This document shows positions 1-64,000 of a stretch of 64,000 nt of DNA, piece by piece (positions within the stretch are counted from its first letter, which is position 1; each line of letters opens with the position of its first letter). The notes beneath the pieces were generated by a model. It ran no database searches. It was not told the DNA's origin and worked only from the letters and a program-made list of their open reading frames with translations. This DNA is from Nitrosomonas sp. PY1 (GTDB taxonomy: Bacteria; Pseudomonadota; Gammaproteobacteria; Burkholderiales; Nitrosomonadaceae), in the NCBI RefSeq assembly GCF_022836435.1, contig NZ_BQXC01000001.1, positions 1,376,121-1,440,120 of the forward strand. The letters run 5' to 3'. The position numbers and the translations under genes were made by a program.

Positions 1-465
1 TGGACCTACACCAATTTCCCACCCTGAGCTGTTGTCTATATAAGATAAGGCATCAGTATTCATAAAAAACAATACATAGCCAAATTGTTGTACCCCTGCC
101 TGCAATCCATATGAAGCCGCAATACTATTATAATAGCCGACCGTTTTACCTCCTTGCAAAAGTGCTCCTTTGCCATATTGGGCGCCAGCTATAAAACCTG
201 CTTTCAGGATACTAGGAAAAACAAGAATTCCGACTGCTTTCTGCCCTAGAATTTTTGCACTTGAGTCTGTTGCATAAAGCTTATTTAATGCAGTTGTAGC
301 CTCTTGGTCAATCTGGATAGCTTCGACCGATTTTTCCTGGGCTGGTTTTTGTGTCGTCGAAGTTGAAGTTGAAGTTGAAGTACTTTGATTATCAGAAGTT
401 GACTGACAAGCAGATAATAATACGAATAGAACCATTGTTATCCAGACAATATTTATTTTAATCAT
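1..465 (-). CDS. SYLF/YSC84-domain lipoprotein (3' end outside window)
   Basis: The reading frame starts at the ATG complementary to 463-465 and stays open to the window edge, so the C-terminus is missing (155 codons visible). The N-terminus is a lipoprotein signal: a hydrophobic stretch ending in LLSAC, so the Cys would be lipidated. A Thr/Ser linker encoded by a hexamer repeat follows. Then comes sequence typical of the SYLF (YSC84) lipid-binding domain: AKILGQKAVGILVFPSILKA, a glycine-rich GAQYGKGALL, and SYGLQAGVQ. Family members are periplasmic or outer-membrane-attached lipid-binding proteins whose exact role is unclear. The family is fairly sure; no specific function can be given. Confidence 0.8.
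   Translation of the reverse strand, partial: MIKINIVWITMVLFVLLSACQSTSDNQSTSTSTSTSTTQKPAQEKSVEAIQIDQEATTALNKLYATDSSAKILGQKAVGILVFPSILKAGFIAGAQYGKGALLQGGKTVGYYNSIAASYGLQAGVQQFGYVLFFMNTDALSYIDNSSGWEIGVGP
358..381. repeat. Hexanucleotide tandem repeat in lipoprotein linker
   Basis: Four consecutive copies of YGAAGT (plus strand) lie within the SYLF lipoprotein gene and encode alternating Ser-Thr residues just after the lipobox. Six-base units keep the frame, so copy-number change would only alter linker length. Confidence 0.7.
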
Positions 466-589
466 AATGCTACCTTTATCTACAATGTTTTTATAAAAGA
501 GAGAATTATCAATTTATGACCACCGCACTGGACTATATTTCAGAACCTGCTTGCAGTAGTTATAAAGTATTTAGATGTTGACTGCCACG

Positions 590-1267
590 TTAACGCTTGG
601 AATTTTGAATTTTATCGTTGACGCCAGAGAGTACTCCGCTGGCAATCTTCCCTATAAGATCAGCCGTTGCGTGTACCAAACTAACACCTGTTTCGAATTG
701 CGCTTGCCCTATTGAAGCAATTTGCTGTTTAAAGACTTCAAGCGTCTCTATCAGTTGCGAACCTACCGCAGTACCGTTATTTTTTGCATGCTGGCCTAAG
801 TCATGCAGAATATCAGCAATCGGTCCTTTTGCCGCATTTGCAGTGTTATGCAATATATCCAAAAACAAGCTTTCCAGACTTTCCAGTTCAGAATGTGCTT
901 GCTTTAATTCTTTCTCAGAAAATTTTTGAGTTTGACCAGCCGCTTCTTCCAGAGCTAGCTTAGAAGCTTGAGCAAAGCTTGCCAAAGCAGAATCTAAACC
1001 GGCGACAGCTTCGTGGATTTGTGATTTTGCGGTTTGCGTTTGATTGATAACATGCTGTAGTTGTTGCGTTGCACCATCATGAACACCTTGTATGATAGCG
1101 GTAATGATTCTCTGTAATGAAACCAAATCCAAATGATGCGCATTCATAGCATTCAGAGTCAAATGGCGCACTGTTTCTCGTGTATGTAATCCCTTCGCTA
1201 CAGCTTCTCGTACTTCTTCTTCCAATGCTTCAAGGTGGAAAGTATTATCAGCTTTATCATCCTTCAT
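590..1267 (-). CDS. Conserved hypothetical helical protein
   Basis: A 225-residue protein without signal peptide or membrane segment. It is almost entirely predicted helix, rich in Ala, Gln, Glu and Leu. The N-terminal part (EALEEEVREAVAKGLHTRETVRHLT) resembles a short conserved region, and the middle (about 70-190) has phasin-like amphipathic helices with repeated Ala/Gln. I cannot tie it to a characterised family; DUF6781-like is a guess. It sits alone between the SYLF lipoprotein and serS, all on the minus strand. The 40 bases before serS would allow read-through, but no operon signal decides it. Confidence 0.6.
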   Translation of the reverse strand: MKDDKADNTFHLEALEEEVREAVAKGLHTRETVRHLTLNAMNAHHLDLVSLQRIITAIIQGVHDGATQQLQHVINQTQTAKSQIHEAVAGLDSALASFAQASKLALEEAAGQTQKFSEKELKQAHSELESLESLFLDILHNTANAAKGPIADILHDLGQHAKNNGTAVGSQLIETLEVFKQQIASIGQAQFETGVSLVHATADLIGKIASGVLSGVNDKIQNSKR

Positions 1268-1306
1268 GATTAGGAATCCTATATTGTATTGGCGTTTATC
1301 TTGTAC

Positions 1307-2650
<1,344 letters not shown>

Positions 2651-3979
2651 TTATATTTTGCGACTGGCTTGTTCATCCAAAGAACGTAAATAAGCGAGTT
2701 TCTCTTGAATCTTTTGTTCCAAACCATAACCAGTCGGTTGATAAAAATTGACTGCCGGCATACCCTCTGGAAAGTAATTTTCTCCAGCCGCATAAGCATC
2801 CGGACAATCATGCGCGTAACGATAGTGATCGCCATATCCTATCTGTTTCATGAATTGCGTTGCCGCATTGCGCAAATGAACAGGAACGGGGCGTGATTTA
2901 TCCTGTGCAATAAACTGACGTGCTTTATTGTAAGCTTTATAAACCGCATTGCTTTTTGGCGCGCATGCCAAATATACGACTGCTTGTGCTAATGCTAATT
3001 CACCTTCGGGACTGCCAAGTCGTTCAAAAGTCTCATAAGCATCCAATGTCAGCCGCAAAGCACGTGGGTCCGACAAACCAATATCTTCGGTTGCCATACG
3101 CACCAACCTTCTTGCAATATACAAAGCATCGGCGCCACCATCCAACATACGACAAAGCCAGTACAGCGAAGCATCCGGAGCTGAACCACGCACAGATTTA
3201 TGCAACGCCGAAATCTGTTCATAAAAAGTATCGCCACCCTTGTCAAACTGGCGTGTATTACGTGAAAGTGTATTAACAATATAATCTTTACCAACCTCAA
3301 ACGCCTCTTTAGGCTCAATAGCATGGTCGATTTGCTCCAATAGATTGAATAAACGACGCGCATCTCCATCGGAAAATTCGATTAATAATTGGCGAGCATC
3401 ATGAGTAAACTGTAGATGCGGAAAAACGAGCTTGTTCGCGCGTTCAATCAATTGCGATAATTCCAATTCTGATAAAGTCGTGAGTATGTAAACTTGCGCG
3501 CGCGACAATAACGCATGATTGATTTCAAACGACGGATTTTCCGTGGTAGCACCGATAAAAGTGATTAATCCTTGCTCTATATACGGTAAAAACGCATCTT
3601 GCTGAGATTTATTAAACCGATGAACTTCGTCGACGAACAAAATCGTATGCCGCCCTTTTTGCTGCAATACCAACTCCGCTCGATCCATTGCATGACGAAT
3701 TTCTTTAACGCCAGACATAACTGCTGACAAAGCAATAAACTCACTATCGAATGAATTCGACATAATGCGCGCCAACGTGGTTTTCCCGGTTCCCGGAGGT
3801 CCCCACAAAATCATCGAGTGTAATTTACCGGACTCAAATACGATACGTAAAGGCTTTCCGATGCCTAGTAAATGATTCTGGCCAATAACATCGTTTATAT
3901 GCTTCGGTCGTAATTGCTCCGCAAGAGGCGCTTGAGGAAGATTGGCTGAAAATAGTACGTTATCATTCACGGATGACAT
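2651..3979 (-). CDS. rarA: Replication-associated recombination protein A (MgsA/RarA AAA+ ATPase)
   Basis: A 442-residue clamp-loader-like AAA+ ATPase that acts at stalled replication forks. Walker A is GPPGTGKTT (60-68) and Walker B is ILFVDEVHRFNKSQQDAFLP (from 113), with the RarA-typical DEVHRFNK. Sensor 1 is IGATTENPSFE. The C-terminal tetramerisation region carries GGADALYIARRLVRMATEDIG. The gene overlaps the 3' end of lolA by 17 bases, implying translational coupling, and is followed by serS. Length and motifs are standard. Confidence 0.97.
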   Translation of the reverse strand: MSSVNDNVLFSANLPQAPLAEQLRPKHINDVIGQNHLLGIGKPLRIVFESGKLHSMILWGPPGTGKTTLARIMSNSFDSEFIALSAVMSGVKEIRHAMDRAELVLQQKGRHTILFVDEVHRFNKSQQDAFLPYIEQGLITFIGATTENPSFEINHALLSRAQVYILTTLSELELSQLIERANKLVFPHLQFTHDARQLLIEFSDGDARRLFNLLEQIDHAIEPKEAFEVGKDYIVNTLSRNTRQFDKGGDTFYEQISALHKSVRGSAPDASLYWLCRMLDGGADALYIARRLVRMATEDIGLSDPRALRLTLDAYETFERLGSPEGELALAQAVVYLACAPKSNAVYKAYNKARQFIAQDKSRPVPVHLRNAATQFMKQIGYGDHYRYAHDCPDAYAAGENYFPEGMPAVNFYQPTGYGLEQKIQEKLAYLRSLDEQASRKI

Positions 3980-4586
3980 CGGCGTTAAGGGGTGGCGTGA
4001 AATTGAACAAACTCTCTGATAGTTGCGGATTCTTTTCTAATTCTGAAAAAGTCAGTAAAGTCGTCTGACCTAAGCTATCTCGTAACGCCATCAGCTTGAG
4101 GATACCTTGTGGTGAAAAAGCCATTTGAATAAATTCGAACGTGGTTTCTTTATTTTTAGGAACAGCTTCTAACCACTCCATACCATCTTGCAAGCCAAGC
4201 TCTGTTAAATCAAAATTTTCTTCCAAATTGCTATTACCCGCTAATAAGGCAGCCGGGCTACTGCCAATTGCGAGATTAAACGGCCTTATGGTTACTTGAT
4301 TCAGATCATGATCATAAAACCAAACTTCTTTTCCATTACCTACAATGAGTTGCTCGTAAGGTTTTGCATAAGACCATCGAAATTTTTCAGGGCGTTCAAA
4401 TTGCATCGAACCTTTAGAATCTTGAATCGTGCGTCGACTCTTGTCATAGAGTGTCTGAGAAAAGTTAGCACTGACTGTACTAGTTTCGGCAATAAATTTT
4501 TTTAAATTATCAATTGCGGCCGCTTGCGCTGACATAGGTATCAGGCTGATCAATAATAACGTAAAGAAATGGCTTGAAATTGGCAT
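3963..4586 (-). CDS. lolA: Outer-membrane lipoprotein carrier protein
   Basis: Periplasmic chaperone that shuttles lipoproteins from the LolCDE complex to the outer membrane. The 207 residues begin with a cleavable signal peptide ending near SAQAAA (about residue 23). The LolA signature follows: FSQTLYDKSRRTIQDSKGSM, then FERPEKFRWSYAKPYEQLIV. It lies between ftsK (51-base gap) and rarA (17-base overlap), the common proteobacterial arrangement. Nothing unusual. Confidence 0.95.
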   Translation of the reverse strand: MPISSHFFTLLLISLIPMSAQAAAIDNLKKFIAETSTVSANFSQTLYDKSRRTIQDSKGSMQFERPEKFRWSYAKPYEQLIVGNGKEVWFYDHDLNQVTIRPFNLAIGSSPAALLAGNSNLEENFDLTELGLQDGMEWLEAVPKNKETTFEFIQMAFSPQGILKLMALRDSLGQTTLLTFSELEKNPQLSESLFNFTPPLNADVIRE

Positions 4587-4637
4587 ATGCGTAAAATGTC
4601 ATAATTTAATCAAATGGTATTGTGCGCGCAAAATGCG

Positions 4638-6938
4638 CTATTCACTTCGTGATGGCGCGAGTACTTCACGATTGCCATTGCTTTGCATAGCAGACACCAA
4701 GCCTGTTCGCTCCATTTCTTCGATAAGACGTGCCGCACGATTATAGCCTATGCGTAAATTCCTTTGCACTAAGGAAATCGAAGCTCGGCGGGTCTTAATA
4801 ACGATAGCGACAGCTTCATCATACAAAGGATCAGATTCGCCTTCTGATGATTTCTTTGCCTCTAAAATACCTGACATTTCGTTTTCTTCATCATCGGTTT
4901 GCAGGATTTCCTCAATATAACAAGGCTCGCCGTGCTCTTTCAAATATTCCACAACTTTATGCACCTCATGATCCGCGACAAAAGCACCATGAACACGTTG
5001 CGTATAGCCGCTTCCCGGAGGCAAATACAACATATCGCCTTGTCCAAGCAAGGCTTCGGCACCCATTTGATCCAAAATGGTACGGGAATCGATTTTGCTG
5101 GATACTTGAAAAGCAATCCGAGTCGGAATATTGGCTTTGATCAAACCGGTAATCACATCGACCGAAGGACGCTGTGTCGCTAATAGAAGATGGATACCCG
5201 ATGCGCGCGCCTTCTGGGCAAGCCTTGCAATAAGTTGCTCAACTTTCTTCCCAGCAACCATCATCAAATCAGCCAATTCGTCAATAACTACTACAATCAT
5301 TGGCAATTCGTCCAAGTATTCCGGTGCTTCATCTGGACCCAATAAAGGATTGATTACCGGTGTTTCCCCTTTTGCGGCATCTTTTATTTTTTGATTATAG
5401 CCACTCAGATTGCGCACTCCCAAAGCTGACATTAATTTGTAACGCCTTTCCATTTCAGAAACACACCAGCGCAAAGCGCTTGCTGCTTCACGCATATCGG
5501 TTACAACTGGTGTAAGTAAGTGTGAAATACCCTCGTAGACGGATAATTCAAGCATTTTAGGATCGATCAAAATGAGTCGTACTTGCTCCGGTGTAGCTTT
5601 ATAGACCAAGCTCAATATTACTGCGTTGATAGCCACTGATTTTCCCGATCCGGTAGTACCTGCAACGAGTGCATGAGGCATTTTGGCGAGATCCGATACA
5701 ATAGCACGACCGCTGATATCCTTACCCAAAGCAATTGTGAGTGGTGAAGCGGAGTCTGCATAAGCTTGGGAACCAAGAATTTCTTGTAAACGAACAATTT
5801 GCCGCTTCGGATTTGGTAATTCTAACCCCATGCTGGTCTTTCCAGGAATGGTTTCTACTACACGAATACTCGCCACCGATAGTGCGCGCGCAAGATCTTT
5901 GACTAAGTTAATGACTTGGCTGCCTTTAACACCCACTGCCGGTTCAATTTCATAACGCGTAATGACCGGACCAGGAAATGCGGCAACCACTTTAACATCT
6001 ACACCAAATTCTTTGAGTTTGCGTTCAATCAAGCGTGAAGTAAATTCCAGCGCTTCTTTCGATAAAACCTCAAAATCTTTTTCGGGCTCATCCAATAAAT
6101 GTAGCGGTGGTAACGAAGAATCCGGCAAATCGGAAAATAACGATGCTTGTTTTTCTTTAATTATCCGTTGAGATTTTGCAATAGCTGAAGTAGGTAATTC
6201 AATGTGCAAGGAAGGTGTTTCCTCAATACGTTTCTTCTCATTTTCAACCAACTCGTCACGCACACGTGCTGCGAGCATTCCAGCTAATTTATCTCGTCGT
6301 GTTTCCCATTTGTTAATAATGAAAAAAAACAATTCTTCGATTTGTTCACCAATTTTTTCTACGAATCGCACCCACGACAAGCCGGTAAACTGACTAAATC
6401 CAACCGCAATCAGAGTAAGCAGTAGTAACGTCGCACCTACAGCGCCAAATACTTTGGAAAAAAAATAACTGATAGCATTGCCAAGAATGCCCCCAGGCGC
6501 AAGCGGAAGCGAAGCGTTGATGGTATAGAAACGTAACGACTCTAATCCGCTGCTGGCTATCAGTAGCAACAAAAAACCACCGATAGAAAACATGATCGAT
6601 TGCTTATCAAAAATACCGCCGGAATCAATTCTGCGATAACTCCAAGCAATCATCGAAAGAAAAAAAGCAATCCACCACCACGCAGATACTCCAAATAAAT
6701 ACAAAAGCAAATCAGCCAACCAAGCACCGGCATATCCTCCAGTATTTTGGATTTCATCAAAAGCTCCGCTGTGCGACCATCCCGCATCGCCTCGATCATA
6801 GCTTACAAGAATCATGATCAGGTAAAGTGCAATACCCACCAACAGTAGATAGAAAGATTCTCGCAACAATCGGGCTACTTTGGGCGAAAAAGCATGGCTT
6901 GCTGATTTCCTAGCCATAGGTTTGTTTATAAGACTCAT
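4638..6938 (-). CDS. ftsK: DNA translocase FtsK
   Basis: Septal DNA pump that moves chromosome ends through the closing division site and activates XerCD. The 766 residues comprise four to five membrane segments within ~28-185, a short charged linker, and the RecA-like motor with Walker A GTTGSGKS (427-434) and Walker [15 protein letters not shown]. The C-terminal gamma winged helix (~698-766, [20 protein letters not shown]) reads the polar KOPS sequences. The linker is short, as in many betaproteobacteria. It is the first gene of ftsK-lolA-rarA-serS. An alternative start at the ATG seven codons downstream is possible. Confidence 0.97.
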
Positions 6939-7017
6939 TGAGACTCTCGTTATGCCTTTGTCTAAGCGCTACTACCAATTATATAAGATTAACGAAAGGA
7001 TGATCGTTTAATGCACA

Positions 7018-7054
7018 CTAAAATTATAAGCATCAATAATGCCTATAATTTTAG
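7018..7054. terminator. AT-rich inverted repeat between the GGDEF-like gene and ftsK
   Basis: CTAAAATTATA (7018-7028) pairs perfectly with TATAATTTTAG (7044-7054), and inside lies a second stem GCAT/ATGC around CAATA. It sits in the 226-base gap downstream of the degenerate GGDEF gene and upstream of ftsK, both on the minus strand. A terminator or 3'-end stabiliser is likely, but the stem is weak (AT-rich). Confidence 0.4.
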
Positions 7055-7164
7055 TGGTTGATAAAATTTACAAAATAGCAATCAAATAATAGCGCTTTAA
7101 TTTGAAAGATTCTCTCACTGGATAGTTAATCCAAATATTGACCTGGCAAAATGAAGCGAATCGC

Positions 7165-8109
7165 TTAATTAGCTCTTGAGCGAGACAAAATCGCTGGAAC
7201 GATATTTTTGTCTTTGTTATTAGCAATCTCCGGCAAAGTGGATACTTGGTGCTTTTCGCTTTGCTTCGAAAGTGACAAAGCGGCTTCAGCTCGTTGATAT
7301 AAATTTAAACTGCTATCATTTTCTTCGAGGGTGGAAACCCCAATGCTAGCAAAAAATTTATTATTCATTCCATTGGCTGTTGGGAAAGCAGTTTTATTAC
7401 GAATAATTTCACACACATCTTTTGCTTCGGATAATTCTGTTTCGGGAAACAGTATCACAAATAGCTGTTTATCAATTTGATAAAAAAGATCCGATGTTCT
7501 AATTTTAGATCGGATATTACTTGAAATCTTTTGCATAATTTCCACTATGGAATACTGAATTTCTTGATTATGAGCCAATTGACGCAAATCAATGTCAATT
7601 AATGCAATCGATAAATTCCGCCGATAGCGTTGGCAACGAAACGTTTCTGTGTTGAGATCAACACTAAATGCGTGCATGTTTTTAAACCCTGAAACAGGGT
7701 CAATCAAGTTATTTGTCAATAAAGCAGACATATCAACGTTAGTCTTCTTTATCTTAGTGACCATAATTGTGGCACATACAATCAACAGCAACGTAAGAAT
7801 TCGATTTATAAAAGAAACTTCTAGCGAAACTACTATATTCCCCGGGGAAAAATAAAAGCCTAGTACAACGAATACAAAGCTTAATATTGAAACAACGTAA
7901 GTAAAGTAAGTACCACTCACCCATAAACAGCCAAAAATGACCAATGCATAAGGTATACCCGCAGCCACTCCCACTCCAAGTGGTAAGTTCAAATCAATAA
8001 TAAAAATGAATATCGTGGCAAAAAAAATAATCAGACTATTTGGAGAAATTGAAATTTCCCTGAAAAAGAATTTTAAGATAACAGCTACCGAATGAATATA
8101 TTCGCGCAT
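7165..8109 (-). CDS. Membrane protein with degenerate GGDEF domain
   Basis: A 314-residue protein. Residues ~25-120 contain four to five hydrophobic segments forming an integral-membrane sensor. Residues ~130-300 align with a diguanylate cyclase domain: NLIDPVSGFKN matches the DPLTGLxN start, IDIDLRQL matches the metal-binding strand, and FASIGVSTLE matches the late GGDEF motif. The signature loop, however, is DKQLF (213-217) where GGDEF should be, and the preceding Arg is lost. It should therefore not make c-di-GMP; it could bind a nucleotide or act as a scaffold. It has gaps of over 150 bases on both sides, so it is probably transcribed alone. Confidence 0.8.
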   Translation of the reverse strand: MREYIHSVAVILKFFFREISISPNSLIIFFATIFIFIIDLNLPLGVGVAAGIPYALVIFGCLWVSGTYFTYVVSILSFVFVVLGFYFSPGNIVVSLEVSFINRILTLLLIVCATIMVTKIKKTNVDMSALLTNNLIDPVSGFKNMHAFSVDLNTETFRCQRYRRNLSIALIDIDLRQLAHNQEIQYSIVEIMQKISSNIRSKIRTSDLFYQIDKQLFVILFPETELSEAKDVCEIIRNKTAFPTANGMNNKFFASIGVSTLEENDSSLNLYQRAEAALSLSKQSEKHQVSTLPEIANNKDKNIVPAILSRSRAN

Positions 8110-8273
8110 TTGATTTTATTTTAAGCTCATGAAGGCTTGAGTATTTGAATTAAAAATAATAACCGTTTTCGACTTCGCTTCTTATAATTCCAAAAAACTA
8201 TCAAGACAATAAAAAATAACTTTAAGAACAGTGCATTACCAAATAACCCTCTTAAACCCTATGACCATACTGA

Positions 8274-8699
8274 TTATAGTTTAATAATCCGGGTTCCCGC
8301 AATCCGATCATGTAAAAATTGCCGATCACGATCAAAAAATATCCAAATAATTCCAATGCAGAAAAAAGGATAGACAAACAAAGCCAAGAGATAACGTGTT
8401 ATAGCTTGCTTCTTAGTAACGCCTTCCCCATTCGCACCAACCAAACGTAATTTCCATGTCTGCATAGCAAGTGTTTGTCCTCCATGCGTCCAAAACCAAA
8501 TGAAATACAATCCCATGATGGTTAGTAAATAAAATTGATAAAGAGGCTTAAAATACTCACTATTCATTTTGGAAAATAAAGGCACAAAAATGAAACTGGC
8601 TATAAAAATAATAGCTAACAGTAATAGAAAGTCATAAATCAGGCACAAAATACGTTGCCATAACTTAGGAGTTACGTGAGATGTTATTGTTTCTTGCAT
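8274..8699 (-). CDS. RDD family membrane protein
   Basis: A 141-residue protein with three hydrophobic segments (about 22-44, 55-73, 107-125). It shows the family pattern: Arg and Asp in the first helix region (KLWQRILCLIYDFLLLL) and the C-terminal DRDRQFLHDRIAGTRIIKL. RDD proteins are small inner-membrane proteins; some have been linked to ion transport, but the function here is unknown. It is divergent from the tonB operon and separated by ~300 bases. Confidence 0.88.
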   Translation of the reverse strand: MQETITSHVTPKLWQRILCLIYDFLLLLAIIFIASFIFVPLFSKMNSEYFKPLYQFYLLTIMGLYFIWFWTHGGQTLAMQTWKLRLVGANGEGVTKKQAITRYLLALFVYPFFCIGIIWIFFDRDRQFLHDRIAGTRIIKL

Positions 8700-8879
8700 A
8701 GCTATTATTTCAGGCCATTTCTTGTTTGGTTAGTGATCATTACGTATCATCAAGCGACTATTTGCATAACCCAGCAACAAAATAAAATTCATAGATACAA
8801 TCCAATTCGTAGTCGACATTAAGATTATATCTCGCATAACCAACAAACAATAAAGTATGAATTGACCACACTTACAGAT

Positions 8880-8894
8880 TGATAATTATTATCG
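8880..8894. promoter_or_regulatory. Fur-box-like operator upstream of tonB-exbBD
   Basis: The sequence TGATAATTATTATCG matches the Fur 7-1-7 core TGATAAT-N-ATTATCA at 14 of 15 positions. It lies ~110 bases upstream of the chosen tonB start. Iron repression of TonB systems through Fur is established in proteobacteria, so the position supports a functional site. No promoter hexamers were resolved with confidence. Confidence 0.7.
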
Positions 8895-9004
8895 TTTCGG
8901 TTAATATTCATGCTTATCAAAGTACTTTTAATCCATTATATCGAAGATCAATCGACTATCGCCATCAAACAGATCACAAGTCAAAGCAGTTTTTGTTTTT
9001 AAGT

Positions 9005-9733
9005 ATGCAAACACTTTTATTGTCTCAGAATAAGTATCAAATTTCTCAGCGCAGTATTATATCCTTGCCGGGCTTATTGTTTGTTTTGGCCATTCACGCT
9101 GGATTATTATATTTTTTTTGGAATCAGAAATTAATCCCTCCTCCAGAGAAAATGGTGACATTATTTGCGCAATTGATTACGCCAGCAGTACCTATTCGTG
9201 AGCAAGCACCTAATCCTGTCAACCTAAAACCTCAACCAGTTAAAATTGAGCCGGTCAAAAAACCACCTCCCCCGGTAAAAGTTAAAGAGCAACAAATGAC
9301 TACTAAGACAGCAACGAAGCCTGAACAAAAAAAGGTTGAATTGCCACAAAAACACACTTCCGATTTTCTCAACAAAAATACTACCGAGTCAGAACCCACC
9401 ACGGTAGCTTCTGCTCAACCCACGCAAATGCCGGTGGCACCAATAACGCTATCGTCAGAATTGTCGGTTTCTTGTCCACAGCAAGCAGCGCCTGTTTATC
9501 CAGCGATTTCCAGACGCATGAGCGAAGAGGGAAAATTAGTTTTGCGTGTGGAGCTCGATGAAAAGGGTTATGTTGATAATGCGAAAGTAATTAATAGTAG
9601 TGGGTATGAGCGCCTTGATAACGCTGCATTAACTGCGGTAAAGAGCTGGCATTGCAATCCATCGCTACGCGATGGCCAGCCGGTTCGAGCAGTTGCACTG
9701 CAACCTTTTAATTTTGTTTTGCAAGGAAACTAA
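9005..9733 (+). CDS. tonB: TonB family energy transducer
   Basis: Periplasm-spanning protein that passes proton-motive energy from ExbBD to TonB-dependent outer-membrane receptors (siderophores, haem, metals). I take the ATG at 9005 (242 residues) rather than a TTG at 8879, because this puts the single membrane anchor (LPGLLFVLAIHAGLLYFFW) at residues ~21-39; the longer version would also overlap the Fur-like box. A Pro/Lys-rich spacer follows (EPVKKPPPPVKVKEQQ). The C-terminal TonB domain covers ~155-240 (APVYPAISRRMSEEGKLVLR through AVKSWHCNPS). It is followed by exbB after 5 bases and exbD. Confidence 0.93.
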   Translation: MQTLLLSQNKYQISQRSIISLPGLLFVLAIHAGLLYFFWNQKLIPPPEKMVTLFAQLITPAVPIREQAPNPVNLKPQPVKIEPVKKPPPPVKVKEQQMTTKTATKPEQKKVELPQKHTSDFLNKNTTESEPTTVASAQPTQMPVAPITLSSELSVSCPQQAAPVYPAISRRMSEEGKLVLRVELDEKGYVDNAKVINSSGYERLDNAALTAVKSWHCNPSLRDGQPVRAVALQPFNFVLQGN

Positions 9734-9738
9734 TAGAT

Positions 9739-10533
9739 ATGGAACATGGTCTTGGATTCGCAAGTTTTCTTGCGCAGATCGATGAAGTAGGCATGGTTGT
9801 TTTAGCATTACTTGTTTCACTTTCTGTGGCAAGCTGGTATTTAATTATTACAAAAGGCATCGCAAACTTTGTTGCAAAACGTCGTGCCGAATCTTTTCTT
9901 GCTCGCTTTTGGAGCCTCGATTCACTTCGAGCGGCAAAAATAGATTTCAAAGATCACGAACCTGATAATGCATTTGCCGAGTTGGCCAAATTGGGTATTA
10001 ATGCTGCAAATGACTCGGAAAACTATCATTCTCACAAGCTTGCGGCAGCAGGCGGTCTCAGCGAGTTGATTACTCGCACATTGCGTAATGGTATCGATCA
10101 AGAAGCCATGCGGGTTGAAAGTGGATTGACTTTGATCGCTTCAGCCGGCTCAGCCGCCCCTTATATTGGCTTGTTTGGAACGGTCTGGGGCATTTATCAT
10201 GCTTTAATCCAAATTGGCCTTTCTGGTCAAGGCACGTTAGACAAAGTAGCTGGACCAGTTGGAGAGGCCTTAATCATGACCGCATTAGGTTTGGCTGTAG
10301 CTATTCCAGCTGTGCTTGCATATAACGCCTTCGTGCGCAGGAATCGAATATGGCTGGCACGTTTGGAAGCATTCGCACATGATCTTTTTACCCTAATTAC
10401 TGTCAATGCAGATAAAGCATCCACATCAACAGCGGGTCAAATGAAACATTCTGCAGAGCATACCGATTCACCATTAACACCCTATAATGGTGCAGCAAAT
10501 GCTCAAGCAATTTCTACAAATGAGAGGTTATAG
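9739..10533 (+). CDS. exbB: MotA/TolQ/ExbB proton channel protein
   Basis: Inner-membrane proton channel subunit that powers TonB. The 264 residues contain three membrane segments: VGMVVLALLVSLSVASWYLI (~13-32), a second around SAAPYIGLFGTVWGIYHALI (~135-155) and a third EALIMTALGLAVAIPAVLAY (~175-195). The PYIGLFGTVWGI stretch is the ExbB/TolQ hallmark. It lies between tonB and exbD with gaps of 5 and 2 bases, so the three are cotranscribed. The TonB partner makes ExbB preferable to TolQ. Confidence 0.94.
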   Translation: MEHGLGFASFLAQIDEVGMVVLALLVSLSVASWYLIITKGIANFVAKRRAESFLARFWSLDSLRAAKIDFKDHEPDNAFAELAKLGINAANDSENYHSHKLAAAGGLSELITRTLRNGIDQEAMRVESGLTLIASAGSAAPYIGLFGTVWGIYHALIQIGLSGQGTLDKVAGPVGEALIMTALGLAVAIPAVLAYNAFVRRNRIWLARLEAFAHDLFTLITVNADKASTSTAGQMKHSAEHTDSPLTPYNGAANAQAISTNERL

Positions 10534-10535
10534 CG

Positions 10536-10958
10536 ATGGCTTTTGGTGGCGACATACAAAATAGTGGCGGCCAAGTACCTATGTCCGAAATCAATGTTGT
10601 CCCGTTGGTTGACGTCATGTTGGTGTTATTGATCATTTTCATTATTACTGCGCCATTATTGACGCATTCTGTCAAAATCGATTTACCGAAAGCTGACAAC
10701 GTACCTAATATTACACAAATCGAAAATATAGAATTAGCCATTCAAGCAGATGGCAGTCTATTCTGGAACGGTCAGCCGGTAGAGTTCAATGAATTAACAT
10801 CACGCTTTACCTCGACAGTAGCTGAAGCACCGGAAATCGAACTGCATATTCGCGCAGACAAGCTGTCTCCCTATCAACATGTTGCTCGTGTAATGAGTAC
10901 TGCGGCTAAAGCAGGGGTAGCAAAAATTGGGTTTATTATGGACCCTTCCGAAGAATAA
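10536..10958 (+). CDS. exbD: Biopolymer transport protein ExbD
   Basis: Single-pass partner of ExbB. The 140 residues hold one membrane helix near the N-terminus (VDVMLVLLIIFIITAPLLT) whose Asp is the essential proton-carrying residue of the family. A periplasmic domain ends in VMSTAAKAGVAKIGFIMDP, typical for ExbD/TolR. The start follows the exbB stop by 2 bases, with GAGAGG upstream. It is the last gene of the tonB-exbB-exbD operon. Confidence 0.95.
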   Translation: MAFGGDIQNSGGQVPMSEINVVPLVDVMLVLLIIFIITAPLLTHSVKIDLPKADNVPNITQIENIELAIQADGSLFWNGQPVEFNELTSRFTSTVAEAPEIELHIRADKLSPYQHVARVMSTAAKAGVAKIGFIMDPSEE

Positions 10959-11074
10959 ACCCCACGAAACACCAAACTCATTTCATAGAAGAAATAGGGC
11001 TTACTTAATCGAACTCATAATCTTCTTCAGGATTAGTCTTTCTCCGTTTGGAATGAAAATTAACTAAGAATCAG

Positions 11075-11164
11075 CTCGGGGCTTACCCCCGAGATTTCCG
11101 TTAAAACACACTGACGATCCCTACGAAATAATGCGCACGACAAAACACTTTGGCAACGTGTTTT
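11075..11164. terminator. Two hairpins between convergent exbD and SLC13 permease genes
   Basis: A perfect 7-bp stem CTCGGGG/CCCCGAG (11075-11081 with 11087-11093, loop CTTAC) and a second stem AAAACAC/GTGTTTT (11142-11148 with 11158-11164) lie in the 256-base gap between two genes that point toward each other. Neither has a clean T-run, so intrinsic termination is likely but not certain. The rest of the gap shows nothing recognisable. Confidence 0.45.
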
Positions 11165-11214
11165 AGGAAAAAAATTACCTAATCCATCCACACGCATGAT
11201 CCTGAAGTAACCTA

Positions 11215-12990
11215 TCATTTTTCAAGTGGCCAGCCAATCAATAACACCGTAATCGTAATAATTGCTGTCAGAATATTCATCGGTATGCCGGCTTTCAGGA
11301 AATCGATAAAATGATAACGCCCGGGACCGTACACCATCATATTGGTTTGATAACCAAGCGGCGTAGCAAAACTCGCAGAAGCAGCCATCATGATCGCCAA
11401 AACGAAAGGCACATTGTTTAAATCTGCCTTTCCCGTAATTTCCAGTACGATCGGTAACATCAACAAAGCCGCTGCATTGTTAGTAATGACTTCGGTCAAT
11501 ATCGAAATGGCTATATAGGTTAGAATCAACAATAACCAGGGTCTGCCTCCACTCAAATCGACAATATTCTCCGCCAAATACTTCGCCACACCGGTTTTTT
11601 CAAGTGCCACTCCTAAAGCAAAAGAACAGGCAATGGTAATGATCACTTTCAAATCCAAGCTCCTTTCTGCTTGATTCGCAGAACAACATCCGGTCAAGAT
11701 CATCAAACCTGAGCCAATCAGTGAAGCATTTAGCATGCTAATGATCTCGAAGCTTGCCAACGTAATAATGCTCACCAAAATAACCCAGGCGATATAAGCC
11801 TTTTCATGTCTTGGTGATTCTGTTCGCAAATCACTAATCACTAAAAAATCTTTGTTATATTTTTGGCGGCTAATGAAAGCGGGTCTGGCTTCAAGTAATA
11901 ACGTATCGCCGGCTTCCAAGATAATGCTGCCGAGATTTCCTTTGATGCGCTCACCGTTCCGGGCAACCGCCAGTACTGCTGCGCCATATTGAGCACGAAA
12001 TTTCGCCTCTCGAATCGCAAAACCGAGCGCTGAACAATGTGGCGAAACAACAACTTCCACCAAGCGCCTTTCAGCATGCCGTAAATTAAAGGTCTCGGTT
12101 TGTTCTTCTTCGGTAGAAGGCACAATTCCGTTAATCCGCAGCAAATCTGAAATAGCTTCCGTATCCCCGGCAAACACGAGCCGATCTCCTCCTTGTAGCA
12201 CTTCCTCCGGTGAAACAACCGTGATCGGCATACCATTACGATCGATCTCTACCAAGTAAATTCGTCGCAAATGCCGCAATCCAGCTTGTTCAATAGTTTT
12301 TCCGACTAAAGGTCCACTTGGTGCAACGGATACTTCCAAGGTAAATTCACGTAAATTAGCAAAAGTATGATCTTGGCTATGATCTGGTAATAACTTTGGG
12401 AAAGTTAACCACATGAGTACAAAACCTGCGATAGCTACCGGCAGTCCTACTGCAGTAATTGAAAACAAAGAAAAACCGACTTCTCCTGTAAGTGCTTGGT
12501 ACTGCCCATTGACGATCAAATTGGTGCTAGTACCAATTAAGGTAACTGTACCACCCAGTATTGCCGTATAGCTAAGCGGAATCATCAGTTTAGAAGGCGA
12601 AACACCAATCTTCCGACTCCAACTATATATGGCCGGAATCATGGTTGCCACAACCGGCGTGTTATTCAGAAAACTACTGAGAAAAGCAACCGGCCAAAAC
12701 ATACGGTTCAGTGCGGCACGAGGAGTTCTAGGTCTACCCAGCAACAAATTCACTAATAAATCAATCGCACCTGATGCATGCATACCCGCAGCCACAACAA
12801 ACATGCCGACAACGGTAATAAGCCCAGAATTACTAAAACCACTTAACGCATCATTGGCCTTCAAAATTCCAGTCGTGCTTAAAATCGTCAATGCACCGGC
12901 CATAATCAGATGAGGACCTACCCGAGTAAATATCAATGAAGCCAATACCGAGACACACAATCCTAATACAAACCAGCCCTGCCATTCCAT
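11215..12990 (-). CDS. SLC13/DASS-family permease with two TrkA-C domains
   Basis: Integral-membrane secondary transporter of the divalent anion:Na+ symporter (ArsB/NhaD superfamily) type; possible substrates are sulfate, dicarboxylates or similar anions. The hydrophobic N-terminal half carries NNTPVVATMIPAIY and the C-terminal half NNAAALLMLPIVLE, the two pseudo-symmetric ion-binding clamps. Between them (~205-375) lie two RCK_C/TrkA-C ligand-binding domains (EVSVAPSGPLVGKTIEQAGL and EVVVSPHCSALGFAIREAKF), as in the YfbS-like branch. I prefer the ATG at 12990: the AGGAG motif is ideally spaced for it and too close to the ATG at 12996. Substrate cannot be told from sequence. Confidence 0.88.
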   Translation of the reverse strand: MEWQGWFVLGLCVSVLASLIFTRVGPHLIMAGALTILSTTGILKANDALSGFSNSGLITVVGMFVVAAGMHASGAIDLLVNLLLGRPRTPRAALNRMFWPVAFLSSFLNNTPVVATMIPAIYSWSRKIGVSPSKLMIPLSYTAILGGTVTLIGTSTNLIVNGQYQALTGEVGFSLFSITAVGLPVAIAGFVLMWLTFPKLLPDHSQDHTFANLREFTLEVSVAPSGPLVGKTIEQAGLRHLRRIYLVEIDRNGMPITVVSPEEVLQGGDRLVFAGDTEAISDLLRINGIVPSTEEEQTETFNLRHAERRLVEVVVSPHCSALGFAIREAKFRAQYGAAVLAVARNGERIKGNLGSIILEAGDTLLLEARPAFISRQKYNKDFLVISDLRTESPRHEKAYIAWVILVSIITLASFEIISMLNASLIGSGLMILTGCCSANQAERSLDLKVIITIACSFALGVALEKTGVAKYLAENIVDLSGGRPWLLLILTYIAISILTEVITNNAAALLMLPIVLEITGKADLNNVPFVLAIMMAASASFATPLGYQTNMMVYGPGRYHFIDFLKAGIPMNILTAIITITVLLIGWPLEK

Positions 12991-13210
12991 AACCATACTC
13001 CTGAAAAATTCTGCAATATATACTTCGATAATTCAATTGAAATTAATAATTCGTTATATTTAATAGTAACGTGCGGTGCGATTTTGACATCATACGATAA
13101 CAGAGCAATTTATTATGTATTTGACATACTTAAATGCTTCTTACAAAAAATCAATTCAATAATCATCAATTCAGTCCATGAACCGAAATAAATCGATTTT
13201 TCATATCACT

Positions 13211-13270
13211 TGACTTAGTGAGCGCATGACCTTTTCAGGTCTTCAAAAGAGACGCGCAGGTCGAATCCTG
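13211..13270 (+). other. Decayed tRNA-like sequence
   Basis: Within the 330-base gap before the SEFIR gene, a stretch resembles the 3' two-thirds of a tRNA. It has a D-arm end (AGTGAGCGC), an anticodon-stem-like GACC/GGTC pair around TTTTCA, and a T-arm-like GCAGGTCGAATCCTG lacking one T of the usual TTCGAAT loop. No acceptor stem or CCA end can be built. It may be a tRNA relic or the trace of a tRNA attachment site at the edge of the accessory module. The rest of the gap is AT-rich with nothing recognised. Confidence 0.3.
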
Positions 13271-13326
13271 GTAATATCCTCAGGCGGCACGATTGGGTGC
13301 GTACAGAAGGAAACTGTAATACCGTT

Positions 13327-14493
13327 ATGACAAAAGTATTCATCAGTTATAGTCACGATAATGCGGCACATCAACAACGAGTTTATGCGCTGGCGGATCG
13401 TTTAAAAAGTGATGGTGTCGATATTATACTGGATCGGGATTGGGATCGCTTTGGTGGTCCTGATGAAGGCTGGGATAAGTGGTCGGAAATGCAAGCCGAA
13501 AAAACCGAGATCGTCCTATCCGTATTTACACCGGAATATCGCAAATGCTGGGACGGCGACCAAATTCCCGGCATGCGCCTCGGCGCAATCCACGAACTCA
13601 AGGTACTTTATCGACGGCTTTACAATGCCGCTTCACAAATCAATTTCTATCGCATTCTGATCTTCGACGATGATCATCGTAACAGTATTCCGACTTTCTT
13701 GGCGGGATTGCCAGCCTTCGATGTTCATAGGAACTATACTGAAATTTTGGCTTGGCTTCGCCTAAAAGGCGCTGCTGCTTCTAATCAATCCGATATCAAC
13801 TTGACCTGGCCCATCATACCCACTGAATACCAGTGGGCGCTAGCCGATCGCAAAGAGACATTTAAAGCATTTCAAAGCATGGTCGAGCAAAAATCACCAT
13901 ACCGTATCCTGTTGATCCAAGGCGCCAGCAATACCGGCAAGACCATACTGCTTCGCGAATTATTCAAGCTAGCACAATCGATTAATTTATGTTCGGTATT
14001 ACTCGACTTGAAAGGTTGTCCCAATCTAAACGAATTGCTGGATTTATTAGCACTCGATGTCGATTCAAGTGTCTTACCGTCATTTCACAGCGCCAACGGA
14101 TCAGCACGAAAACTTGCTCTATTGAAAGATTTGGAAAACTTAAAAACACCTTTATTAATCGGATTCGATACTTATCAACACATTGCACCGGATATCGCAG
14201 AATGGCTGGAAGGTCAATTTTTGCGCCGCATCACGCAATGCCCTGGATTACTGGTGCTAATTTCCGGCCAAGCAGTACCAGACCAAGTCAGATATCCGTG
14301 GAACGATCGGGCGGAATTGCATCGGTTACAACCCATTCGCGATATCCAATATTGGCGCGAATATGTGGATCGAGTTTTGCATAATACGCAAATCACCACG
14401 GACCACCTCGAAATGTTGATTCACGTGTATCAAGGCGACCCCGGTCAAACCAGTGCTGTGTTGCGGTCATTCTCCGGTAAAAAAGAGTGTTAA
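13327..14493 (+). CDS. SEFIR-domain P-loop ATPase (STAND-type, putative immune protein)
   Basis: A 388-residue protein; start taken at ATG 13327, which directly opens the SEFIR domain, rather than the GTG 30 bases upstream. Residues 1-~150 match SEFIR (TIR-related): KVFISYSHDN, ALADRLKSDGVDIILDRDWD, GWDKWSEMQ, VLSVFTPEYRK. Bacterial SEFIR/TIR domains are known effector domains of antiphage systems and some degrade NAD. Residues ~165-385 form a P-loop NTPase with Walker A QGASNTGKT and a Walker-B-like LLIGFDTYQ, ending abruptly after GDPGQTSAVLR. STAND proteins normally continue into a winged helix and repeats; here those sit in the next gene, 10 bases away and in another frame. The defence role is inferred. 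Confidence 0.82.
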   Translation: MTKVFISYSHDNAAHQQRVYALADRLKSDGVDIILDRDWDRFGGPDEGWDKWSEMQAEKTEIVLSVFTPEYRKCWDGDQIPGMRLGAIHELKVLYRRLYNAASQINFYRILIFDDDHRNSIPTFLAGLPAFDVHRNYTEILAWLRLKGAAASNQSDINLTWPIIPTEYQWALADRKETFKAFQSMVEQKSPYRILLIQGASNTGKTILLRELFKLAQSINLCSVLLDLKGCPNLNELLDLLALDVDSSVLPSFHSANGSARKLALLKDLENLKTPLLIGFDTYQHIAPDIAEWLEGQFLRRITQCPGLLVLISGQAVPDQVRYPWNDRAELHRLQPIRDIQYWREYVDRVLHNTQITTDHLEMLIHVYQGDPGQTSAVLRSFSGKKEC

Positions 14494-14503
14494 TAGGCAA
14501 ACC

Positions 14504-16591
14504 ATGGATATACAACAAACCCTCAATCAACTCCAGCAAGCACAAAATGATCCAGATCCGCAAGCACTGACAGTAGCAACGGCCCAAATCGCCTGTGCTC
14601 GAATTCATCCCGATTTGTTTGAAATCTTGCAGGCCGCTTCGATCCCGCATTGGTTCGATATAGAAATACTCGCCCACCTGTTGCATACCGACACCGATAC
14701 CGCGTCGTATTGGTTAGATCGATTGAAACAATTGCCCATGGTCGAGAGCTATGCTGCACGTCAAGCTTGGAATGTACACGAGACGACTCGGTTGGCACTG
14801 CGTAGCTCACTATTCAATACCGATTCGGAACAATTTAAGGCGCTCTCTAAACGTGGTGCGGATTACTTTACCGGCTTGGAAGCATTTCATCGCATTGAAC
14901 ACATTTACCATGTATTATGCATTGGCGATCCTAGCGCAGCCAAACAATTGCTCGCTCTCTATCATGATTGGCACCGTACCGGAGAATACGATGCGCAACA
15001 AACTTTGGCGCTGGTATTGCAAGAATTGTTACAGAAAAACTTACTGGACGGTGTAAACCTTGGCAGAGCACTGATCACCCGAGGTTGGATTCGTACCGGC
15101 CGCATACCGCTCAAACAAGTCATAGCCCAAACCCGTCAAGCCATGGCTTTATTCGTGAAAGCCGGAGATAAATATGGCGAAGCCGACGCTCATCAATGGC
15201 TGGGCCGCACCCTGCAAGCTCAAGGCGATCTGAAAGGGGCACTGCAAGCATATCAAGCTGGATTGAACATCATGCATCAGCTATGCGAGCGCGATCCTGA
15301 CAATAGCGATTGGCAGCGAGACCTGTCGGTTTCGCATAACTGTATAGGCAGAATCCTACAAGCTCAAGGCGATCTGAAAGGCGCACAGCAATCGTATCAA
15401 GCTTATATGGCTATCATGCGCCGATTATGCGAGCGCGATCCTGACAATAGCGATTGGCAGCGCGAGCTGTCGGTTTCGCATAACTGTATAGGTAGTATCC
15501 TACAAGCTCAAGGCGATCTGAAAGGCGCGCAACAAGAATATCAGACTGATTTGAACATCATGCATCGACTATGCAAACGCGACCCTAACAATAGCGATTG
15601 GCAACGGGATCTGTCGGTTTCGCATAACTACATAGGCAGTATCCTACAAGCACAAGGCGATCTGAAAGGTGCACTGCAAGCGTATCAAGCTTATATGACT
15701 ATCATGCGCCGACTATGCGAGCGCGATCCTGACAATAGCGATTGGCAGCGCGAGCTGTCGGTTTCGCATAACTGTATAGGCAGTATCCTAAAAGCACAAG
15801 GCGACCTAGGAGGCGCGCTGCAAGCATATCAAGCTTATATGGCTATCATTCGCAAGCTATGCGAGCACGATCCTGACAATAGCGATTGGCAGCGGGATCT
15901 GTCGGTTTCGCATAGCTGTATAGGCAAAATCCTACAAGCACAAAGCGATCTGAAAGGTGCGCTGCAAGAATATCAAGCTTATATGGCTATCATGCGCCGG
16001 CTATGCGAGCACGATCCTGACAATAGCGACTGGCAGAGGGAGTTATCGGTTTCGCATAGTTGTATAGGCAGTATCCTACAAGCACAAGGCGATCTGAAAG
16101 GTGCGCTGCAAGAATATCAAACTCATATGGCTATCATGCGCCGGCTATGCGAGCGCGATCCTGACAATAGCGATTGGCAGCGGGAACTGTCGGTTTCGCA
16201 TAACTGTATAGGCAACATCCTAGAAGCACAGGGTGATCTGAAAGGCGCGCAGCAAGAATATCAAGCTCATATGGCTATCATGCGCCGACTATGCGAGCGC
16301 GATCCTGATAATAGCGATTGGCAGCGGGAACTGTCGGTTTCGCATAACTGTATAGGCAGCATCCTACAAGCACATAAAAATTTAACCGAAGCACGGACGC
16401 ATCGGGAAACAAGTTTAGCAATCATGCAACGCTTAATACAACTCGACGCCACAAATATTCAGTGGCAGCAAGACCTACAAGAATCTCTTCAGGCTTTGGA
16501 AGCTTTAAAAAATTACATGCAGCAAGACCTACAAAAATCTCTTCAGGATTTAGAAACTTTAAAAAGCCGTACCGACAAACCCGATGGTTAG
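14504..16591 (+). CDS. Winged-helix/TPR-repeat protein, likely sensor half of the SEFIR-STAND module
   Basis: A 695-residue protein starting at ATG 14504, 10 bases after the SEFIR gene. Residues ~30-140 look like the winged helix of STAND proteins (SIPHWFDIEILAHLLHTDTD, then a SYWLDRLKQLP segment). Residues ~229-660 are nine 48-residue tetratricopeptide-type repeats with the recurring core SHNCIGSILQAQGDLKGA and the linker RDPDNSDWQREL. A short C-terminal tail contains a duplicated QQDLQ(E/K)SLQ segment. Such repeats typically form the ligand-sensing superhelix. The repeats are nearly identical at DNA level, so recent expansion or gene conversion is likely. Partnership with the upstream gene is inferred from spacing and domain logic. 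Confidence 0.82.
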   Translation: MDIQQTLNQLQQAQNDPDPQALTVATAQIACARIHPDLFEILQAASIPHWFDIEILAHLLHTDTDTASYWLDRLKQLPMVESYAARQAWNVHETTRLALRSSLFNTDSEQFKALSKRGADYFTGLEAFHRIEHIYHVLCIGDPSAAKQLLALYHDWHRTGEYDAQQTLALVLQELLQKNLLDGVNLGRALITRGWIRTGRIPLKQVIAQTRQAMALFVKAGDKYGEADAHQWLGRTLQAQGDLKGALQAYQAGLNIMHQLCERDPDNSDWQRDLSVSHNCIGRILQAQGDLKGAQQSYQAYMAIMRRLCERDPDNSDWQRELSVSHNCIGSILQAQGDLKGAQQEYQTDLNIMHRLCKRDPNNSDWQRDLSVSHNYIGSILQAQGDLKGALQAYQAYMTIMRRLCERDPDNSDWQRELSVSHNCIGSILKAQGDLGGALQAYQAYMAIIRKLCEHDPDNSDWQRDLSVSHSCIGKILQAQSDLKGALQEYQAYMAIMRRLCEHDPDNSDWQRELSVSHSCIGSILQAQGDLKGALQEYQTHMAIMRRLCERDPDNSDWQRELSVSHNCIGNILEAQGDLKGAQQEYQAHMAIMRRLCERDPDNSDWQRELSVSHNCIGSILQAHKNLTEARTHRETSLAIMQRLIQLDATNIQWQQDLQESLQALEALKNYMQQDLQKSLQDLETLKSRTDKPDG
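15188..16483 (+). repeat. Nine tandem 144-bp TPR-coding repeats
   Basis: Nine in-frame units of exactly 144 bp. Units 2-8 are very similar at nucleotide level, including long stretches such as GATCCTGACAATAGCGATTG and CTGTCGGTTTCGCATA. Unit 1 and unit 9 are more diverged, as expected for capping repeats. Substitutions cluster in a few codons (for example around QEYQ/QAYQ and MAIMRRL/LNIMHRL). Confidence 0.95.
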
Positions 16592-16687
16592 AATAACCAT
16601 TTGCACGTCATCGATAAGCCCCAGATCAAAGTATTGTAAAGATTACGATCCATTCTTCATGTGGTTTTTAGCAATCCAGTTTAGTAT

Positions 16688-17494
16688 TCACGATTCAGGA
16701 TTTGATTGCAGCGCATGAGTCCAGTACAGCATAAAACCGGTGAACAACATACCACCGAACAAATTGCCTGCGATCACCGGAATACCGTTCCACAACCACC
16801 AATCCCACCAAGAGATGGGAGCACCCAGTAAAATCCCCGCAGGAATGACGAACATATTCACAATCGCATGCTCATAGCCCAAACCAAAGAATGTCATGAT
16901 GGGCAACCACATCGCGACAATTTTTCCAATCGTGGCTGTCGACGTGAAAGCCATCACAGCGCCCAGCGTCACCATCCAATTACACAAGATCGCACTGGTA
17001 AAAGCGGTTACCGTTCCATCCCAACCCAATTTTGCGTATTCGAGCGTCTTAGCCTCCGCGATCATGATCGTGCGTTGCAACGCTGGTAGCGTTTCCGGGT
17101 CGACCGTACCCATTTTGGTCGCCACGATACAATACAAATAAGCATACGTTACACTGCCCAAAAAATTCCCCAGCAAAACCCAAAACCAATTCTTCAATAA
17201 CGATTGATATGAAATTCTATGATCTTTGACAGCAATCGGTATCAACGCAAAATTACTGGTTGCCAATTCCAATCCAAGCAGTACGATCATGACTAAACCA
17301 ATTGGAAACACCACTGCACCCACGATCCCCCACCCGGTTTGTGTTGTTGCCAGTATGGCCAACGTAGTGGCATATCCCAAAAAAGCGCCCGCCAGAAAAC
17401 CGCGAATCAATAAGTGCTTGACTGGTAAGGCAGCTTTCTTAGCACCTGCCTGTAGCATGCTTTCAACAACGTCATGTGGTTTTACGTAACTCAC
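16688..17494 (-). CDS. Formate/nitrite transporter family channel
   Basis: A 268-residue pentameric FNT channel protein of the inner membrane. It has about six hydrophobic segments with the family features LIRGFLAGAFLGYATTLAIL near the N-terminus and the NWMVTLGAVMAF segment. FNT proteins pass formate, nitrite or related small anions; in an ammonia oxidiser nitrite export (NirC-like) is the likelier job, but substrate is not readable from sequence. The start is a GTG at 17494 with GGAAGGAG well placed upstream. It is convergent with the TPR gene and separated from it by ~96 bases without a clear terminator. Confidence 0.92.
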   Translation of the reverse strand: MSYVKPHDVVESMLQAGAKKAALPVKHLLIRGFLAGAFLGYATTLAILATTQTGWGIVGAVVFPIGLVMIVLLGLELATSNFALIPIAVKDHRISYQSLLKNWFWVLLGNFLGSVTYAYLYCIVATKMGTVDPETLPALQRTIMIAEAKTLEYAKLGWDGTVTAFTSAILCNWMVTLGAVMAFTSTATIGKIVAMWLPIMTFFGLGYEHAIVNMFVIPAGILLGAPISWWDWWLWNGIPVIAGNLFGGMLFTGFMLYWTHALQSNPES

Positions 17495-17532
17495 GCCCGC
17501 GCGCTCCTTCCATTCAAATCAAATCGGCAATT

Positions 17533-18747
17533 TTACTGTATATAGTTGGTTTGTGATGCAAGCGCATCGGCTTCCGGCAGAAAAATTTGCAGCAAATCAT
17601 TCAGGAAACGCTTGCCTAAAATAGTGGGTTTGATATGAAAAGCATTACTTACGATTAAGCCACGCTGTTCGGCTTCTTGTAATTGCGATTGAATGACATT
17701 CAGTGACAATCCGGTACGTTCCTGAAACAACTTCGTCTCAAATCCATTATGAAGCCGCAGAGCATTCATCATGAATTCAAAGCTGCGATCAGCATTTGAA
17801 AGTACCTGTTGCGTTTGAGTGAACGATGCTCCATCGCGACCGCGCGCCAGATATTCCTTGGGTTGTTTGTAACGCATTTGTCGAATAATTTTATCGGCAA
17901 AGCTGATTTTACTGTGCGCACCCGCACCGATACCAAGATAGTCACCGAACAACCAGTAATTCAAATTATGCCGCGATTCTTTTCCCGGTTGGGCGAACGC
18001 CGAAGTTTCATAGTGACTATAGCCTTTCTGCCGCAAGGTTAGTTCGATGCTGTCCTGCATCGCAGCGGTTTGTTCATCATCAGGCAAGGATGGTGGATAA
18101 CGATGAAACAGCGTATTCGATTCCAATGTCAGATGATAGGCGGAAAGATGCGAAACACCGAATGCACAGGCCGTATCGATATCACGTTGCGCTTCGGCGA
18201 ATGTTTGCCCAGGTAAAGCATACATCAAGTCCAGATTAATCGTATCGAAGTTATCTTGAGCAATTTCCACGGCACGCAATGCTTCCTGATCGTCGTGCAC
18301 ACGACCGATTGCTTTCAACCGATCGGGATTAAAACTTTGAATACCGATGGATAATCGGTTAATTCCGGCCAATCGATAATCTGCAAATTTTTGTGCTTCA
18401 AAAGTCCCGGGATTAGCTTCCAGCGTAACTTCGGCAAAATGCTCCAGTGGCATCAAAGTGCGCACTGCCGTTAAGATTCGATCAATCGAAGATGCGCTGA
18501 ACAAGCTCGGCGTGCCACCACCAAAAAATACGCTGTTGATCCGCCTACCCCATACATCTGATAATGCCATTTCTAGGTCGCGCATCAATGCTGCGACATA
18601 GCTCTCCTCCAGCAACGATTGCTCATCGCCGACGGAATGAACCGCATGCGAATTGAAGTCGCAATAAGGGCATTTTTTCAGACACCACGGAATATGAATG
18701 TACAAACTCAATGGCGGTAATGCCAGTAATTTAGGAATCGTACTCAT
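17533..18747 (-). CDS. hemW: Radical SAM haem chaperone HemW
   Basis: HemW is a radical-SAM protein related to oxygen-independent coproporphyrinogen oxidase but acts in haem delivery. The [4Fe-4S] motif CLKKCPYCDF has the CxxxCxxC spacing. FFGGGTPSLFS and SIGIQSFNPDRLKAIGR are the SAM-binding and family motifs. The C-terminal HemN_C region includes NALRLHNGFE. I use the ATG at 18747 (404 residues); an upstream extension to 18888 would run into the neighbouring permease gene and adds no family sequence. The gene lies 23 bases downstream of the ABC permease. HemW lacks the extra N-terminal residues of true HemN. Confidence 0.92.
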   Translation of the reverse strand: MSTIPKLLALPPLSLYIHIPWCLKKCPYCDFNSHAVHSVGDEQSLLEESYVAALMRDLEMALSDVWGRRINSVFFGGGTPSLFSASSIDRILTAVRTLMPLEHFAEVTLEANPGTFEAQKFADYRLAGINRLSIGIQSFNPDRLKAIGRVHDDQEALRAVEIAQDNFDTINLDLMYALPGQTFAEAQRDIDTACAFGVSHLSAYHLTLESNTLFHRYPPSLPDDEQTAAMQDSIELTLRQKGYSHYETSAFAQPGKESRHNLNYWLFGDYLGIGAGAHSKISFADKIIRQMRYKQPKEYLARGRDGASFTQTQQVLSNADRSFEFMMNALRLHNGFETKLFQERTGLSLNVIQSQLQEAEQRGLIVSNAFHIKPTILGKRFLNDLLQIFLPEADALASQTNYIQ

Positions 18748-18770
18748 TACAATTTTGCTTGAATAATAAG

Positions 18771-21296
18771 CTACGCCAGCTTGCGTAATGTGGACATGGG
18801 TGGCGTCGATAATGCGGCGCGCGTTCCGAGCATGCCAGCCACTAACACGATGAAAGCGCCTAACGGCGTTGCAATCAACCCAATCCAAGGATTAAAGCGA
18901 TATTCAAAGTGCAAGATATGTTCAGCGATGACATAACCCAGTATACTCGCCCCTGCGGCTGCCAATAATCCTGCTAGCCCACCCAGCAATACAAATTCTA
19001 CCGCCCAGGCGCTTTGCAGTTGTCGCCGATGAGCACCTAACGTACGAAAAATGGCCGCTTCATAAATGCGTTCATCCTGCGTAGCCGTGATGGCGGCATA
19101 TAACACCGAAAACCCTGCCAGTACGGTGAATATGAAAACAAAACGAACCGCTTGCGATACTTTCTCGATCATTCCTTGTACTTGATTGATCACTGTCGCC
19201 ATATCGACCACGAGAATATTCGGAAAAGCACGCACCAACTCATGCATGCTATTCGATTCTGCGGTCGGAACATAAAAGCTGGTGATATAACTGAGCGGAT
19301 ACTGTTCTAGCAGGCCAGGTGGCGTAACGACAAAGAAATTGACACGAAAGCTATCCCAGTTGACTTTCCGGATACTCGTTACTGGCGCAGAAAAGTGACT
19401 GCCTGCAATGTCGTACGTTAATTCATCACCAAGTTTAATGCCAATGGTTTTAGCAATCCCTTGCTCAATCGATAACTCGGGTTTGGGTTGCGCAGAACCT
19501 CCCCACCAGATACCCTGAGTCACTTGATTATCCGAGTTGAGCTGACTCGTCCATGATAAGTTAAATTCGCGCCGTATATGCCTTTCTGCATGTAAGTCAT
19601 GAGCAAAATCCTCCGGAGCAATCATTTTGCCGTTAATCTTGATCAACCGCCCTCTTACCATCGGAAAAAACTCTGGATACTCATTACCCTGCTGTCGAAA
19701 AAATTTTTTTAAGGAATCCAATTGATCTGCTTGTATATTAACCAGAAAATAATTGGGTGCATCAGGCGGCAAGCTGGTATGCCAATCTTCAATCAAGTCA
19801 TCTTGAATCAATGTCATCACAAATAAGGCCATTAGTCCCAAACCCAATGCCACAACCTGCAAGATACTCGATATTGAGCGACGGTGAATACTTGCCAAAC
19901 CATACCGCCAGGTGTTGTTTGTATGCTGTCTAAAACTTGCAAGTAATTTGATTAACAACCAACCAAAGCCACCAAATAGCAATATGGCCAAAATGAAACC
20001 CGTGACAATATATAGGCCCATACTTAAATTCTGCGCTTTCCAGATAAAAAGCGCTGCCAATACCGACAAACCCAATAGATAGCCAATTAACCCATGCTTA
20101 TTGGATAGCCCGATGTCCCTGCGTAACACTCGCATGGTTGAAACACTTCGCAAATTCAGTACCGGTGGTAACGCAAACCCCAACAATAATACCAATCCAA
20201 TTGCAAAACCATGAATCACTGGCCAAACACTCGGCAACGGCAAAACCGTTTCAGTGAGCCCTGTTAACCAAATCGATAAGATTTCCTGCGTAGCAAATCC
20301 AATCAAGCACCCGATACCACTGGTCATTAAACCAAGGTTCAGAAAATAAACAACATACAAAACCAACAATTGATTTTGGCTTGCTCCTAAACTGCGCATA
20401 ATCGCGCATCCATCCAAGTGCCGTTGTGTAAATTGACGTACCGCTAGAGCAATTGCTGCAGCCGCCATGACAACCCCCGCCAACGCAGCCAGGTTTAAAA
20501 ATTTTTCCGATCGTTCCAATGCTTCCTTGATTTCTGGTCGCGCATCACGAATACCTTCAATACGTTGCGCTTTATTCAAACGCATTTGAGCCCAATGACG
20601 AAAACGCTGCACCATTTCTTCATCTCCTGCAACCTGAAGGTTATAGGAAACACGACTGCCAAGTTGAATTAACTCGGTTTTCTCAAGATCGTCAGCATTC
20701 ATCAGGATACGTGAACCCATGCTGATAAAACCTACCGAATGATCTGGCTCGCGCGCGATAAATTCACTCACTTGCAACTGAATTGCCCCAACATCAATAC
20801 TGTCGCCTTTTTTCAACACAAGCTGGCGCGACACTTTTTCATCTGCCCAAATCGTGCCTGATTGCGGAATACCGCTTGCGGCCTGCCATATTGATTGCGC
20901 TGCTATCGAAGATAAATCAATCGACGTATCGGAGTGTAACTGTACACTGCCTCGCAGCGGATATCCTGCAGTCACGGCACGTATTTCAGTTAATAGACTG
21001 TGTTCCCCATTAGAAATCATGCTGGGAAATTTAATAATCTCAGCGGTCTTTAATCCCAGGCTTTCCGCTTCTTTTTGAAAAATATCCGGAATCGGTTCGC
21101 TGGAAATAATGAGCAAATCGGCGCCCAATAATTGATTACTTTCACGAGCCAGGGCGTTTTTTACTCGGTCGATAAAAAACTCCACAGTGGTCATTCCGCT
21201 GATCGCAATCATCAGTGCAACGATCAAGACATTCAACTCGCCCGCCCGCCAATCTCTGTATAACATACTGAAAGAAAGTTTATAAATGGATTTCAT
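18771..21296 (-). CDS. FtsX-like ABC transporter permease (YbbP type)
   Basis: An 841-residue inner-membrane permease with a large N-terminal extracytoplasmic domain after the first helix (~20-40). Two FtsX-type four-helix units follow (around 265-430 and 720-835), including the pattern AALAGVVMAAAAIALAVRQF and FRTLGAHRRQLQSAWAVEF. This two-FtsX architecture matches the YbbP/MacB-like exporters working with a LolD-like ATPase. Its ATPase lies 5 bases upstream and the two form one unit. The pair sits divergently next to tesA, as in Escherichia coli ybbAP-tesA. Substrate unknown. Confidence 0.9.
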   Translation of the reverse strand: MKSIYKLSFSMLYRDWRAGELNVLIVALMIAISGMTTVEFFIDRVKNALARESNQLLGADLLIISSEPIPDIFQKEAESLGLKTAEIIKFPSMISNGEHSLLTEIRAVTAGYPLRGSVQLHSDTSIDLSSIAAQSIWQAASGIPQSGTIWADEKVSRQLVLKKGDSIDVGAIQLQVSEFIAREPDHSVGFISMGSRILMNADDLEKTELIQLGSRVSYNLQVAGDEEMVQRFRHWAQMRLNKAQRIEGIRDARPEIKEALERSEKFLNLAALAGVVMAAAAIALAVRQFTQRHLDGCAIMRSLGASQNQLLVLYVVYFLNLGLMTSGIGCLIGFATQEILSIWLTGLTETVLPLPSVWPVIHGFAIGLVLLLGFALPPVLNLRSVSTMRVLRRDIGLSNKHGLIGYLLGLSVLAALFIWKAQNLSMGLYIVTGFILAILLFGGFGWLLIKLLASFRQHTNNTWRYGLASIHRRSISSILQVVALGLGLMALFVMTLIQDDLIEDWHTSLPPDAPNYFLVNIQADQLDSLKKFFRQQGNEYPEFFPMVRGRLIKINGKMIAPEDFAHDLHAERHIRREFNLSWTSQLNSDNQVTQGIWWGGSAQPKPELSIEQGIAKTIGIKLGDELTYDIAGSHFSAPVTSIRKVNWDSFRVNFFVVTPPGLLEQYPLSYITSFYVPTAESNSMHELVRAFPNILVVDMATVINQVQGMIEKVSQAVRFVFIFTVLAGFSVLYAAITATQDERIYEAAIFRTLGAHRRQLQSAWAVEFVLLGGLAGLLAAAGASILGYVIAEHILHFEYRFNPWIGLIATPLGAFIVLVAGMLGTRAALSTPPMSTLRKLA

Positions 21297-21301
21297 GATT
21301 G

Positions 21302-21985
21302 CTAAATTATTTTGCCATGAGACAAGCGAATTTGACGTGAACAGCGCCGTGACAGGATTTCATCATGTGTTACCAAAACTAGCGTAGTACCTTGTTCACG
21401 GTTAAGTTCAAACATCAAATCTATAATTTGCTCACCCGTTTCTGCATCCAAATTACCTGTCGGTTCATCCGCTAATAACAATTTTGGCGTGGAAACAAAA
21501 GCACGAGCAATTGCAACACGTTGTTGCTCTCCACCTGACAACTGTTTGGGATAATGATGCAAACGTTGCGCAAGCCCAACACGTGCCAGTAATTGACGTG
21601 CCTTTTCAGATGCCCGGTCAGCATTCGCTAACTCTAATGGCAACATGACATTCTCTAAAGCAGTTAGCGCAGGTAACAATTGAAACGATTGAAAAACAAA
21701 CCCTAGCACTTTGCTTCTTAAAGCTGCGCGTTGATCTTCATTTAATAAAAAAATATCTACTTGATCCAAATAAACTTTTCCTGAGGTTGGAAGATCCAAA
21801 CCCGCCAATAATGCCAACAACGTCGATTTTCCAGAACCGGATGCACCGATAATGGCTACTGTTTCTCCAGAATTTATTTGTAAGTGGATATCTTGTAGTA
21901 TGGTAAGGTGCGTATCACCCGTACCAACTTGCTTGGTCAATGCACACACCGAAAGAATAGATTCTCGATCGCCCTTATTAATCAT
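21302..21985 (-). CDS. ABC transporter ATP-binding protein (YbbA/LolD type)
   Basis: The 227-residue ATPase of the exporter pair. Walker A is IGASGSGKSTLLALLAGLDL, the Q-loop is FQSFQLLPALTALENV, the signature is LSGGEQQRVAIARAF and Walker B is LLLADEPTGNLD. The sequence is of the MacB/LolD/FtsE group, consistent with the FtsX-type permease downstream. Its ATG is complementary to 21983-21985 and overlaps the tesA start by two bases in head-to-head orientation. Confidence 0.95.
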   Translation of the reverse strand: MINKGDRESILSVCALTKQVGTGDTHLTILQDIHLQINSGETVAIIGASGSGKSTLLALLAGLDLPTSGKVYLDQVDIFLLNEDQRAALRSKVLGFVFQSFQLLPALTALENVMLPLELANADRASEKARQLLARVGLAQRLHHYPKQLSGGEQQRVAIARAFVSTPKLLLADEPTGNLDAETGEQIIDLMFELNREQGTTLVLVTHDEILSRRCSRQIRLSHGKII

Positions 21986-22625
21986 GAAAAAAAATGCCTT
22001 AATTCTTTTATTATTACTGATTGTTTTTACGATACCGATTGCGAAAGCAACACCTACAACGATTTTAGTTTACGGTGACAGTCTTTCTGCAAGTTTTGGC
22101 ATACCGATCGAAACAGGTTGGGTGTCATTATTGGCGCAGCGCCTAAAAGACCAGTATACCCATTACCAGGTTGTTAATGCCAGTATCAGCGGCGAAACCA
22201 CGCTTGGAGGGCTTAACCGGATTGACCAAGCACTTGCCGCTCACAATCCTGGCATTATCATTATTGAACTCGGCGCAAATGACGGTTTGCGTGGAACATC
22301 TATCCAAACTCTGTACGAAAACTTAGCAGCTATGATTCAAAAATCACAGAAAAATAACACCCGTATTTTACTCGTAGGGATGCAACTTCCCCCCAATTAT
22401 GGCATGAGCTACACACAAAAATTCAAAGAAACTTTTATACGTTTAGCAAAAGACTACCAAATTCAATTAATACCTTTTTTATTCGAAGGATTCGCTGGGA
22501 GTCCTGATTTTTTCCTGGCAGATCGCTTGCACCCCAATGAAATAGCACAACCTAAGATTCTTGAAACCATTTGGCAAGGGCTGGAACCGATGTTAAAAAA
22601 TCATTCAAGTTCGGCGTCCAATTGA
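21984..22625 (+). CDS. tesA: Arylesterase / lysophospholipase TesA (GDSL family)
   Basis: A 213-residue periplasmic SGNH hydrolase. The start at ATG 21984 gives a clear signal peptide (MKKNALILLLLLIVFTIPIA, cut near KAT). The nucleophile block is LVYGDSLSASFG, the oxyanion residues are the Gly of SGETTLGGL and Asn of LGANDGLRG, and the catalytic Asp-His are in ADRLHPNE. It hydrolyses thioesters and esters in vitro in homologues. It is divergent from the YbbA-like gene with overlapping starts and runs 25 bases into the end of convergent rluC. Confidence 0.95.
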   Translation: MKKNALILLLLLIVFTIPIAKATPTTILVYGDSLSASFGIPIETGWVSLLAQRLKDQYTHYQVVNASISGETTLGGLNRIDQALAAHNPGIIIIELGANDGLRGTSIQTLYENLAAMIQKSQKNNTRILLVGMQLPPNYGMSYTQKFKETFIRLAKDYQIQLIPFLFEGFAGSPDFFLADRLHPNEIAQPKILETIWQGLEPMLKNHSSSASN

Positions 22626-23602
22626 TTAACGAATCCTTGTAAATCCTTGGCGAGTGGCGCATGTAATTCCATGGGCTGATTAGAAACGGGATGAGTAAAC
22701 TGCAAGGTGTGAGCATGCAAGAACATACGTGACAAGTGCAATGCATAATCGGATCGAGTAAGCTGTTTATTGATTTCGAAGTTTCCGTATTTATCATCAC
22801 CTACAATAGGAAATCCATGGTATGCAAGATGAACGCGAATTTGGTGTGTACGGCCGGTTTTCAATTCAGCATCCAGCAAACTAAAGTTATTCCAGTTTTT
22901 CTTCAATCTAAAGATGGTATGAGCTGGCATCGATTTAATCATCTCGTTGTTGTTTCGCTCTTTAACCACGGCCACGCGTCGCTCACCATAAGCGGTTGTG
23001 TACTTATGCAATGACAACTTAATATGTTGCACCGAATTAAGCCAATTTCCACAAACCATAGTCAGGTAGTGCTTGCGCGTAAGCCCGTCGCGGATCTGCC
23101 GATGCAACTCTACTAGCGCATGACGTTTTTTAGCCAACATCAATAAACCTGAGGTTTCTCGATCAAGTCGATGTACCAGTTCAAGAAACTTCCAAGAGGG
23201 ATTTTGTGCACGTAATTGCTCAATTACGCCAAAACTGACACCACTCCCACCATGGACGGCAATTCCTCCTGGTTTATCAATCACTAATAACGCCTCATCC
23301 TCAAAAAGCACACGAAAGGTGAAAAATTTCTCAGGAGCAAGAGTTGCTGGCGCGCAATCTTTTTCAGACAAACGAATCGGTGGAATTCTTAGAATATCGC
23401 CAAATTGTAAACGATAATCCGCGCGAATTCTTTTTCCGTCTACGCGCACCTGCCCGCTTCTCATCAATTGATATATATGGCTTTTGGGTACATTCTTAAA
23501 CCGTTTAAATAAAAAATTATCGATTCGTTGATCGTATTCTTCGTTAGCGATTTGAATTTTTTGTACCATATGAATAGAACTTTTTTTTTGTTGGCTATTC
23601 AT
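22601..23602 (-). CDS. rluC: 23S rRNA pseudouridine synthase RluC
   Basis: Converts specific uridines of 23S rRNA helix 35/74 regions (955, 2504, 2580 in E. coli) to pseudouridine. The 333 residues include an N-terminal S4 RNA-binding domain (DNFLFKRFKNVPKSHIYQLM) and the RluA-type catalytic motif HRLDRETSGLLMLAK with its essential Asp. The motif GRTHQIRVHLAYHGFPIVGD follows. It is divergent from rne across a ~490-base gap, the same neighbourhood as rluC-rne in gammaproteobacteria, which favours RluC over RluD. Confidence 0.93.
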   Translation of the reverse strand: MNSQQKKSSIHMVQKIQIANEEYDQRIDNFLFKRFKNVPKSHIYQLMRSGQVRVDGKRIRADYRLQFGDILRIPPIRLSEKDCAPATLAPEKFFTFRVLFEDEALLVIDKPGGIAVHGGSGVSFGVIEQLRAQNPSWKFLELVHRLDRETSGLLMLAKKRHALVELHRQIRDGLTRKHYLTMVCGNWLNSVQHIKLSLHKYTTAYGERRVAVVKERNNNEMIKSMPAHTIFRLKKNWNNFSLLDAELKTGRTHQIRVHLAYHGFPIVGDDKYGNFEINKQLTRSDYALHLSRMFLHAHTLQFTHPVSNQPMELHAPLAKDLQGFVNQLDAELE

Positions 23603-24089
23603 AGTTTATTTAATATTTGCTTTATTTTTGTAGATCCTTGGATATAATTCCTAAGGATTTATGCAATTGTTTAATTTTGTTACGTTAGGGATAGTAGTAC
23701 AATTATATTATCATCGTATTTTATGATGTAATTGATACAGTCAATTAAAATATTTACAGAGACTGCTTGAATTGGAAAGGTTCTTTTTTGAAATTTGACT
23801 TATAATCTTCTAGGCTAAGAAAATTCAGCCAGACTCAAAGAAATGAGAAATATTGTTCTTATACAATAACAAATTAAGTGGCACGCAATCACTATTTATA
23901 CCTCTTCTGTCTGCAGCGGATTTCGGTAGGAAATGGATAATTTTTCAAGAAAAACATATAATTGACAGATTCTTTTATAGAAAGTTATTACAATATCTTC
24001 GTTATTACAACTGCATAGAAAAAATGAAACAATCTGGTGCTTCCAAGTACCGACATACTAACAATTAAGATATTCAAGGTTTGTTGTAA
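23603..24089. promoter_or_regulatory. Long rluC-rne intergenic region / probable rne leader
   Basis: 487 bases between the divergent rluC and rne genes. It is AT-rich, with a hairpin-capable ATCCTTGGA/TCCTAAGGAT pair at 23634-23658 and a TATAAT at 23801-23806. In E. coli the rne mRNA has a long 5' leader through which RNase E autoregulates; the size here would fit a similar arrangement, but that is inference. I see no convincing gene in it. Confidence 0.4.
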
Positions 24090-26588
24090 ATGAAACGAAT
24101 GTTATTTAATGCGACACAGCCAGAAGAGCTACGGGTTGCTATCGTAAACGGTCAAACACTTATTGACTTAGATATTGAATCTATTGGCAAAGAACAAAGA
24201 AAAAGCAATATCTACAAAGCTGCGATCACACGTGTAGAGCCCGGCCTTGAAGCTGTTTTTGTTGATTACGGTTGCGAGCGTCATGGCTTTCTGCCCTTCA
24301 AAGAAATTTCCCAATCTTGCTTTGAAGATGGCGTAGACTTAAGTAATTCCCGTATTCAAGATCTTCTGTACGAAGGACAAGAGATTATTGTTCAAGTGGA
24401 CAAGGATGAGCGAGGCAATAAAGGAGCCGCCCTTACCACTTATATTTCCCTTGCAGGACGATATTTAGTTTTAATTCCCAATAACCCGAATAGCGGTGGC
24501 GTATCTCGTCGGATAACCGGCGAAGAACGCAATGACCTACGTGAGGTTTTGGCGCAGTTACAAGTACCCGATGGGATGAGCATTATTGCCAGAACTGCGG
24601 GTATTGGCCGGAGTGTAGAAGAACTACAATGGGATCTAAATTATTTAACACAACTCTGGTCTGCGATCGAATCCGCAGCAAATAATCAAGACGGTGTTTT
24701 TCTTATCTACCAGGAAAGTAGCCTAGTTATCAGAGCGATTCGCGATTATTTCAATCACGAGATCGGCGAAATTTTAATCGATAGTCGAGAAATTTACGAA
24801 CAAGCCAGTCAATTCATGTCGCATGTCATGCCTGCGAATGTGGATCGACTAAAATATTATCAAGATGACATTCCTCTTTTTTCGCGTTTCCAAATCGAAC
24901 ATCAAATTGAAACGGCCTATTCAAGACAAGTTTCTCTACCCTCCGGCGGCTCTATTGTTATTGATCACACCGAGGCGTTGGTATCTGTAGATGTCAACTC
25001 CGCCCGTGCCATTCGGGGATTGGATATTGAACATACTGCTTTAAATACCAACCTAGAAGCAGCGGAAGAAATTGCACGTCAACTGAGGTTGCGAGACTTA
25101 GGTGGACTAATCGTAATTGATTTTATCGATATGGATGTTCAACGCAATCAACGCGACGTTGAAGCCAAACTACACGAAGCACTTAGGCAAGATCGTGCCC
25201 GCATTCAAGTTGGAAAAATTTCCCGCTTTGGTTTATTGGAGTTATCTCGTCAGCGCCTAAGACCTTCCTTGAGCGAAGGCAACTATCTATCGTGTATTCG
25301 TTGTAACGGCACAGGTTTCATACGTGGAACAGATTCGTCTGCTCTGCATATACTACGTATCCTTCAAGAAGAAGCCCTGAAAGAAAATACCAATACGCTC
25401 CATATCCAATTACCTGTCGATGTTGCAACATATTTATTGAATGAAAAGCGCTCTGAAATATACGATATCGAGGTCAAGCAAAAAATTAGTATCGTACTAA
25501 TTCCTAATATCTATATCGAAACCCCGAATTACACCATAACACGCTTACGTCACGAAGACATCAAATCTAGTGAAATACCAACCCCAAGCTATAAAATGGT
25601 TGAGAAAAACAGCGAGGAAAGCGTTTATCAAACAACATTTGACAAAAAAGCCCAACCCACAAGACCGCAAGCAGCCGTTCAAGGCGTTACCCCAACTCAA
25701 CCAGCGCCCATTCGTGAAGAAAAACTAAAAGAATCTTCGCTCATTGATAAATTCTTTGGTTGGTTTAAACCTGTAAATAGCAAAGCAGACGAAGAGATTA
25801 ATCAATCCACCGCAGAAAGGGCAAAATCATCTGAGAAACCAAGAAGGTCTCGCCGTGGGAGAAACAAAGGAGACACCAATCAAACAAAGCAATCTAGGCA
25901 AAAAAAACCACTAAATGCCGTAACTGATTTGAATATCAATGAGGAAGCAATTGTCCAGAAAGAAATGAAATTTGAATCTAATGAGAGCACGATTGAGTTT
26001 TTTCACGAGACCGATTCAAAATCCGATGATAGCTCCGTATTAATTGAAAAAGAACATCTGGACGATGCCTCTCCAAAATCGGATAACAGAAGACGTTCAC
26101 GTCGATTTCGTGGCGGCAAAACTCGCAACATGTCCAATCGGGCGCGAAACTCATCAGACAATGAAAATGTGATTATTGTTTCTGAGAACTTGTCGAATAC
26201 TTCTGATTTCGTGAATAACTCCTTAAATCAAGAATCTCTTGAAGAAAAAGCATCTGGTACGCTTGCCGAATACGTAAGTAACCTGAACACTGCAAGCAAC
26301 AATGATTCATACATTAATACGACACATGAAAGAAAAGAAAATTTCTCGAGCAACGCTCAGCCATTAACTGAAGCACCGCCAGAAGACACATCAAGTACAT
26401 TTGACGTTAGCAAGGAATTACAATTAGGCATCGAGAAAAGCGGACTGGTTATGGTTGAAACGCCATCCGAGAAAATCCAAGAAACCATTTATGAAGGAAC
26501 CGCAACGCCCAAAAGAACAAGAAGAAGAGCTAGAAATGTAGAAACTACCGAGATTGGTCCACTTATGCAAGTAGAAACAAGAGATTAA
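24090..26588 (+). CDS. rne: Ribonuclease E
   Basis: Main mRNA-decay and RNA-processing endonuclease, and usually the degradosome scaffold. The 832 residues comprise an N-terminal S1 domain (~37-120), a 5' sensor region, and a DNase-I-like catalytic site with metal-binding Asp301 (SVDVNSARA) and Asp344 (IVIDFIDM). The Zn-link is CIRCNGTG (Cys402, Cys405), which builds the tetramer. From ~510 the sequence is low-complexity, acidic and disordered with Arg-rich RNA-binding patches ([20 protein letters not shown]) and a final KRTRRRARN. The length and disordered tail favour RNase E over RNase G. Confidence 0.96.
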
Positions 26589-26717
26589 TATTTTTATAGT
26601 CCGAGTTAGTAGCTGAGTAAAAGGCTATAAAACATCTTCGCATGTTACTTAAGCATGTTCCTTAAGAATCTGCTAATAATATAAAGAGCAAATTCTTAAG
26701 GCTGTACAACTTAACAG

Positions 26718-27062
26718 TTAGTAAGTTGTCTCGCGTGAAAAATCTTGCCATATGAAATGTGGCGTTACGGATGGTTTCGTGGGAATAAAAAAAGTTGCCA
26801 CATCTAACACACCAACCAAGCTACGCCCTACCGTATGCATAACCCCCATCGCCAAACCAATAGTAGCGCCATAAATAGGTCCTTCGTTTCGCGAAGTCAA
26901 AGCAATATTCTTTGGTAATTCTACCCACCCTGTTAAAGCATTGGTAAAACCTGTAACCAATTTCTCTGAAGCGTTACCAAAATAACTGTCGGATGCAAAT
27001 GTATTGGATGAGAACAACAAAACGACAATACTAACCAGAGAAAATTTAATAACTGCATGCAT
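26718..27062 (-). CDS. Exosortase-system-associated protein, TIGR04073-like
   Basis: A small secreted protein (114 residues from the ATG at 27062, which has GAGG nine bases upstream; an ATG at 27068 is also possible). The signal peptide ends near SSNTFAS. The rest matches the TIGR04073 pattern: KLVTGFTNALTGWVELPKNI, then YGATIGLAMGVMHTVGRSLVGVLDVATF and a short aromatic C-terminus. Members often co-occur in genomes with exosortase/PEP-CTERM systems; their job is unknown. No exosortase gene is in this window. It is convergent with rne. Confidence 0.75.
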   Translation of the reverse strand: MHAVIKFSLVSIVVLLFSSNTFASDSYFGNASEKLVTGFTNALTGWVELPKNIALTSRNEGPIYGATIGLAMGVMHTVGRSLVGVLDVATFFIPTKPSVTPHFIWQDFSRETTY

Positions 27063-27497
27063 ACGCATATTCCTCATAAAAATGAATAGGATCGACACGA
27101 TTAATCTAAATTAAATAATCTTCCCTATATTTAGTAGAGAAGATAGCCTGACTCCTAGAAAAATTTTAACGGTTTACAACCAAAGCCTCAATTCCATTTA
27201 TATAAAAATTGGTATTTAAACTTTGACATCTCCATTTTGTTGCAAAAAAAAACAGCTTTCCCATAAAAGCAACGATTTATAACTCGTACCTATTTACATT
27301 GCAATTAATCACATGCATGATGTCGACCGAAATGACCCTGATATAAACAACGTTATCAGTTTCAATTCATACAAAGTACGAAAAAAATATTAACTTTTTA
27401 GTTGACTTAAGAAAATATCATAAAATGCTTTTTGTAAGCATAAATGCATATTCATAGGTCTATTTGGTCGTTCATTTTTTTAAACAGGACTATCTTA

Positions 27498-28868
27498 ATG
27501 AAAATCGCTCGCAATCAAAAAGGCTTGGAAAACAATGCGATTCCACTTTCTCCTTCCCGAAACCCATTTTACGATGAATATAACAAGGAGGTCATAAAGA
27601 AACTTCAGCAGAAACTCATAAAGGTCATTATTTTTATGAGTTTTTTTGTTTTATGCGCAATAAATGTCAGTGCCATGGATGTTTCCATGAAGCCCATTTC
27701 CGACAAGCTGATTCTTAAAACCGATGATACTAAATGGATTCGGATTGGAGCTGGCTATCGCGGGACTGTTGCTTGGACAGAAAACATCGGCACAGGCAAC
27801 CTTAGTGAAGGTCGATATAGCAATGATAATGCCCGTATTTATTTAAATGGGCAATTCGGTCCTTACCTGAAATTTGAAGTCAATACTGAATGTTTTTGGT
27901 GTAATAACACGAAATCAGGCGACAATCCAAGAATGTCATATAACATTTTGGATGCCATTGTAAAATTTGAATACAACCGCTACCTAAATGTTTGGGGTGG
28001 CCGTATGCTTGCTCCAACCGAACGGGGAGAATTGAGCGGTCCCTTTTTTCAATCGACACATGATCCCTTTAGAACACCTTTCTTCTCACAGGATTTTAGT
28101 ACCAGTTTTAGCCATAACAATGGAGCTGGAAGATATGGTCGCGATGATGGTGCAACCTTCTGGGGCAGTGCAGAACCTAAAATTGTCCCTGGAACTTTTG
28201 GCTATGCAATGGGAATTTTTCAAGGACTACGTTCGACTAATACCTTTGGCCCGAATCCAAATGATAATGTTCTAATGGCAGCGCGTTTTACCTATAATTT
28301 CTTAAACCCTGAAAAAAATCCTGGATACTATACAGCGCAGACCTATTATGGTAAGGCAGGCGATATTTTGGCGCTTGCATTTGGTATGTCTTATCAAAAA
28401 AACGGCGCCGGCTCTTCTGCTCATCGAAGCGACTTTCTAGGTTTTACAGGAGATCTCTTGTTTGAAAAAGTATTGCCTAACAATATGGGTGTAGCGACTG
28501 TTAACTCAGAATATAAGCAATTTTATGCGAATTACGACGTTGCAGCGTTTAATGATCGTGATTGCTTTTGTATGTTTGATGGTAAATCATGGACGGTAAC
28601 CGGTCTGTATATGTTTCCGATGAAAGTCGGCATCGGAAATTTCCAACCTTATGGGCGCTATACCAGCATTCAACCCAATAGCAGTAATGATAGAAATCGA
28701 GAGGAAATTGAAGCTGGCTTGAACTACATTATCGATGGCTTTAATGCACGTATTTCTGCATACTATCAACATGGCGATCTTATAACAAGAGGGTTAAATT
28801 ATTCCCCTTTTGCGGTAGGTGGCCCAGCGCTTGATGTTTATAAACTTTCTTTTCAACTACAGATCTAG
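27498..28868 (+). CDS. Putative outer-membrane beta-barrel (porin-like) protein heading the urease operon
   Basis: About 456 residues from ATG 27498, which has AGGA eight bases upstream. After ~50 mostly polar residues comes a hydrophobic export signal (LIKVIIFMSFFVLCAINVSA). Then follows aromatic, Gly/Asn-rich sequence with alternating strands ending in LDVYKLSFQLQI, typical of barrel proteins. It belongs to no porin family I can name. The N-terminal extension before the signal is unusual, so the true start may be internal. It ends 37 bases before ureD, suggesting cotranscription and a possible role in urea entry, which is inference. The ~400 bases upstream are AT-rich with no gene seen. Confidence 0.7.
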   Translation: MKIARNQKGLENNAIPLSPSRNPFYDEYNKEVIKKLQQKLIKVIIFMSFFVLCAINVSAMDVSMKPISDKLILKTDDTKWIRIGAGYRGTVAWTENIGTGNLSEGRYSNDNARIYLNGQFGPYLKFEVNTECFWCNNTKSGDNPRMSYNILDAIVKFEYNRYLNVWGGRMLAPTERGELSGPFFQSTHDPFRTPFFSQDFSTSFSHNNGAGRYGRDDGATFWGSAEPKIVPGTFGYAMGIFQGLRSTNTFGPNPNDNVLMAARFTYNFLNPEKNPGYYTAQTYYGKAGDILALAFGMSYQKNGAGSSAHRSDFLGFTGDLLFEKVLPNNMGVATVNSEYKQFYANYDVAAFNDRDCFCMFDGKSWTVTGLYMFPMKVGIGNFQPYGRYTSIQPNSSNDRNREEIEAGLNYIIDGFNARISAYYQHGDLITRGLNYSPFAVGGPALDVYKLSFQLQI

Positions 28869-28905
28869 CGCTCTGGTATTGAATAGATACTAATACAAAC
28901 TTAAA

Positions 28906-29847
28906 ATGCCAATATCCGCATATAAAAAAGAAATATTCGAACAACAGCGGGAAAAAGTAAGCGCTTCGGGGTACTCAGATCCAAATCAGTTGATTGATAC
29001 GGAATCAGGTTCTGAGTACACCCCATTACAAGCCAAACTTTCACTAAAATTCTCAGAAATTGATGGAACAACGCGATTAGTTGAAAAAGATCGATTTGGT
29101 CCTTTATTAGTACAAAAACCGCTCTATCCAGAAGGAAATGAGATTTGTCACGTGGTGGTTATCCACCCCCCGGGAGGTGTGGTCAGTGGCGATGAACTTG
29201 AACTGTCTGCAAAGATAGGTCCATCGGCAAAGGCTCAAATTACAACGCCAGGGGCTGCCAAATGGTATAAATCCAATGGTAGAACAGCTCGGCAGGCCAT
29301 CAAAATTGACGTTGATACAGGCGGCATGCTTGAATGGTTACCGCAAGAAACTATTTTCTTCAACAATACTAGTGTTGCAATTGACCACCAGGTATCGCTT
29401 CAGGACGATTCGATTTATCTAGGTTGTGAAATACTGTGCTTCGGCCGAACTGCATCAGGAGAAATTTTTAATAACGGGAAGATTAAACAACGTACAAGCA
29501 TTAAACGGAATGGTAAAACAATCTGGCTTGAACAAATCAGTTTAAACGGTGAAGACTCTGCGCAAAATAGATCGTTGGCGCTTGGTAAACACACAGTATG
29601 TGCTACCCTATTATTATCAGGAAAATTGATTCCTGCCGCCGTTATTGATCAAGCACGACAAGAGTGCATCAGCATTATCAATAACAGAGGTCAAGTCGGT
29701 ATATCTCAACTCAAATCAGTATTAGTTGTACGCTATTTGGGTCCTTCCAGTGAAGTAGCTCGTCAAGTCATGCTTTGCTGCTGGAATTTATTTCGTCAGG
29801 AATTCTTTGGCCGTATCGGAATCACTCCACGCATGTGGAATACATGA
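28906..29847 (+). CDS. ureD: Urease accessory protein UreD
   Basis: UreD (UreH) binds apo-urease and, with UreF and UreG, forms the nickel-insertion complex. The 313 residues contain the family landmarks EICHVVVIHPPGGVVSGDEL, TTPGAAKWYKSNGR and EWLPQETIFFNNT. The N-terminal ~35 residues are extra and low in similarity, so translation could start later. It is the first gene of the ureDABC block and lies directly behind the barrel-protein gene. Confidence 0.94.
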   Translation: MPISAYKKEIFEQQREKVSASGYSDPNQLIDTESGSEYTPLQAKLSLKFSEIDGTTRLVEKDRFGPLLVQKPLYPEGNEICHVVVIHPPGGVVSGDELELSAKIGPSAKAQITTPGAAKWYKSNGRTARQAIKIDVDTGGMLEWLPQETIFFNNTSVAIDHQVSLQDDSIYLGCEILCFGRTASGEIFNNGKIKQRTSIKRNGKTIWLEQISLNGEDSAQNRSLALGKHTVCATLLLSGKLIPAAVIDQARQECISIINNRGQVGISQLKSVLVVRYLGPSSEVARQVMLCCWNLFRQEFFGRIGITPRMWNT

Positions 29848-29953
29848 TAAATCAATTTTAGCTCATAGAGGAGGGATATCCAATTATCTCAAGCATCAAA
29901 TAATATAATAAATTAAATTGTTATTTAACTCAGGAGAACCTAGGAGAAAGACT

Positions 29954-30256
29954 ATGGACTTAACACCAAGAGAAAAAGATAAATTACAAATTTTTACTGT
30001 AGCCATGCTTGCCGAAAGACGTAAAGCGCGCGGCTTACGTCTTAATCATCCAGAAGCTGTTGCACTGATTACCTTTGCTGTTCTAGAAGGCGCCAGAGAT
30101 GGTCGCACAGTGTCAGAATTAATGTCAGCCGGTCAAAAAGTTTTATCTCGTGATGATGTAATGGAAGGCGTTCCGGAAATGATTCCAGACATTCAAATCG
30201 AAGCCACATTTCCTGATGGAACCAAATTGGTAACCGTTCACAATCCAATCATTTAA
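29954..30256 (+). CDS. ureA: Urease gamma subunit
   Basis: A 100-residue structural subunit of urease, which splits urea into ammonia and carbamate. I choose ATG 29954 because TAGGAG lies just upstream and the product then begins [15 protein letters not shown], the usual UreA N-terminus. Typical residues follow: [16 protein letters not shown] and a C-terminal [20 protein letters not shown]. It is followed by ureB after 21 bases. Confidence 0.97.
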
Positions 30257-30277
30257 TAATCAAAAGTGGAGAGAATA

Positions 30278-30598
30278 ATGAGAATACCTTTAATTCCAGG
30301 TCAAATCTTCCCAGAACCCGGTGACATTGAACTCAATGTAGGAAGGAAAACAAAAACAATAACTGCGGCAAACACCGGAGACCGCCCTATACAAATTGGT
30401 TCGCATTTCCATTTTTATGAAGTTAATGAAGCAATGAAGTTTGATAGAGAAGCCGCCTACGGCATGCGTCTGAATATTATGGCTGGTACCGCTGTTCGCT
30501 TTGAGCCAGGACAAGAAAGAACCGTTGAATTGGTGGAATTGTCTGGTGATCGCACAGTGTATGGCTTTAATCAAAAAGTGATGGGCAAGCTTAAATAA
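30278..30598 (+). CDS. ureB: Urease beta subunit
   Basis: A 106-residue structural subunit. The start at ATG 30278 follows GGAGAG and gives [20 protein letters not shown], a standard UreB beginning. The family signature [19 protein letters not shown] and the C-terminal [10 protein letters not shown] are present. UreA, UreB and UreC are separate proteins here, the arrangement of most proteobacterial ureases rather than the fused Helicobacter form. Confidence 0.97.
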
Positions 30599-30631
30599 AC
30601 TTATAACAAACAATTTTATAGGAGCAATAAC

Positions 30632-32338
30632 ATGAGCGTAAAAATCCCCCGTCATGTATATGTAGAAATGATGGGTCCCACAACAGGCGATCGGATTCGT
30701 TTGGCGGATACAGAGTTATTTATTGAAATCGAGAAAGACTTTACAACCTATGGTGAAGAAGTAAAGTTTGGTGGCGGTAAAGTTATTCGTGATGGTATGG
30801 GACAATCACAACGTAATCATAATGATGTCATGGATACGGTGATAACCAATGCAGTTATTCTTGATCATTGGGGCATTGTTAAAGCGGATATCGGCATTAA
30901 AGATGGCAAAATTGCTGCCATTGGTAAAGCCGGAAATCCGGATATTCAACCTAATGTCACAATGGCAATTGGTGCTGCGACTGAAATTATCGCAGGTGAA
31001 AACTCAATTGTAACTGCAGGTGGTGTGGATACGCATATTCACTTTATTTCACCGCAGCAAGCTGAAGATGCGATGATGAACGGTATTACTACCATGCTAG
31101 GCGGTGGAACGGGCCCTGCAGTTGGAACAGCTGCAACTACCTGTACACCAGGGCCGTGGCATATCCATTCAATGCTCAGAGCTTCTGACGGTATAATCAT
31201 GAACACAGGTTTCTTTGGTAAAGGTAATGTGAGCTTACCAACACCGAATGAAGAACAAGTTCTCGCAGGTGCTTGCGGCTTGAAACTACACGAGGATTGG
31301 GGAACCACTTATGCTGCCATCGATAATTGTTTATCGGTAGCGGATAAACTTGACGTGCAAGTTGCCATTCATACCGATACAATTAATGAAGGTGGTTATT
31401 TAGAAAATACCGTCAAAGCGTTTAAAGATAGAACTATTCATACTTTCCACACCGAAGGTGCAGGTGGTGGTCATGCACCAGACATTATTGCAGTAGTTGG
31501 ACAAGACAATGTATTGCCGTCTTCAACCAATCCAACACGTCCTTATACTTTCAATACGCTTGATGAACATTTGGATATGTTGATGGTATGTCATCACTTA
31601 CATGCCAACATTGCTGAAGACTTAGCTTTTGCTGAATCGCGTATCCGCAAGGAAACAATTGCAGCAGAGGATATTCTGCATGATATGGGCGCTATTTCAA
31701 TGATGTCGTCAGATTCTCAAGCAATGGGACGTATTGGTGAAGTGGTATTGCGAACATGGCAAACTGCTCATAAAATGAAAATCCAACGCGGGTCTTTAGC
31801 AGAAGATACTGCACGTAATGATAACTTCCGTGTAAAACGCTATGTCGCTAAATATACGATCAACCCAGCCATTACACATGGAATTGCTCACGCAATCGGT
31901 TCTGTAGAAGTTGGTAAATATGCTGATTTAGTCCTCTGGAGACCGGCCTTCTTTGGTGCTAAGCCATCCATGATTTTAAAAGGTGGTATGATCGCCGCAG
32001 CACTAATGGGTGACCCTAATGCTTCGATTCCAACACCACAACCTGTCCATTATCGTTATATGTTTGGCGGTTACGGTGGCGGTATCAAAACATCCTGCTT
32101 TACATTTGCTTCAAAAGCCTCATTAGCTGCAGGTTTAGTTGACCAGTTGAAATTGGATAAAACACTTATTGAAGTAAAAAATACACGTAACCTTCGCAAG
32201 AAAGATATGATTCATAATGGCTTGACTCCTAAAATGGAAGTCGATCCAGAAACTTACGAAGTACGTGCAGATGGACAGCTATTAGCTTGTGGTCCTGCAT
32301 ATGTGTTACCAATAACACAACGTTATTTCTTATTTTAA
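30632..32338 (+). CDS. ureC: Urease alpha (catalytic) subunit
   Basis: The 568-residue nickel-containing catalytic subunit. All key residues are visible: His135 and His137 (GVDTHIHF), carbamylated Lys218 (GLKLHEDWG), His247 (VAIHTDT), His273 (FHTEGAGGG), the flap Cys320-His321-His322 (MVCHHLH) and Asp361 ([10 protein letters not shown]). GAGGEN-type N-terminal sequence is replaced by normal [16 protein letters not shown]. The enzyme should be active. It supplies ammonia (as substrate for oxidation and as nitrogen) and CO2 from urea. Confidence 0.98.
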
Positions 32339-32358
32339 TAATGTAGCACTGTGAATGC

Positions 32359-32397
32359 TCCTTGCTTTTCATGTAACTGATTAATGAGAAGCAAGGA
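32359..32397 (+). terminator. Hairpin between ureC and ureE
   Basis: TCCTTGCTTTTCAT (32359-32372) pairs with ATGAGAAGCAAGGA (32384-32397): nine perfect pairs, one mismatch, four more pairs, loop of 11. A moderately T-rich stretch follows (TATTCTATCTTTCC). It lies in the 165-base gap between ureC and ureE and could terminate part of the transcripts, giving more structural subunits than accessory proteins. Confidence 0.55.
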
Positions 32398-32503
32398 TAT
32401 TCTATCTTTCCAAATGCTTTATCAAAGATATTTGTTGTATCGCGACATCACAATGTTCGCTGTTCTTCTATATAAAAATAGATATAACTAAAAAGATAAC
32501 CCA

Positions 32504-33076
32504 ATGCTTACCCTAAACTCAAAAATAGATCATGCAGAATCGATTTCCTCTGATCTTGTACTTCCTTATGAAATGCGTGAAAACAGCCGGCTCAGAGCCA
32601 CTCTCGCCTCGGGTGAAGAAGTCGCAATTTTAACCACGCGCGGTACTGTTTTACGTAATAACGATTTACTTAAGAGCGATGATGGCCGTGTGATCCGTAT
32701 AGTCGCCGCACATGAGCCAACTTATAAAATTACATGTAAAACACCCTATGATTTATTACGTTGCGCTTTTCATTTAGGCAATCGACACACACAGACTCAA
32801 GTAGGTGAAGGCTTTCTACGCATCCATTGCGATTCTGTATTAAAACAAATGCTGGAAGGACTAGGCGCAACAGTCGTTGATGAAAGCGCGCAATTTGAGC
32901 CTGAATCTGGAGCCTATAGTGGAGCAGCAGGTGGTCATCACCATAGCCACGAGCATAGTCACCACGACGAGCACCATCATCACGATGGGCATTATCATGC
33001 GCATGGTCCTCTCGCACCGATTCCCATTAGACAAAAAATACATCGACCATCTGATTCACAATCGAAAAAGGATTAG
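32504..33076 (+). CDS. ureE: Urease accessory protein UreE, His-rich nickel chaperone
   Basis: UreE delivers Ni2+ to the UreDFG complex. The 190 residues have the N-terminal peptide-binding domain (DLVLPYEMRENSRLRATL) and the metal-binding domain (YHLGNRHT-like FHLGNRHTQTQVGEGFLRI). The C-terminus is a striking His-rich tail (~145-168) with about a dozen His mixed with Asp, Glu and Gly, indicating strong Ni storage capacity. It is followed by ureF after 4 bases. Its start is separated from ureC by a hairpin-containing gap. Confidence 0.95.
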   Translation: MLTLNSKIDHAESISSDLVLPYEMRENSRLRATLASGEEVAILTTRGTVLRNNDLLKSDDGRVIRIVAAHEPTYKITCKTPYDLLRCAFHLGNRHTQTQVGEGFLRIHCDSVLKQMLEGLGATVVDESAQFEPESGAYSGAAGGHHHSHEHSHHDEHHHHDGHYHAHGPLAPIPIRQKIHRPSDSQSKKD

Positions 33077-33080
33077 AATC

Positions 33081-33758
33081 ATGCAATCGACTCTTTTACT
33101 TCGATTATTGCAGCTCGCAAGCCCTTCCCTACCTATCGGTGCTTATACCTATTCACAAGGACTGGAGTCAGCTATCGAAAAAGGATTTGTGCATCATGAA
33201 CAATCTGCACGCGAATGGATTACCGAATCACTTAATATCATTGGAGATTTTGAGGCTCCGATAGCTTGGCGACTCATGCAGGCTTTTTCTCGCCGCGATT
33301 CTGAAGCAATTATCTATTGGACAGAATGTTTTATTGCGGCACGAGATACCTCGGAATTCCGTGCTGAAACAATTCAGATGGGGTATTCCTTAAGCAAGCT
33401 TATTACCGATTTAAAGATTGCGGATAAATCTCTTCAATCAATTTTATTACATCAATCAGAAATTCCCTTACCAACCGCCTTCGCATACGCCACAGAAGCG
33501 TTAGGCGTGCCGCATGAAGCTGCATTACTGGGAATGTTATTTTCATTGGTAGAAAATCAAGTACTCGTTTGTGTCAAATCAGTTCCATTGGGACAAGTAT
33601 CGGGCCAGAACCTATTATTTTCACTACACCCAATCATTGAATCGATCGCTCAGCATGCGCAACAACTCGAAGACGATGAATTATCGAACTGGGCACCTGG
33701 GTTATCGCTATTATCGATGCAGCATGAGATGCAATACAGTAGAGTCTACCGCTCATAA
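33081..33758 (+). CDS. ureF: Urease accessory protein UreF
   Basis: UreF works in the UreD-UreF-UreG complex that gates GTP-dependent Ni insertion. I use ATG 33081 (225 residues), four bases after the ureE stop; longer upstream extensions only read the ureE His tail in another frame. The product opens MQSTLLLRLLQLASPSLPIG followed by AYTYSQGLE, the classic UreF N-terminus, and contains GQVSGQNLLFSLHPII near the C-terminus. Identification is firm. Confidence 0.95.
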   Translation: MQSTLLLRLLQLASPSLPIGAYTYSQGLESAIEKGFVHHEQSAREWITESLNIIGDFEAPIAWRLMQAFSRRDSEAIIYWTECFIAARDTSEFRAETIQMGYSLSKLITDLKIADKSLQSILLHQSEIPLPTAFAYATEALGVPHEAALLGMLFSLVENQVLVCVKSVPLGQVSGQNLLFSLHPIIESIAQHAQQLEDDELSNWAPGLSLLSMQHEMQYSRVYRS

Positions 33759-33776
33759 CCTCACTATACTAATATT

Positions 33777-34409
33777 ATGAATAATCAATCAAATCCACTT
33801 CGCGTAGGTATTGGAGGACCCGTTGGGTCCGGGAAAACTGCGCTATGTGAAGCACTCAGCAAGAAAATGCGTGATCGCTATGAAATGGCTGTCATTACAA
33901 ATGATATTTACACGAAAGAAGATATGGAAATCTTGTTACGTGCCAACGCTCTTCCTCCAGAACGCTTGATGGGAGTTGAAACTGGCGGATGCCCACACAC
34001 AGCGATTCGCGAAGATGCTTCAATTAATCTGGAAGCTATCGCACGCATGACAGCCGATTTTCCCAATCTAGATTTAATTTTGGTTGAATCGGGTGGCGAC
34101 AACCTTGCATCAACATTTAGCCCCGAGCTTTCGGATTTAACAATTTATGTGATCGATGTTTCTGCGGGAGAAAAAATACCCCGCAAAGGTGGACCGGGCA
34201 TCACAAAATCGGCACTGCTCGTTATTAATAAAATAGATTTAGCACCTTATGTCGGAGCCAGTTTAGAAGTCATGGAACGTGATGCCAAGAAAATGCGGGG
34301 TGATCGACCTTTTGTATTTACCAACTTACACACAGGAGAAGGTGTCGATCAAATTGTAAACTTCATTGTTAAGCAAGGCTTATTAGATGAAATAAAACAT
34401 CGCGCATAA
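33777..34409 (+). CDS. ureG: Urease accessory GTPase UreG
   Basis: A SIMIBI-class GTPase that powers nickel insertion. The 210 residues carry the P-loop [13 protein letters not shown] (~12-24), the Ni/Zn-binding [11 protein letters not shown], the switch region [12 protein letters not shown] and the nucleotide-specificity [12 protein letters not shown]. It follows ureF by 18 bases and precedes the urea transporter gene. Confidence 0.97.
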
Positions 34410-34515
34410 GGAGCTTGTTATTTAATCAAACCAGAAACCAGGCACCATTCAAAAATTCTATTTGTATAACTGTAATTTTAATTATCTTTTCTTAAAAATT
34501 TTAGGAGTAATCACA

Positions 34516-35517
34516 ATGGATTGGTCTTTATCGATTGACAAAGCATTACCCAGGCCTCTACGTGTCATCTTAAGAGGTGTTGGACAAGTATTCTTTTGTT
34601 GCAATGCTGTAACCGGCTTGATATTTTTAATTGCTTTGTATGTAGGTGGCATCACTGCGGGTCTGGCTGCAACCGTAGGTGTAATTTCCAGTACTGTCGC
34701 TGCTTATGTGCTAGGTTTTTCAGAAGATGATATCGATGCGGGGTTATACGGTTTCAATGGAACTCTGGTCGGTCCTTGTTTATTCTTGTTTCTTGAAAAT
34801 ACACCACAGCTCTGGCTGTACGTTGTACTTGCCTCTATATTATCGACTGTGGTTTTAGCTGCCTTGATGAGAATTCTACAACCTTATAATATCCCTGCAT
34901 CTACATCGCCGTTTGTTTTAACCTGTTGGATGTTTATGGTTGCCGTATTCGCTTTTGATAGCTTTTCACGTGCTCCGGCACTACCTGCAGCAACCACACC
35001 AACTGAAATAGCGGATACTGCCGCCGCTGCAGTAGAGTCTGCAAGCTCCATTGGCGCTTGGTTTGGCTCATTCACCAGCGAAGTAATACAAGACTGGTAC
35101 ACAGCTATTACCAAAGGTGTTGCAGAAGTCATGTTTGCTGATAGTATCATCGTTGGTATATTGTTCTTGATCGGTATTGCAATTACCTCAATGCGCGGCG
35201 CAGTCATGGCATTCTTTGGTGCTATCGTTGGTGTAGTATTTCCAATACTGCTCGGTGCAGATGCAGGTGTTATTAAAATGGGATTGTATGGCTTCAATCC
35301 AGTCCTTACAATGATGGCAGTTGGCTGGGTTTTTCTTAAACCAACTACTGGAACTGCATTACTTGCATTGCTTGCAGGAATTCTAACAGTCATTTGCCAA
35401 GGAGCCTTGGGTAGCTTCTTAACCCCCATCGGATTACCTACACTAACGTTCCCATTCGTTCTGGTAATGTGGATGTTTCTGTTCGCAGCAAGCAAATCCA
35501 AATATTGGTCGAATTAA
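34516..35517 (+). CDS. Urea transporter (UT family)
   Basis: A 333-residue inner-membrane urea channel. The start at ATG 34516 follows TTAGGAG. The UT signature appears twice in pseudo-symmetric form: LPRPLRVILRGVGQVFF near the N-terminus, and the membrane motifs GLYGFNGTLVGPCLFLF and GLYGFNPVLTMMAVGWVFLK. About ten hydrophobic segments are visible. Position after ureG, and the shared terminator downstream, support a role in feeding urea to the urease encoded upstream. Confidence 0.92.
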   Translation: MDWSLSIDKALPRPLRVILRGVGQVFFCCNAVTGLIFLIALYVGGITAGLAATVGVISSTVAAYVLGFSEDDIDAGLYGFNGTLVGPCLFLFLENTPQLWLYVVLASILSTVVLAALMRILQPYNIPASTSPFVLTCWMFMVAVFAFDSFSRAPALPAATTPTEIADTAAAAVESASSIGAWFGSFTSEVIQDWYTAITKGVAEVMFADSIIVGILFLIGIAITSMRGAVMAFFGAIVGVVFPILLGADAGVIKMGLYGFNPVLTMMAVGWVFLKPTTGTALLALLAGILTVICQGALGSFLTPIGLPTLTFPFVLVMWMFLFAASKSKYWSN

Positions 35518-35560
35518 ATTGACACTCACCTAAACAATATCTGCTTTAAAAAACTTTTAA

Positions 35561-35598
35561 TTAAAAGCCTCTTCCATAATTATGGAAGAGGCTTTTAA
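35561..35598 (+). terminator. Perfect 19-bp palindromic terminator after the urea transporter
   Basis: TTAAAAGCCTCTTCCATAA at 35561-35579 is followed immediately by its exact reverse complement at 35580-35598. The GC core with A-run before and T-run after is a classic intrinsic terminator and would work in both directions. It closes the urease/urea transporter operon 43 bases after its last gene. Confidence 0.9.
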
Positions 35599-35656
35599 CA
35601 TCGAACGCAGCTATATCTGAAGTGTCGAAAGAAAATAACATCAGGAAAGGCACGCG

Positions 35657-36991
35657 ATGAAAACAATTATCACAAGCATCATAAGTCTAGCAACTATGAT
35701 GTTACCTATTATGGCTATATCAGAGATAAAAACTTTAAAATCAAATCAAACAATTAACTCAAAAACAGAATATATTGTTTTGGGAATGGGTTGTTTTTGG
35801 GGAGCCGAGAAACGCATGAGCGAAATATCTGGCGTCCTTAATGTAGAAAGCGGCTATGCCGGTGGCGATATTCCTGACGCCAATTATCAACAAATATTAG
35901 ATTACGAGAAAGCGCTTCGCTTTGGGAAAGTCAATGGCCGCAACCATGCCGAGGTCGTCAAGGTAACTTTTGACCCAACAGAAATAACACTGGAAACTGT
36001 TTTAGCAAAATTCTGGGAAAACCATAATCCGACACAAGGTGATCGCCAAGGTAATGATGTGGGTAGTAACTACCGAAGCGCTATTTATTACCATGACGAA
36101 ACTCAAAAAGACTTAGCGCTAGCATCCCGAGAAACCTATCAGCAAGCAATGAATATCGCAGGACACGGTACAATTACAACTGAAATCCTACCATTGAAAA
36201 ATTATATTACTGCTGAAGAATACCATCAGGATTACATTCAGAAAAATCCCAATGGATACTGCGGTCTTGGTGGTACTGGCATAAAATACCCAATATCAGA
36301 GCGAAAATCCTCACAAAACGCACCCTTAAATAAAATTACCACAACCGATCATATCAATCCGTTAGTGGGTAAAGATTTAGACTTCACACAACAACTGGTT
36401 GTTTTCGAAACTGAAAATTGTGAGTTTTGCAAACAATTTGAGAAAGATATTTCTAGTAACTGGAAATCAGAACTACCTATTACTGCAACAAAAAGCACTA
36501 CCCCCCCTGTCGGGTGGATATTGGAAAAACCATTATTTGCAGCTCCTACCATCGTACTATTCAGGAACGGTAAAGAACTAGCCCGTTATACAGGGTATAA
36601 CGGAGAAAAATCCAATTTTTGGAAATGGTTGGGATTTCAATTGCTCTCACCCGAACAGCAGAAAGTTGCTTTTGAGCAAAGCACCGAGCCGCCATTTACG
36701 GCAACCAATTTAGATGAAAAACGCCCAGGTAAGTTTGTCGATCCGATTACTGGCGCCACACTTTTTCTTAGTCAAACCAAATTCGATAGTAAGACCGGTT
36801 GGCCCAGTTTCTTTGATCCAGTGGAAGGATCTGTTACACTCCATGACGACAATTCGCATGGTATGAAACGAATAGAAGTCCGTAGCGCCAGCTCCGGTAT
36901 TCATCTTGGACACGTTTTCAACGATGGCCCTCCTCCCAGTAACAAACGTTATTGCATCAATGGTAATGTATTAAAATTCATTCCGGATTAA
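35657..36991 (+). CDS. Exported MsrA-thioredoxin-MsrB fusion (methionine sulfoxide reductase)
   Basis: A 444-residue trifunctional repair enzyme. A hydrophobic N-terminus (~1-22) indicates export or membrane anchoring, so it should act in the periplasm. MsrA spans ~37-212 with catalytic Cys46 in GMGCFWGAE and resolving Cys202 in GYCGLGGTG. A thioredoxin-like domain (~245-330) has CEFC (255-258) and the cis-Pro of AAPTIVLF. MsrB spans ~332-444 with catalytic Cys433 (RYCING) and HLGHVF; the two Zn CxxC pairs are absent. It resembles PilB of Neisseria, where the order is thioredoxin-MsrA-MsrB; here the thioredoxin lies between the reductases. It reduces both S- and R-methionine sulfoxides, by family knowledge. 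Confidence 0.92.
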   Translation: MKTIITSIISLATMMLPIMAISEIKTLKSNQTINSKTEYIVLGMGCFWGAEKRMSEISGVLNVESGYAGGDIPDANYQQILDYEKALRFGKVNGRNHAEVVKVTFDPTEITLETVLAKFWENHNPTQGDRQGNDVGSNYRSAIYYHDETQKDLALASRETYQQAMNIAGHGTITTEILPLKNYITAEEYHQDYIQKNPNGYCGLGGTGIKYPISERKSSQNAPLNKITTTDHINPLVGKDLDFTQQLVVFETENCEFCKQFEKDISSNWKSELPITATKSTTPPVGWILEKPLFAAPTIVLFRNGKELARYTGYNGEKSNFWKWLGFQLLSPEQQKVAFEQSTEPPFTATNLDEKRPGKFVDPITGATLFLSQTKFDSKTGWPSFFDPVEGSVTLHDDNSHGMKRIEVRSASSGIHLGHVFNDGPPPSNKRYCINGNVLKFIPD

Positions 36992-37212
36992 TGAATGCCT
37001 TTCTCGTCAATAGGTAACATAAGTTTGGATAATGATGATCATTTTTCTATAACTCAAGGCAAACCATCAAGCTTCTCGCTATGCGGTTAAATTTCCGATA
37101 GTAGTGATCCACGCAACTTTGATATTGATCAAGGATACCATTATCAAATAGAACTCATTTGAAAGACCTCTGCATAACTATGTTTTTGAGCTTTTGATGT
37201 ATGCTGATATTC

Positions 37213-38195
37213 ATGGAGTCCGAAGTTTCATAAAATGAGGGGATGAAATGGAGGATAAGAATGGAATTACCGCGTACACAGTATAGTTAGGAGTTTCGTA
37301 AGGAATCAGTAAAGTTTTTCAAAGCAAGTGGATTGACGTTGGCTGAAGCGGTAAAGCGACTGTCATTACCCAATGGGGACGCTAAAGAACTGGGTTTATG
37401 CTGACGGGGAGAACTCGCTGCGGTAGGCAAGCGTCAGAAGGCGCTGACTGAAGTTGAACTAGAGCTATCCAGAGTGAAACGGGAATTAGCGGAAGTGAAG
37501 CTGGAACGTGATGTTATAAAAAAGTGTGCGACGTATTTCGCCAAGGGGTCGCGGTGAGATACGATCTGATCGAATCGCTGCGACAAAGCTATCCGGTTAC
37601 GCTCATGTGCCGGGTGCTTGAATTCAAGGTGACGACTAATTCTAAGCATAATCTGCCAATTGTCCCCAATATTTTAGAACGGGAATTTACTGTTAGAGCG
37701 CCCGGTAAAGTATGGGTCAGTGACATGACTTACATTCCTACCGATGAAGGTTGGTTGTATCTGGCTGGAATAAAAGATCTATTTAATGGCGAGTTAGTGG
37801 GCTATGCGATGAATGAGAGAATGACAAAGAGCCTGGTTATGCAAGCATAATTTCGTGCAGCTGCAAGTAAACATTTAGATCAAGGTAGCCAATACTGTGC
37901 GCACGATTACCAGAAGCTATTGCAACAATTTGGCATAACCGCCTCCATAAGCCGCAATGGAGACTGCGATGACAATGCCCCGATGGGAGGAAGCTTCTGA
38001 GGGATACTCAAAACCGAACTGGTGCATCACCGGAGATTCAAAACACGCCAACAAGCCATCACTGAGATTACCGAATATATCGAAATATTCTATAACCGAC
38101 AGCGCAAGCAAGAAAAATTGGGCTATTTATCGCCTGTGCAATTTTCGCAGCGATACTATGCAAATCTACTCGCTGCTTAAACACATGGACTCCAT
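37213..38195 (+). mobile_element. Decayed IS3-family insertion sequence
   Basis: A degenerate two-ORF transposase between matching ends ATGGAGTCC (37213-37221) and GGACTCCAT (38187-38195). The orfA remnant starts at 37261 and has stops at codon 10 (TAG, 37288-37290) and again near 37400; its second half still reads as an OrfA leucine-zipper region (LSRVKRELAEVKLERDVIKK). The orfB remnant starts near 37554, lacks an internal stretch after ~37630, then keeps integrase-core pieces (WVSDMTYIPTDEGWLYLAGI; DQGSQYCAHDYQ; FYNRQRKQEKLGYLSPVQF) interrupted by stops. At ~1 kb it is shorter than intact IS3 elements (about 1.2-1.3 kb). It cannot encode a working transposase. Confidence 0.88.
37524..37850 (+). 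pseudogene. IS3 OrfB transposase fragment
   Basis: The longest open remnant of the IS3-family transposase. It begins in the OrfB N-terminus (RYDLIESLRQSYPVTLMCRV), jumps over a missing helix-turn-helix section and resumes in the rve core with the first catalytic Asp (VWVSDMTYI) before a stop at 37848-37850. The second Asp and the Glu regions lie beyond the stop in damaged frames. Non-functional. Confidence 0.85.
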
Positions 38196-38271
38196 TTTTG
38201 ACAGCACACCTCACTAAGATCATGAATGGCTGTCATAGCGTTTTTCTCCACACAAGTCGATTATAAAAAGC

Positions 38272-38895
38272 TTACGAAATTCCGTGTGCGGCGTTATGCG
38301 GATCCTTGCCCAGACGCTTGCGGCGAAATTCCTCAGTCCAGCGTGGAAAAACATCGGTATGAAGATCGAAGAGATCAAGCACACGGCCAATGCTGTGATC
38401 GACGATCTCGTCGACCGAAGATGGCGCGGTGTAAAAAGCAGGAACCGGCGGAAAAATAATGCCGCCCGCTTCCGTCACAGTTTGCATATTGCGCAAATGA
38501 ATCGTACTGAGCGGAGATTCGCGCACGAGCAATACGAGACGCCTGCGCTCCTTGAGTACGACATCGGCGGCGCGTGTTAGCAAAGTCGAAGTTACGCCTG
38601 AAGCGATTTCAGCAAGACTGCGCATGGAACAGGGCACGATGATCATACCCATCGTCTTGAACGATCCTGACGAAATCACAGCTGCAACGTCATTGATGGA
38701 GTGAACGTGATCTGCGAGGGATTCAAATTGTTCGCGCGAAATATTACTCTCATAGGCGCGCATCAATTCGGCAGAGCGTGATACAACCAAATGCGTCTCG
38801 ACCTTCAGCGACCGTAAAATTTCCAATGTGCGCGCCGCATAAACAATACCTGTTGCACCCGTAACACCAATAATTATTGGTTTATTACTTGCCAT
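38272..38895 (-). CDS. ubiX: Flavin prenyltransferase UbiX
   Basis: Makes prenylated FMN, the cofactor of UbiD-type decarboxylases in ubiquinone synthesis. The start at ATG 38895 gives 207 residues opening MASNKPIIIGVTGATGIVYA, the FMN-binding start of the family. The central VISSGSFKTMGMIIVPCSM and the late RRRLVLLVRESPLSTIHLRN stretch complete the signature; GGIIFPPVPAFY follows. It lies alone between two transposon-debris zones, with no ubiD next to it. Confidence 0.95.
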   Translation of the reverse strand: MASNKPIIIGVTGATGIVYAARTLEILRSLKVETHLVVSRSAELMRAYESNISREQFESLADHVHSINDVAAVISSGSFKTMGMIIVPCSMRSLAEIASGVTSTLLTRAADVVLKERRRLVLLVRESPLSTIHLRNMQTVTEAGGIIFPPVPAFYTAPSSVDEIVDHSIGRVLDLFDLHTDVFPRWTEEFRRKRLGKDPHNAAHGIS

Positions 38896-39372
38896 AATAT
38901 ACGCCCCATCTGTATAACAATAACATTCCAGCTTCAGCATATCATTTTCAATTTACAAGAAGCAACTGTAACTAATGTGTCCACATTTTAGCGGGGTCTT
39001 TTAATTTAAATTGAAGGAACTTCGAGAATGACCAAGTATGACCAGGAATTAGATGGCGCAAAACTACAAGTCTGCTTACATCACCTGAGTTTCGCCAGTA
39101 GATGGTGGAGTTGGTAGCATTAGGCAAATGCCTCAAGCAATTATCAATTACTTTGTCAGAAATCTATCGCCCGAGTCCAGAAAAGATTCTCAGAAATCTT
39201 CGCCGTGCATGGGAAACCGGTAGATTATGCAAAAATGATATTCTGATCATTTGTTGCCGGTTTCTCTGAGAGATTCGTGACTGACATCATCAGTAAGTTT
39301 GAGAATAGTCCGAGGCTGGTGGCAAACCAAGCACGCAACTCAATGAGCAAACCTTCATCTACCGAAGATAAT
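38896..39372. other. Non-coding stretch with probable mobile-element debris
   Basis: 477 bases between ubiX and metY. At ~38973-39003 the sequence TGTGTCCACATTTTAGCGGG resembles the end of an insertion sequence, and around 39140-39230 a short frame (EIYRPSPEKILRNLRRAWET) reads like protein but has no start and quickly hits stops. No intact gene is visible. A decayed transposon relic is the best guess. Confidence 0.35.
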
Positions 39373-40650
39373 CTAGCTCCGACAAACACCTAAAGATTGC
39401 TCCAAATCCGCCAAAATATCGTCAATATTTTCGATACCGACGCAAAGCCGAATCATATCGTGCGTGACTCCCGCGCTGATAAGCTCTACATCGGTCAATT
39501 GACGGTGAGTTGTGGATGCTGGATGCGCAGCCAAAGATTTAGCATCTCCGATATTGACCAGTCGTTTAAATAATTTTAGTGCATCATAGAATTTCACACC
39601 GGCATCAAATCCCCCTTTAATGCCAAAAGTGATTAATGCCGACGGGCGGCCTTTCATATATTTCTGTGCGAGCGAGTAGTATTCGGATGATGGTAAACCG
39701 GCATATTTAACCCATGCGACACCAGAGTGCCGTTCAAGGTATTGCGCAACCTTGAGCGCATTCGCGGTATGCCGTTCCATACGCAACGACAAGGTCTCTA
39801 TACCTTGCAAAAGCAAAAAAGCATTCATTGGTGATAAAACCGAACCGGTATTTCGTAATGCGACGGTACGCACACGCCCAATATAAGCCGCCGGACCGAA
39901 TTCCTGTGTATAAACGACACCATGGTACGCCGGTTCTGGATTATTGAGCATCGGAAAACGGTCCGCATGATCCTCCCAGAGAAATTTACCGGAATCCACG
40001 ATGATGCCACCCACGGATGTTCCATGCCCACCCATATACTTGGTTAACGAATGCACGACAATATCTGCACCAAATTCGAAAGGTTTCATCAAAACCGGCG
40101 TGGGTACCGTGTTATCGACAATCACTGGAACACCGTATCGATGTGCCATCGTGCAAATAGCTTCCATATCCGGAATGTTTCCTGCCGGATTACCCAGCGA
40201 TTCACAAAATACCGCCGCTGTTTTATTATCGATCAACGGTTCGAGACTCGCGGGATCATCGTCTTTGGCAAAACGCACCTCGATACCCAACTTAGGCAGC
40301 ATGTGCGCAAATAGCGTATACGTCCCACCATAAAGCAGTGGCACGCAAACAATGTTATTGCCCATCTCAGCGATATTGATGATTGAATAGTGAATAGCCG
40401 CTTGGCCAGAACTGAGTACCAAAGCTGCCACGCCCCCTTCCAGTGCGGCAACCCTCTGCTCCAGCACACCGTTGGTCGGATTCATAATGCGCGTATAGAT
40501 ATTGCCCGGTACGGCGAGATTAAATAGGTCTGCACCATGCTGTGCATTATCGAATTCATAGGCAACGGTCTGGTAAATAGGGACTGCCACCGATTTAGTT
40601 GTTGGGTCGGTGTTATAGCCCGCGTGAATTGCGATTGTCTCATCTTTCAT
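39373..40650 (-). CDS. metY: O-acetylhomoserine sulfhydrylase
   Basis: PLP enzyme that makes homocysteine from O-acetylhomoserine and sulfide in methionine synthesis. The 425 residues are the usual MetY length, longer than MetB/MetZ. The PLP lysine lies in VVHSLTKYMGGHGTSVGG, and the Cys/Met-metabolism signature is complete (DNTVPTPVLMKPFEFGADIV). The C-terminal GDAKSLAAHPASTTHRQL region fits too. It is probably monocistronic, with gaps over 200 bases on both sides. Confidence 0.94.
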   Translation of the reverse strand: MKDETIAIHAGYNTDPTTKSVAVPIYQTVAYEFDNAQHGADLFNLAVPGNIYTRIMNPTNGVLEQRVAALEGGVAALVLSSGQAAIHYSIINIAEMGNNIVCVPLLYGGTYTLFAHMLPKLGIEVRFAKDDDPASLEPLIDNKTAAVFCESLGNPAGNIPDMEAICTMAHRYGVPVIVDNTVPTPVLMKPFEFGADIVVHSLTKYMGGHGTSVGGIIVDSGKFLWEDHADRFPMLNNPEPAYHGVVYTQEFGPAAYIGRVRTVALRNTGSVLSPMNAFLLLQGIETLSLRMERHTANALKVAQYLERHSGVAWVKYAGLPSSEYYSLAQKYMKGRPSALITFGIKGGFDAGVKFYDALKLFKRLVNIGDAKSLAAHPASTTHRQLTDVELISAGVTHDMIRLCVGIENIDDILADLEQSLGVCRS

Positions 40651-40876
40651 TTGTTTGTTTTGCTGATATGACTTTAGAATGAATAAAGTGTAGCAGGTTT
40701 ATGCTTGCAATCCAGGATTGCAACTCATAAGGAATAAATTTTCAATCCTATTTCATGAAATTTTATCGCCTCATAAAGCCATCAAATGATCTTGTTCATC
40801 CCTAATCATGCTTGTTGAATCAATTTAGCACTGACAGACATAGAAAGAAACAGAGTATATCCACCCTTCTCTCCTA

Positions 40877-42481
40877 TCATTCAATCCCTTGCGATCTAAG
40901 ATAATCTTCATAATTACCTTTGAAGTCGTTAATACCTTCCGACGTCATTTCAAGCACTCGCGTAGCCAGTGACGAAACAAATTCTCGGTCATGAGAAATA
41001 AAAATCAATGTGCCGGTAAACTTTTCCAGCGCGCTATTCAGCGATTCTATCGATTCCATATCCAAGTGATTGGTCGGTTCATCCATCAATAAAACATTCG
41101 GTTTCTGCAAAATCAACTTACCAAAGAGCATACGGCCTTGCTCTCCACCGGAAATAACACGGGTGGATTTTTTTACCTCATCGCCTGAAAACAATAATCG
41201 CCCCAGCGTACCACGTATCGTTTGATCGTCATCACTGCCTTGCCGCCACTGATCCATCCATTCGGTCAATGACAGATCTTCTTCAAAATCGGCCGCATGA
41301 TCTTGTGGAAAATAACCGGGACGTGCCTTCTCAGCCCATTTGATCTCGCCGGAATCTGGTATTAGGTCACCCGCAAGGCAACGCAACAGCGTGGTTTTTC
41401 CGATGCCGTTAGGGCCAATGATGGCGACCTTCTCGCCAGCTTCGACGTCAATGCTTAAATGATTGAATAGCGGTTTGTCCAAGCCAGAAAAACCCTTGCC
41501 GATTGCTTTAATGGAAACCGCCAGACGATGTAACTTATCTCTGTCATCCACTTCAAAGCGAATGAACGGATACTGACGACTGGAGGGTTTGACATCTTCC
41601 AGTTTAATTTTCTCGATCTGCCGTGCGCGACTGGTTGCCTGCCGAGCCTTCGATGCATTCGCAGAAAAACGGCTGACAAACGATTGCAAATCGGCAATCT
41701 GTGCTTTCTTCTTGGCATTATTAGCCAGCATGCGCTCGCGCACTTGGGTCGAAGCAGTCATGTAGTCATCGTAATTACCAGGATAGATTCGCAATTCACC
41801 ATAATCCAGATCAGCCATATGCGTGCATACGCTGTTCAGAAAATGTCGGTCATGGGAAATAATGATAATGGTATTCTTGCTGGCATTGATAACATCTTCC
41901 AACCAGCGGATGGTATTAATATCGAGATTGTTGGTCGGTTCATCCAGTAATAGAATTTCCGGATTAGAAAATAAAGCCTGTGCCAGCAACACGCGTAACT
42001 TGAATCCGGGAGCAATCGCGCTCATCGGTTCCTGATGCTGATCGGAGGAAATACCCACCCCAAGTAACAACTCTCCGGCGCGCGCTTCTGCTGAATAACC
42101 GTCCAACTCGGCAAACTGAGATTCTAATTCGGCGGCGTGCATATAATCATCTTCGGTAGCATCCGGGTTGGCATAAATGGCATCGCGTTGCTGTTTGATA
42201 CGCCACAATTCCTCGTGCCCCATCATCACCGTGTCGATTACCAAACACTCTTCAAACGCAAATTGGTCCTGGCGCAGCTTGCCCACCCGTTCACCGCTGT
42301 CGACCGTAACATTACCAGCAGATGGCTCAAGATCGCGGCCCAAAATTTTCATGAAAGTCGACTTGCCGCAACCGTTCGCGCCAATCAACCCATAGCGGTT
42401 ACCCCCACCGAATTTGACGGAAACATTTTCAAATAGCGGCTTGACGCCGAATTGCATGGTGATATTGGCGGTTGTAATCAA
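40877..42481 (-). CDS. ABC-F family ATPase (YbiT-like)
   Basis: A soluble protein with two ABC domains and no membrane part; ABC-F proteins act on the ribosome. The 534 residues have Walker A motifs [13 protein letters not shown] and [13 protein letters not shown], and Walker B motifs [12 protein letters not shown] and [12 protein letters not shown]. The ABC-F linker between domains (~245-325) is charged and helical ([20 protein letters not shown]). The sequence is closest in style to YbiT among the E. coli paralogues; this sub-assignment is less sure than the family. Confidence 0.93.
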
Positions 42482-42733
42482 AGTGGATACCTACAGATAA
42501 TGGTTGCAAGAAAGGGGTACATATTTTAAACGTTTTTCAATGGAACTGCTGGATTATGGTGGACGTTGCGTTGATATCAACTGCATAGAACTGAGGTTGA
42601 TGGGTATGCTTCGCAAGTATAGAATCTTCGAGTATGAACACAATACTTTCTTACGATTAAGCTTGAGGCGACGACAGTCTTATTAAGGTAGTCTGAGTAT
42701 TGGTGCAGCTAACCCACGTAAAAAGGAGATAAC

Positions 42734-43219
42734 ATGGCAAAAATTGCAAAGAACACGATCTGTCTCTGGTACGAAAATGACGCCGAGGGTGCTGCGCGAT
42801 TTTACGCTCAGACATTTCCCGATTCATCAGTCAGCGCGGTGCACCGCGCTCCAGGGAACTATCCATCGGGTAAAGAAGGGGATGTCTTGACTGTCGAATT
42901 CATCGTAATGGGCATCCCATGTCTCGGACTCAATGGTGGGCCTGCGTTCAAGCACACTGAAGCATTCTCGTTTCAGGTTGCGACCGAAGATCAAAGTGAA
43001 ACGGATCGCTATTGGAATGCGATCGTCGGCAACGGTGGCCAGGAGAGCGATTGCGGCTGGTGCAAGGACAAATGGGGTATTTCTTGGCAGATTACACCAG
43101 TTGTCCTGACGAAAGCATTCACCAGTGCTGACCGCATTGCCGCCAAACGAGCGTTTGATGCGATGATGACGATGAGGAAAATCGACATTGCCGCAATCGA
43201 AGCGGCATTTCGTGATTAA
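42734..43219 (+). CDS. VOC-superfamily PhnB-like protein
   Basis: A 161-residue vicinal-oxygen-chelate protein of the 3-demethylubiquinone-9 3-methyltransferase-like (PhnB) group. It opens with KNTICLWYENDAEGAARFYA and contains GIPCLGLNGGPAFKHTEAFS and CGWCKDKWGISWQITP, all typical. The true reaction of these proteins is unknown despite the inherited name. A strong AAAGGAG lies seven bases before the ATG. It is probably transcribed alone. Confidence 0.9.
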   Translation: MAKIAKNTICLWYENDAEGAARFYAQTFPDSSVSAVHRAPGNYPSGKEGDVLTVEFIVMGIPCLGLNGGPAFKHTEAFSFQVATEDQSETDRYWNAIVGNGGQESDCGWCKDKWGISWQITPVVLTKAFTSADRIAAKRAFDAMMTMRKIDIAAIEAAFRD

Positions 43220-43461
43220 TATGCAAGTGGCCTAAAATCCGCATAAGGTGAAAATTGAAAACGCTCCGTCGGATGAAAGTGCTCCACCTAGATAACATGC
43301 CCGGTCTTGAATTAACACATATCACCAGAATCAGCACGATAAGTTAAGAATGATATTAGGAATCTCAGCCCATCCAACGGTTGGTTTTATCTATCCGGTA
43401 CCACCTGCAATAATTCACGCTGCGGTTTAATGCGCCATCGTTTTACGCGACGATCATCCAA

Positions 43462-44208
43462 TCACAGATAATGAAAAATACCAATCAGTGAAGCGCCTCC
43501 GGTTGCATAAATGAGTGGACTATCCCAGGTATGAGGAGAAAACGCCTCGGCTAGCGTGATCAAGGCCGGCATTACTAATAGAGCAACCAATAGCTGATTA
43601 GCACTGAAATATGGTTGAAATGCCAGTATTGCAATCACCGTTGTCACAAATACGCATGCGCTGCCTAAATAGCTTCGAACATATCTTTGCTTGGTAAAAA
43701 GTGCATATGTGGTATATTTTTTCTTGCCAAATCGTATGCCGACGGGTTCTGCAAGCCCATCGCCGATACCGTTGGCAATGATGATGATCATAACGAGCGG
43801 CAGCATCTCACGGCTTTCGAAATAAATCAGCAACGGAATCAACACCAAGTAACTGGCAATAAACTGGGTGTATAACCAGGTCAAGGTAAATGGCCGATCT
43901 TCCGGCCGATCGAACGAACTGAACATGATGGCGAGTACCCGGAAGTTACTTCGCATAGGTTCGATGAAAAATGTCAGATAAACAAATGCGCAGATTAAAT
44001 CGATGAGAAATGTTGATGGGCTATACGGGTATTCAATGATTAACGACAGTAACGAAGGAAGAAAAAAGAATGCGAAATGATTAACTTTACGCGTGTAGTT
44101 AACTTTAACGTTCCGATGAATGACCAGTAATCCGCACGCATAATGAATCAAAAAAAGTAACGCATAGAATATGGCATGATGCAACCAGAATTCGAAAGGA
44201 ATCGGCAT
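43462..44208 (-). CDS. Dolichol/phytol-kinase-like (SEC59/CTP-transferase type) membrane protein
   Basis: A 248-residue integral-membrane protein with about seven hydrophobic segments. The loop ANGIGDGLAEPVGIRFGKKK matches the CTP-dependent lipid-kinase family (dolichol kinase SEC59, phytol kinase VTE5, and cytidylyltransferase relatives), where the Asp and Lys residues bind CTP. RKVNHFAFFFLPSL near residue 40 resembles the RKxxH motif of the same family. The lipid substrate cannot be told. It stands alone between a VOC gene and the RIO kinase gene. The ~240-base gap downstream shows nothing recognised. Confidence 0.65.
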   Translation of the reverse strand: MPIPFEFWLHHAIFYALLFLIHYACGLLVIHRNVKVNYTRKVNHFAFFFLPSLLSLIIEYPYSPSTFLIDLICAFVYLTFFIEPMRSNFRVLAIMFSSFDRPEDRPFTLTWLYTQFIASYLVLIPLLIYFESREMLPLVMIIIIANGIGDGLAEPVGIRFGKKKYTTYALFTKQRYVRSYLGSACVFVTTVIAILAFQPYFSANQLLVALLVMPALITLAEAFSPHTWDSPLIYATGGASLIGIFHYL

Positions 44209-44540
44209 GTACGAATTGACAATGGCTTATCAGCTTAATCGCGATAACATTTTACGGTACCACATTGTAGCCGATTATTTGAGCTTGCCTGAGTTGAACG
44301 TCATCGTGGCGATTAATAACCCGAGCCATTGAAAAACCAGCGAATCGATACAATATAAAATTCAGCATTCCGAATTGCACCACCCAAGTCCTGTTTTAAC
44401 ACCATAATGGTGGCACAGACGAACGCGATGAAGCACGATAAACGAAGGAACGAACCGCGTAACAAAGCGATTCGCTCGCGCAGTGAATTAGTCAGCGTCC
44501 TTTAAATGAGCATCAAAATATAAACTTAGTATTTACACCT
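44209..44540. other. Intergenic region before the RIO kinase gene
   Basis: 332 bases between divergent genes. I see no open frame of note, no tRNA and no clear operator. It must contain the promoters of both neighbours, but hexamers could not be assigned with confidence. Confidence 0.4.
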
Positions 44541-45395
44541 ATGAAAACTCCAAAAAGAATTGAACCGCTGATCCAGGATGGCTTTATCGATGAGGTTATC
44601 CGTCAATTAATGAGTGGCAAGGAAGCTTCAGTTTATGTGGTTCGTTGCGGCGAAGAGATACGCTGCGCTAAAGTGTACAAAGAGGCTAACAAACGCAGTT
44701 TCCGCCAAAGTACGGATTACACCGAAGGTCGCAAAGTAAAAAATAGCCGTCGCGCACGCGCCATGGAGAAAGGAACTCGATACGGACGCAAAGCACAGGA
44801 AGAATCCTGGCAAAGTGCCGAGGTAGACGCCCTTTATCGGCTCGCTGCTGCGGGTGTGCGTGTACCCAAGCCACATCATTTTCATGAGGGCGTATTACTG
44901 ATGGATTTGGTAACCGATTGCAATGGCAACGCAGCTCCGAGACTCAGCGAGCTTGTGCTGACTGCAGAGCTATCTCGTGAATATCATCGCATACTCATTA
45001 CTCAAGTAGTTCGCATGCTGTGTGTAGGGATTATCCACGGCGATCTGTCTGAATATAATGTGTTGGTCGACAGCACCGGGCCTGTGATCATCGATTTGCC
45101 GCAAGCTATCGATGCATCTGCCAATAACCAAGCGTGTAAAATGCTGTTGCGTGATGTCGAGAACCTGGCAGTTTACTTCGGTCAGTTTGCACCTGAGTTG
45201 CTAGCCACCCGTTATGGCATGGAGATATGGTCACTCTACCAAAGCGGACAGCTCCATCCGGAAAGTGTTTTGACCGGACACTTCGAACCCATCGAGAAAC
45301 CAATCGACCTTCAAAGCGTTCTACGCGAAATCGACGACACGCTGAAGGAAGAAGAAGCAAGGAGGCTTTATCGTGCATTGCAAACCCATCAATAA
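44541..45395 (+). CDS. RIO-type serine protein kinase
   Basis: A 284-residue atypical protein kinase of the RIO family. The ATP-binding Lys44 lies in CAKVYKE, the catalytic loop is GIIHGDLSEYNVLV (Asp168) and the metal-binding Asp185 is in VIIDLPQAID. All catalytic residues are intact. Eukaryotic and archaeal RIO kinases act in ribosome maturation; the bacterial ones are little studied. It is flanked by ~330-base gaps and has no obvious partner gene. Confidence 0.92.
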   Translation: MKTPKRIEPLIQDGFIDEVIRQLMSGKEASVYVVRCGEEIRCAKVYKEANKRSFRQSTDYTEGRKVKNSRRARAMEKGTRYGRKAQEESWQSAEVDALYRLAAAGVRVPKPHHFHEGVLLMDLVTDCNGNAAPRLSELVLTAELSREYHRILITQVVRMLCVGIIHGDLSEYNVLVDSTGPVIIDLPQAIDASANNQACKMLLRDVENLAVYFGQFAPELLATRYGMEIWSLYQSGQLHPESVLTGHFEPIEKPIDLQSVLREIDDTLKEEEARRLYRALQTHQ

Positions 45396-45758
45396 GATAC
45401 GGTTTGGATTCGCCGTAGGGAATAACGATTAATACATGCCTTGCTCGCGGCTATTCAATTCTACAGAGTAGCCATTTTTCTCCTTGAAGATAAATCTTGC
45501 TATTTAGACCTGGAGTCCTCCAGTTTGCTTCCTACATCTACGGTGTGCTCCGCTCAAGATAGCGCCGATTCCTTCGAGGATGATTTATCGGTTTAGTGGT
45601 AATCAATAGGCTCCATTATTATGAATAATACCCTGCAAATTTATGTCTGTGTCGATACAGATTGTCGTCAGCACAGCGACTGGTCCAGGAAATCATGCCT
45701 ATGAGATGCGTACAAAAATCAATAAAAATACTTAAATATTCCAACAAGATGTCACCTA
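45396..45758. other. Non-coding gap between RIO kinase and double-glycine peptide genes
   Basis: 363 bases without a credible gene. A small hairpin CTGGAG/CTCCAG occurs near 45510-45530. No terminator with a T-run and no repeats were seen. Confidence 0.4.
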
Positions 45759-45956
45759 TTATTTGTTAGAATTTTTTGTGATTGAACTGATTGCATCCTG
45801 TTTTGAATGTTTTTTATCGGACCTTAAAAGATTACATTCTTTACTGTTAATATAGGACTCTCCACCAGGAACTTGCATGATTTCTTCCCGCGACAAGGAT
45901 ATCATTGTGTTAAATTTAGCATTTATTTTTCCTAGTTTGCTGATTTTAATGGACAT
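45759..45956 (-). CDS. Small peptide with double-glycine leader (putative secreted peptide precursor)
   Basis: A 65-residue protein preceded by a strong AGGAGA seven bases before its ATG. Residues 21-32, LSREEIMQVPGG, fit the double-glycine leader consensus at every key position: Leu -12, Ser -11, Glu -8, hydrophobic -7 and -4, Gly -2 and -1. Such leaders are cut by C39-peptidase ABC transporters during export of bacteriocins and signalling peptides. The predicted mature part (33 residues, begins ESYINSKEC) is polar and basic with one Cys. No C39 transporter or modification enzyme lies in the window, so processing would rely on genes elsewhere. I recognise no family for the core. Confidence 0.6.
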   Translation of the reverse strand: MSIKISKLGKINAKFNTMISLSREEIMQVPGGESYINSKECNLLRSDKKHSKQDAISSITKNSNK

Positions 45957-46116
45957 TATTTTTCTCCTGTAAAAAATATTCTAGAAATTCGAGATGCTGT
46001 TTTCCGAGAGGCACTTTATTTTCAACCGGACCCAAGCAATTGATAGTTCTGTCATGACCATCTCTGCTTTTTTATTTTTTAACAATTAGTTGCAAATATA
46101 TTTCTTATTAATGCCA

Positions 46117-47316
46117 TTAAAATCTATGGCGTATACCAACAGTCCATGTGTTTCTGTCGCGATCCTTGATATTGCTTTGATCGTCAACATTGACTCTTTG
46201 GTAACCACCAAAAATGGATGTTCTTTTAGATAAATTATGGATAGCGCCCAGGGTAAAATTTTCAGAATTTTTCTTATGCAGCGCATCAACCGCATGTGCG
46301 ATGGTCATCCCTCCTTGTGCAACGAAGCTAGTGTTACCCCACATATACTGACCGCTCGTAAACCAGGTGTAACCATCCCCGCCGGGATTCATAGCAGAGT
46401 TACATTGCCGAGTGGGATCTCCAATATCACCAAGGGCTGCGGCGTTAGAGCACGTTGCCGCACCTAATGCATTGCTTATCCTTTCAAATTGTCCCTGAAG
46501 TTGGTAATTTTTATATGCCCATACCCCTCCGATTCGACCTACTTCTTCGGTTCTAAGGTGAGCGAAAGGATTGTGTTTTTGCTGAGAACTGGCGTTGTCT
46601 CTGGAATATCCGCCGAATATAGCTAACCTGTGATCCAAGTAATGAAACTCATATTTCGTGCCTAATTGAACATCCCATTCGCCATTAGCTCCACCCGTGT
46701 TTCCAATGTTATTGCCAGCTCCCCCAAGTAATCCGCCTAGATTTGCTTCTAAGCGACTGGAATCGCCCGGCATAAGCATGGCAGCAAACGTAAAGCCATT
46801 GAAATTCACTGAATCGAATCGTAAAACGCTGTTGACAGCAGTATAAGCTCCAGATCCCAATCCATTTGCGCTGGCAATCATCGCTCCACCGCTTCCAGCA
46901 GCTTGTAAAGCAGTGTAAACAAGTGGATCAATGGTCCAACCGCCAATATAATCAGCGAAAAGTGAATGAATTCTCCCAAACTTTAGAATTCCAAGCGAGT
47001 CTTTGGAAAAAGCGACATACTGTTCTCGCGCCCCGGTTGGACTACCTGTTCCGGTACTAAAACCCCAATCTATCATGCCAATCGCCTTTAGTCCGTTTCC
47101 TAGATTTTCTGAAATACGAAGCCCCCAGGATGAAAAAAAGGTTGGATCATTTAAAGCTGTTTGACTAGAAAATCCTTCGACATGCACCGCATGGTATTCC
47201 GACTGTAAACGCCCAGTGATTACTAACTTGGTCCCAACAGCATAATCAATGGGTATTAGTAAAAATAACAAGCCAAAAACTAAGCTTCTAGCAATTCTTT
47301 GACACATAAATAACAC
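46117..47316 (-). CDS. Gram-negative porin
   Basis: A 399-residue trimeric-porin-type outer-membrane protein. A signal peptide (~1-28, ending VDYAVG-like YAVGT) is followed by KLVITGRLQSEYHAV, the usual first strand of betaproteobacterial porins. LKFGRIHSLFADYIGGWTID marks the eyelet loop region, and the C-terminus WTVGIRHRF ends in the Phe needed for BAM insertion. It is divergent from the beta-propeller operon and shares with it a 317-base promoter region containing a duplicated operator-like motif. Confidence 0.9.
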   Translation of the reverse strand: MLFMCQRIARSLVFGLLFLLIPIDYAVGTKLVITGRLQSEYHAVHVEGFSSQTALNDPTFFSSWGLRISENLGNGLKAIGMIDWGFSTGTGSPTGAREQYVAFSKDSLGILKFGRIHSLFADYIGGWTIDPLVYTALQAAGSGGAMIASANGLGSGAYTAVNSVLRFDSVNFNGFTFAAMLMPGDSSRLEANLGGLLGGAGNNIGNTGGANGEWDVQLGTKYEFHYLDHRLAIFGGYSRDNASSQQKHNPFAHLRTEEVGRIGGVWAYKNYQLQGQFERISNALGAATCSNAAALGDIGDPTRQCNSAMNPGGDGYTWFTSGQYMWGNTSFVAQGGMTIAHAVDALHKKNSENFTLGAIHNLSKRTSIFGGYQRVNVDDQSNIKDRDRNTWTVGIRHRF

Positions 47317-47370
47317 CCCTTTAATTTAGAAAAATAGGTTTATTTAGTATCAATTCACAAAATAAATCGG

Positions 47371-47402
47371 TCTGTGGTTTATGTCACTTCCTAAGGAATT
47401 TA
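47371..47402. promoter_or_regulatory. Operator-like motif, copy 1 (porin-proximal)
   Basis: Contains TGTGGTTTATGTCAC joined to TTCCTAAGGAA. The first part resembles a CRP/FNR-superfamily half-site pair (TGTGA-N6-TCAC); the second is a perfect TTCCT-A-AGGAA palindrome. A near-identical copy lies 145 bases downstream. It is ~55 bases upstream of the porin start. Confidence 0.6.
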
Positions 47403-47515
47403 AAATATAAAAATTCTTATATCTTATCTATAAATGATAATGGAATAAAAATTAACTAATTAATAATCAATTAATTAAACTTATCTATCTAATATAAATC
47501 TCAAGATACAACATA

Positions 47516-47548
47516 TCTGTGATTTATATCACCTCCTTAGGAAATTTA
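47516..47548. promoter_or_regulatory. Operator-like motif, copy 2 (propeller-operon-proximal)
   Basis: Contains TGTGATTTATATCAC joined to CTCCTTAGGAA. It matches copy 1 at all but four positions plus one inserted base over 33 bases. The TGTGA-N6-TCAC part is a good CRP/FNR-type site. It lies ~85 bases before the propeller gene, suitable for control of that promoter. Confidence 0.6.
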
Positions 47549-47633
47549 TATTGATATACTGACACCTGACTTATCGATACCAGAATTTTTTATTAGATAA
47601 GTCATTGATAAATTTAAATGGGGGAGTTTAATC

Positions 47634-49013
47634 ATGACCAAAAGAAAGAGCTTGACAAACATTATTGCTATATTATCAGCATTGGGTATAGCAATATTCG
47701 CAACTGGAATTGCTCTTGGTGAAACGGGGAGAGCCGCAGTGCCGGATCAATTGAACATTGCACCACCTCAATATCCGAACGTTTATAACAATTATCTTCA
47801 GCCAGTAGCAACGGCCATCGACTACTATAATGGTATGTTGTATCTGATCAACTATGACAATGATAAGCTGATCATCATCAACCCAACCAGTTTAAATGGA
47901 TGGCCAGGTAATGTTCCTTTGCAACATACGCTGGTATTGCCAGAGGGTAACAAATTCTACGTAACCTCTGACAATACGAAAGAGCATCCTTCTTATATCA
48001 TTGCTTTAAGAGTTAATAGCATTGATTGGGATAATAAAAGCGCTGTCATAACGGTTGAGTCAGTAATGGCCGCGGATACTCCGGACAATCCAAGTGAATT
48101 GCCGCATGTTGAAGCGATCAATAACAGACAACCGATTCCAAATTGGTTAGTAGGTCGTGGTACGCAAATTCACGGTCCAACAATACTGCCTTACTCTGAC
48201 TACATATACTTTACCGAATTTACTTCGGATAGAGTGCGTGTGGTTAACCACAAAACCAATGAGTTAGTAAGTGGTGTAGATCCTATTGTGATACCGGGAT
48301 ATACCGAGCAAACGCATGGGGTAAATTTTAATCGCTCTGGAAGTGTAGGCTTGGGAACTGGGTATTTTTTCGATAACAACATCATTGATATCTACAAGCC
48401 AAATCGCGAAACAGGAGAATTACGTGCTGTTGGTCAAATTATGTTAGGAGATGAAAAACAATATGCTGCATTAACGCACTTCACCTATTGGATCGATGAA
48501 CGCTATGCTGTCACTGCTACAATGCAATTTGATAAAACTTCTCTGACCCCTTCTAATACACGAAAAATTATTCCACCAAGTGTTTGGTTGTTGGATACAC
48601 AGGAAGCCACAGCGAAGAAAATTGTTTCCCAAGCAAAAAACGTTAATGGACATGGCGTTTTTCGTTCACCCTCTGACATATCTATTGTCAATGGAAAGCT
48701 ATATATCGCGGAAGAAGACTCATTGGACAATACGTTTGCTGAGGATGGATATGTTTCGGTATTTGATTTATCCGATCGCAATCATCCAAGATTTATCAAA
48801 CGTCTAGGACCCAATCAAGGCTTTCCTCCTGGATATGCAGTAGCTCATACCATTGCTCCGACAGCAGACAATCGCTTCTTGTTGGTAGCCAGTTGGGTAT
48901 CCGGTTATGTCGTAAAAATCGATACAGCGACAGATACTGTCGTCAAAGTTTGGGGCCCGGAAGATGGCTTGGTTAAACCACATGGTATCTATGCGTCCGG
49001 CGGTTTGCGTTAA
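47634..49013 (+). CDS. Exported beta-propeller protein with regularly spaced His, putative metalloenzyme
   Basis: A 459-residue protein with a signal peptide (to about residue 35). The rest is repeated short strands typical of a YVTN/NHL-like seven-bladed propeller (YLINYDNDKLIIINPTSLNG; YVVKIDTATDTVVKVWGPED). Histidines recur once per blade in similar settings: H180 (TQIHGP), H228 (QTHGV), H282 (LTHF), H340 (NGHGV), H405 (VAHTI) and H450 (KPHGI). A ring of His at one mouth of a propeller is how nitrous-oxide reductase holds its copper cluster, but no N2OR motif (such as DVHHPH) is present. A Sco1 copper chaperone follows immediately, so a copper enzyme is plausible. I do not recognise the family. 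Confidence 0.78.
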   Translation: MTKRKSLTNIIAILSALGIAIFATGIALGETGRAAVPDQLNIAPPQYPNVYNNYLQPVATAIDYYNGMLYLINYDNDKLIIINPTSLNGWPGNVPLQHTLVLPEGNKFYVTSDNTKEHPSYIIALRVNSIDWDNKSAVITVESVMAADTPDNPSELPHVEAINNRQPIPNWLVGRGTQIHGPTILPYSDYIYFTEFTSDRVRVVNHKTNELVSGVDPIVIPGYTEQTHGVNFNRSGSVGLGTGYFFDNNIIDIYKPNRETGELRAVGQIMLGDEKQYAALTHFTYWIDERYAVTATMQFDKTSLTPSNTRKIIPPSVWLLDTQEATAKKIVSQAKNVNGHGVFRSPSDISIVNGKLYIAEEDSLDNTFAEDGYVSVFDLSDRNHPRFIKRLGPNQGFPPGYAVAHTIAPTADNRFLLVASWVSGYVVKIDTATDTVVKVWGPEDGLVKPHGIYASGGLR

Positions 49014-49108
49014 ACTCACGTTGTATTAGCTCGATCCGGCTTGTGCAAAATTCCCATGAGCCGGGTCTCCTGAACTCCAGAATTAGCAAACCACAAAAGG
49101 ATTGCCAA

Positions 49109-49708
49109 ATGAAAACCTCGATTCAAAAGCAAAAGATCCTGTTGCTACTGATAATGACCGCTTGGGGATTATTGATACAACTTGATGTTCAATCAGCTAC
49201 TGTTATCCTAACCCGCCCAATAGCCTTGCAAGATAACGTGATCTCCTTGTTAAATAAAGCGCACGGAGCGGAAAAGCAACAATGGAAACTTGTCGTATTT
49301 GGGTTTGTTCATTGCAAAGATGTTTGTCCCTTATCGCTAGCCAATTTAGCTTTAATCGTAAAAGCTGCGGCACAAGAGAAAATCAACTTAGACGGTATTT
49401 TTGTAACAATCGATCCGGATAGAGACACGGCAAGCGTTTTATCTCAATATACAGAGAGCTTTGGTCCCAATGTAGGATACCTAAGATTGGAAGGAGAGAA
49501 ATTAGATTCTTTCAAAGCCACTTTTGGTGTCGAAACCATTTTTTATACCAAGAACGAAGGGAATCTCAATCATTATCAGGTTGATCATAGTACCTCAGCA
49601 TTTTTGATAGACCCGGAAGGAAAAATAAGAGTAATGTTTGATGCACTTAAAGATGCCAATAATATTACTCGCTTATTTGTTGATAAACGAACATTATTCT
49701 CAAAATGA
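49109..49708 (+). CDS. Sco1/SenC-type copper chaperone
   Basis: A 199-residue thioredoxin-fold protein that delivers copper to periplasmic enzymes or reduces their Cys. ATG 49109 is chosen because AAAGG lies just upstream and a signal/anchor helix then starts at once (ILLLLIMTAWGLLIQL). The copper ligands are all present: Cys69 and Cys73 (VHCKDVCPLS) and His160 (VDHSTSAFLID). IFVTIDPDRDT is the family core. The stop overlaps the next start (ATGA), and the propeller gene lies 95 bases upstream. The context points to a dedicated role in maturing the propeller protein rather than cytochrome oxidase, though that is inference. Confidence 0.9.
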   Translation: MKTSIQKQKILLLLIMTAWGLLIQLDVQSATVILTRPIALQDNVISLLNKAHGAEKQQWKLVVFGFVHCKDVCPLSLANLALIVKAAAQEKINLDGIFVTIDPDRDTASVLSQYTESFGPNVGYLRLEGEKLDSFKATFGVETIFYTKNEGNLNHYQVDHSTSAFLIDPEGKIRVMFDALKDANNITRLFVDKRTLFSK

Positions 49709-50319
49709 AATCTCTCTTGATCATAGCAATATTATTACTCGCAGCAACAAATATTAACGCAATGGAAATTAACCGAGATCCTCGCACAATCATTTCTTTT
49801 CGGGATAATTCAATATCGCCAGAGCTTGATATACTGAGGGTTACAACCGATATTTCCAATGATGAGCAGTTGTTATTCCGGATAAGAAATAGAGGGGAGT
49901 CAACCGAAGGCAATGAAAATAATTACTTTATCTTAAGTATGTTACATAACAAGCATTATTTTTTAGTTGTACCGCTTAATACACAACAAGAAAGTATCGT
50001 GTCAATTTATGAAACATCCTTAGAGAACCCCGATCTATCCTTATCGCAAGATTACTCATCGACTCAAGAAAAAGATTTAACAGTAGCGATGAGCCGAATT
50101 ACAAACGGAGTCGTATTTTCTGTTCCCATCGCTTGGATTGATTTTAGCAAAAATATTGGCTTTGACGCTTATACTGCTAAGCTAATAAAGCAAGACAATA
50201 AAATGCAAGTTACGCATATTCATGATCAAGCTATTAAAAGTAAGACACAAGAGAAAATGTTCCCAGCAATAACGCTTTTTAACAAACTTTGCGCACCAAA
50301 ACGGCTAGCAGAGAAATAA
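49705..50319 (+). CDS. Secreted protein of unknown family, third gene of the propeller-Sco operon
   Basis: A 204-residue protein whose ATG overlaps the Sco stop codon by four bases, so translation is coupled. A signal peptide covers residues ~1-19 (MKSLLIIAILLLAATNINA). The mature part alternates polar and hydrophobic residues as in a beta-rich domain, has one Cys near the C-terminus and a THIHD segment. I cannot assign a family. Its conserved position suggests a subunit, partner or assembly factor for the propeller protein. Confidence 0.72.
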   Translation: MKSLLIIAILLLAATNINAMEINRDPRTIISFRDNSISPELDILRVTTDISNDEQLLFRIRNRGESTEGNENNYFILSMLHNKHYFLVVPLNTQQESIVSIYETSLENPDLSLSQDYSSTQEKDLTVAMSRITNGVVFSVPIAWIDFSKNIGFDAYTAKLIKQDNKMQVTHIHDQAIKSKTQEKMFPAITLFNKLCAPKRLAEK

Positions 50320-50862
50320 AATACCCCACCAACTGCGGAGTATTAATTGAGGTATGCTACTAAAAATGAAGTTCATTGAATTCAAGTAGTTTTGCATAGT
50401 ATCGCCACGTATAGGTTATGCTAGCGCATAGGCAACCTTTCCTGCTTGCAGGAAAGGCTATTGAAGATTTCTATATATTTAGTAATTAGCCATGCTTTGA
50501 TCAGTACGCTGTCAAAGAGACAGGATAAGTAGCTGCGTAAATCAAGACAATACCAAGGCCATACAATTAATTATATGATCGTCAACACGACGAAATGACA
50601 CTCGATGAAGTTAATTAAAGTATTGTATTGAGAAAATTCCGTAGAATTCTATAATTGATCGAATTAGACTAGGTTTAATTGCATTACAAAAGAAGTTTAA
50701 ACGTTTTTTGATATTGATAGATTGGATGACGACTAAAAGCATGATTCCTGTCTCATCTAATAGTTTTCCTTAGATTAAAACCAAGGTTTCCCCAATTTAT
50801 CTCTGGCATTGGAGTGATTACTATAGAACCATGTTAAGAATTTTAATTTGGAGGCAACAATC
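50320..50862. other. Hairpin-rich non-coding stretch after the propeller operon
   Basis: 543 bases without a credible gene. Just after the operon, AATAC/GTATT arms (50320-50344) form an imperfect hairpin. At 50417-50430 TATGC/GCATA and at 50436-50457 CCTTTCCTGC/GCAGGAAAGG (perfect 10-bp stem, 2-base gap) form two more. These may terminate the operon or belong to a small RNA. The remainder is AT-rich with no visible signal. Confidence 0.45.
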
Positions 50863-51246
50863 ATGAAAACGCAAAAACCTGTTACCGTCATCGCATTAAT
50901 AGCTGCTTTATTTTTTGTTGCTTTGCCTTTCGGTTCTGCAAGCGCGGAGCAATCAGTTACCACAAGCAATCATACGCAACTTGCTAAACATCATGAAGCT
51001 TTGTTGAAAGAAGCCGAAGCGAAGCTTGAAGAGCACAGAGTGGCTTTAGAAGACTATCAATCGAATTTCCAATATTATGGTAGAAGAGGCCAAGAATTCC
51101 AATCTCACGAAACTGCTAATATTCGTGAATACGAAAAAGAAGTAGCTGAGCACAGGGCTCAAGCAGAATTGCATTACAAATTAGCTGCTGAAGAAAATAA
51201 ATCAACGACATTTGCCAGTAATGGTAACGCATCACAAGCTAATTAA
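50863..51246 (+). CDS. Small secreted coiled-coil protein
   Basis: A 127-residue protein with a strong GGAGG before ATG 50863. A signal peptide ends in SASAEQ (about residue 26). The mature part is highly helical and charged (HHEALLKEAEAKLEEHRVAL; EYEKEVAEHRAQAELHYKLA) and probably forms a coiled coil or helical hairpin. Several His and Glu could bind metal, but there is no defined motif. It has its own terminator 24 bases downstream, so it is a single-gene unit. Function unknown. Confidence 0.75.
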   Translation: MKTQKPVTVIALIAALFFVALPFGSASAEQSVTTSNHTQLAKHHEALLKEAEAKLEEHRVALEDYQSNFQYYGRRGQEFQSHETANIREYEKEVAEHRAQAELHYKLAAEENKSTTFASNGNASQAN

Positions 51247-51267
51247 TAGAGAACTACCGCTTTAAAT

Positions 51268-51296
51268 AAAAAAGCCGCTTACAAGCGGCTTTTTAT
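51268..51296 (+). terminator. Intrinsic terminator after the small secreted coiled-coil gene
   Basis: AAAAGCCGC and GCGGCTTTT form a stem around TTACAA, followed by T-rich sequence. This is a standard rho-independent terminator, 22 bases after the stop codon. Confidence 0.9.
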
Positions 51297-51538
51297 TATC
51301 TAGTTACATAATATCAAAATAGAAAATACACCTTCGATATTATACGGTAACTACCCCCATCTATCACCAAGCCGAAAATTGCACTTGTTATAAACGGCTT
51401 CTTCAAGCAAAATCTTCTCTAGCCTCGACCAAACTTCATCATTGATCGAATATTACCATCCAATGTTAATAGACCGTAGAATCTTGGTACTTATACAACA
51501 AAAAAACGATTCTTCAATAAATAAAAAGATTAGTCAAT

Positions 51539-53251
51539 ATGAGTAAAACTGTCTCAGAAATTATCGTCGATGTTCTCATTCAGTCTGGAGCAAAGCGATG
51601 CTATGGTATTGTTGGGGATACAATCAATCACTTCACTGATGTGATCAGTAGAACCAGTCTTGAGTGGGTGCATGTTCGTCATGAGGAGGTTGGTGCATTT
51701 GCAGCGGGTGGCGAAGCCTACATGACCGGAGAACTAACAGTCTGCGCAGGCACCTGTGGTCCAGGTAGCCTGCACTTCATTAATGGCATTTATGAAAGCC
51801 ATCGCAATGGCGCACCAGTTCTTCTCGTTGCATCCCAGGTTGATCGTATTCAAGAAGGGCTAAACTACCCACAGGAAGTCGATCAAGTCAAAATATACGA
51901 GCAGTGCTCGGTGTTTTGTGAAAGTATTCGCCACCCTGATCAAGCGCGACGGATTACCGTAATGGCAGCGCAAGCTGCACTCATGAAACGCGGCGTAGCC
52001 GTAATTGTGGTCAACGGTGATATGTTCAATGAAATCTCCGATGACGATATCCCTTGGGCTGTACATCGTTCTACCCCAGTCATTTATCCAGACGAAAATC
52101 ACCTAGAAAAAATGGCAGAAATGATCAATGCCGCCCAAGGAGTCACAATTTATGCTGGGATTGGCGCGCGAAACGCTAGAAAAGAATTGATGATGCTGGC
52201 TGAAAAAATCAAAGCACCTATCGCTCACACATCTAGATCTAAAGAATTTATCGAACCCGACAACCCATATAACGTTGGAATGACAGGTATTCTCGGCAAT
52301 AAAGCCGGACTTCACGTTTTCCAGAACTGCGATCTGCTACTGTGCATGGGCAGCGATTTTGCCTATACGCAGTTTTATCCAGAAGACGCTCGAATTATTC
52401 AGATTGACACTGAACCATTGCACATTGGTCGCCGCACACCTGTAGACTTAGGACTGGTTGGTGATGTAGCTGCAACCGTGAAAGCTATTTTACCCAAGAT
52501 TCTAGATAAAAATGATGACGGTTTCTTAATATCCGCTCGCAAGCAGTGGCAAAAAGATATAGAAGCTTATAGCCATCACGCCGAATCCGGCGAGGATCTT
52601 ATTCATCCGCAAACGGTCACACACATGCTGGACGAATTGGCTTCAAAAGATGCTATTTTCACTTCCGATGGCGGTTCACCAATAGTTTGGTTGTTACGTC
52701 ACTTAACGGCTAACGGGCAACGGCGCTTCCTGACAAGCTTATCGCACGGCACGATGGCAAATGCCTATCCACAAGCGCTCGGTATCGCGTTGGCATATCC
52801 TCATCGTCAAGTCATCGCAATGTGCGGAGATGGAGGCATGACCATGCTGATGGGGGATTTATTAACACTTGCGCAAGAAAATATCCCGGTAAAGTTGTTG
52901 GTGTACAACAACCATTCTTTAGGATTTGTTGAAATGGAACAACGTGTCGAGGGACTGTTGGATAATTTTACTGGTTTGAAAAACCCAAATTTCGGAGAAC
53001 TAGCAAAAGTCTGTGGATTAGAAGGCTGGCAGGTCAAACGAACCAGTGACCTAGAACCCGCTATGAGAGAATGGCTTGCCTCTGATAAACCTGGCATCCT
53101 GGATGTTCATGTCAATCGAATGGAGCTTGTTATGCCACCGGAAATTAAAGTATCCCAAGTTGCATCGACGGCTCTCTTTGGTGTTAAGGCCGTACTAAAC
53201 GGGCGCACGGACGAAGTAATCGCTCTGATTCGTGATAATTTTGTACGATAA
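51539..53251 (+). CDS. TPP-dependent pyruvate:quinone oxidoreductase-like enzyme (PoxB type)
   Basis: A 570-residue thiamine-diphosphate enzyme; E. coli PoxB, which oxidises pyruvate to acetate and CO2 with ubiquinone, is 572. The N-terminal Pyr domain contains the catalytic Glu in WVHVRHEEVGAFAAGGEA, the central domain binds FAD (ITIYAGIGARNA-like VTIYAGIGARN), and the TPP motif is MCGDGGMTMLMGDLLTLAQE ending near VYNNHSLGF. PoxB is favoured over acetolactate synthase by length and by the middle domain. Monocistronic by position; 292 bases upstream hold only the previous terminator and AT-rich sequence. Confidence 0.85.
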   Translation: MSKTVSEIIVDVLIQSGAKRCYGIVGDTINHFTDVISRTSLEWVHVRHEEVGAFAAGGEAYMTGELTVCAGTCGPGSLHFINGIYESHRNGAPVLLVASQVDRIQEGLNYPQEVDQVKIYEQCSVFCESIRHPDQARRITVMAAQAALMKRGVAVIVVNGDMFNEISDDDIPWAVHRSTPVIYPDENHLEKMAEMINAAQGVTIYAGIGARNARKELMMLAEKIKAPIAHTSRSKEFIEPDNPYNVGMTGILGNKAGLHVFQNCDLLLCMGSDFAYTQFYPEDARIIQIDTEPLHIGRRTPVDLGLVGDVAATVKAILPKILDKNDDGFLISARKQWQKDIEAYSHHAESGEDLIHPQTVTHMLDELASKDAIFTSDGGSPIVWLLRHLTANGQRRFLTSLSHGTMANAYPQALGIALAYPHRQVIAMCGDGGMTMLMGDLLTLAQENIPVKLLVYNNHSLGFVEMEQRVEGLLDNFTGLKNPNFGELAKVCGLEGWQVKRTSDLEPAMREWLASDKPGILDVHVNRMELVMPPEIKVSQVASTALFGVKAVLNGRTDEVIALIRDNFVR

Positions 53252-53410
53252 AAGAAAAATCTTTTATAAATCGTCCTTCTTTTCTGGTCAATTTTTTATA
53301 ATAATTTGTTCAAGCATCCCGTTCAAAGGAGGAAGTTTCAACGATCTCTAATCTCTACGAGCGTGGCGTTTAATCTTTTTAATTTGCTCCACGCATAAAA
53401 TCCATTAAAA

Positions 53411-54064
53411 ATGCATAAAACATATTGGCTTGATCGTTGGGAACGTAAGGAAATTGATTTTCATCAAACCGATATTAATCCCTATCTACAAAAATACTGG
53501 CATCGTCTCGCCATACCATCTGGCAGTGAAGTATTTGTACCGATGTGTGGCAAAAGCCACGATATGCTTTGGATTTATCAACAAGAACAGGCAGTTTTAG
53601 GTGTTGAATTGAGCGATTCAGCCGCATTATCTTTTTTCCAAGAAAATAATCTACCCCTCACGCGTACGGAATTTGCTCCATTCATTCAGCTAGAATACGA
53701 TCATTTACAGATCTTATGTGGCGATTTCTTCGATCTAACAAAAGAGCATGTACAGCATGTGCAAGCTGTTTATGACCGCGCCGCGATGATTGCACTTCCA
53801 CCTGAAATGCGTAAGCGGTATGTCAATCATTTATTGGCTATTTTACCGAAAAACTCCCCTATTCTCCTGATCGCACTTGACTACCCGGATTTGGAAATGT
53901 CAGGGCCACCTTTTGCTGTAACATCGCAAGAAGTCTTAACAAGCTACTGCTCCTATGCCAATATCGAGCTGTTGGCACAACACGATGTTTTACTGCAGAA
54001 CCCACGCTTTCAAGAGAGAGGCTTGAGTCGATTATGTGAGAATATTTATTTGATATCCAATTAA
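53411..54064 (+). CDS. tpm: Thiopurine S-methyltransferase family protein
   Basis: A 217-residue SAM-dependent methyltransferase. The family signature is complete: YWLDRWERKEIDFHQTDINP, then VFVPMCGKSHDMLWI (SAM site), VLGVELSDSA and VYDRAAMIALPPEMRKRYV. Bacterial members methylate thiopurines and can volatilise selenium or tellurium compounds. The IS1111-type element begins ~20 bases after its stop. Confidence 0.94.
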   Translation: MHKTYWLDRWERKEIDFHQTDINPYLQKYWHRLAIPSGSEVFVPMCGKSHDMLWIYQQEQAVLGVELSDSAALSFFQENNLPLTRTEFAPFIQLEYDHLQILCGDFFDLTKEHVQHVQAVYDRAAMIALPPEMRKRYVNHLLAILPKNSPILLIALDYPDLEMSGPPFAVTSQEVLTSYCSYANIELLAQHDVLLQNPRFQERGLSRLCENIYLISN

Positions 54065-54097
54065 AATCATTAATAGAGACCTTACATGGGCGCCCAC

Positions 54098-54380
54098 AAT
54101 TTGCAAGGGATTCGATTGTTGATGATGAATTGGTTTAGATTGCAGCCATACATTCGGATTATAGTTGGAGAAGGTTCTCCTATCCCTGATGGAATTCGCT
54201 AAATAGCCCCTGATCATTGCAGCGCACTCGAAGTGCCAGGTCTCGTTAAGGTTAAGCTATTTACGGTCTTACCAGATTCGCCATCATGTCATGATTGCCC
54301 TAGCAATCTGTGAAAAATTGTCCCTATTTAAAATACCAGTCTGTTTTATCGATTGTTAATCAAATTAATTCCAATACCAG
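54098..54380 (-). ncRNA. Predicted bridge/seek RNA region of the IS1111 element
   Basis: 283 non-coding bases between the transposase stop and the left subterminal repeat. By established knowledge of the IS1111 subgroup, this is where the structured guide RNA that selects target and donor sites is encoded. A TACCAG/CTGGTA hairpin straddles the transposase stop. I could not fold the whole region, so limits and structure are unassigned. Confidence 0.45.
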
Positions 54381-55403
54381 TTACACTGGTACGCAGTTGG
54401 CCTTAAAGGAAGTGCCTTTGGTCAGGAGTGCCCAAATAATACGCGCATTTTTGTTGGCCAAAGCGACTGCCACTACATTTTTATTGCGCCTGGTCAATAT
54501 TTTTCCAAGCCAGTTGTCAGATATTTCCTTGTTATCGGCATACCGGATTACGGCGCGTGCACCATGAATTAACAAGGTACGCAAATAACTATCACCCCGT
54601 TTGCTGATACCGAGCAAGACTTGCTTACCTCCGCTTGAGTGTTGTCTGGGAACCAGACCTAGCCAAGCCGCTAATTGCCTGCCGTTCTTGAATTCTCGTG
54701 CGTTACCTCAGGTGGCTACGATGGCGCTTGCGGTAATGGGGCCAAGACCAGGGATTTTTGCCAGCTTCCGGCTGGCTTCGTTATCTTGGTGCCAGCGCTG
54801 AATTTGTATTTCCAGTTCATTGACTTGCCTATCTAGTTCTTTCAGGTGATCAGTCAAGCGTGCTAGTAATTGTCGCATGGTCTGTGTCAGCCCGTTTTCA
54901 CCATCTTCTAGTATGTCCGGTATTTTCTGAGTGATCGTGCAAATTCTATGAGATAAAACAATGCCAAATTCAGCAAGTAAACCACGTATTTGATTTCCCT
55001 GCGCCGTCCGGGCTTTCACAAAACCTTGCCTTGCTCTATGTACCGACAGAATCGATTGTCGCTCAACGGTCTTTTTGGTGACAAAACGCATCGTCGGCCG
55101 GCCTACTGCTTCGCAGATGGCTTGCGCATCTGCTACATCATTTTTATTCGTTTTGACATATGGCTTGACAAATTGTGGTGCCATAAGCTTCACCGTGTGA
55201 CCGTAGAATTCCAATTTCCTAGCCCAATGGTGTGCGCTGCCGCAAGCTTCCATGCCGATCAAACAGGGTTCAAGGTTAGCAAAGAATTTCGCCATCTCAC
55301 TTCGGCGCAACTGCTTGCGTAACACAGCTCTGCCTTGCGCATCCACACCGTGAATTTGAAATACTTCTTTTGCCAAATCAATGCCTATCGTTGTAATCTT
55401 CAT
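54381..55403 (-). pseudogene. IS110-family transposase interrupted by a stop codon
   Basis: The gene would encode 340 residues, the normal size, but an in-frame TGA (complement of 54708-54710) follows ASAIVAT at codon 232. Upstream, the DEDD-type RuvC-like domain is intact: TIGIDLAKEVFQIHGVD, LIGMEACGSAHHWARKL and KNDVADAQAICEA. Downstream, in the same frame, the C-terminal transposase_20 region continues (GLVPRQHSSGGKQVLLGISK; RGDSYLRTLLIHGARA) with its catalytic Ser. Only one stop separates the parts, so the inactivation is recent, or the stop is read through. Confidence 0.88.
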
Positions 55404-55601
55404 GTCGGACGCTCCTCTCTTGTTTAGTGGGCTTTATTGCACCATTACTTTGGCACTTCGATGCCGTTTAGGGTAGTGGGCGTCCATTCCATTATTGCAA
55501 AACCCCATTTCTTAAAATCTTATATCAATAAAAACAATAATCTGGAAATGTGTCAAAGGACTTTTGCAATGATATCAATATGTTGAAATATTCGCTGCTG
55601 C

Positions 55602-58493
55602 CTAATGCGCAGGATGTTTGGGCGGAAATATACAATTATTATCCATCAATAATTTTTCAAATGCCTTTGCCTTAATAGGCTGCGAATATAAAAAACCTTG
55701 CCCGTAATCACACCCGAGACGCATCAATAACTCCTGTTGCGCTTTTGTCTCAACTCCCTCTGCAATAGTTTTAATTTTAAGCTTGTGCGCCATCACAATA
55801 ATCGCCTCGACCAAAGTGCGATCAGTTTCATTTTCCATCAATTGATTAATAAAAATCCGATCTATCTTTAAATAATCAATATCAAACTTCTTGAGATAGG
55901 ATAATGACGAGAAACCCGTACCGAAATCATCGATCGATACCTCAATACCATTATTGTGGAACTCGAGTAGATGCTCTTGAACAACCGATGAGTCCTTTAA
56001 TAAAAGGCTTTCGGTGATTTCAACATTAATACTGTTACCGGGTAATCCGAGCCGCTCTAGCTCCTTTAACCAGCTAAACTTATTCATAAACTTGAATTGT
56101 AGCGGTGACATATTGACGCTGATCTGTACATTACAACCCCACCGCTCAGAGCACTGCTGAATCAGCGCGATGGCATGCTTAAATACCGCATCACCCACTT
56201 CTAAGATCAAACCACTCTCTTCTGCCAGAGGAATAAAAACACTCGGACTAACTAACCCTCGGCGCTGATGATTCCAACGCACCAACGCTTCTCCTTTCAC
56301 AAAACAACCACTTGATAGATCGATGATAGGTTGATAATACACTTGCAGTTCATTTTTCTCGATAGCTTGACGCAGGTCGCGAATTAATATCATTTTCTCA
56401 TGCGCTTCGCGTTGCATGGATGGAGTAAAACACGAAAAACGATTACGCCCTTCATGTTTTGCGGCATACATTGCTTGATCGGCGTGCTTCATTAGAGTTT
56501 TCATCTGCATGCCATCATCTGGATAGAACACGATCCCGATACTGGTCGAAATATAATAATCCGTTTGGTTACGATCAAAATTAAAAGGCTCGTTCAAGCT
56601 CTGAATAATACTCTGCGCAATTAGTCTGATTTGCGTGCGATTAGCGATCATTGATAAAATTACGGCAAACTCATCCCCTCCCAAACGGGCTACGGTATCC
56701 TGCTCCGTGATACAATTCTTGATACGGATAGCAACCTGCTTTAATAATTCGTCGCCTTTATCATGACCCAAAGTATCATTGATATCTTTAAAATGATCTA
56801 AATCTAAAAATAATAATGCTAGCAACGAACCATTCTTGCGAGATTCTTGAATTTTCATCTCAAGCCGGTCTTTAAATAAATTACGATTTGGTAATCCCGT
56901 CAGTGAATCGTAATTCGCCTGGAACAAAAGTAACTCATCTTTCTTTTTCTTTTCGGTGATATCGGTAAATTGCGATACATAATAATGAATGCAATTATCT
57001 TTGTGGCGAATCACGCTAATGCTGACCCACTTTGCATGTAGCGTACCATCTTTATGTTTATCCCAGATTTCACCTTGCCAATGATCATCGTTAAAAAGTG
57101 TTCGGCGTATTTCTTGATAAAAATCGGCATCATGACACCCAGAACGCAAAAATTCCGGACTTTTACCTTGAACATCCGTTAAGGTATACCCCGTCATTCG
57201 TGTAAAAGCTGGGTTTATTTGTATAATCAAATCATTTTCATCGGCCACCATAATCGCTTCGCTACTCGATTGGTAAATGGTTGCGGCCAAGCGCATCGAA
57301 TCGTAGGTATGCTTTTCTTTAGTGATATCCTGATAAGTTCCCAGCACACCAATAATTTCATTGCGGTGATTTCGCAGCGGTACTTTCGATGTCCTTTGCC
57401 ACAGAATCCTTCCATCGGGCGAATTACGGGGCTCCTCGTAAGCCAGCTTTGAGAGACCTGTATCAATTACATGGCGGTCATCATTACGATAAATATCCGC
57501 ATGTTTCTTGCCATGCAAATCATAGTCGTTTTTACCAATAATTTGCTGCATCGATTCCGCCCCATTATCCTTAGCAAAAGCTGAGTTACAGCCGATATAA
57601 TTTAATTCATTATCTTTCCAGAAAATTCGAACGGGAGCCGTATCGATAATTGTTTCCAGAAGATTGCGAGACTCGACTAACGCTATCTCCTTCATCTTCC
57701 TATCGGTAATGTCCGCAATAGTACCTACATAACCCAACACATTTCCTCGACAATCACGTTCTGTTTGCGCGCGCCCAACAATCCATTTAATTTTTTGCTG
57801 CTGAGTTTGGAATCGATATTCCGAAACGAATTGCCTTTGTTGCTGTACGGTATTACGCCATTCGTATAGAACGCGCACTCTGTCGTCGGAATGAACGCAG
57901 TTAATCCACGCGGACCCCAACACCATTTCATCGCACACATCGGCAATTTCACACCATCGTTCATTCACGTAAACATATTCCCCTGCAGCATCGGTTCTAA
58001 AGATACCGATGGGCGCTAGCTCTGCTACGCTACGAAAAAGCTGCTCATTGTCGCGCAAAGTTTTTTCAATATTTTTTTGTTGGGTAATATCAATAATAAT
58101 GCCACGCCAACAGGTCGCCTTATTTTTATTGCGCTGCGGAATAGAATAGCTCCATATCCATTTCTCACCGCTTGATGTTTCAATAGGATATTCATAAACC
58201 CACGGTACTAAATTCTCTAAAGAATTTTGCAAAGAAGCTTCTAAAGCTGGAATAAATTCGAGAGGGACCTTATCGAAAATAATTTTCACATTGGCCATAC
58301 ATTCAGCTGCAGTATAACCAATCAAGTCAACAACACTTTCACTAATAAAAGGTAAAGATCGATATTTTTCTTCATCAACGCAAAACTCAAAAGCAACACC
58401 GGGAACGCTTTTGATAAAATCATCAAAGCGCTTATCACGTATTCTGAAACTAGTGGAATCTTGATTGAGTAAATGACCTAAATCTGGTTTCAT
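55602..58493 (-). CDS. PAS-PAS-PAS-PAS-GGDEF-EAL c-di-GMP signalling protein
   Basis: A 963-residue cytoplasmic protein without membrane segments. Four PAS/PAC units lie at about 25-140, 150-265, 275-395 and 405-515, each ending in a DIT(D/E/Q)-type PAC tail. The GGDEF domain (~525-690) has an intact active site VARLGGDEFAVIL (605-609). The EAL domain (~705-955) has intact motifs GEALVRW (735-737), NVEITESLLL, DDFGTGFSSL and KIDRIFI. Both synthase and phosphodiesterase activities are therefore possible; in such hybrids one usually dominates. Inputs may be redox, oxygen or small ligands; no haem or flavin motif could be assigned. Confidence 0.95.
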   Translation of the reverse strand: MKPDLGHLLNQDSTSFRIRDKRFDDFIKSVPGVAFEFCVDEEKYRSLPFISESVVDLIGYTAAECMANVKIIFDKVPLEFIPALEASLQNSLENLVPWVYEYPIETSSGEKWIWSYSIPQRNKNKATCWRGIIIDITQQKNIEKTLRDNEQLFRSVAELAPIGIFRTDAAGEYVYVNERWCEIADVCDEMVLGSAWINCVHSDDRVRVLYEWRNTVQQQRQFVSEYRFQTQQQKIKWIVGRAQTERDCRGNVLGYVGTIADITDRKMKEIALVESRNLLETIIDTAPVRIFWKDNELNYIGCNSAFAKDNGAESMQQIIGKNDYDLHGKKHADIYRNDDRHVIDTGLSKLAYEEPRNSPDGRILWQRTSKVPLRNHRNEIIGVLGTYQDITKEKHTYDSMRLAATIYQSSSEAIMVADENDLIIQINPAFTRMTGYTLTDVQGKSPEFLRSGCHDADFYQEIRRTLFNDDHWQGEIWDKHKDGTLHAKWVSISVIRHKDNCIHYYVSQFTDITEKKKKDELLLFQANYDSLTGLPNRNLFKDRLEMKIQESRKNGSLLALLFLDLDHFKDINDTLGHDKGDELLKQVAIRIKNCITEQDTVARLGGDEFAVILSMIANRTQIRLIAQSIIQSLNEPFNFDRNQTDYYISTSIGIVFYPDDGMQMKTLMKHADQAMYAAKHEGRNRFSCFTPSMQREAHEKMILIRDLRQAIEKNELQVYYQPIIDLSSGCFVKGEALVRWNHQRRGLVSPSVFIPLAEESGLILEVGDAVFKHAIALIQQCSERWGCNVQISVNMSPLQFKFMNKFSWLKELERLGLPGNSINVEITESLLLKDSSVVQEHLLEFHNNGIEVSIDDFGTGFSSLSYLKKFDIDYLKIDRIFINQLMENETDRTLVEAIIVMAHKLKIKTIAEGVETKAQQELLMRLGCDYGQGFLYSQPIKAKAFEKLLMDNNCIFPPKHPAH

Positions 58494-58817
58494 CGTTAAG
58501 CATTCATCCCTTTATTTAATGATTAAAAGCTTATACCGAACACATCGATTACAATACTATGTAGCAAATAGTTGAGATTAACACATCATATATATTTAAT
58601 TAACAACCACATAAAAAAATCATAACCACCTTCTAACAGAGTGCATAGTGAAAATTACAGGTTTAGCTGGAGCAGTTGTTTTAAGTTTAAGCCGAGCGAA
58701 CTTTATTCCTTTTCATACATCTTTGTCACATTGCGGTAAAATCCACACTTTCATGATAATTTAGAAGCTGGTAGTAAACTTCTAAGTATGTTTTTTTTAT
58801 TCACAGGTTACTACTGT
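58494..58817. promoter_or_regulatory. Divergent promoter region between the GGDEF-EAL gene and sdaA
   Basis: 324 AT-rich bases between two divergent genes; both promoters must lie here. I see no clear operator, hairpin or RNA gene in it. Confidence 0.35.
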
Positions 58818-60197
58818 ATGTTTATTAGTACGCTTGATCTTTTCAAAATTGGTATTGGCCCATCCAGTTCACATACTATGGGTCCGATGGTAGCAGCTAA
58901 GAACTTCCGTGATCTTCTGGAAAATTTTATTTCCAACAATACCGTTTCCGATTTTCTTCATGTCCGTTGCACGTTGCGAGGATCGCTTGCTTTTACTGGT
59001 AAGGGTCACGCCACCGACCGAGCTGTTACCTTAGGTATGTATCGACATACTCCGCAGGCTCTGGCAAAAATAGATGTCAACACACTTTTCCAAGAACTCT
59101 GGCAACAGAATTCTTTTTATACCGATAACGATAGATTAATTCACTTTAAGCCTATCGAAGACATCGTTTTTGATCGTAGTGACCCGCTTCCTGAGCACCC
59201 TAACGGTATGATCTTTCAGTTGCTCGATGGCACAGGTAAAACGCTACTTAGCGAAACCTATTTCTCAATTGGTGGAGGCTTTATTTCAACCATTGCTGAA
59301 ATTGGACAAATCGTCGCACCTCTCAAAATTGAACCAGTACAGTCGTGCGGTTTCCCTTTTGAGAGCGCCAATCAAATGATGAAAATGTCACTCGATAGTA
59401 AGTATTCGGTGAGCTCTATGAAACGTAGCAATGAGCAAGAGCGGATGAGTGAAATAGAACTGAATCAAGGTCTCGATGCGATCTGGGATGCCATGCGCAC
59501 TTGTCTAGAAAAAGGACTGATCACGGAAGGAAGGTTACCGGGTGGGCTCAATATCAAGCGTCGTGCAGTTGCTTTATATCAGCAACTACAAAACCAACCA
59601 GACAAAGCCAATATGAACGATTGGCTTTGTGCTTACGCAATGGCTGTAAATGAAGAAAACGCTGCAGGCCATATGGTTGTTACTGCTCCAACCAACGGAG
59701 CAGCCGGCGTTATACCAGCAGTCATTTATTATTTAGTTAAACACGAAGGTATTACTCTCGAACAAGTGCGTGATTTTTTGCTAGTTGCAGGTGCAATTGG
59801 CGGATTAATCAAACACAATAGCTCAATTTCAGGAGCAGAAGTGGGTTGCCAGGGCGAGGTAGGCTCTGCTTCGGCGATGGCGGCGGCTGGCATATGTGCT
59901 GTTAAAGGTGGATCCACGGAGCAAATCGAGAATGCTGCTGAAATCGCGTTAGAGCATCATTTGGGAATGACTTGCGATCCAGTCGGTAGCCTTGTTCAAG
60001 TACCTTGTATTGAGCGCAACGGTTTTGGCGCAATCAAAGCTTATACCGCTGCGTCGCTTGCCATACGTGGAGATGGTCAACACTTCATGTCACTCGATAA
60101 TTGCATTGCAGCAATGAAACAAACCGGATTGGAAATGTCAGTAAAGTATAAAGAAACTTCATTAGGAGGCTTAGCCGTCAGTATCACGGAATGCTAA
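58818..60197 (+). CDS. sdaA: L-serine dehydratase (iron-sulfur type)
   Basis: Deaminates L-serine to pyruvate and ammonia using a [4Fe-4S] cluster. From ATG 58818 the protein has 459 residues and opens [20 protein letters not shown], the standard start; a start 30 bases upstream is less likely. Cluster and active-site segments are visible: [14 protein letters not shown]-like [20 protein letters not shown] and [20 protein letters not shown]. It is the single-chain form (beta and alpha parts fused), as in E. coli SdaA/SdaB. Confidence 0.95.
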
Positions 60198-60272
60198 GAC
60201 GTTCTTCCGGAAATTTAAGACATATCCAATCAGACTGAAAACTATATGTATTCTTGTATGGTGGATACTCGC

Positions 60273-60620
60273 TTATTTTTTGATTTCTGTAGATGTCACA
60301 AAAATTAAAGTAGTGAATGTGCGATTCAGCGTTTTGCTGGTAAAGTTGCTCATCGTCATGTTTTTCACATAACGAATATGATCGCCTTTCTTGACCTGCG
60401 TAGTAGGTGCGGCGATCCAGAAACGCCCCCCTGCATTTTCCAGCTCCATATAGGTATAACCAGTTGTATCAATCACATCAACCACCACACCTTCATTTTT
60501 CGCCGAACTGTCATTGGATAATTGTATATTTTGCGCGTCTTGCGGCTCATGATGCAACGCCATGACATTAAATGAATAAAACATCAACAAGGTAATTAAT
60601 GATAAAAAAGAAATCTTCAT
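60273..60620 (-). CDS. NrfJ-like small secreted protein
   Basis: A 115-residue protein from ATG 60620, which has GGAG eight bases upstream. A signal peptide covers ~1-21 (ending in VMA). The mature domain reads DTTGYTYMELENAGGRFWIA, then AAPTTQVKKGDHI and MSNFTSKTLNRTFTTLIFV. This is the pattern of the NrfJ-related OB-fold-like proteins found near cytochrome c nitrite reductase genes in some bacteria; no nrfA is in this window. Function unknown. It follows the trmH gene in the same direction. Confidence 0.65.
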   Translation of the reverse strand: MKISFLSLITLLMFYSFNVMALHHEPQDAQNIQLSNDSSAKNEGVVVDVIDTTGYTYMELENAGGRFWIAAPTTQVKKGDHIRYVKNMTMSNFTSKTLNRTFTTLIFVTSTEIKK

Positions 60621-60676
60621 AAGCACTACTCCGAAAGTTACAAATAGATAATATCTGCGTATCATACACTGTGGCG

Positions 60677-61492
60677 TTATTTAGCATCAATCCTATTATC
60701 TGCAGCAATATTGTCTTGCCTTACTTTTTCAAACATACAAATCGCAGCTGCTGCAGCCACATTTAATGATTCTGTTTTACCAGGCATTGGAATCCTAATA
60801 ACCTCATCAGCTTGTTGCATCAACTCGGAAGATATCCCGCTACCCTCATTACCAAACACGAAAGCTACTGGGCCTCGTAATGAAATATCAAACAGGTCTT
60901 TTGTTGCAGTAAGCGAAGTAGCAACCACCTGACCCGGGAAGCCTTGGGCAATTTTAACTAAATTACTATTTTCATAGATATCTAAAAAGAATTGTCCCCC
61001 CATACCTGCACGTAATGTTTTGGGCGACCAAGCATCACTACAGTTATTCGATAAATAAGCGTTATTGGCATTAGCTGAAGCAGCAGAACGTAAAATAGAA
61101 CCAAGGTTGCCAGGATCTTGAATATTTTCTAGCAACAGGGAAAAATCTTCCACAACATTATTGTCAACTTTCTCTACCACCGGTTTAGCAATGATTGCTA
61201 ATATACCCGTGGGCGCTTTAACCGGAGAAACTATCCGCATTAGCGCATCACTTACAACCACAATCTTTGGCAAAGCAACGCCCAAAAGCTCATGTAAGCT
61301 TTTTGAATTGTCGCAATGTCGAAGATAGGATTCGCTGGCAATGACTTGCTCAGGAAAGCCCCAAGCGGCTCGATATGTTTGTATCAAATGCAAGCCATCA
61401 AGCAATGTCAAGTTTGTTTCTTTGCGATAATGCGTGGATTCTTCTAGTTTGATTAAACGTTTAATCAATGGATGCTGACGAGAAGTGATCAT
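60677..61492 (-). CDS. TrmH/SpoU family RNA 2'-O-methyltransferase
   Basis: A 271-residue SPOUT-class methyltransferase of rRNA or tRNA. The knot motifs are present: motif 1 LLENIQDPGNLGSILRSAAS, motif 2 VAFVFGNEGSGIS and motif 3 IRIPMPGKTESLNVAAAAAI. The N-terminal substrate-binding part (TSRQHPLIKRLIKLEESTHY) matches the RlmB/TsnR-like branch; the exact RNA target is not clear. It follows hisD by 33 bases and may be the end of the sodB-hisG-hisD transcript. Confidence 0.92.
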   Translation of the reverse strand: MITSRQHPLIKRLIKLEESTHYRKETNLTLLDGLHLIQTYRAAWGFPEQVIASESYLRHCDNSKSLHELLGVALPKIVVVSDALMRIVSPVKAPTGILAIIAKPVVEKVDNNVVEDFSLLLENIQDPGNLGSILRSAASANANNAYLSNNCSDAWSPKTLRAGMGGQFFLDIYENSNLVKIAQGFPGQVVATSLTATKDLFDISLRGPVAFVFGNEGSGISSELMQQADEVIRIPMPGKTESLNVAAAAAICMFEKVRQDNIAADNRIDAK

Positions 61493-61525
61493 CGCAACCG
61501 ATCAATATTAAAATCAGCTATGCCA

Positions 61526-62824
61526 CTAATCTTTAAAGCGATATTCTGCTGATCGTGCGTGAGCTTGTAAACCTTCACCATGAGCCAATACCGAGGCAAT
61601 CCTACCTAATTTGGCAGTATCTTGTGGTCCTACTTGTATCAAGCTACTCCGCTTCTGAAAATCATACACGCCAAGTGGTGAGGAAAAGCGGGCAGTACGA
61701 GAAGTCGGCAGTACGTGATTGGGTCCCGCGCAATAGTCGCCAAATGCTTCGCAGGTATTTTTACCAATAAAAATAGCGCCTGCATGATAGATTTTATCAA
61801 GCCATTTTTCTGGTTGATCAATCGATAACTCTAGATGCTCAGGTGCAATTTTATTGGATATTTCACATGCTTCATCCAAGCTTCGCACTTGAATTAGGGC
61901 GCCTCGATTTTTCAATGATGTACGAATAATCTCCTGCCGAGGCATTTCCGGTAGCAACCGCTCGATACTCTGCATAACTTGCTTTAAAAATACTTGATCG
62001 GGGCATAGCAAAATCGACTGTGCCATTTCATCATGCTCAGCTTGAGAAAATAAGTCCATCACGATCCAATCAGGATCGGTTTTACCGTCACATATTACTA
62101 AGATCTCGGAAGGACCCGCTACCATATCGATCCCGACAATACCAAAAACGCGCCGCTTAGCAGCGGCCACATAAGCATTGCCTGGACCGACAATTTTATC
62201 GACTTGTGGTATGGTTTCCGTACCATACGCTAACGCACCAACCGCTTGCGCACCACCAATGGTAAATACACGATCCACCTGACTAATTGCTGCGGCTGCC
62301 AAAACCATATCATTTCTTTCCCGATCTGGTGTAGGCACTACCATAATAAGTTCTTTGACCCCGGCAACTTTAGCTGGAATGGCATTCATCAAAACCGAGG
62401 AAGGATAAGAGGCCTTGCCCCCAGGAACATATAAGCCAACTCGATCGAGGGGCGTCACCTTCTGACCTAATAGACTATTCCCATCCTGATACTGCCATGA
62501 AGCTAACAGTTGCTTTTCATGATAGCCGCGAATCCGGTCGGCTGCTTGCTGTAAAGCTGTACGTTGCTCAATCGGCAAAATCGCTAAAGCATGTTGCAAA
62601 TCAGCATGTGTTAATTCCAAGTCTTGTGCAGCATTAATCGAAAGTCGATCAAAACGATTGGTGTATTCTATGACCGCACTATTTTTTAATTCACGGACAT
62701 CGGCAAGAATCTTGGCAACGGCAACATCGATTGCATCATCCTGCGCGTTTTCAAAAGCCAGCAGCTTGTCAAGATTTTGCTGAAAATCAGTATCGGTTGA
62801 ATTGAGTTGTGTTATCTGCACCAT
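61526..62824 (-). CDS. hisD: Histidinol dehydrogenase
   Basis: Catalyses the last two oxidations of histidine synthesis (histidinol to histidine) with Zn and NAD. The 432 residues carry the signature [19 protein letters not shown], the Zn-region Gln/His in [15 protein letters not shown], the catalytic Glu-His in [12 protein letters not shown] and the C-terminal [20 protein letters not shown]. The gene follows hisG by 24 bases. Confidence 0.97.
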
Positions 62825-62848
62825 CAGTAAATAATGAACATCTCTATA

Positions 62849-63493
62849 TTATTTTTTAACCGTTTCATTAAATGCATCCAAAATAGGTTGAATCGCTTGA
62901 GCTTTTAATTTTAACGCCGCTTGATTAATAATCAATCTCGCCGAAATGGGTACGATCTCTTCCACTGCTTTTAAGTGGTTAGCTTTCAAAGTATTCCCGC
63001 TGGATACCAAATCAACAATTGCATCAGCTAGTCCGACTAAAGGCGCCAGCTCCATCGATCCATATAATTTGATCAAATCGACATGAACACCTTTATTAGC
63101 AAAGTGTTCTCGCGCAGTTTGGACATATTTCGTAGCTACGCGCAGTCGTGCACCTTGTCGTACTGCAGACTCATAATCAAATCCATCTGGTACGGCTACC
63201 ATTAGACGGCAGCGTGCAATATTCAAATCCAACGGCTGATAAAGCCCTGCCCCGCCATGTTCCAATAGCACATCCTTACCCGCGACACCGAGATCGGCCG
63301 CACCATATTGCACATAAGTCGGCACATCCGTAGCTCGCACAATGATCAATCGAACATTGGAACGATTGGTGGACAAAATCAGTTTGCGCGATGATTCTGG
63401 GTCGTCGCTAGCAATGATTCCGGCCGACTTAAGTAGCGGCGTAGTATCCTCGAAAATCCGCCCTTTTGATAAGGCGATGGTGATATCCGTCAT
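62849..63493 (-). CDS. hisG: ATP phosphoribosyltransferase, short form
   Basis: First enzyme of histidine synthesis. At 214 residues it is the short HisG form without the C-terminal ACT-like regulatory domain, which in all known cases needs the HisRS-like partner HisZ; hisZ is not in this window. It opens [20 protein letters not shown], and the PRPP-binding signature is [18 protein letters not shown]. The gene lies 12 bases after sodB and 24 before hisD. Confidence 0.96.
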
Positions 63494-63505
63494 AAAACTA
63501 GAATC

Positions 63506-64000
63506 TTACTCGAGATTGGCTGCAGCAAAATCCCAGTTAACCAACTTATCCAGTATCATGTTCACATAATCTGCACGACGATTCTGATAATCAAGATAAT
63601 AGGCATGTTCCCATACATCAATGGTCAATAACGGACGAAGGTTTTTGGTGATTGGCGATTCAGCGTTACCGGTCTTAGCAACAGTAATTTTTCCGCCATC
63701 AACCACTAGCCAAGCCCAGCCGCTACCAAATTGCGTAACAGCAGCTTGTGCAAATTCCTTCTTGCAATTCTCTATACTGCCAAATGAAGCTTCAATTTTT
63801 TGTTTTAATGTACCAGTCGGTTCACCACCGCCGTTAGGCTTCAAGCTATGCCAATAAAACATATGATTCCAGACCTGTGCAGCATTATTAAAAATTGCTG
63901 CCTTATCAGCCTGTCCAGCAGAAGCTTTGATAATCTCTTCGAGAGATTTACCTGCCAAATCGCTATTTGCAACCAAATTATTCAAGTTATCGACATATGT
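63506..64000 (-). CDS. sodB: Superoxide dismutase, Fe type (5' end outside window)
   Basis: The frame is open through the window end (164 codons visible), and the first residues [20 protein letters not shown] show that the N-terminal ~35 residues lie beyond it. Metal ligands seen are His in the FYWHSL segment and the Asp-His pair of [27 protein letters not shown], with Ala after Trp, and the general sequence favour Fe over Mn. It removes superoxide in the cytoplasm. It is the first visible gene of sodB-hisG-hisD-trmH. Confidence 0.95.

Follow-up and report, generated by a model that had tools for sequence, protein, structure and literature searches.

The window analysed here is a stretch of 64,000 nucleotides from the genome of Nitrosomonas sp. 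PY1, which is about 2.85 Mb in size. It contains the genes coding for a secreted beta-propeller protein, a Sco/SenC copper chaperone and a small secreted beta-sandwich protein, with a porin gene divergent from them (Table 1). The initial annotation had described the three genes as plus-strand neighbours, the last two coupled by an ATGA overlap; the order and the strand were borne out by the open reading frames, and the coordinates of these frames confirmed the overlap. Export signals had been proposed for all three products, and a hydrophobic N-terminal stretch was indeed visible by eye in each of them, and for the propeller and the third protein this stretch was modelled as a helix. Comparison with the nearest homologue gave dN/dS values of about 0.08 for the propeller, about 0.08 for Sco and about 0.19 for the third gene; purifying selection acts on the three genes. 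The operon is conserved and unannotated, and no paper naming the propeller or the operon was among the matches listed in a search of the main texts of the open-licence literature. As an identity for the operon we also considered the norSY-senC-orf1 cluster known from ammonia oxidisers, which in N. europaea is given as NE0683-86 (PMC4940428). It was rejected: the product of the first gene here is a propeller, and a single place in the PY1 genome matches the third protein.

Table 1. Genes of the locus, in window coordinates.
Gene	Coordinates	Strand	Remarks
Secreted propeller	47634..49013	+	459 aa; six invariant His (H98, H180, H228, H282, H405, H450); invariant C-terminal R459; twin-Arg absent at N-terminus
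Sco/SenC copper chaperone	49043..49708	+	PF02630, 99.2 bits; alternative ATG start at 49109
Small secreted beta-sandwich protein	49705..50319	+	204 aa, no family; invariant Met20 and Cys196; ATGA overlap with Sco
Divergent outer-membrane porin (Porin_4)	46117..47316	-	PF13609, 79.3 bits; frequent operon neighbour, outside the conserved core

The co-occurrence of the three genes was surveyed over 35 loci from two phyla. A Sco gene was found downstream, on the same strand, of 34 of the 36 propeller genes, and the third gene accompanied 32 of the 36. The sole real exception was Nitrosospira NpAV (L059), with neither Sco nor the third gene in the 8 kb downstream of the propeller; the L074 contig stops 148 bases past the propeller, and at L047 and at the second copy in L073 the contig ends before there is room for a whole third gene. 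The four-base overlap between Sco and the third gene was present in 26/31 pairs with a measured gap, the Myxococcota loci L078 and L079 included, and of the other five pairs one (L062) deviates only because its start was misplaced. Within 101 related genomes, the third gene was found, whole or partial, in 18/18 propeller carriers; the sole match outside them was weak, covered 19 residues and came from one genome (G039).

Several neighbours were seen around this core. A porin of the same family (Porin_4) stands beside 12 of the 35 propeller loci. A second neighbour family of about 450 aa, outer-membrane-like by eye and without a Pfam match, occurs at five Nitrosospira loci, namely L073 (13642-15003), L055, L057, L059 and L076; at L055, where about 1.6 kb lie between propeller and Sco, it is the gene placed between the two. 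Upstream of the operon at L068 (855-3743) lies a gene for a 962-aa protein with multicopper-oxidase domains, and relatives of it are located upstream in L065, L066 and L069. In one genome (G006) a third-gene fragment was found apart from the full operon and adjoining another member of the Porin_4 family (L043, 1293-1439); it may be what is left of a lost copy.

The 18 carriers among the 101 related genomes all belong to the genus itself, which makes up 61 of these genomes; because the propeller is carried by 18/61 of them, with 43/61 unmatched, it is no core gene of ammonia oxidation. In wider samples it was present in 1/274 genomes of the class (PY1 itself), in 2/398 of the phylum (PY1 and G006) and in 3/235 of the phylum to which the Myxococcota MAGs belong. 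The same three MAGs were recovered by the genome-contig scan, whose 35 loci came from Nitrosomonas, Nitrosospira, Nitrosovibrio, two loosely named proteobacterial MAGs and these Myxococcota; N. europaea is among the cultivated nitrifiers with the propeller. Two copies were found in G006, N. multiformis Nl7 (L073) and N. halophila (L067, L080). In a midpoint-rooted tree the Myxococcota propellers grouped in a single supported clade, which a long branch set apart. A search for ammonia monooxygenase matched 0/3 of the Myxococcota genomes, with the control genomes also unmatched.

We then aligned 33 propellers, down to 53% identity and with those of Myxococcota included. Exactly six histidine residues were invariant (Table 1). 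The initial annotation had listed one histidine per blade at H180, H228, H282, H340, H405 and H450; five of these stood in 33/33 sequences, but H340 is a histidine in only 9/33 and H98 had been missed. Its remark that four of the residues are followed by Gly did not hold for the invariant set, in which three precede Gly. Of the two peptide patterns that yielded the genome-contig homologues, one contains H228, so that the invariance of this residue there is partly by construction; the same six residues were nevertheless kept in 17/17 propellers of an independent set from a whole-protein search. On the sequence-to-strand map of the predicted model the histidines were not scattered: each lies at -1 to +2 residues from the start of an inner strand, and each in a separate blade, with the inner strand starting at 345 devoid of an invariant histidine. 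Random draws of six invariant positions reproduced such a placement in 0 of 1,000,000 trials, the -1 to +2 range and the choice of inner strands having been set after seeing the data. From this strand placement in a predicted model we infer the true geometry, in which the six histidines would form a ring.

The Sco product scored above the PF02630 cut-off of 22.8 bits and thus belongs to the SCO1/SenC family. As claimed initially, all the Sco copper ligands are present: C69, C73 and H160, numbered from the ATG at 49109 (C91, C95 and H182 from the GTG start), were invariant in 28/28 aligned Sco sequences. The PY1 genome has four SCO1/SenC genes over the cut-off, so the linkage need not mean that this Sco is exclusive to the propeller; two others lie side by side at 1572760-1573646 of their contig and another at 1680137-1680445. 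Histidines of propellers can also hold metals other than copper, as with zinc in PAL lyase and iron in carotenoid oxygenases, and Sco proteins can act as thiol oxidoreductases. The histidine set might accordingly bind Zn, Ni or Fe next to a Sco working as a thiol-disulfide protein; this is quite improbable, given that the three copper ligands of Sco are kept throughout and that the 33 aligned propellers have no invariant Cys, hence no conserved disulfide client there, although the third protein does have one. It is also unlikely, although the frequency of the Sco linkage would agree with it, that the propeller is a protein for copper storage, sensing or transfer and not an enzyme, with a histidine set that buffers copper and a Sco that exchanges copper with it. 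In the 33 sequences 135/459 positions are invariant, many Trp, Asp, Glu, Gln and Arg among them, a pattern that would suit an active site better than a buffer, and the absence of a match in most genomes of the genus also speaks against such a role.

The propeller matched no Pfam or NCBIfam family above cut-off, and profile searches gave no confident match to any non-metal propeller family. The score against the YVTN repeat of NCBIfam (TIGR02276) was 21.9 bits, below the cut-off of 27.85, and a profile of the propeller family gave five PDB matches at E up to 10, with YncE weak at E 8e-4 and thiocyanate dehydrogenase (TcDH, 5F75) absent among the five. An AlphaFold2 model built from the 33 sequences had a propeller fold, with a pLDDT of 83.0 and a pTM of 0.82 for the best of five models (mean pLDDT over the five from 64.5 to 83.0). 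Fold comparison ranked generic YVTN and lactonase propellers first, with Z of about 29-32 (31.8 for 1l0q and 31.2 for the 6-phosphogluconolactonase 6nau), before SBP56 2ece (Z 28.1 over 336 residues, the longest alignment among the 50 matches listed), thiocyanate dehydrogenase (Z 26.3-28.2 over 321-325 residues) and the nitrous-oxide reductase 5i5j (Z 27.1 over 306 residues). As the scores of generic propellers equal or exceed those of the copper enzymes, the fold by itself gives no information on copper. The weak sequence scores and the top structural rows would suit a metal-free propeller of the ordinary YVTN/YncE or lactonase type; yet the YVTN/YncE sequence matches are confined to about residues 318-437, and such a protein would leave the invariant inner-strand histidines and the Sco linkage unexplained, which makes this reading very unlikely.

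The nearest known kind of protein are the copper propellers, namely nitrous-oxide reductase (N2OR), TcDH and methanethiol oxidase. The propeller was, as initially stated, devoid of the SBP56 and N2OR motifs: it matched neither PF05694 (SBP56) nor PF18764 (nos_propeller), for which the PY1 genome gave 0 matches against 14/114 and 12/114 positive class genomes, respectively, and in 33/33 propellers the sequence is QH (Q97-H98) where the comparison families show HH, a motif present in 5/5 and 6/6 SBP56-type sequences. Alignment with hhalign to N2OR and SBP56 was not significant, with probabilities of 0.7-1.7% for the whole propeller and of 0.1-16.9% for single blades. On account of the sequence profiles and the missing HH pair, the new propeller is outside the families of N2OR, TcDH and methanethiol oxidase, and the initial proposal of an undescribed propeller family with conserved inner-strand histidines and a linked Sco gene is supported. 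In six class genomes we also observed a distant SBP56-like group (L118-L123; about 155-173 bits versus >590 for the main group) with HH kept, possibly another uncharacterised copper propeller.

N2OR sequences from 11 genomes showed nine invariant histidines, of which we take the first seven to be the propeller ones. Histidine contexts of the two proteins are alike by eye (AIHGLRVQKVPYTKYVF, SPHGLN and EPHD in N2OR; TQIHGPTILPYSDYIYF, QTHGVN and KPHG in the new propeller), the nearest pair being AIHGLRVQKVPYTKYVF and TQIHGPTILPYSDYIYF; the H180 blade, by eye the most N2OR-like, was placed elsewhere by hhalign, off the N2OR histidines. The seven CuZ histidines of N2OR include an HH pair, whereas the new propeller has six with Q97-H98, and from the chain order the N2OR residues would fall in blades 1 (HH), 2, 4, 5, 6 and 7 versus 1, 2, 3, 4, 6 and 7 here. 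The new protein ends with the propeller domain and has no room for CuA. NosZ is exported by Tat; a twin-Arg pattern was found in 1/33 propeller rows (L069), some of which (L049 and L058, for example) begin downstream of their own signal.

TcDH from Thioalkalivibrio (5F75) is a periplasmic propeller of seven blades whose central tunnel contains three copper ions (PMC9456337); it is Tat-exported and encoded near copCD or Cus genes, and its active site has 13 residues including H135, H136, H206, H381, H437, H482, H528 and R544 (PMC6504805, Figure 4 legend). The new propeller shares the seven-bladed fold, though generic propellers score higher. Compared by spacing alone, the last two active-site histidines of TcDH are 46 residues apart, against 45 for the last two invariant ones of the new propeller, and both proteins have an Arg near the C-terminus. 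They differ in the HH pair of TcDH, in its Tat signal, which has no twin-Arg counterpart in the window propeller, and, as far as the chain order without superposition suggests, in a blade 5 histidine in TcDH (blades 1, 2, 4, 5, 6 and 7, as for N2OR) versus one in blade 3 here.

Methanethiol oxidase (MtoX) is described in PMC5739008 as a copper-dependent periplasmic propeller with a signal peptide, encoded in an operon with SCO1/senC and mauG, and with His89, His90, His140 and His412 as putative Cu ligands; for human SELENBP1, PMC10362175 implicates four His together with one Asp and one Glu. Relative to these descriptions, the Sco gene in the operon is the likeness. The differences are the four putative ligand histidines versus six invariant ones, and the mauG gene, in place of which the new operon has the gene for a beta-sandwich protein without family.

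This third protein had no Pfam family match, and its model is a beta-sandwich with a pLDDT of 83.6. The best structural match, the ethylbenzene dehydrogenase gamma subunit 2ivf_C, was marginal (Z 8.3, with an antibody next at 7.8), so that a heme role would be speculative. Met20 was invariant in 31/31 sequences (the window and 30 homologues) and lies directly past the apparent signal-peptidase site; if this site, placed by eye, is correct, Met would be the first residue of the mature protein. Cys196 is its one invariant Cys.

Taken together, we propose, with a probability of roughly 70%, that the operon specifies a copper-dependent oxidoreductase of the periplasm along with a copper chaperone of its own, where copper, catalysis and substrate are what we infer. 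The new propeller may well represent a new branch of the copper His-ring propeller enzymes. The protein would be exported through a Sec-type signal, as the lack of a twin-Arg in the window propeller suggests, and would fold in the periplasm, where the adjacent Sco would load it with copper. The six histidines, one from each of six blades, would surround the central channel at one of its mouths and bind a mono- or multinuclear copper centre there. A small substrate might enter through the outer-membrane porins often encoded alongside and be oxidised at this centre, with the electrons passing to a soluble cytochrome c; the beta-sandwich protein would, at a guess, aid maturation or electron transfer.

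As a first guess by analogy, the substrate might be a small reduced sulfur species of the thiol, thiocyanate or thiosulfate type, put first because methanethiol oxidase and TcDH both oxidise sulfur compounds, with a nitrogen oxide second. The thiocyanate route is weakened by the rarity of cyanase, a user of the product of thiocyanate oxidation, which was found in 1/61 genus genomes (G047, a propeller carrier). A rival to this substrate guess only, and rather doubtful, is a copper enzyme whose substrate, in the periplasm of ammonia oxidation, would be a nitrogen oxide such as NO, N2O or a species derived from hydroxylamine. It draws on the names of 32/35 loci, which are Nitrosomonas (most of the named ones), Nitrosospira, Nitrosovibrio or proteobacterial MAGs, and on the histidine contexts that resemble N2OR by eye; the remaining loci, however, are of Myxococcota, the presence in 18/61 genus genomes argues against a core step, and the propeller has neither the HH pair nor space for a CuA domain. 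The coexistence with NirK speaks against it as well: 14/18 carriers have a NirK-type match >180 bits, three have none and one has a fragment only. The propeller was also considered as a simple substitute for NirK, since 3/5 NirK-less genus genomes carry it, but the 14 carriers with NirK, besides the one with a fragment, make a simple replacement unlikely.

The known copper propellers that bear such histidines, N2OR, TcDH and methanethiol oxidase, each govern one step in nitrogen or sulfur cycling. Returning to the copper oxidoreductase that we favour, we tentatively suggest, at less than even odds, that it represents a further class of His-ring copper propellers, with a ring set on blades 1, 2, 3, 4, 6 and 7 unlike that of the three known enzymes, a copper centre assembled in the periplasm by a dedicated Sco, and an unrecognised redox step in ammonia-oxidising bacteria. 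If true, the propeller scaffold would have taken on copper sites repeatedly, its Sco would be one that probably serves a single client, and an unknown periplasmic reaction would take place in the bacteria that drive nitrification.
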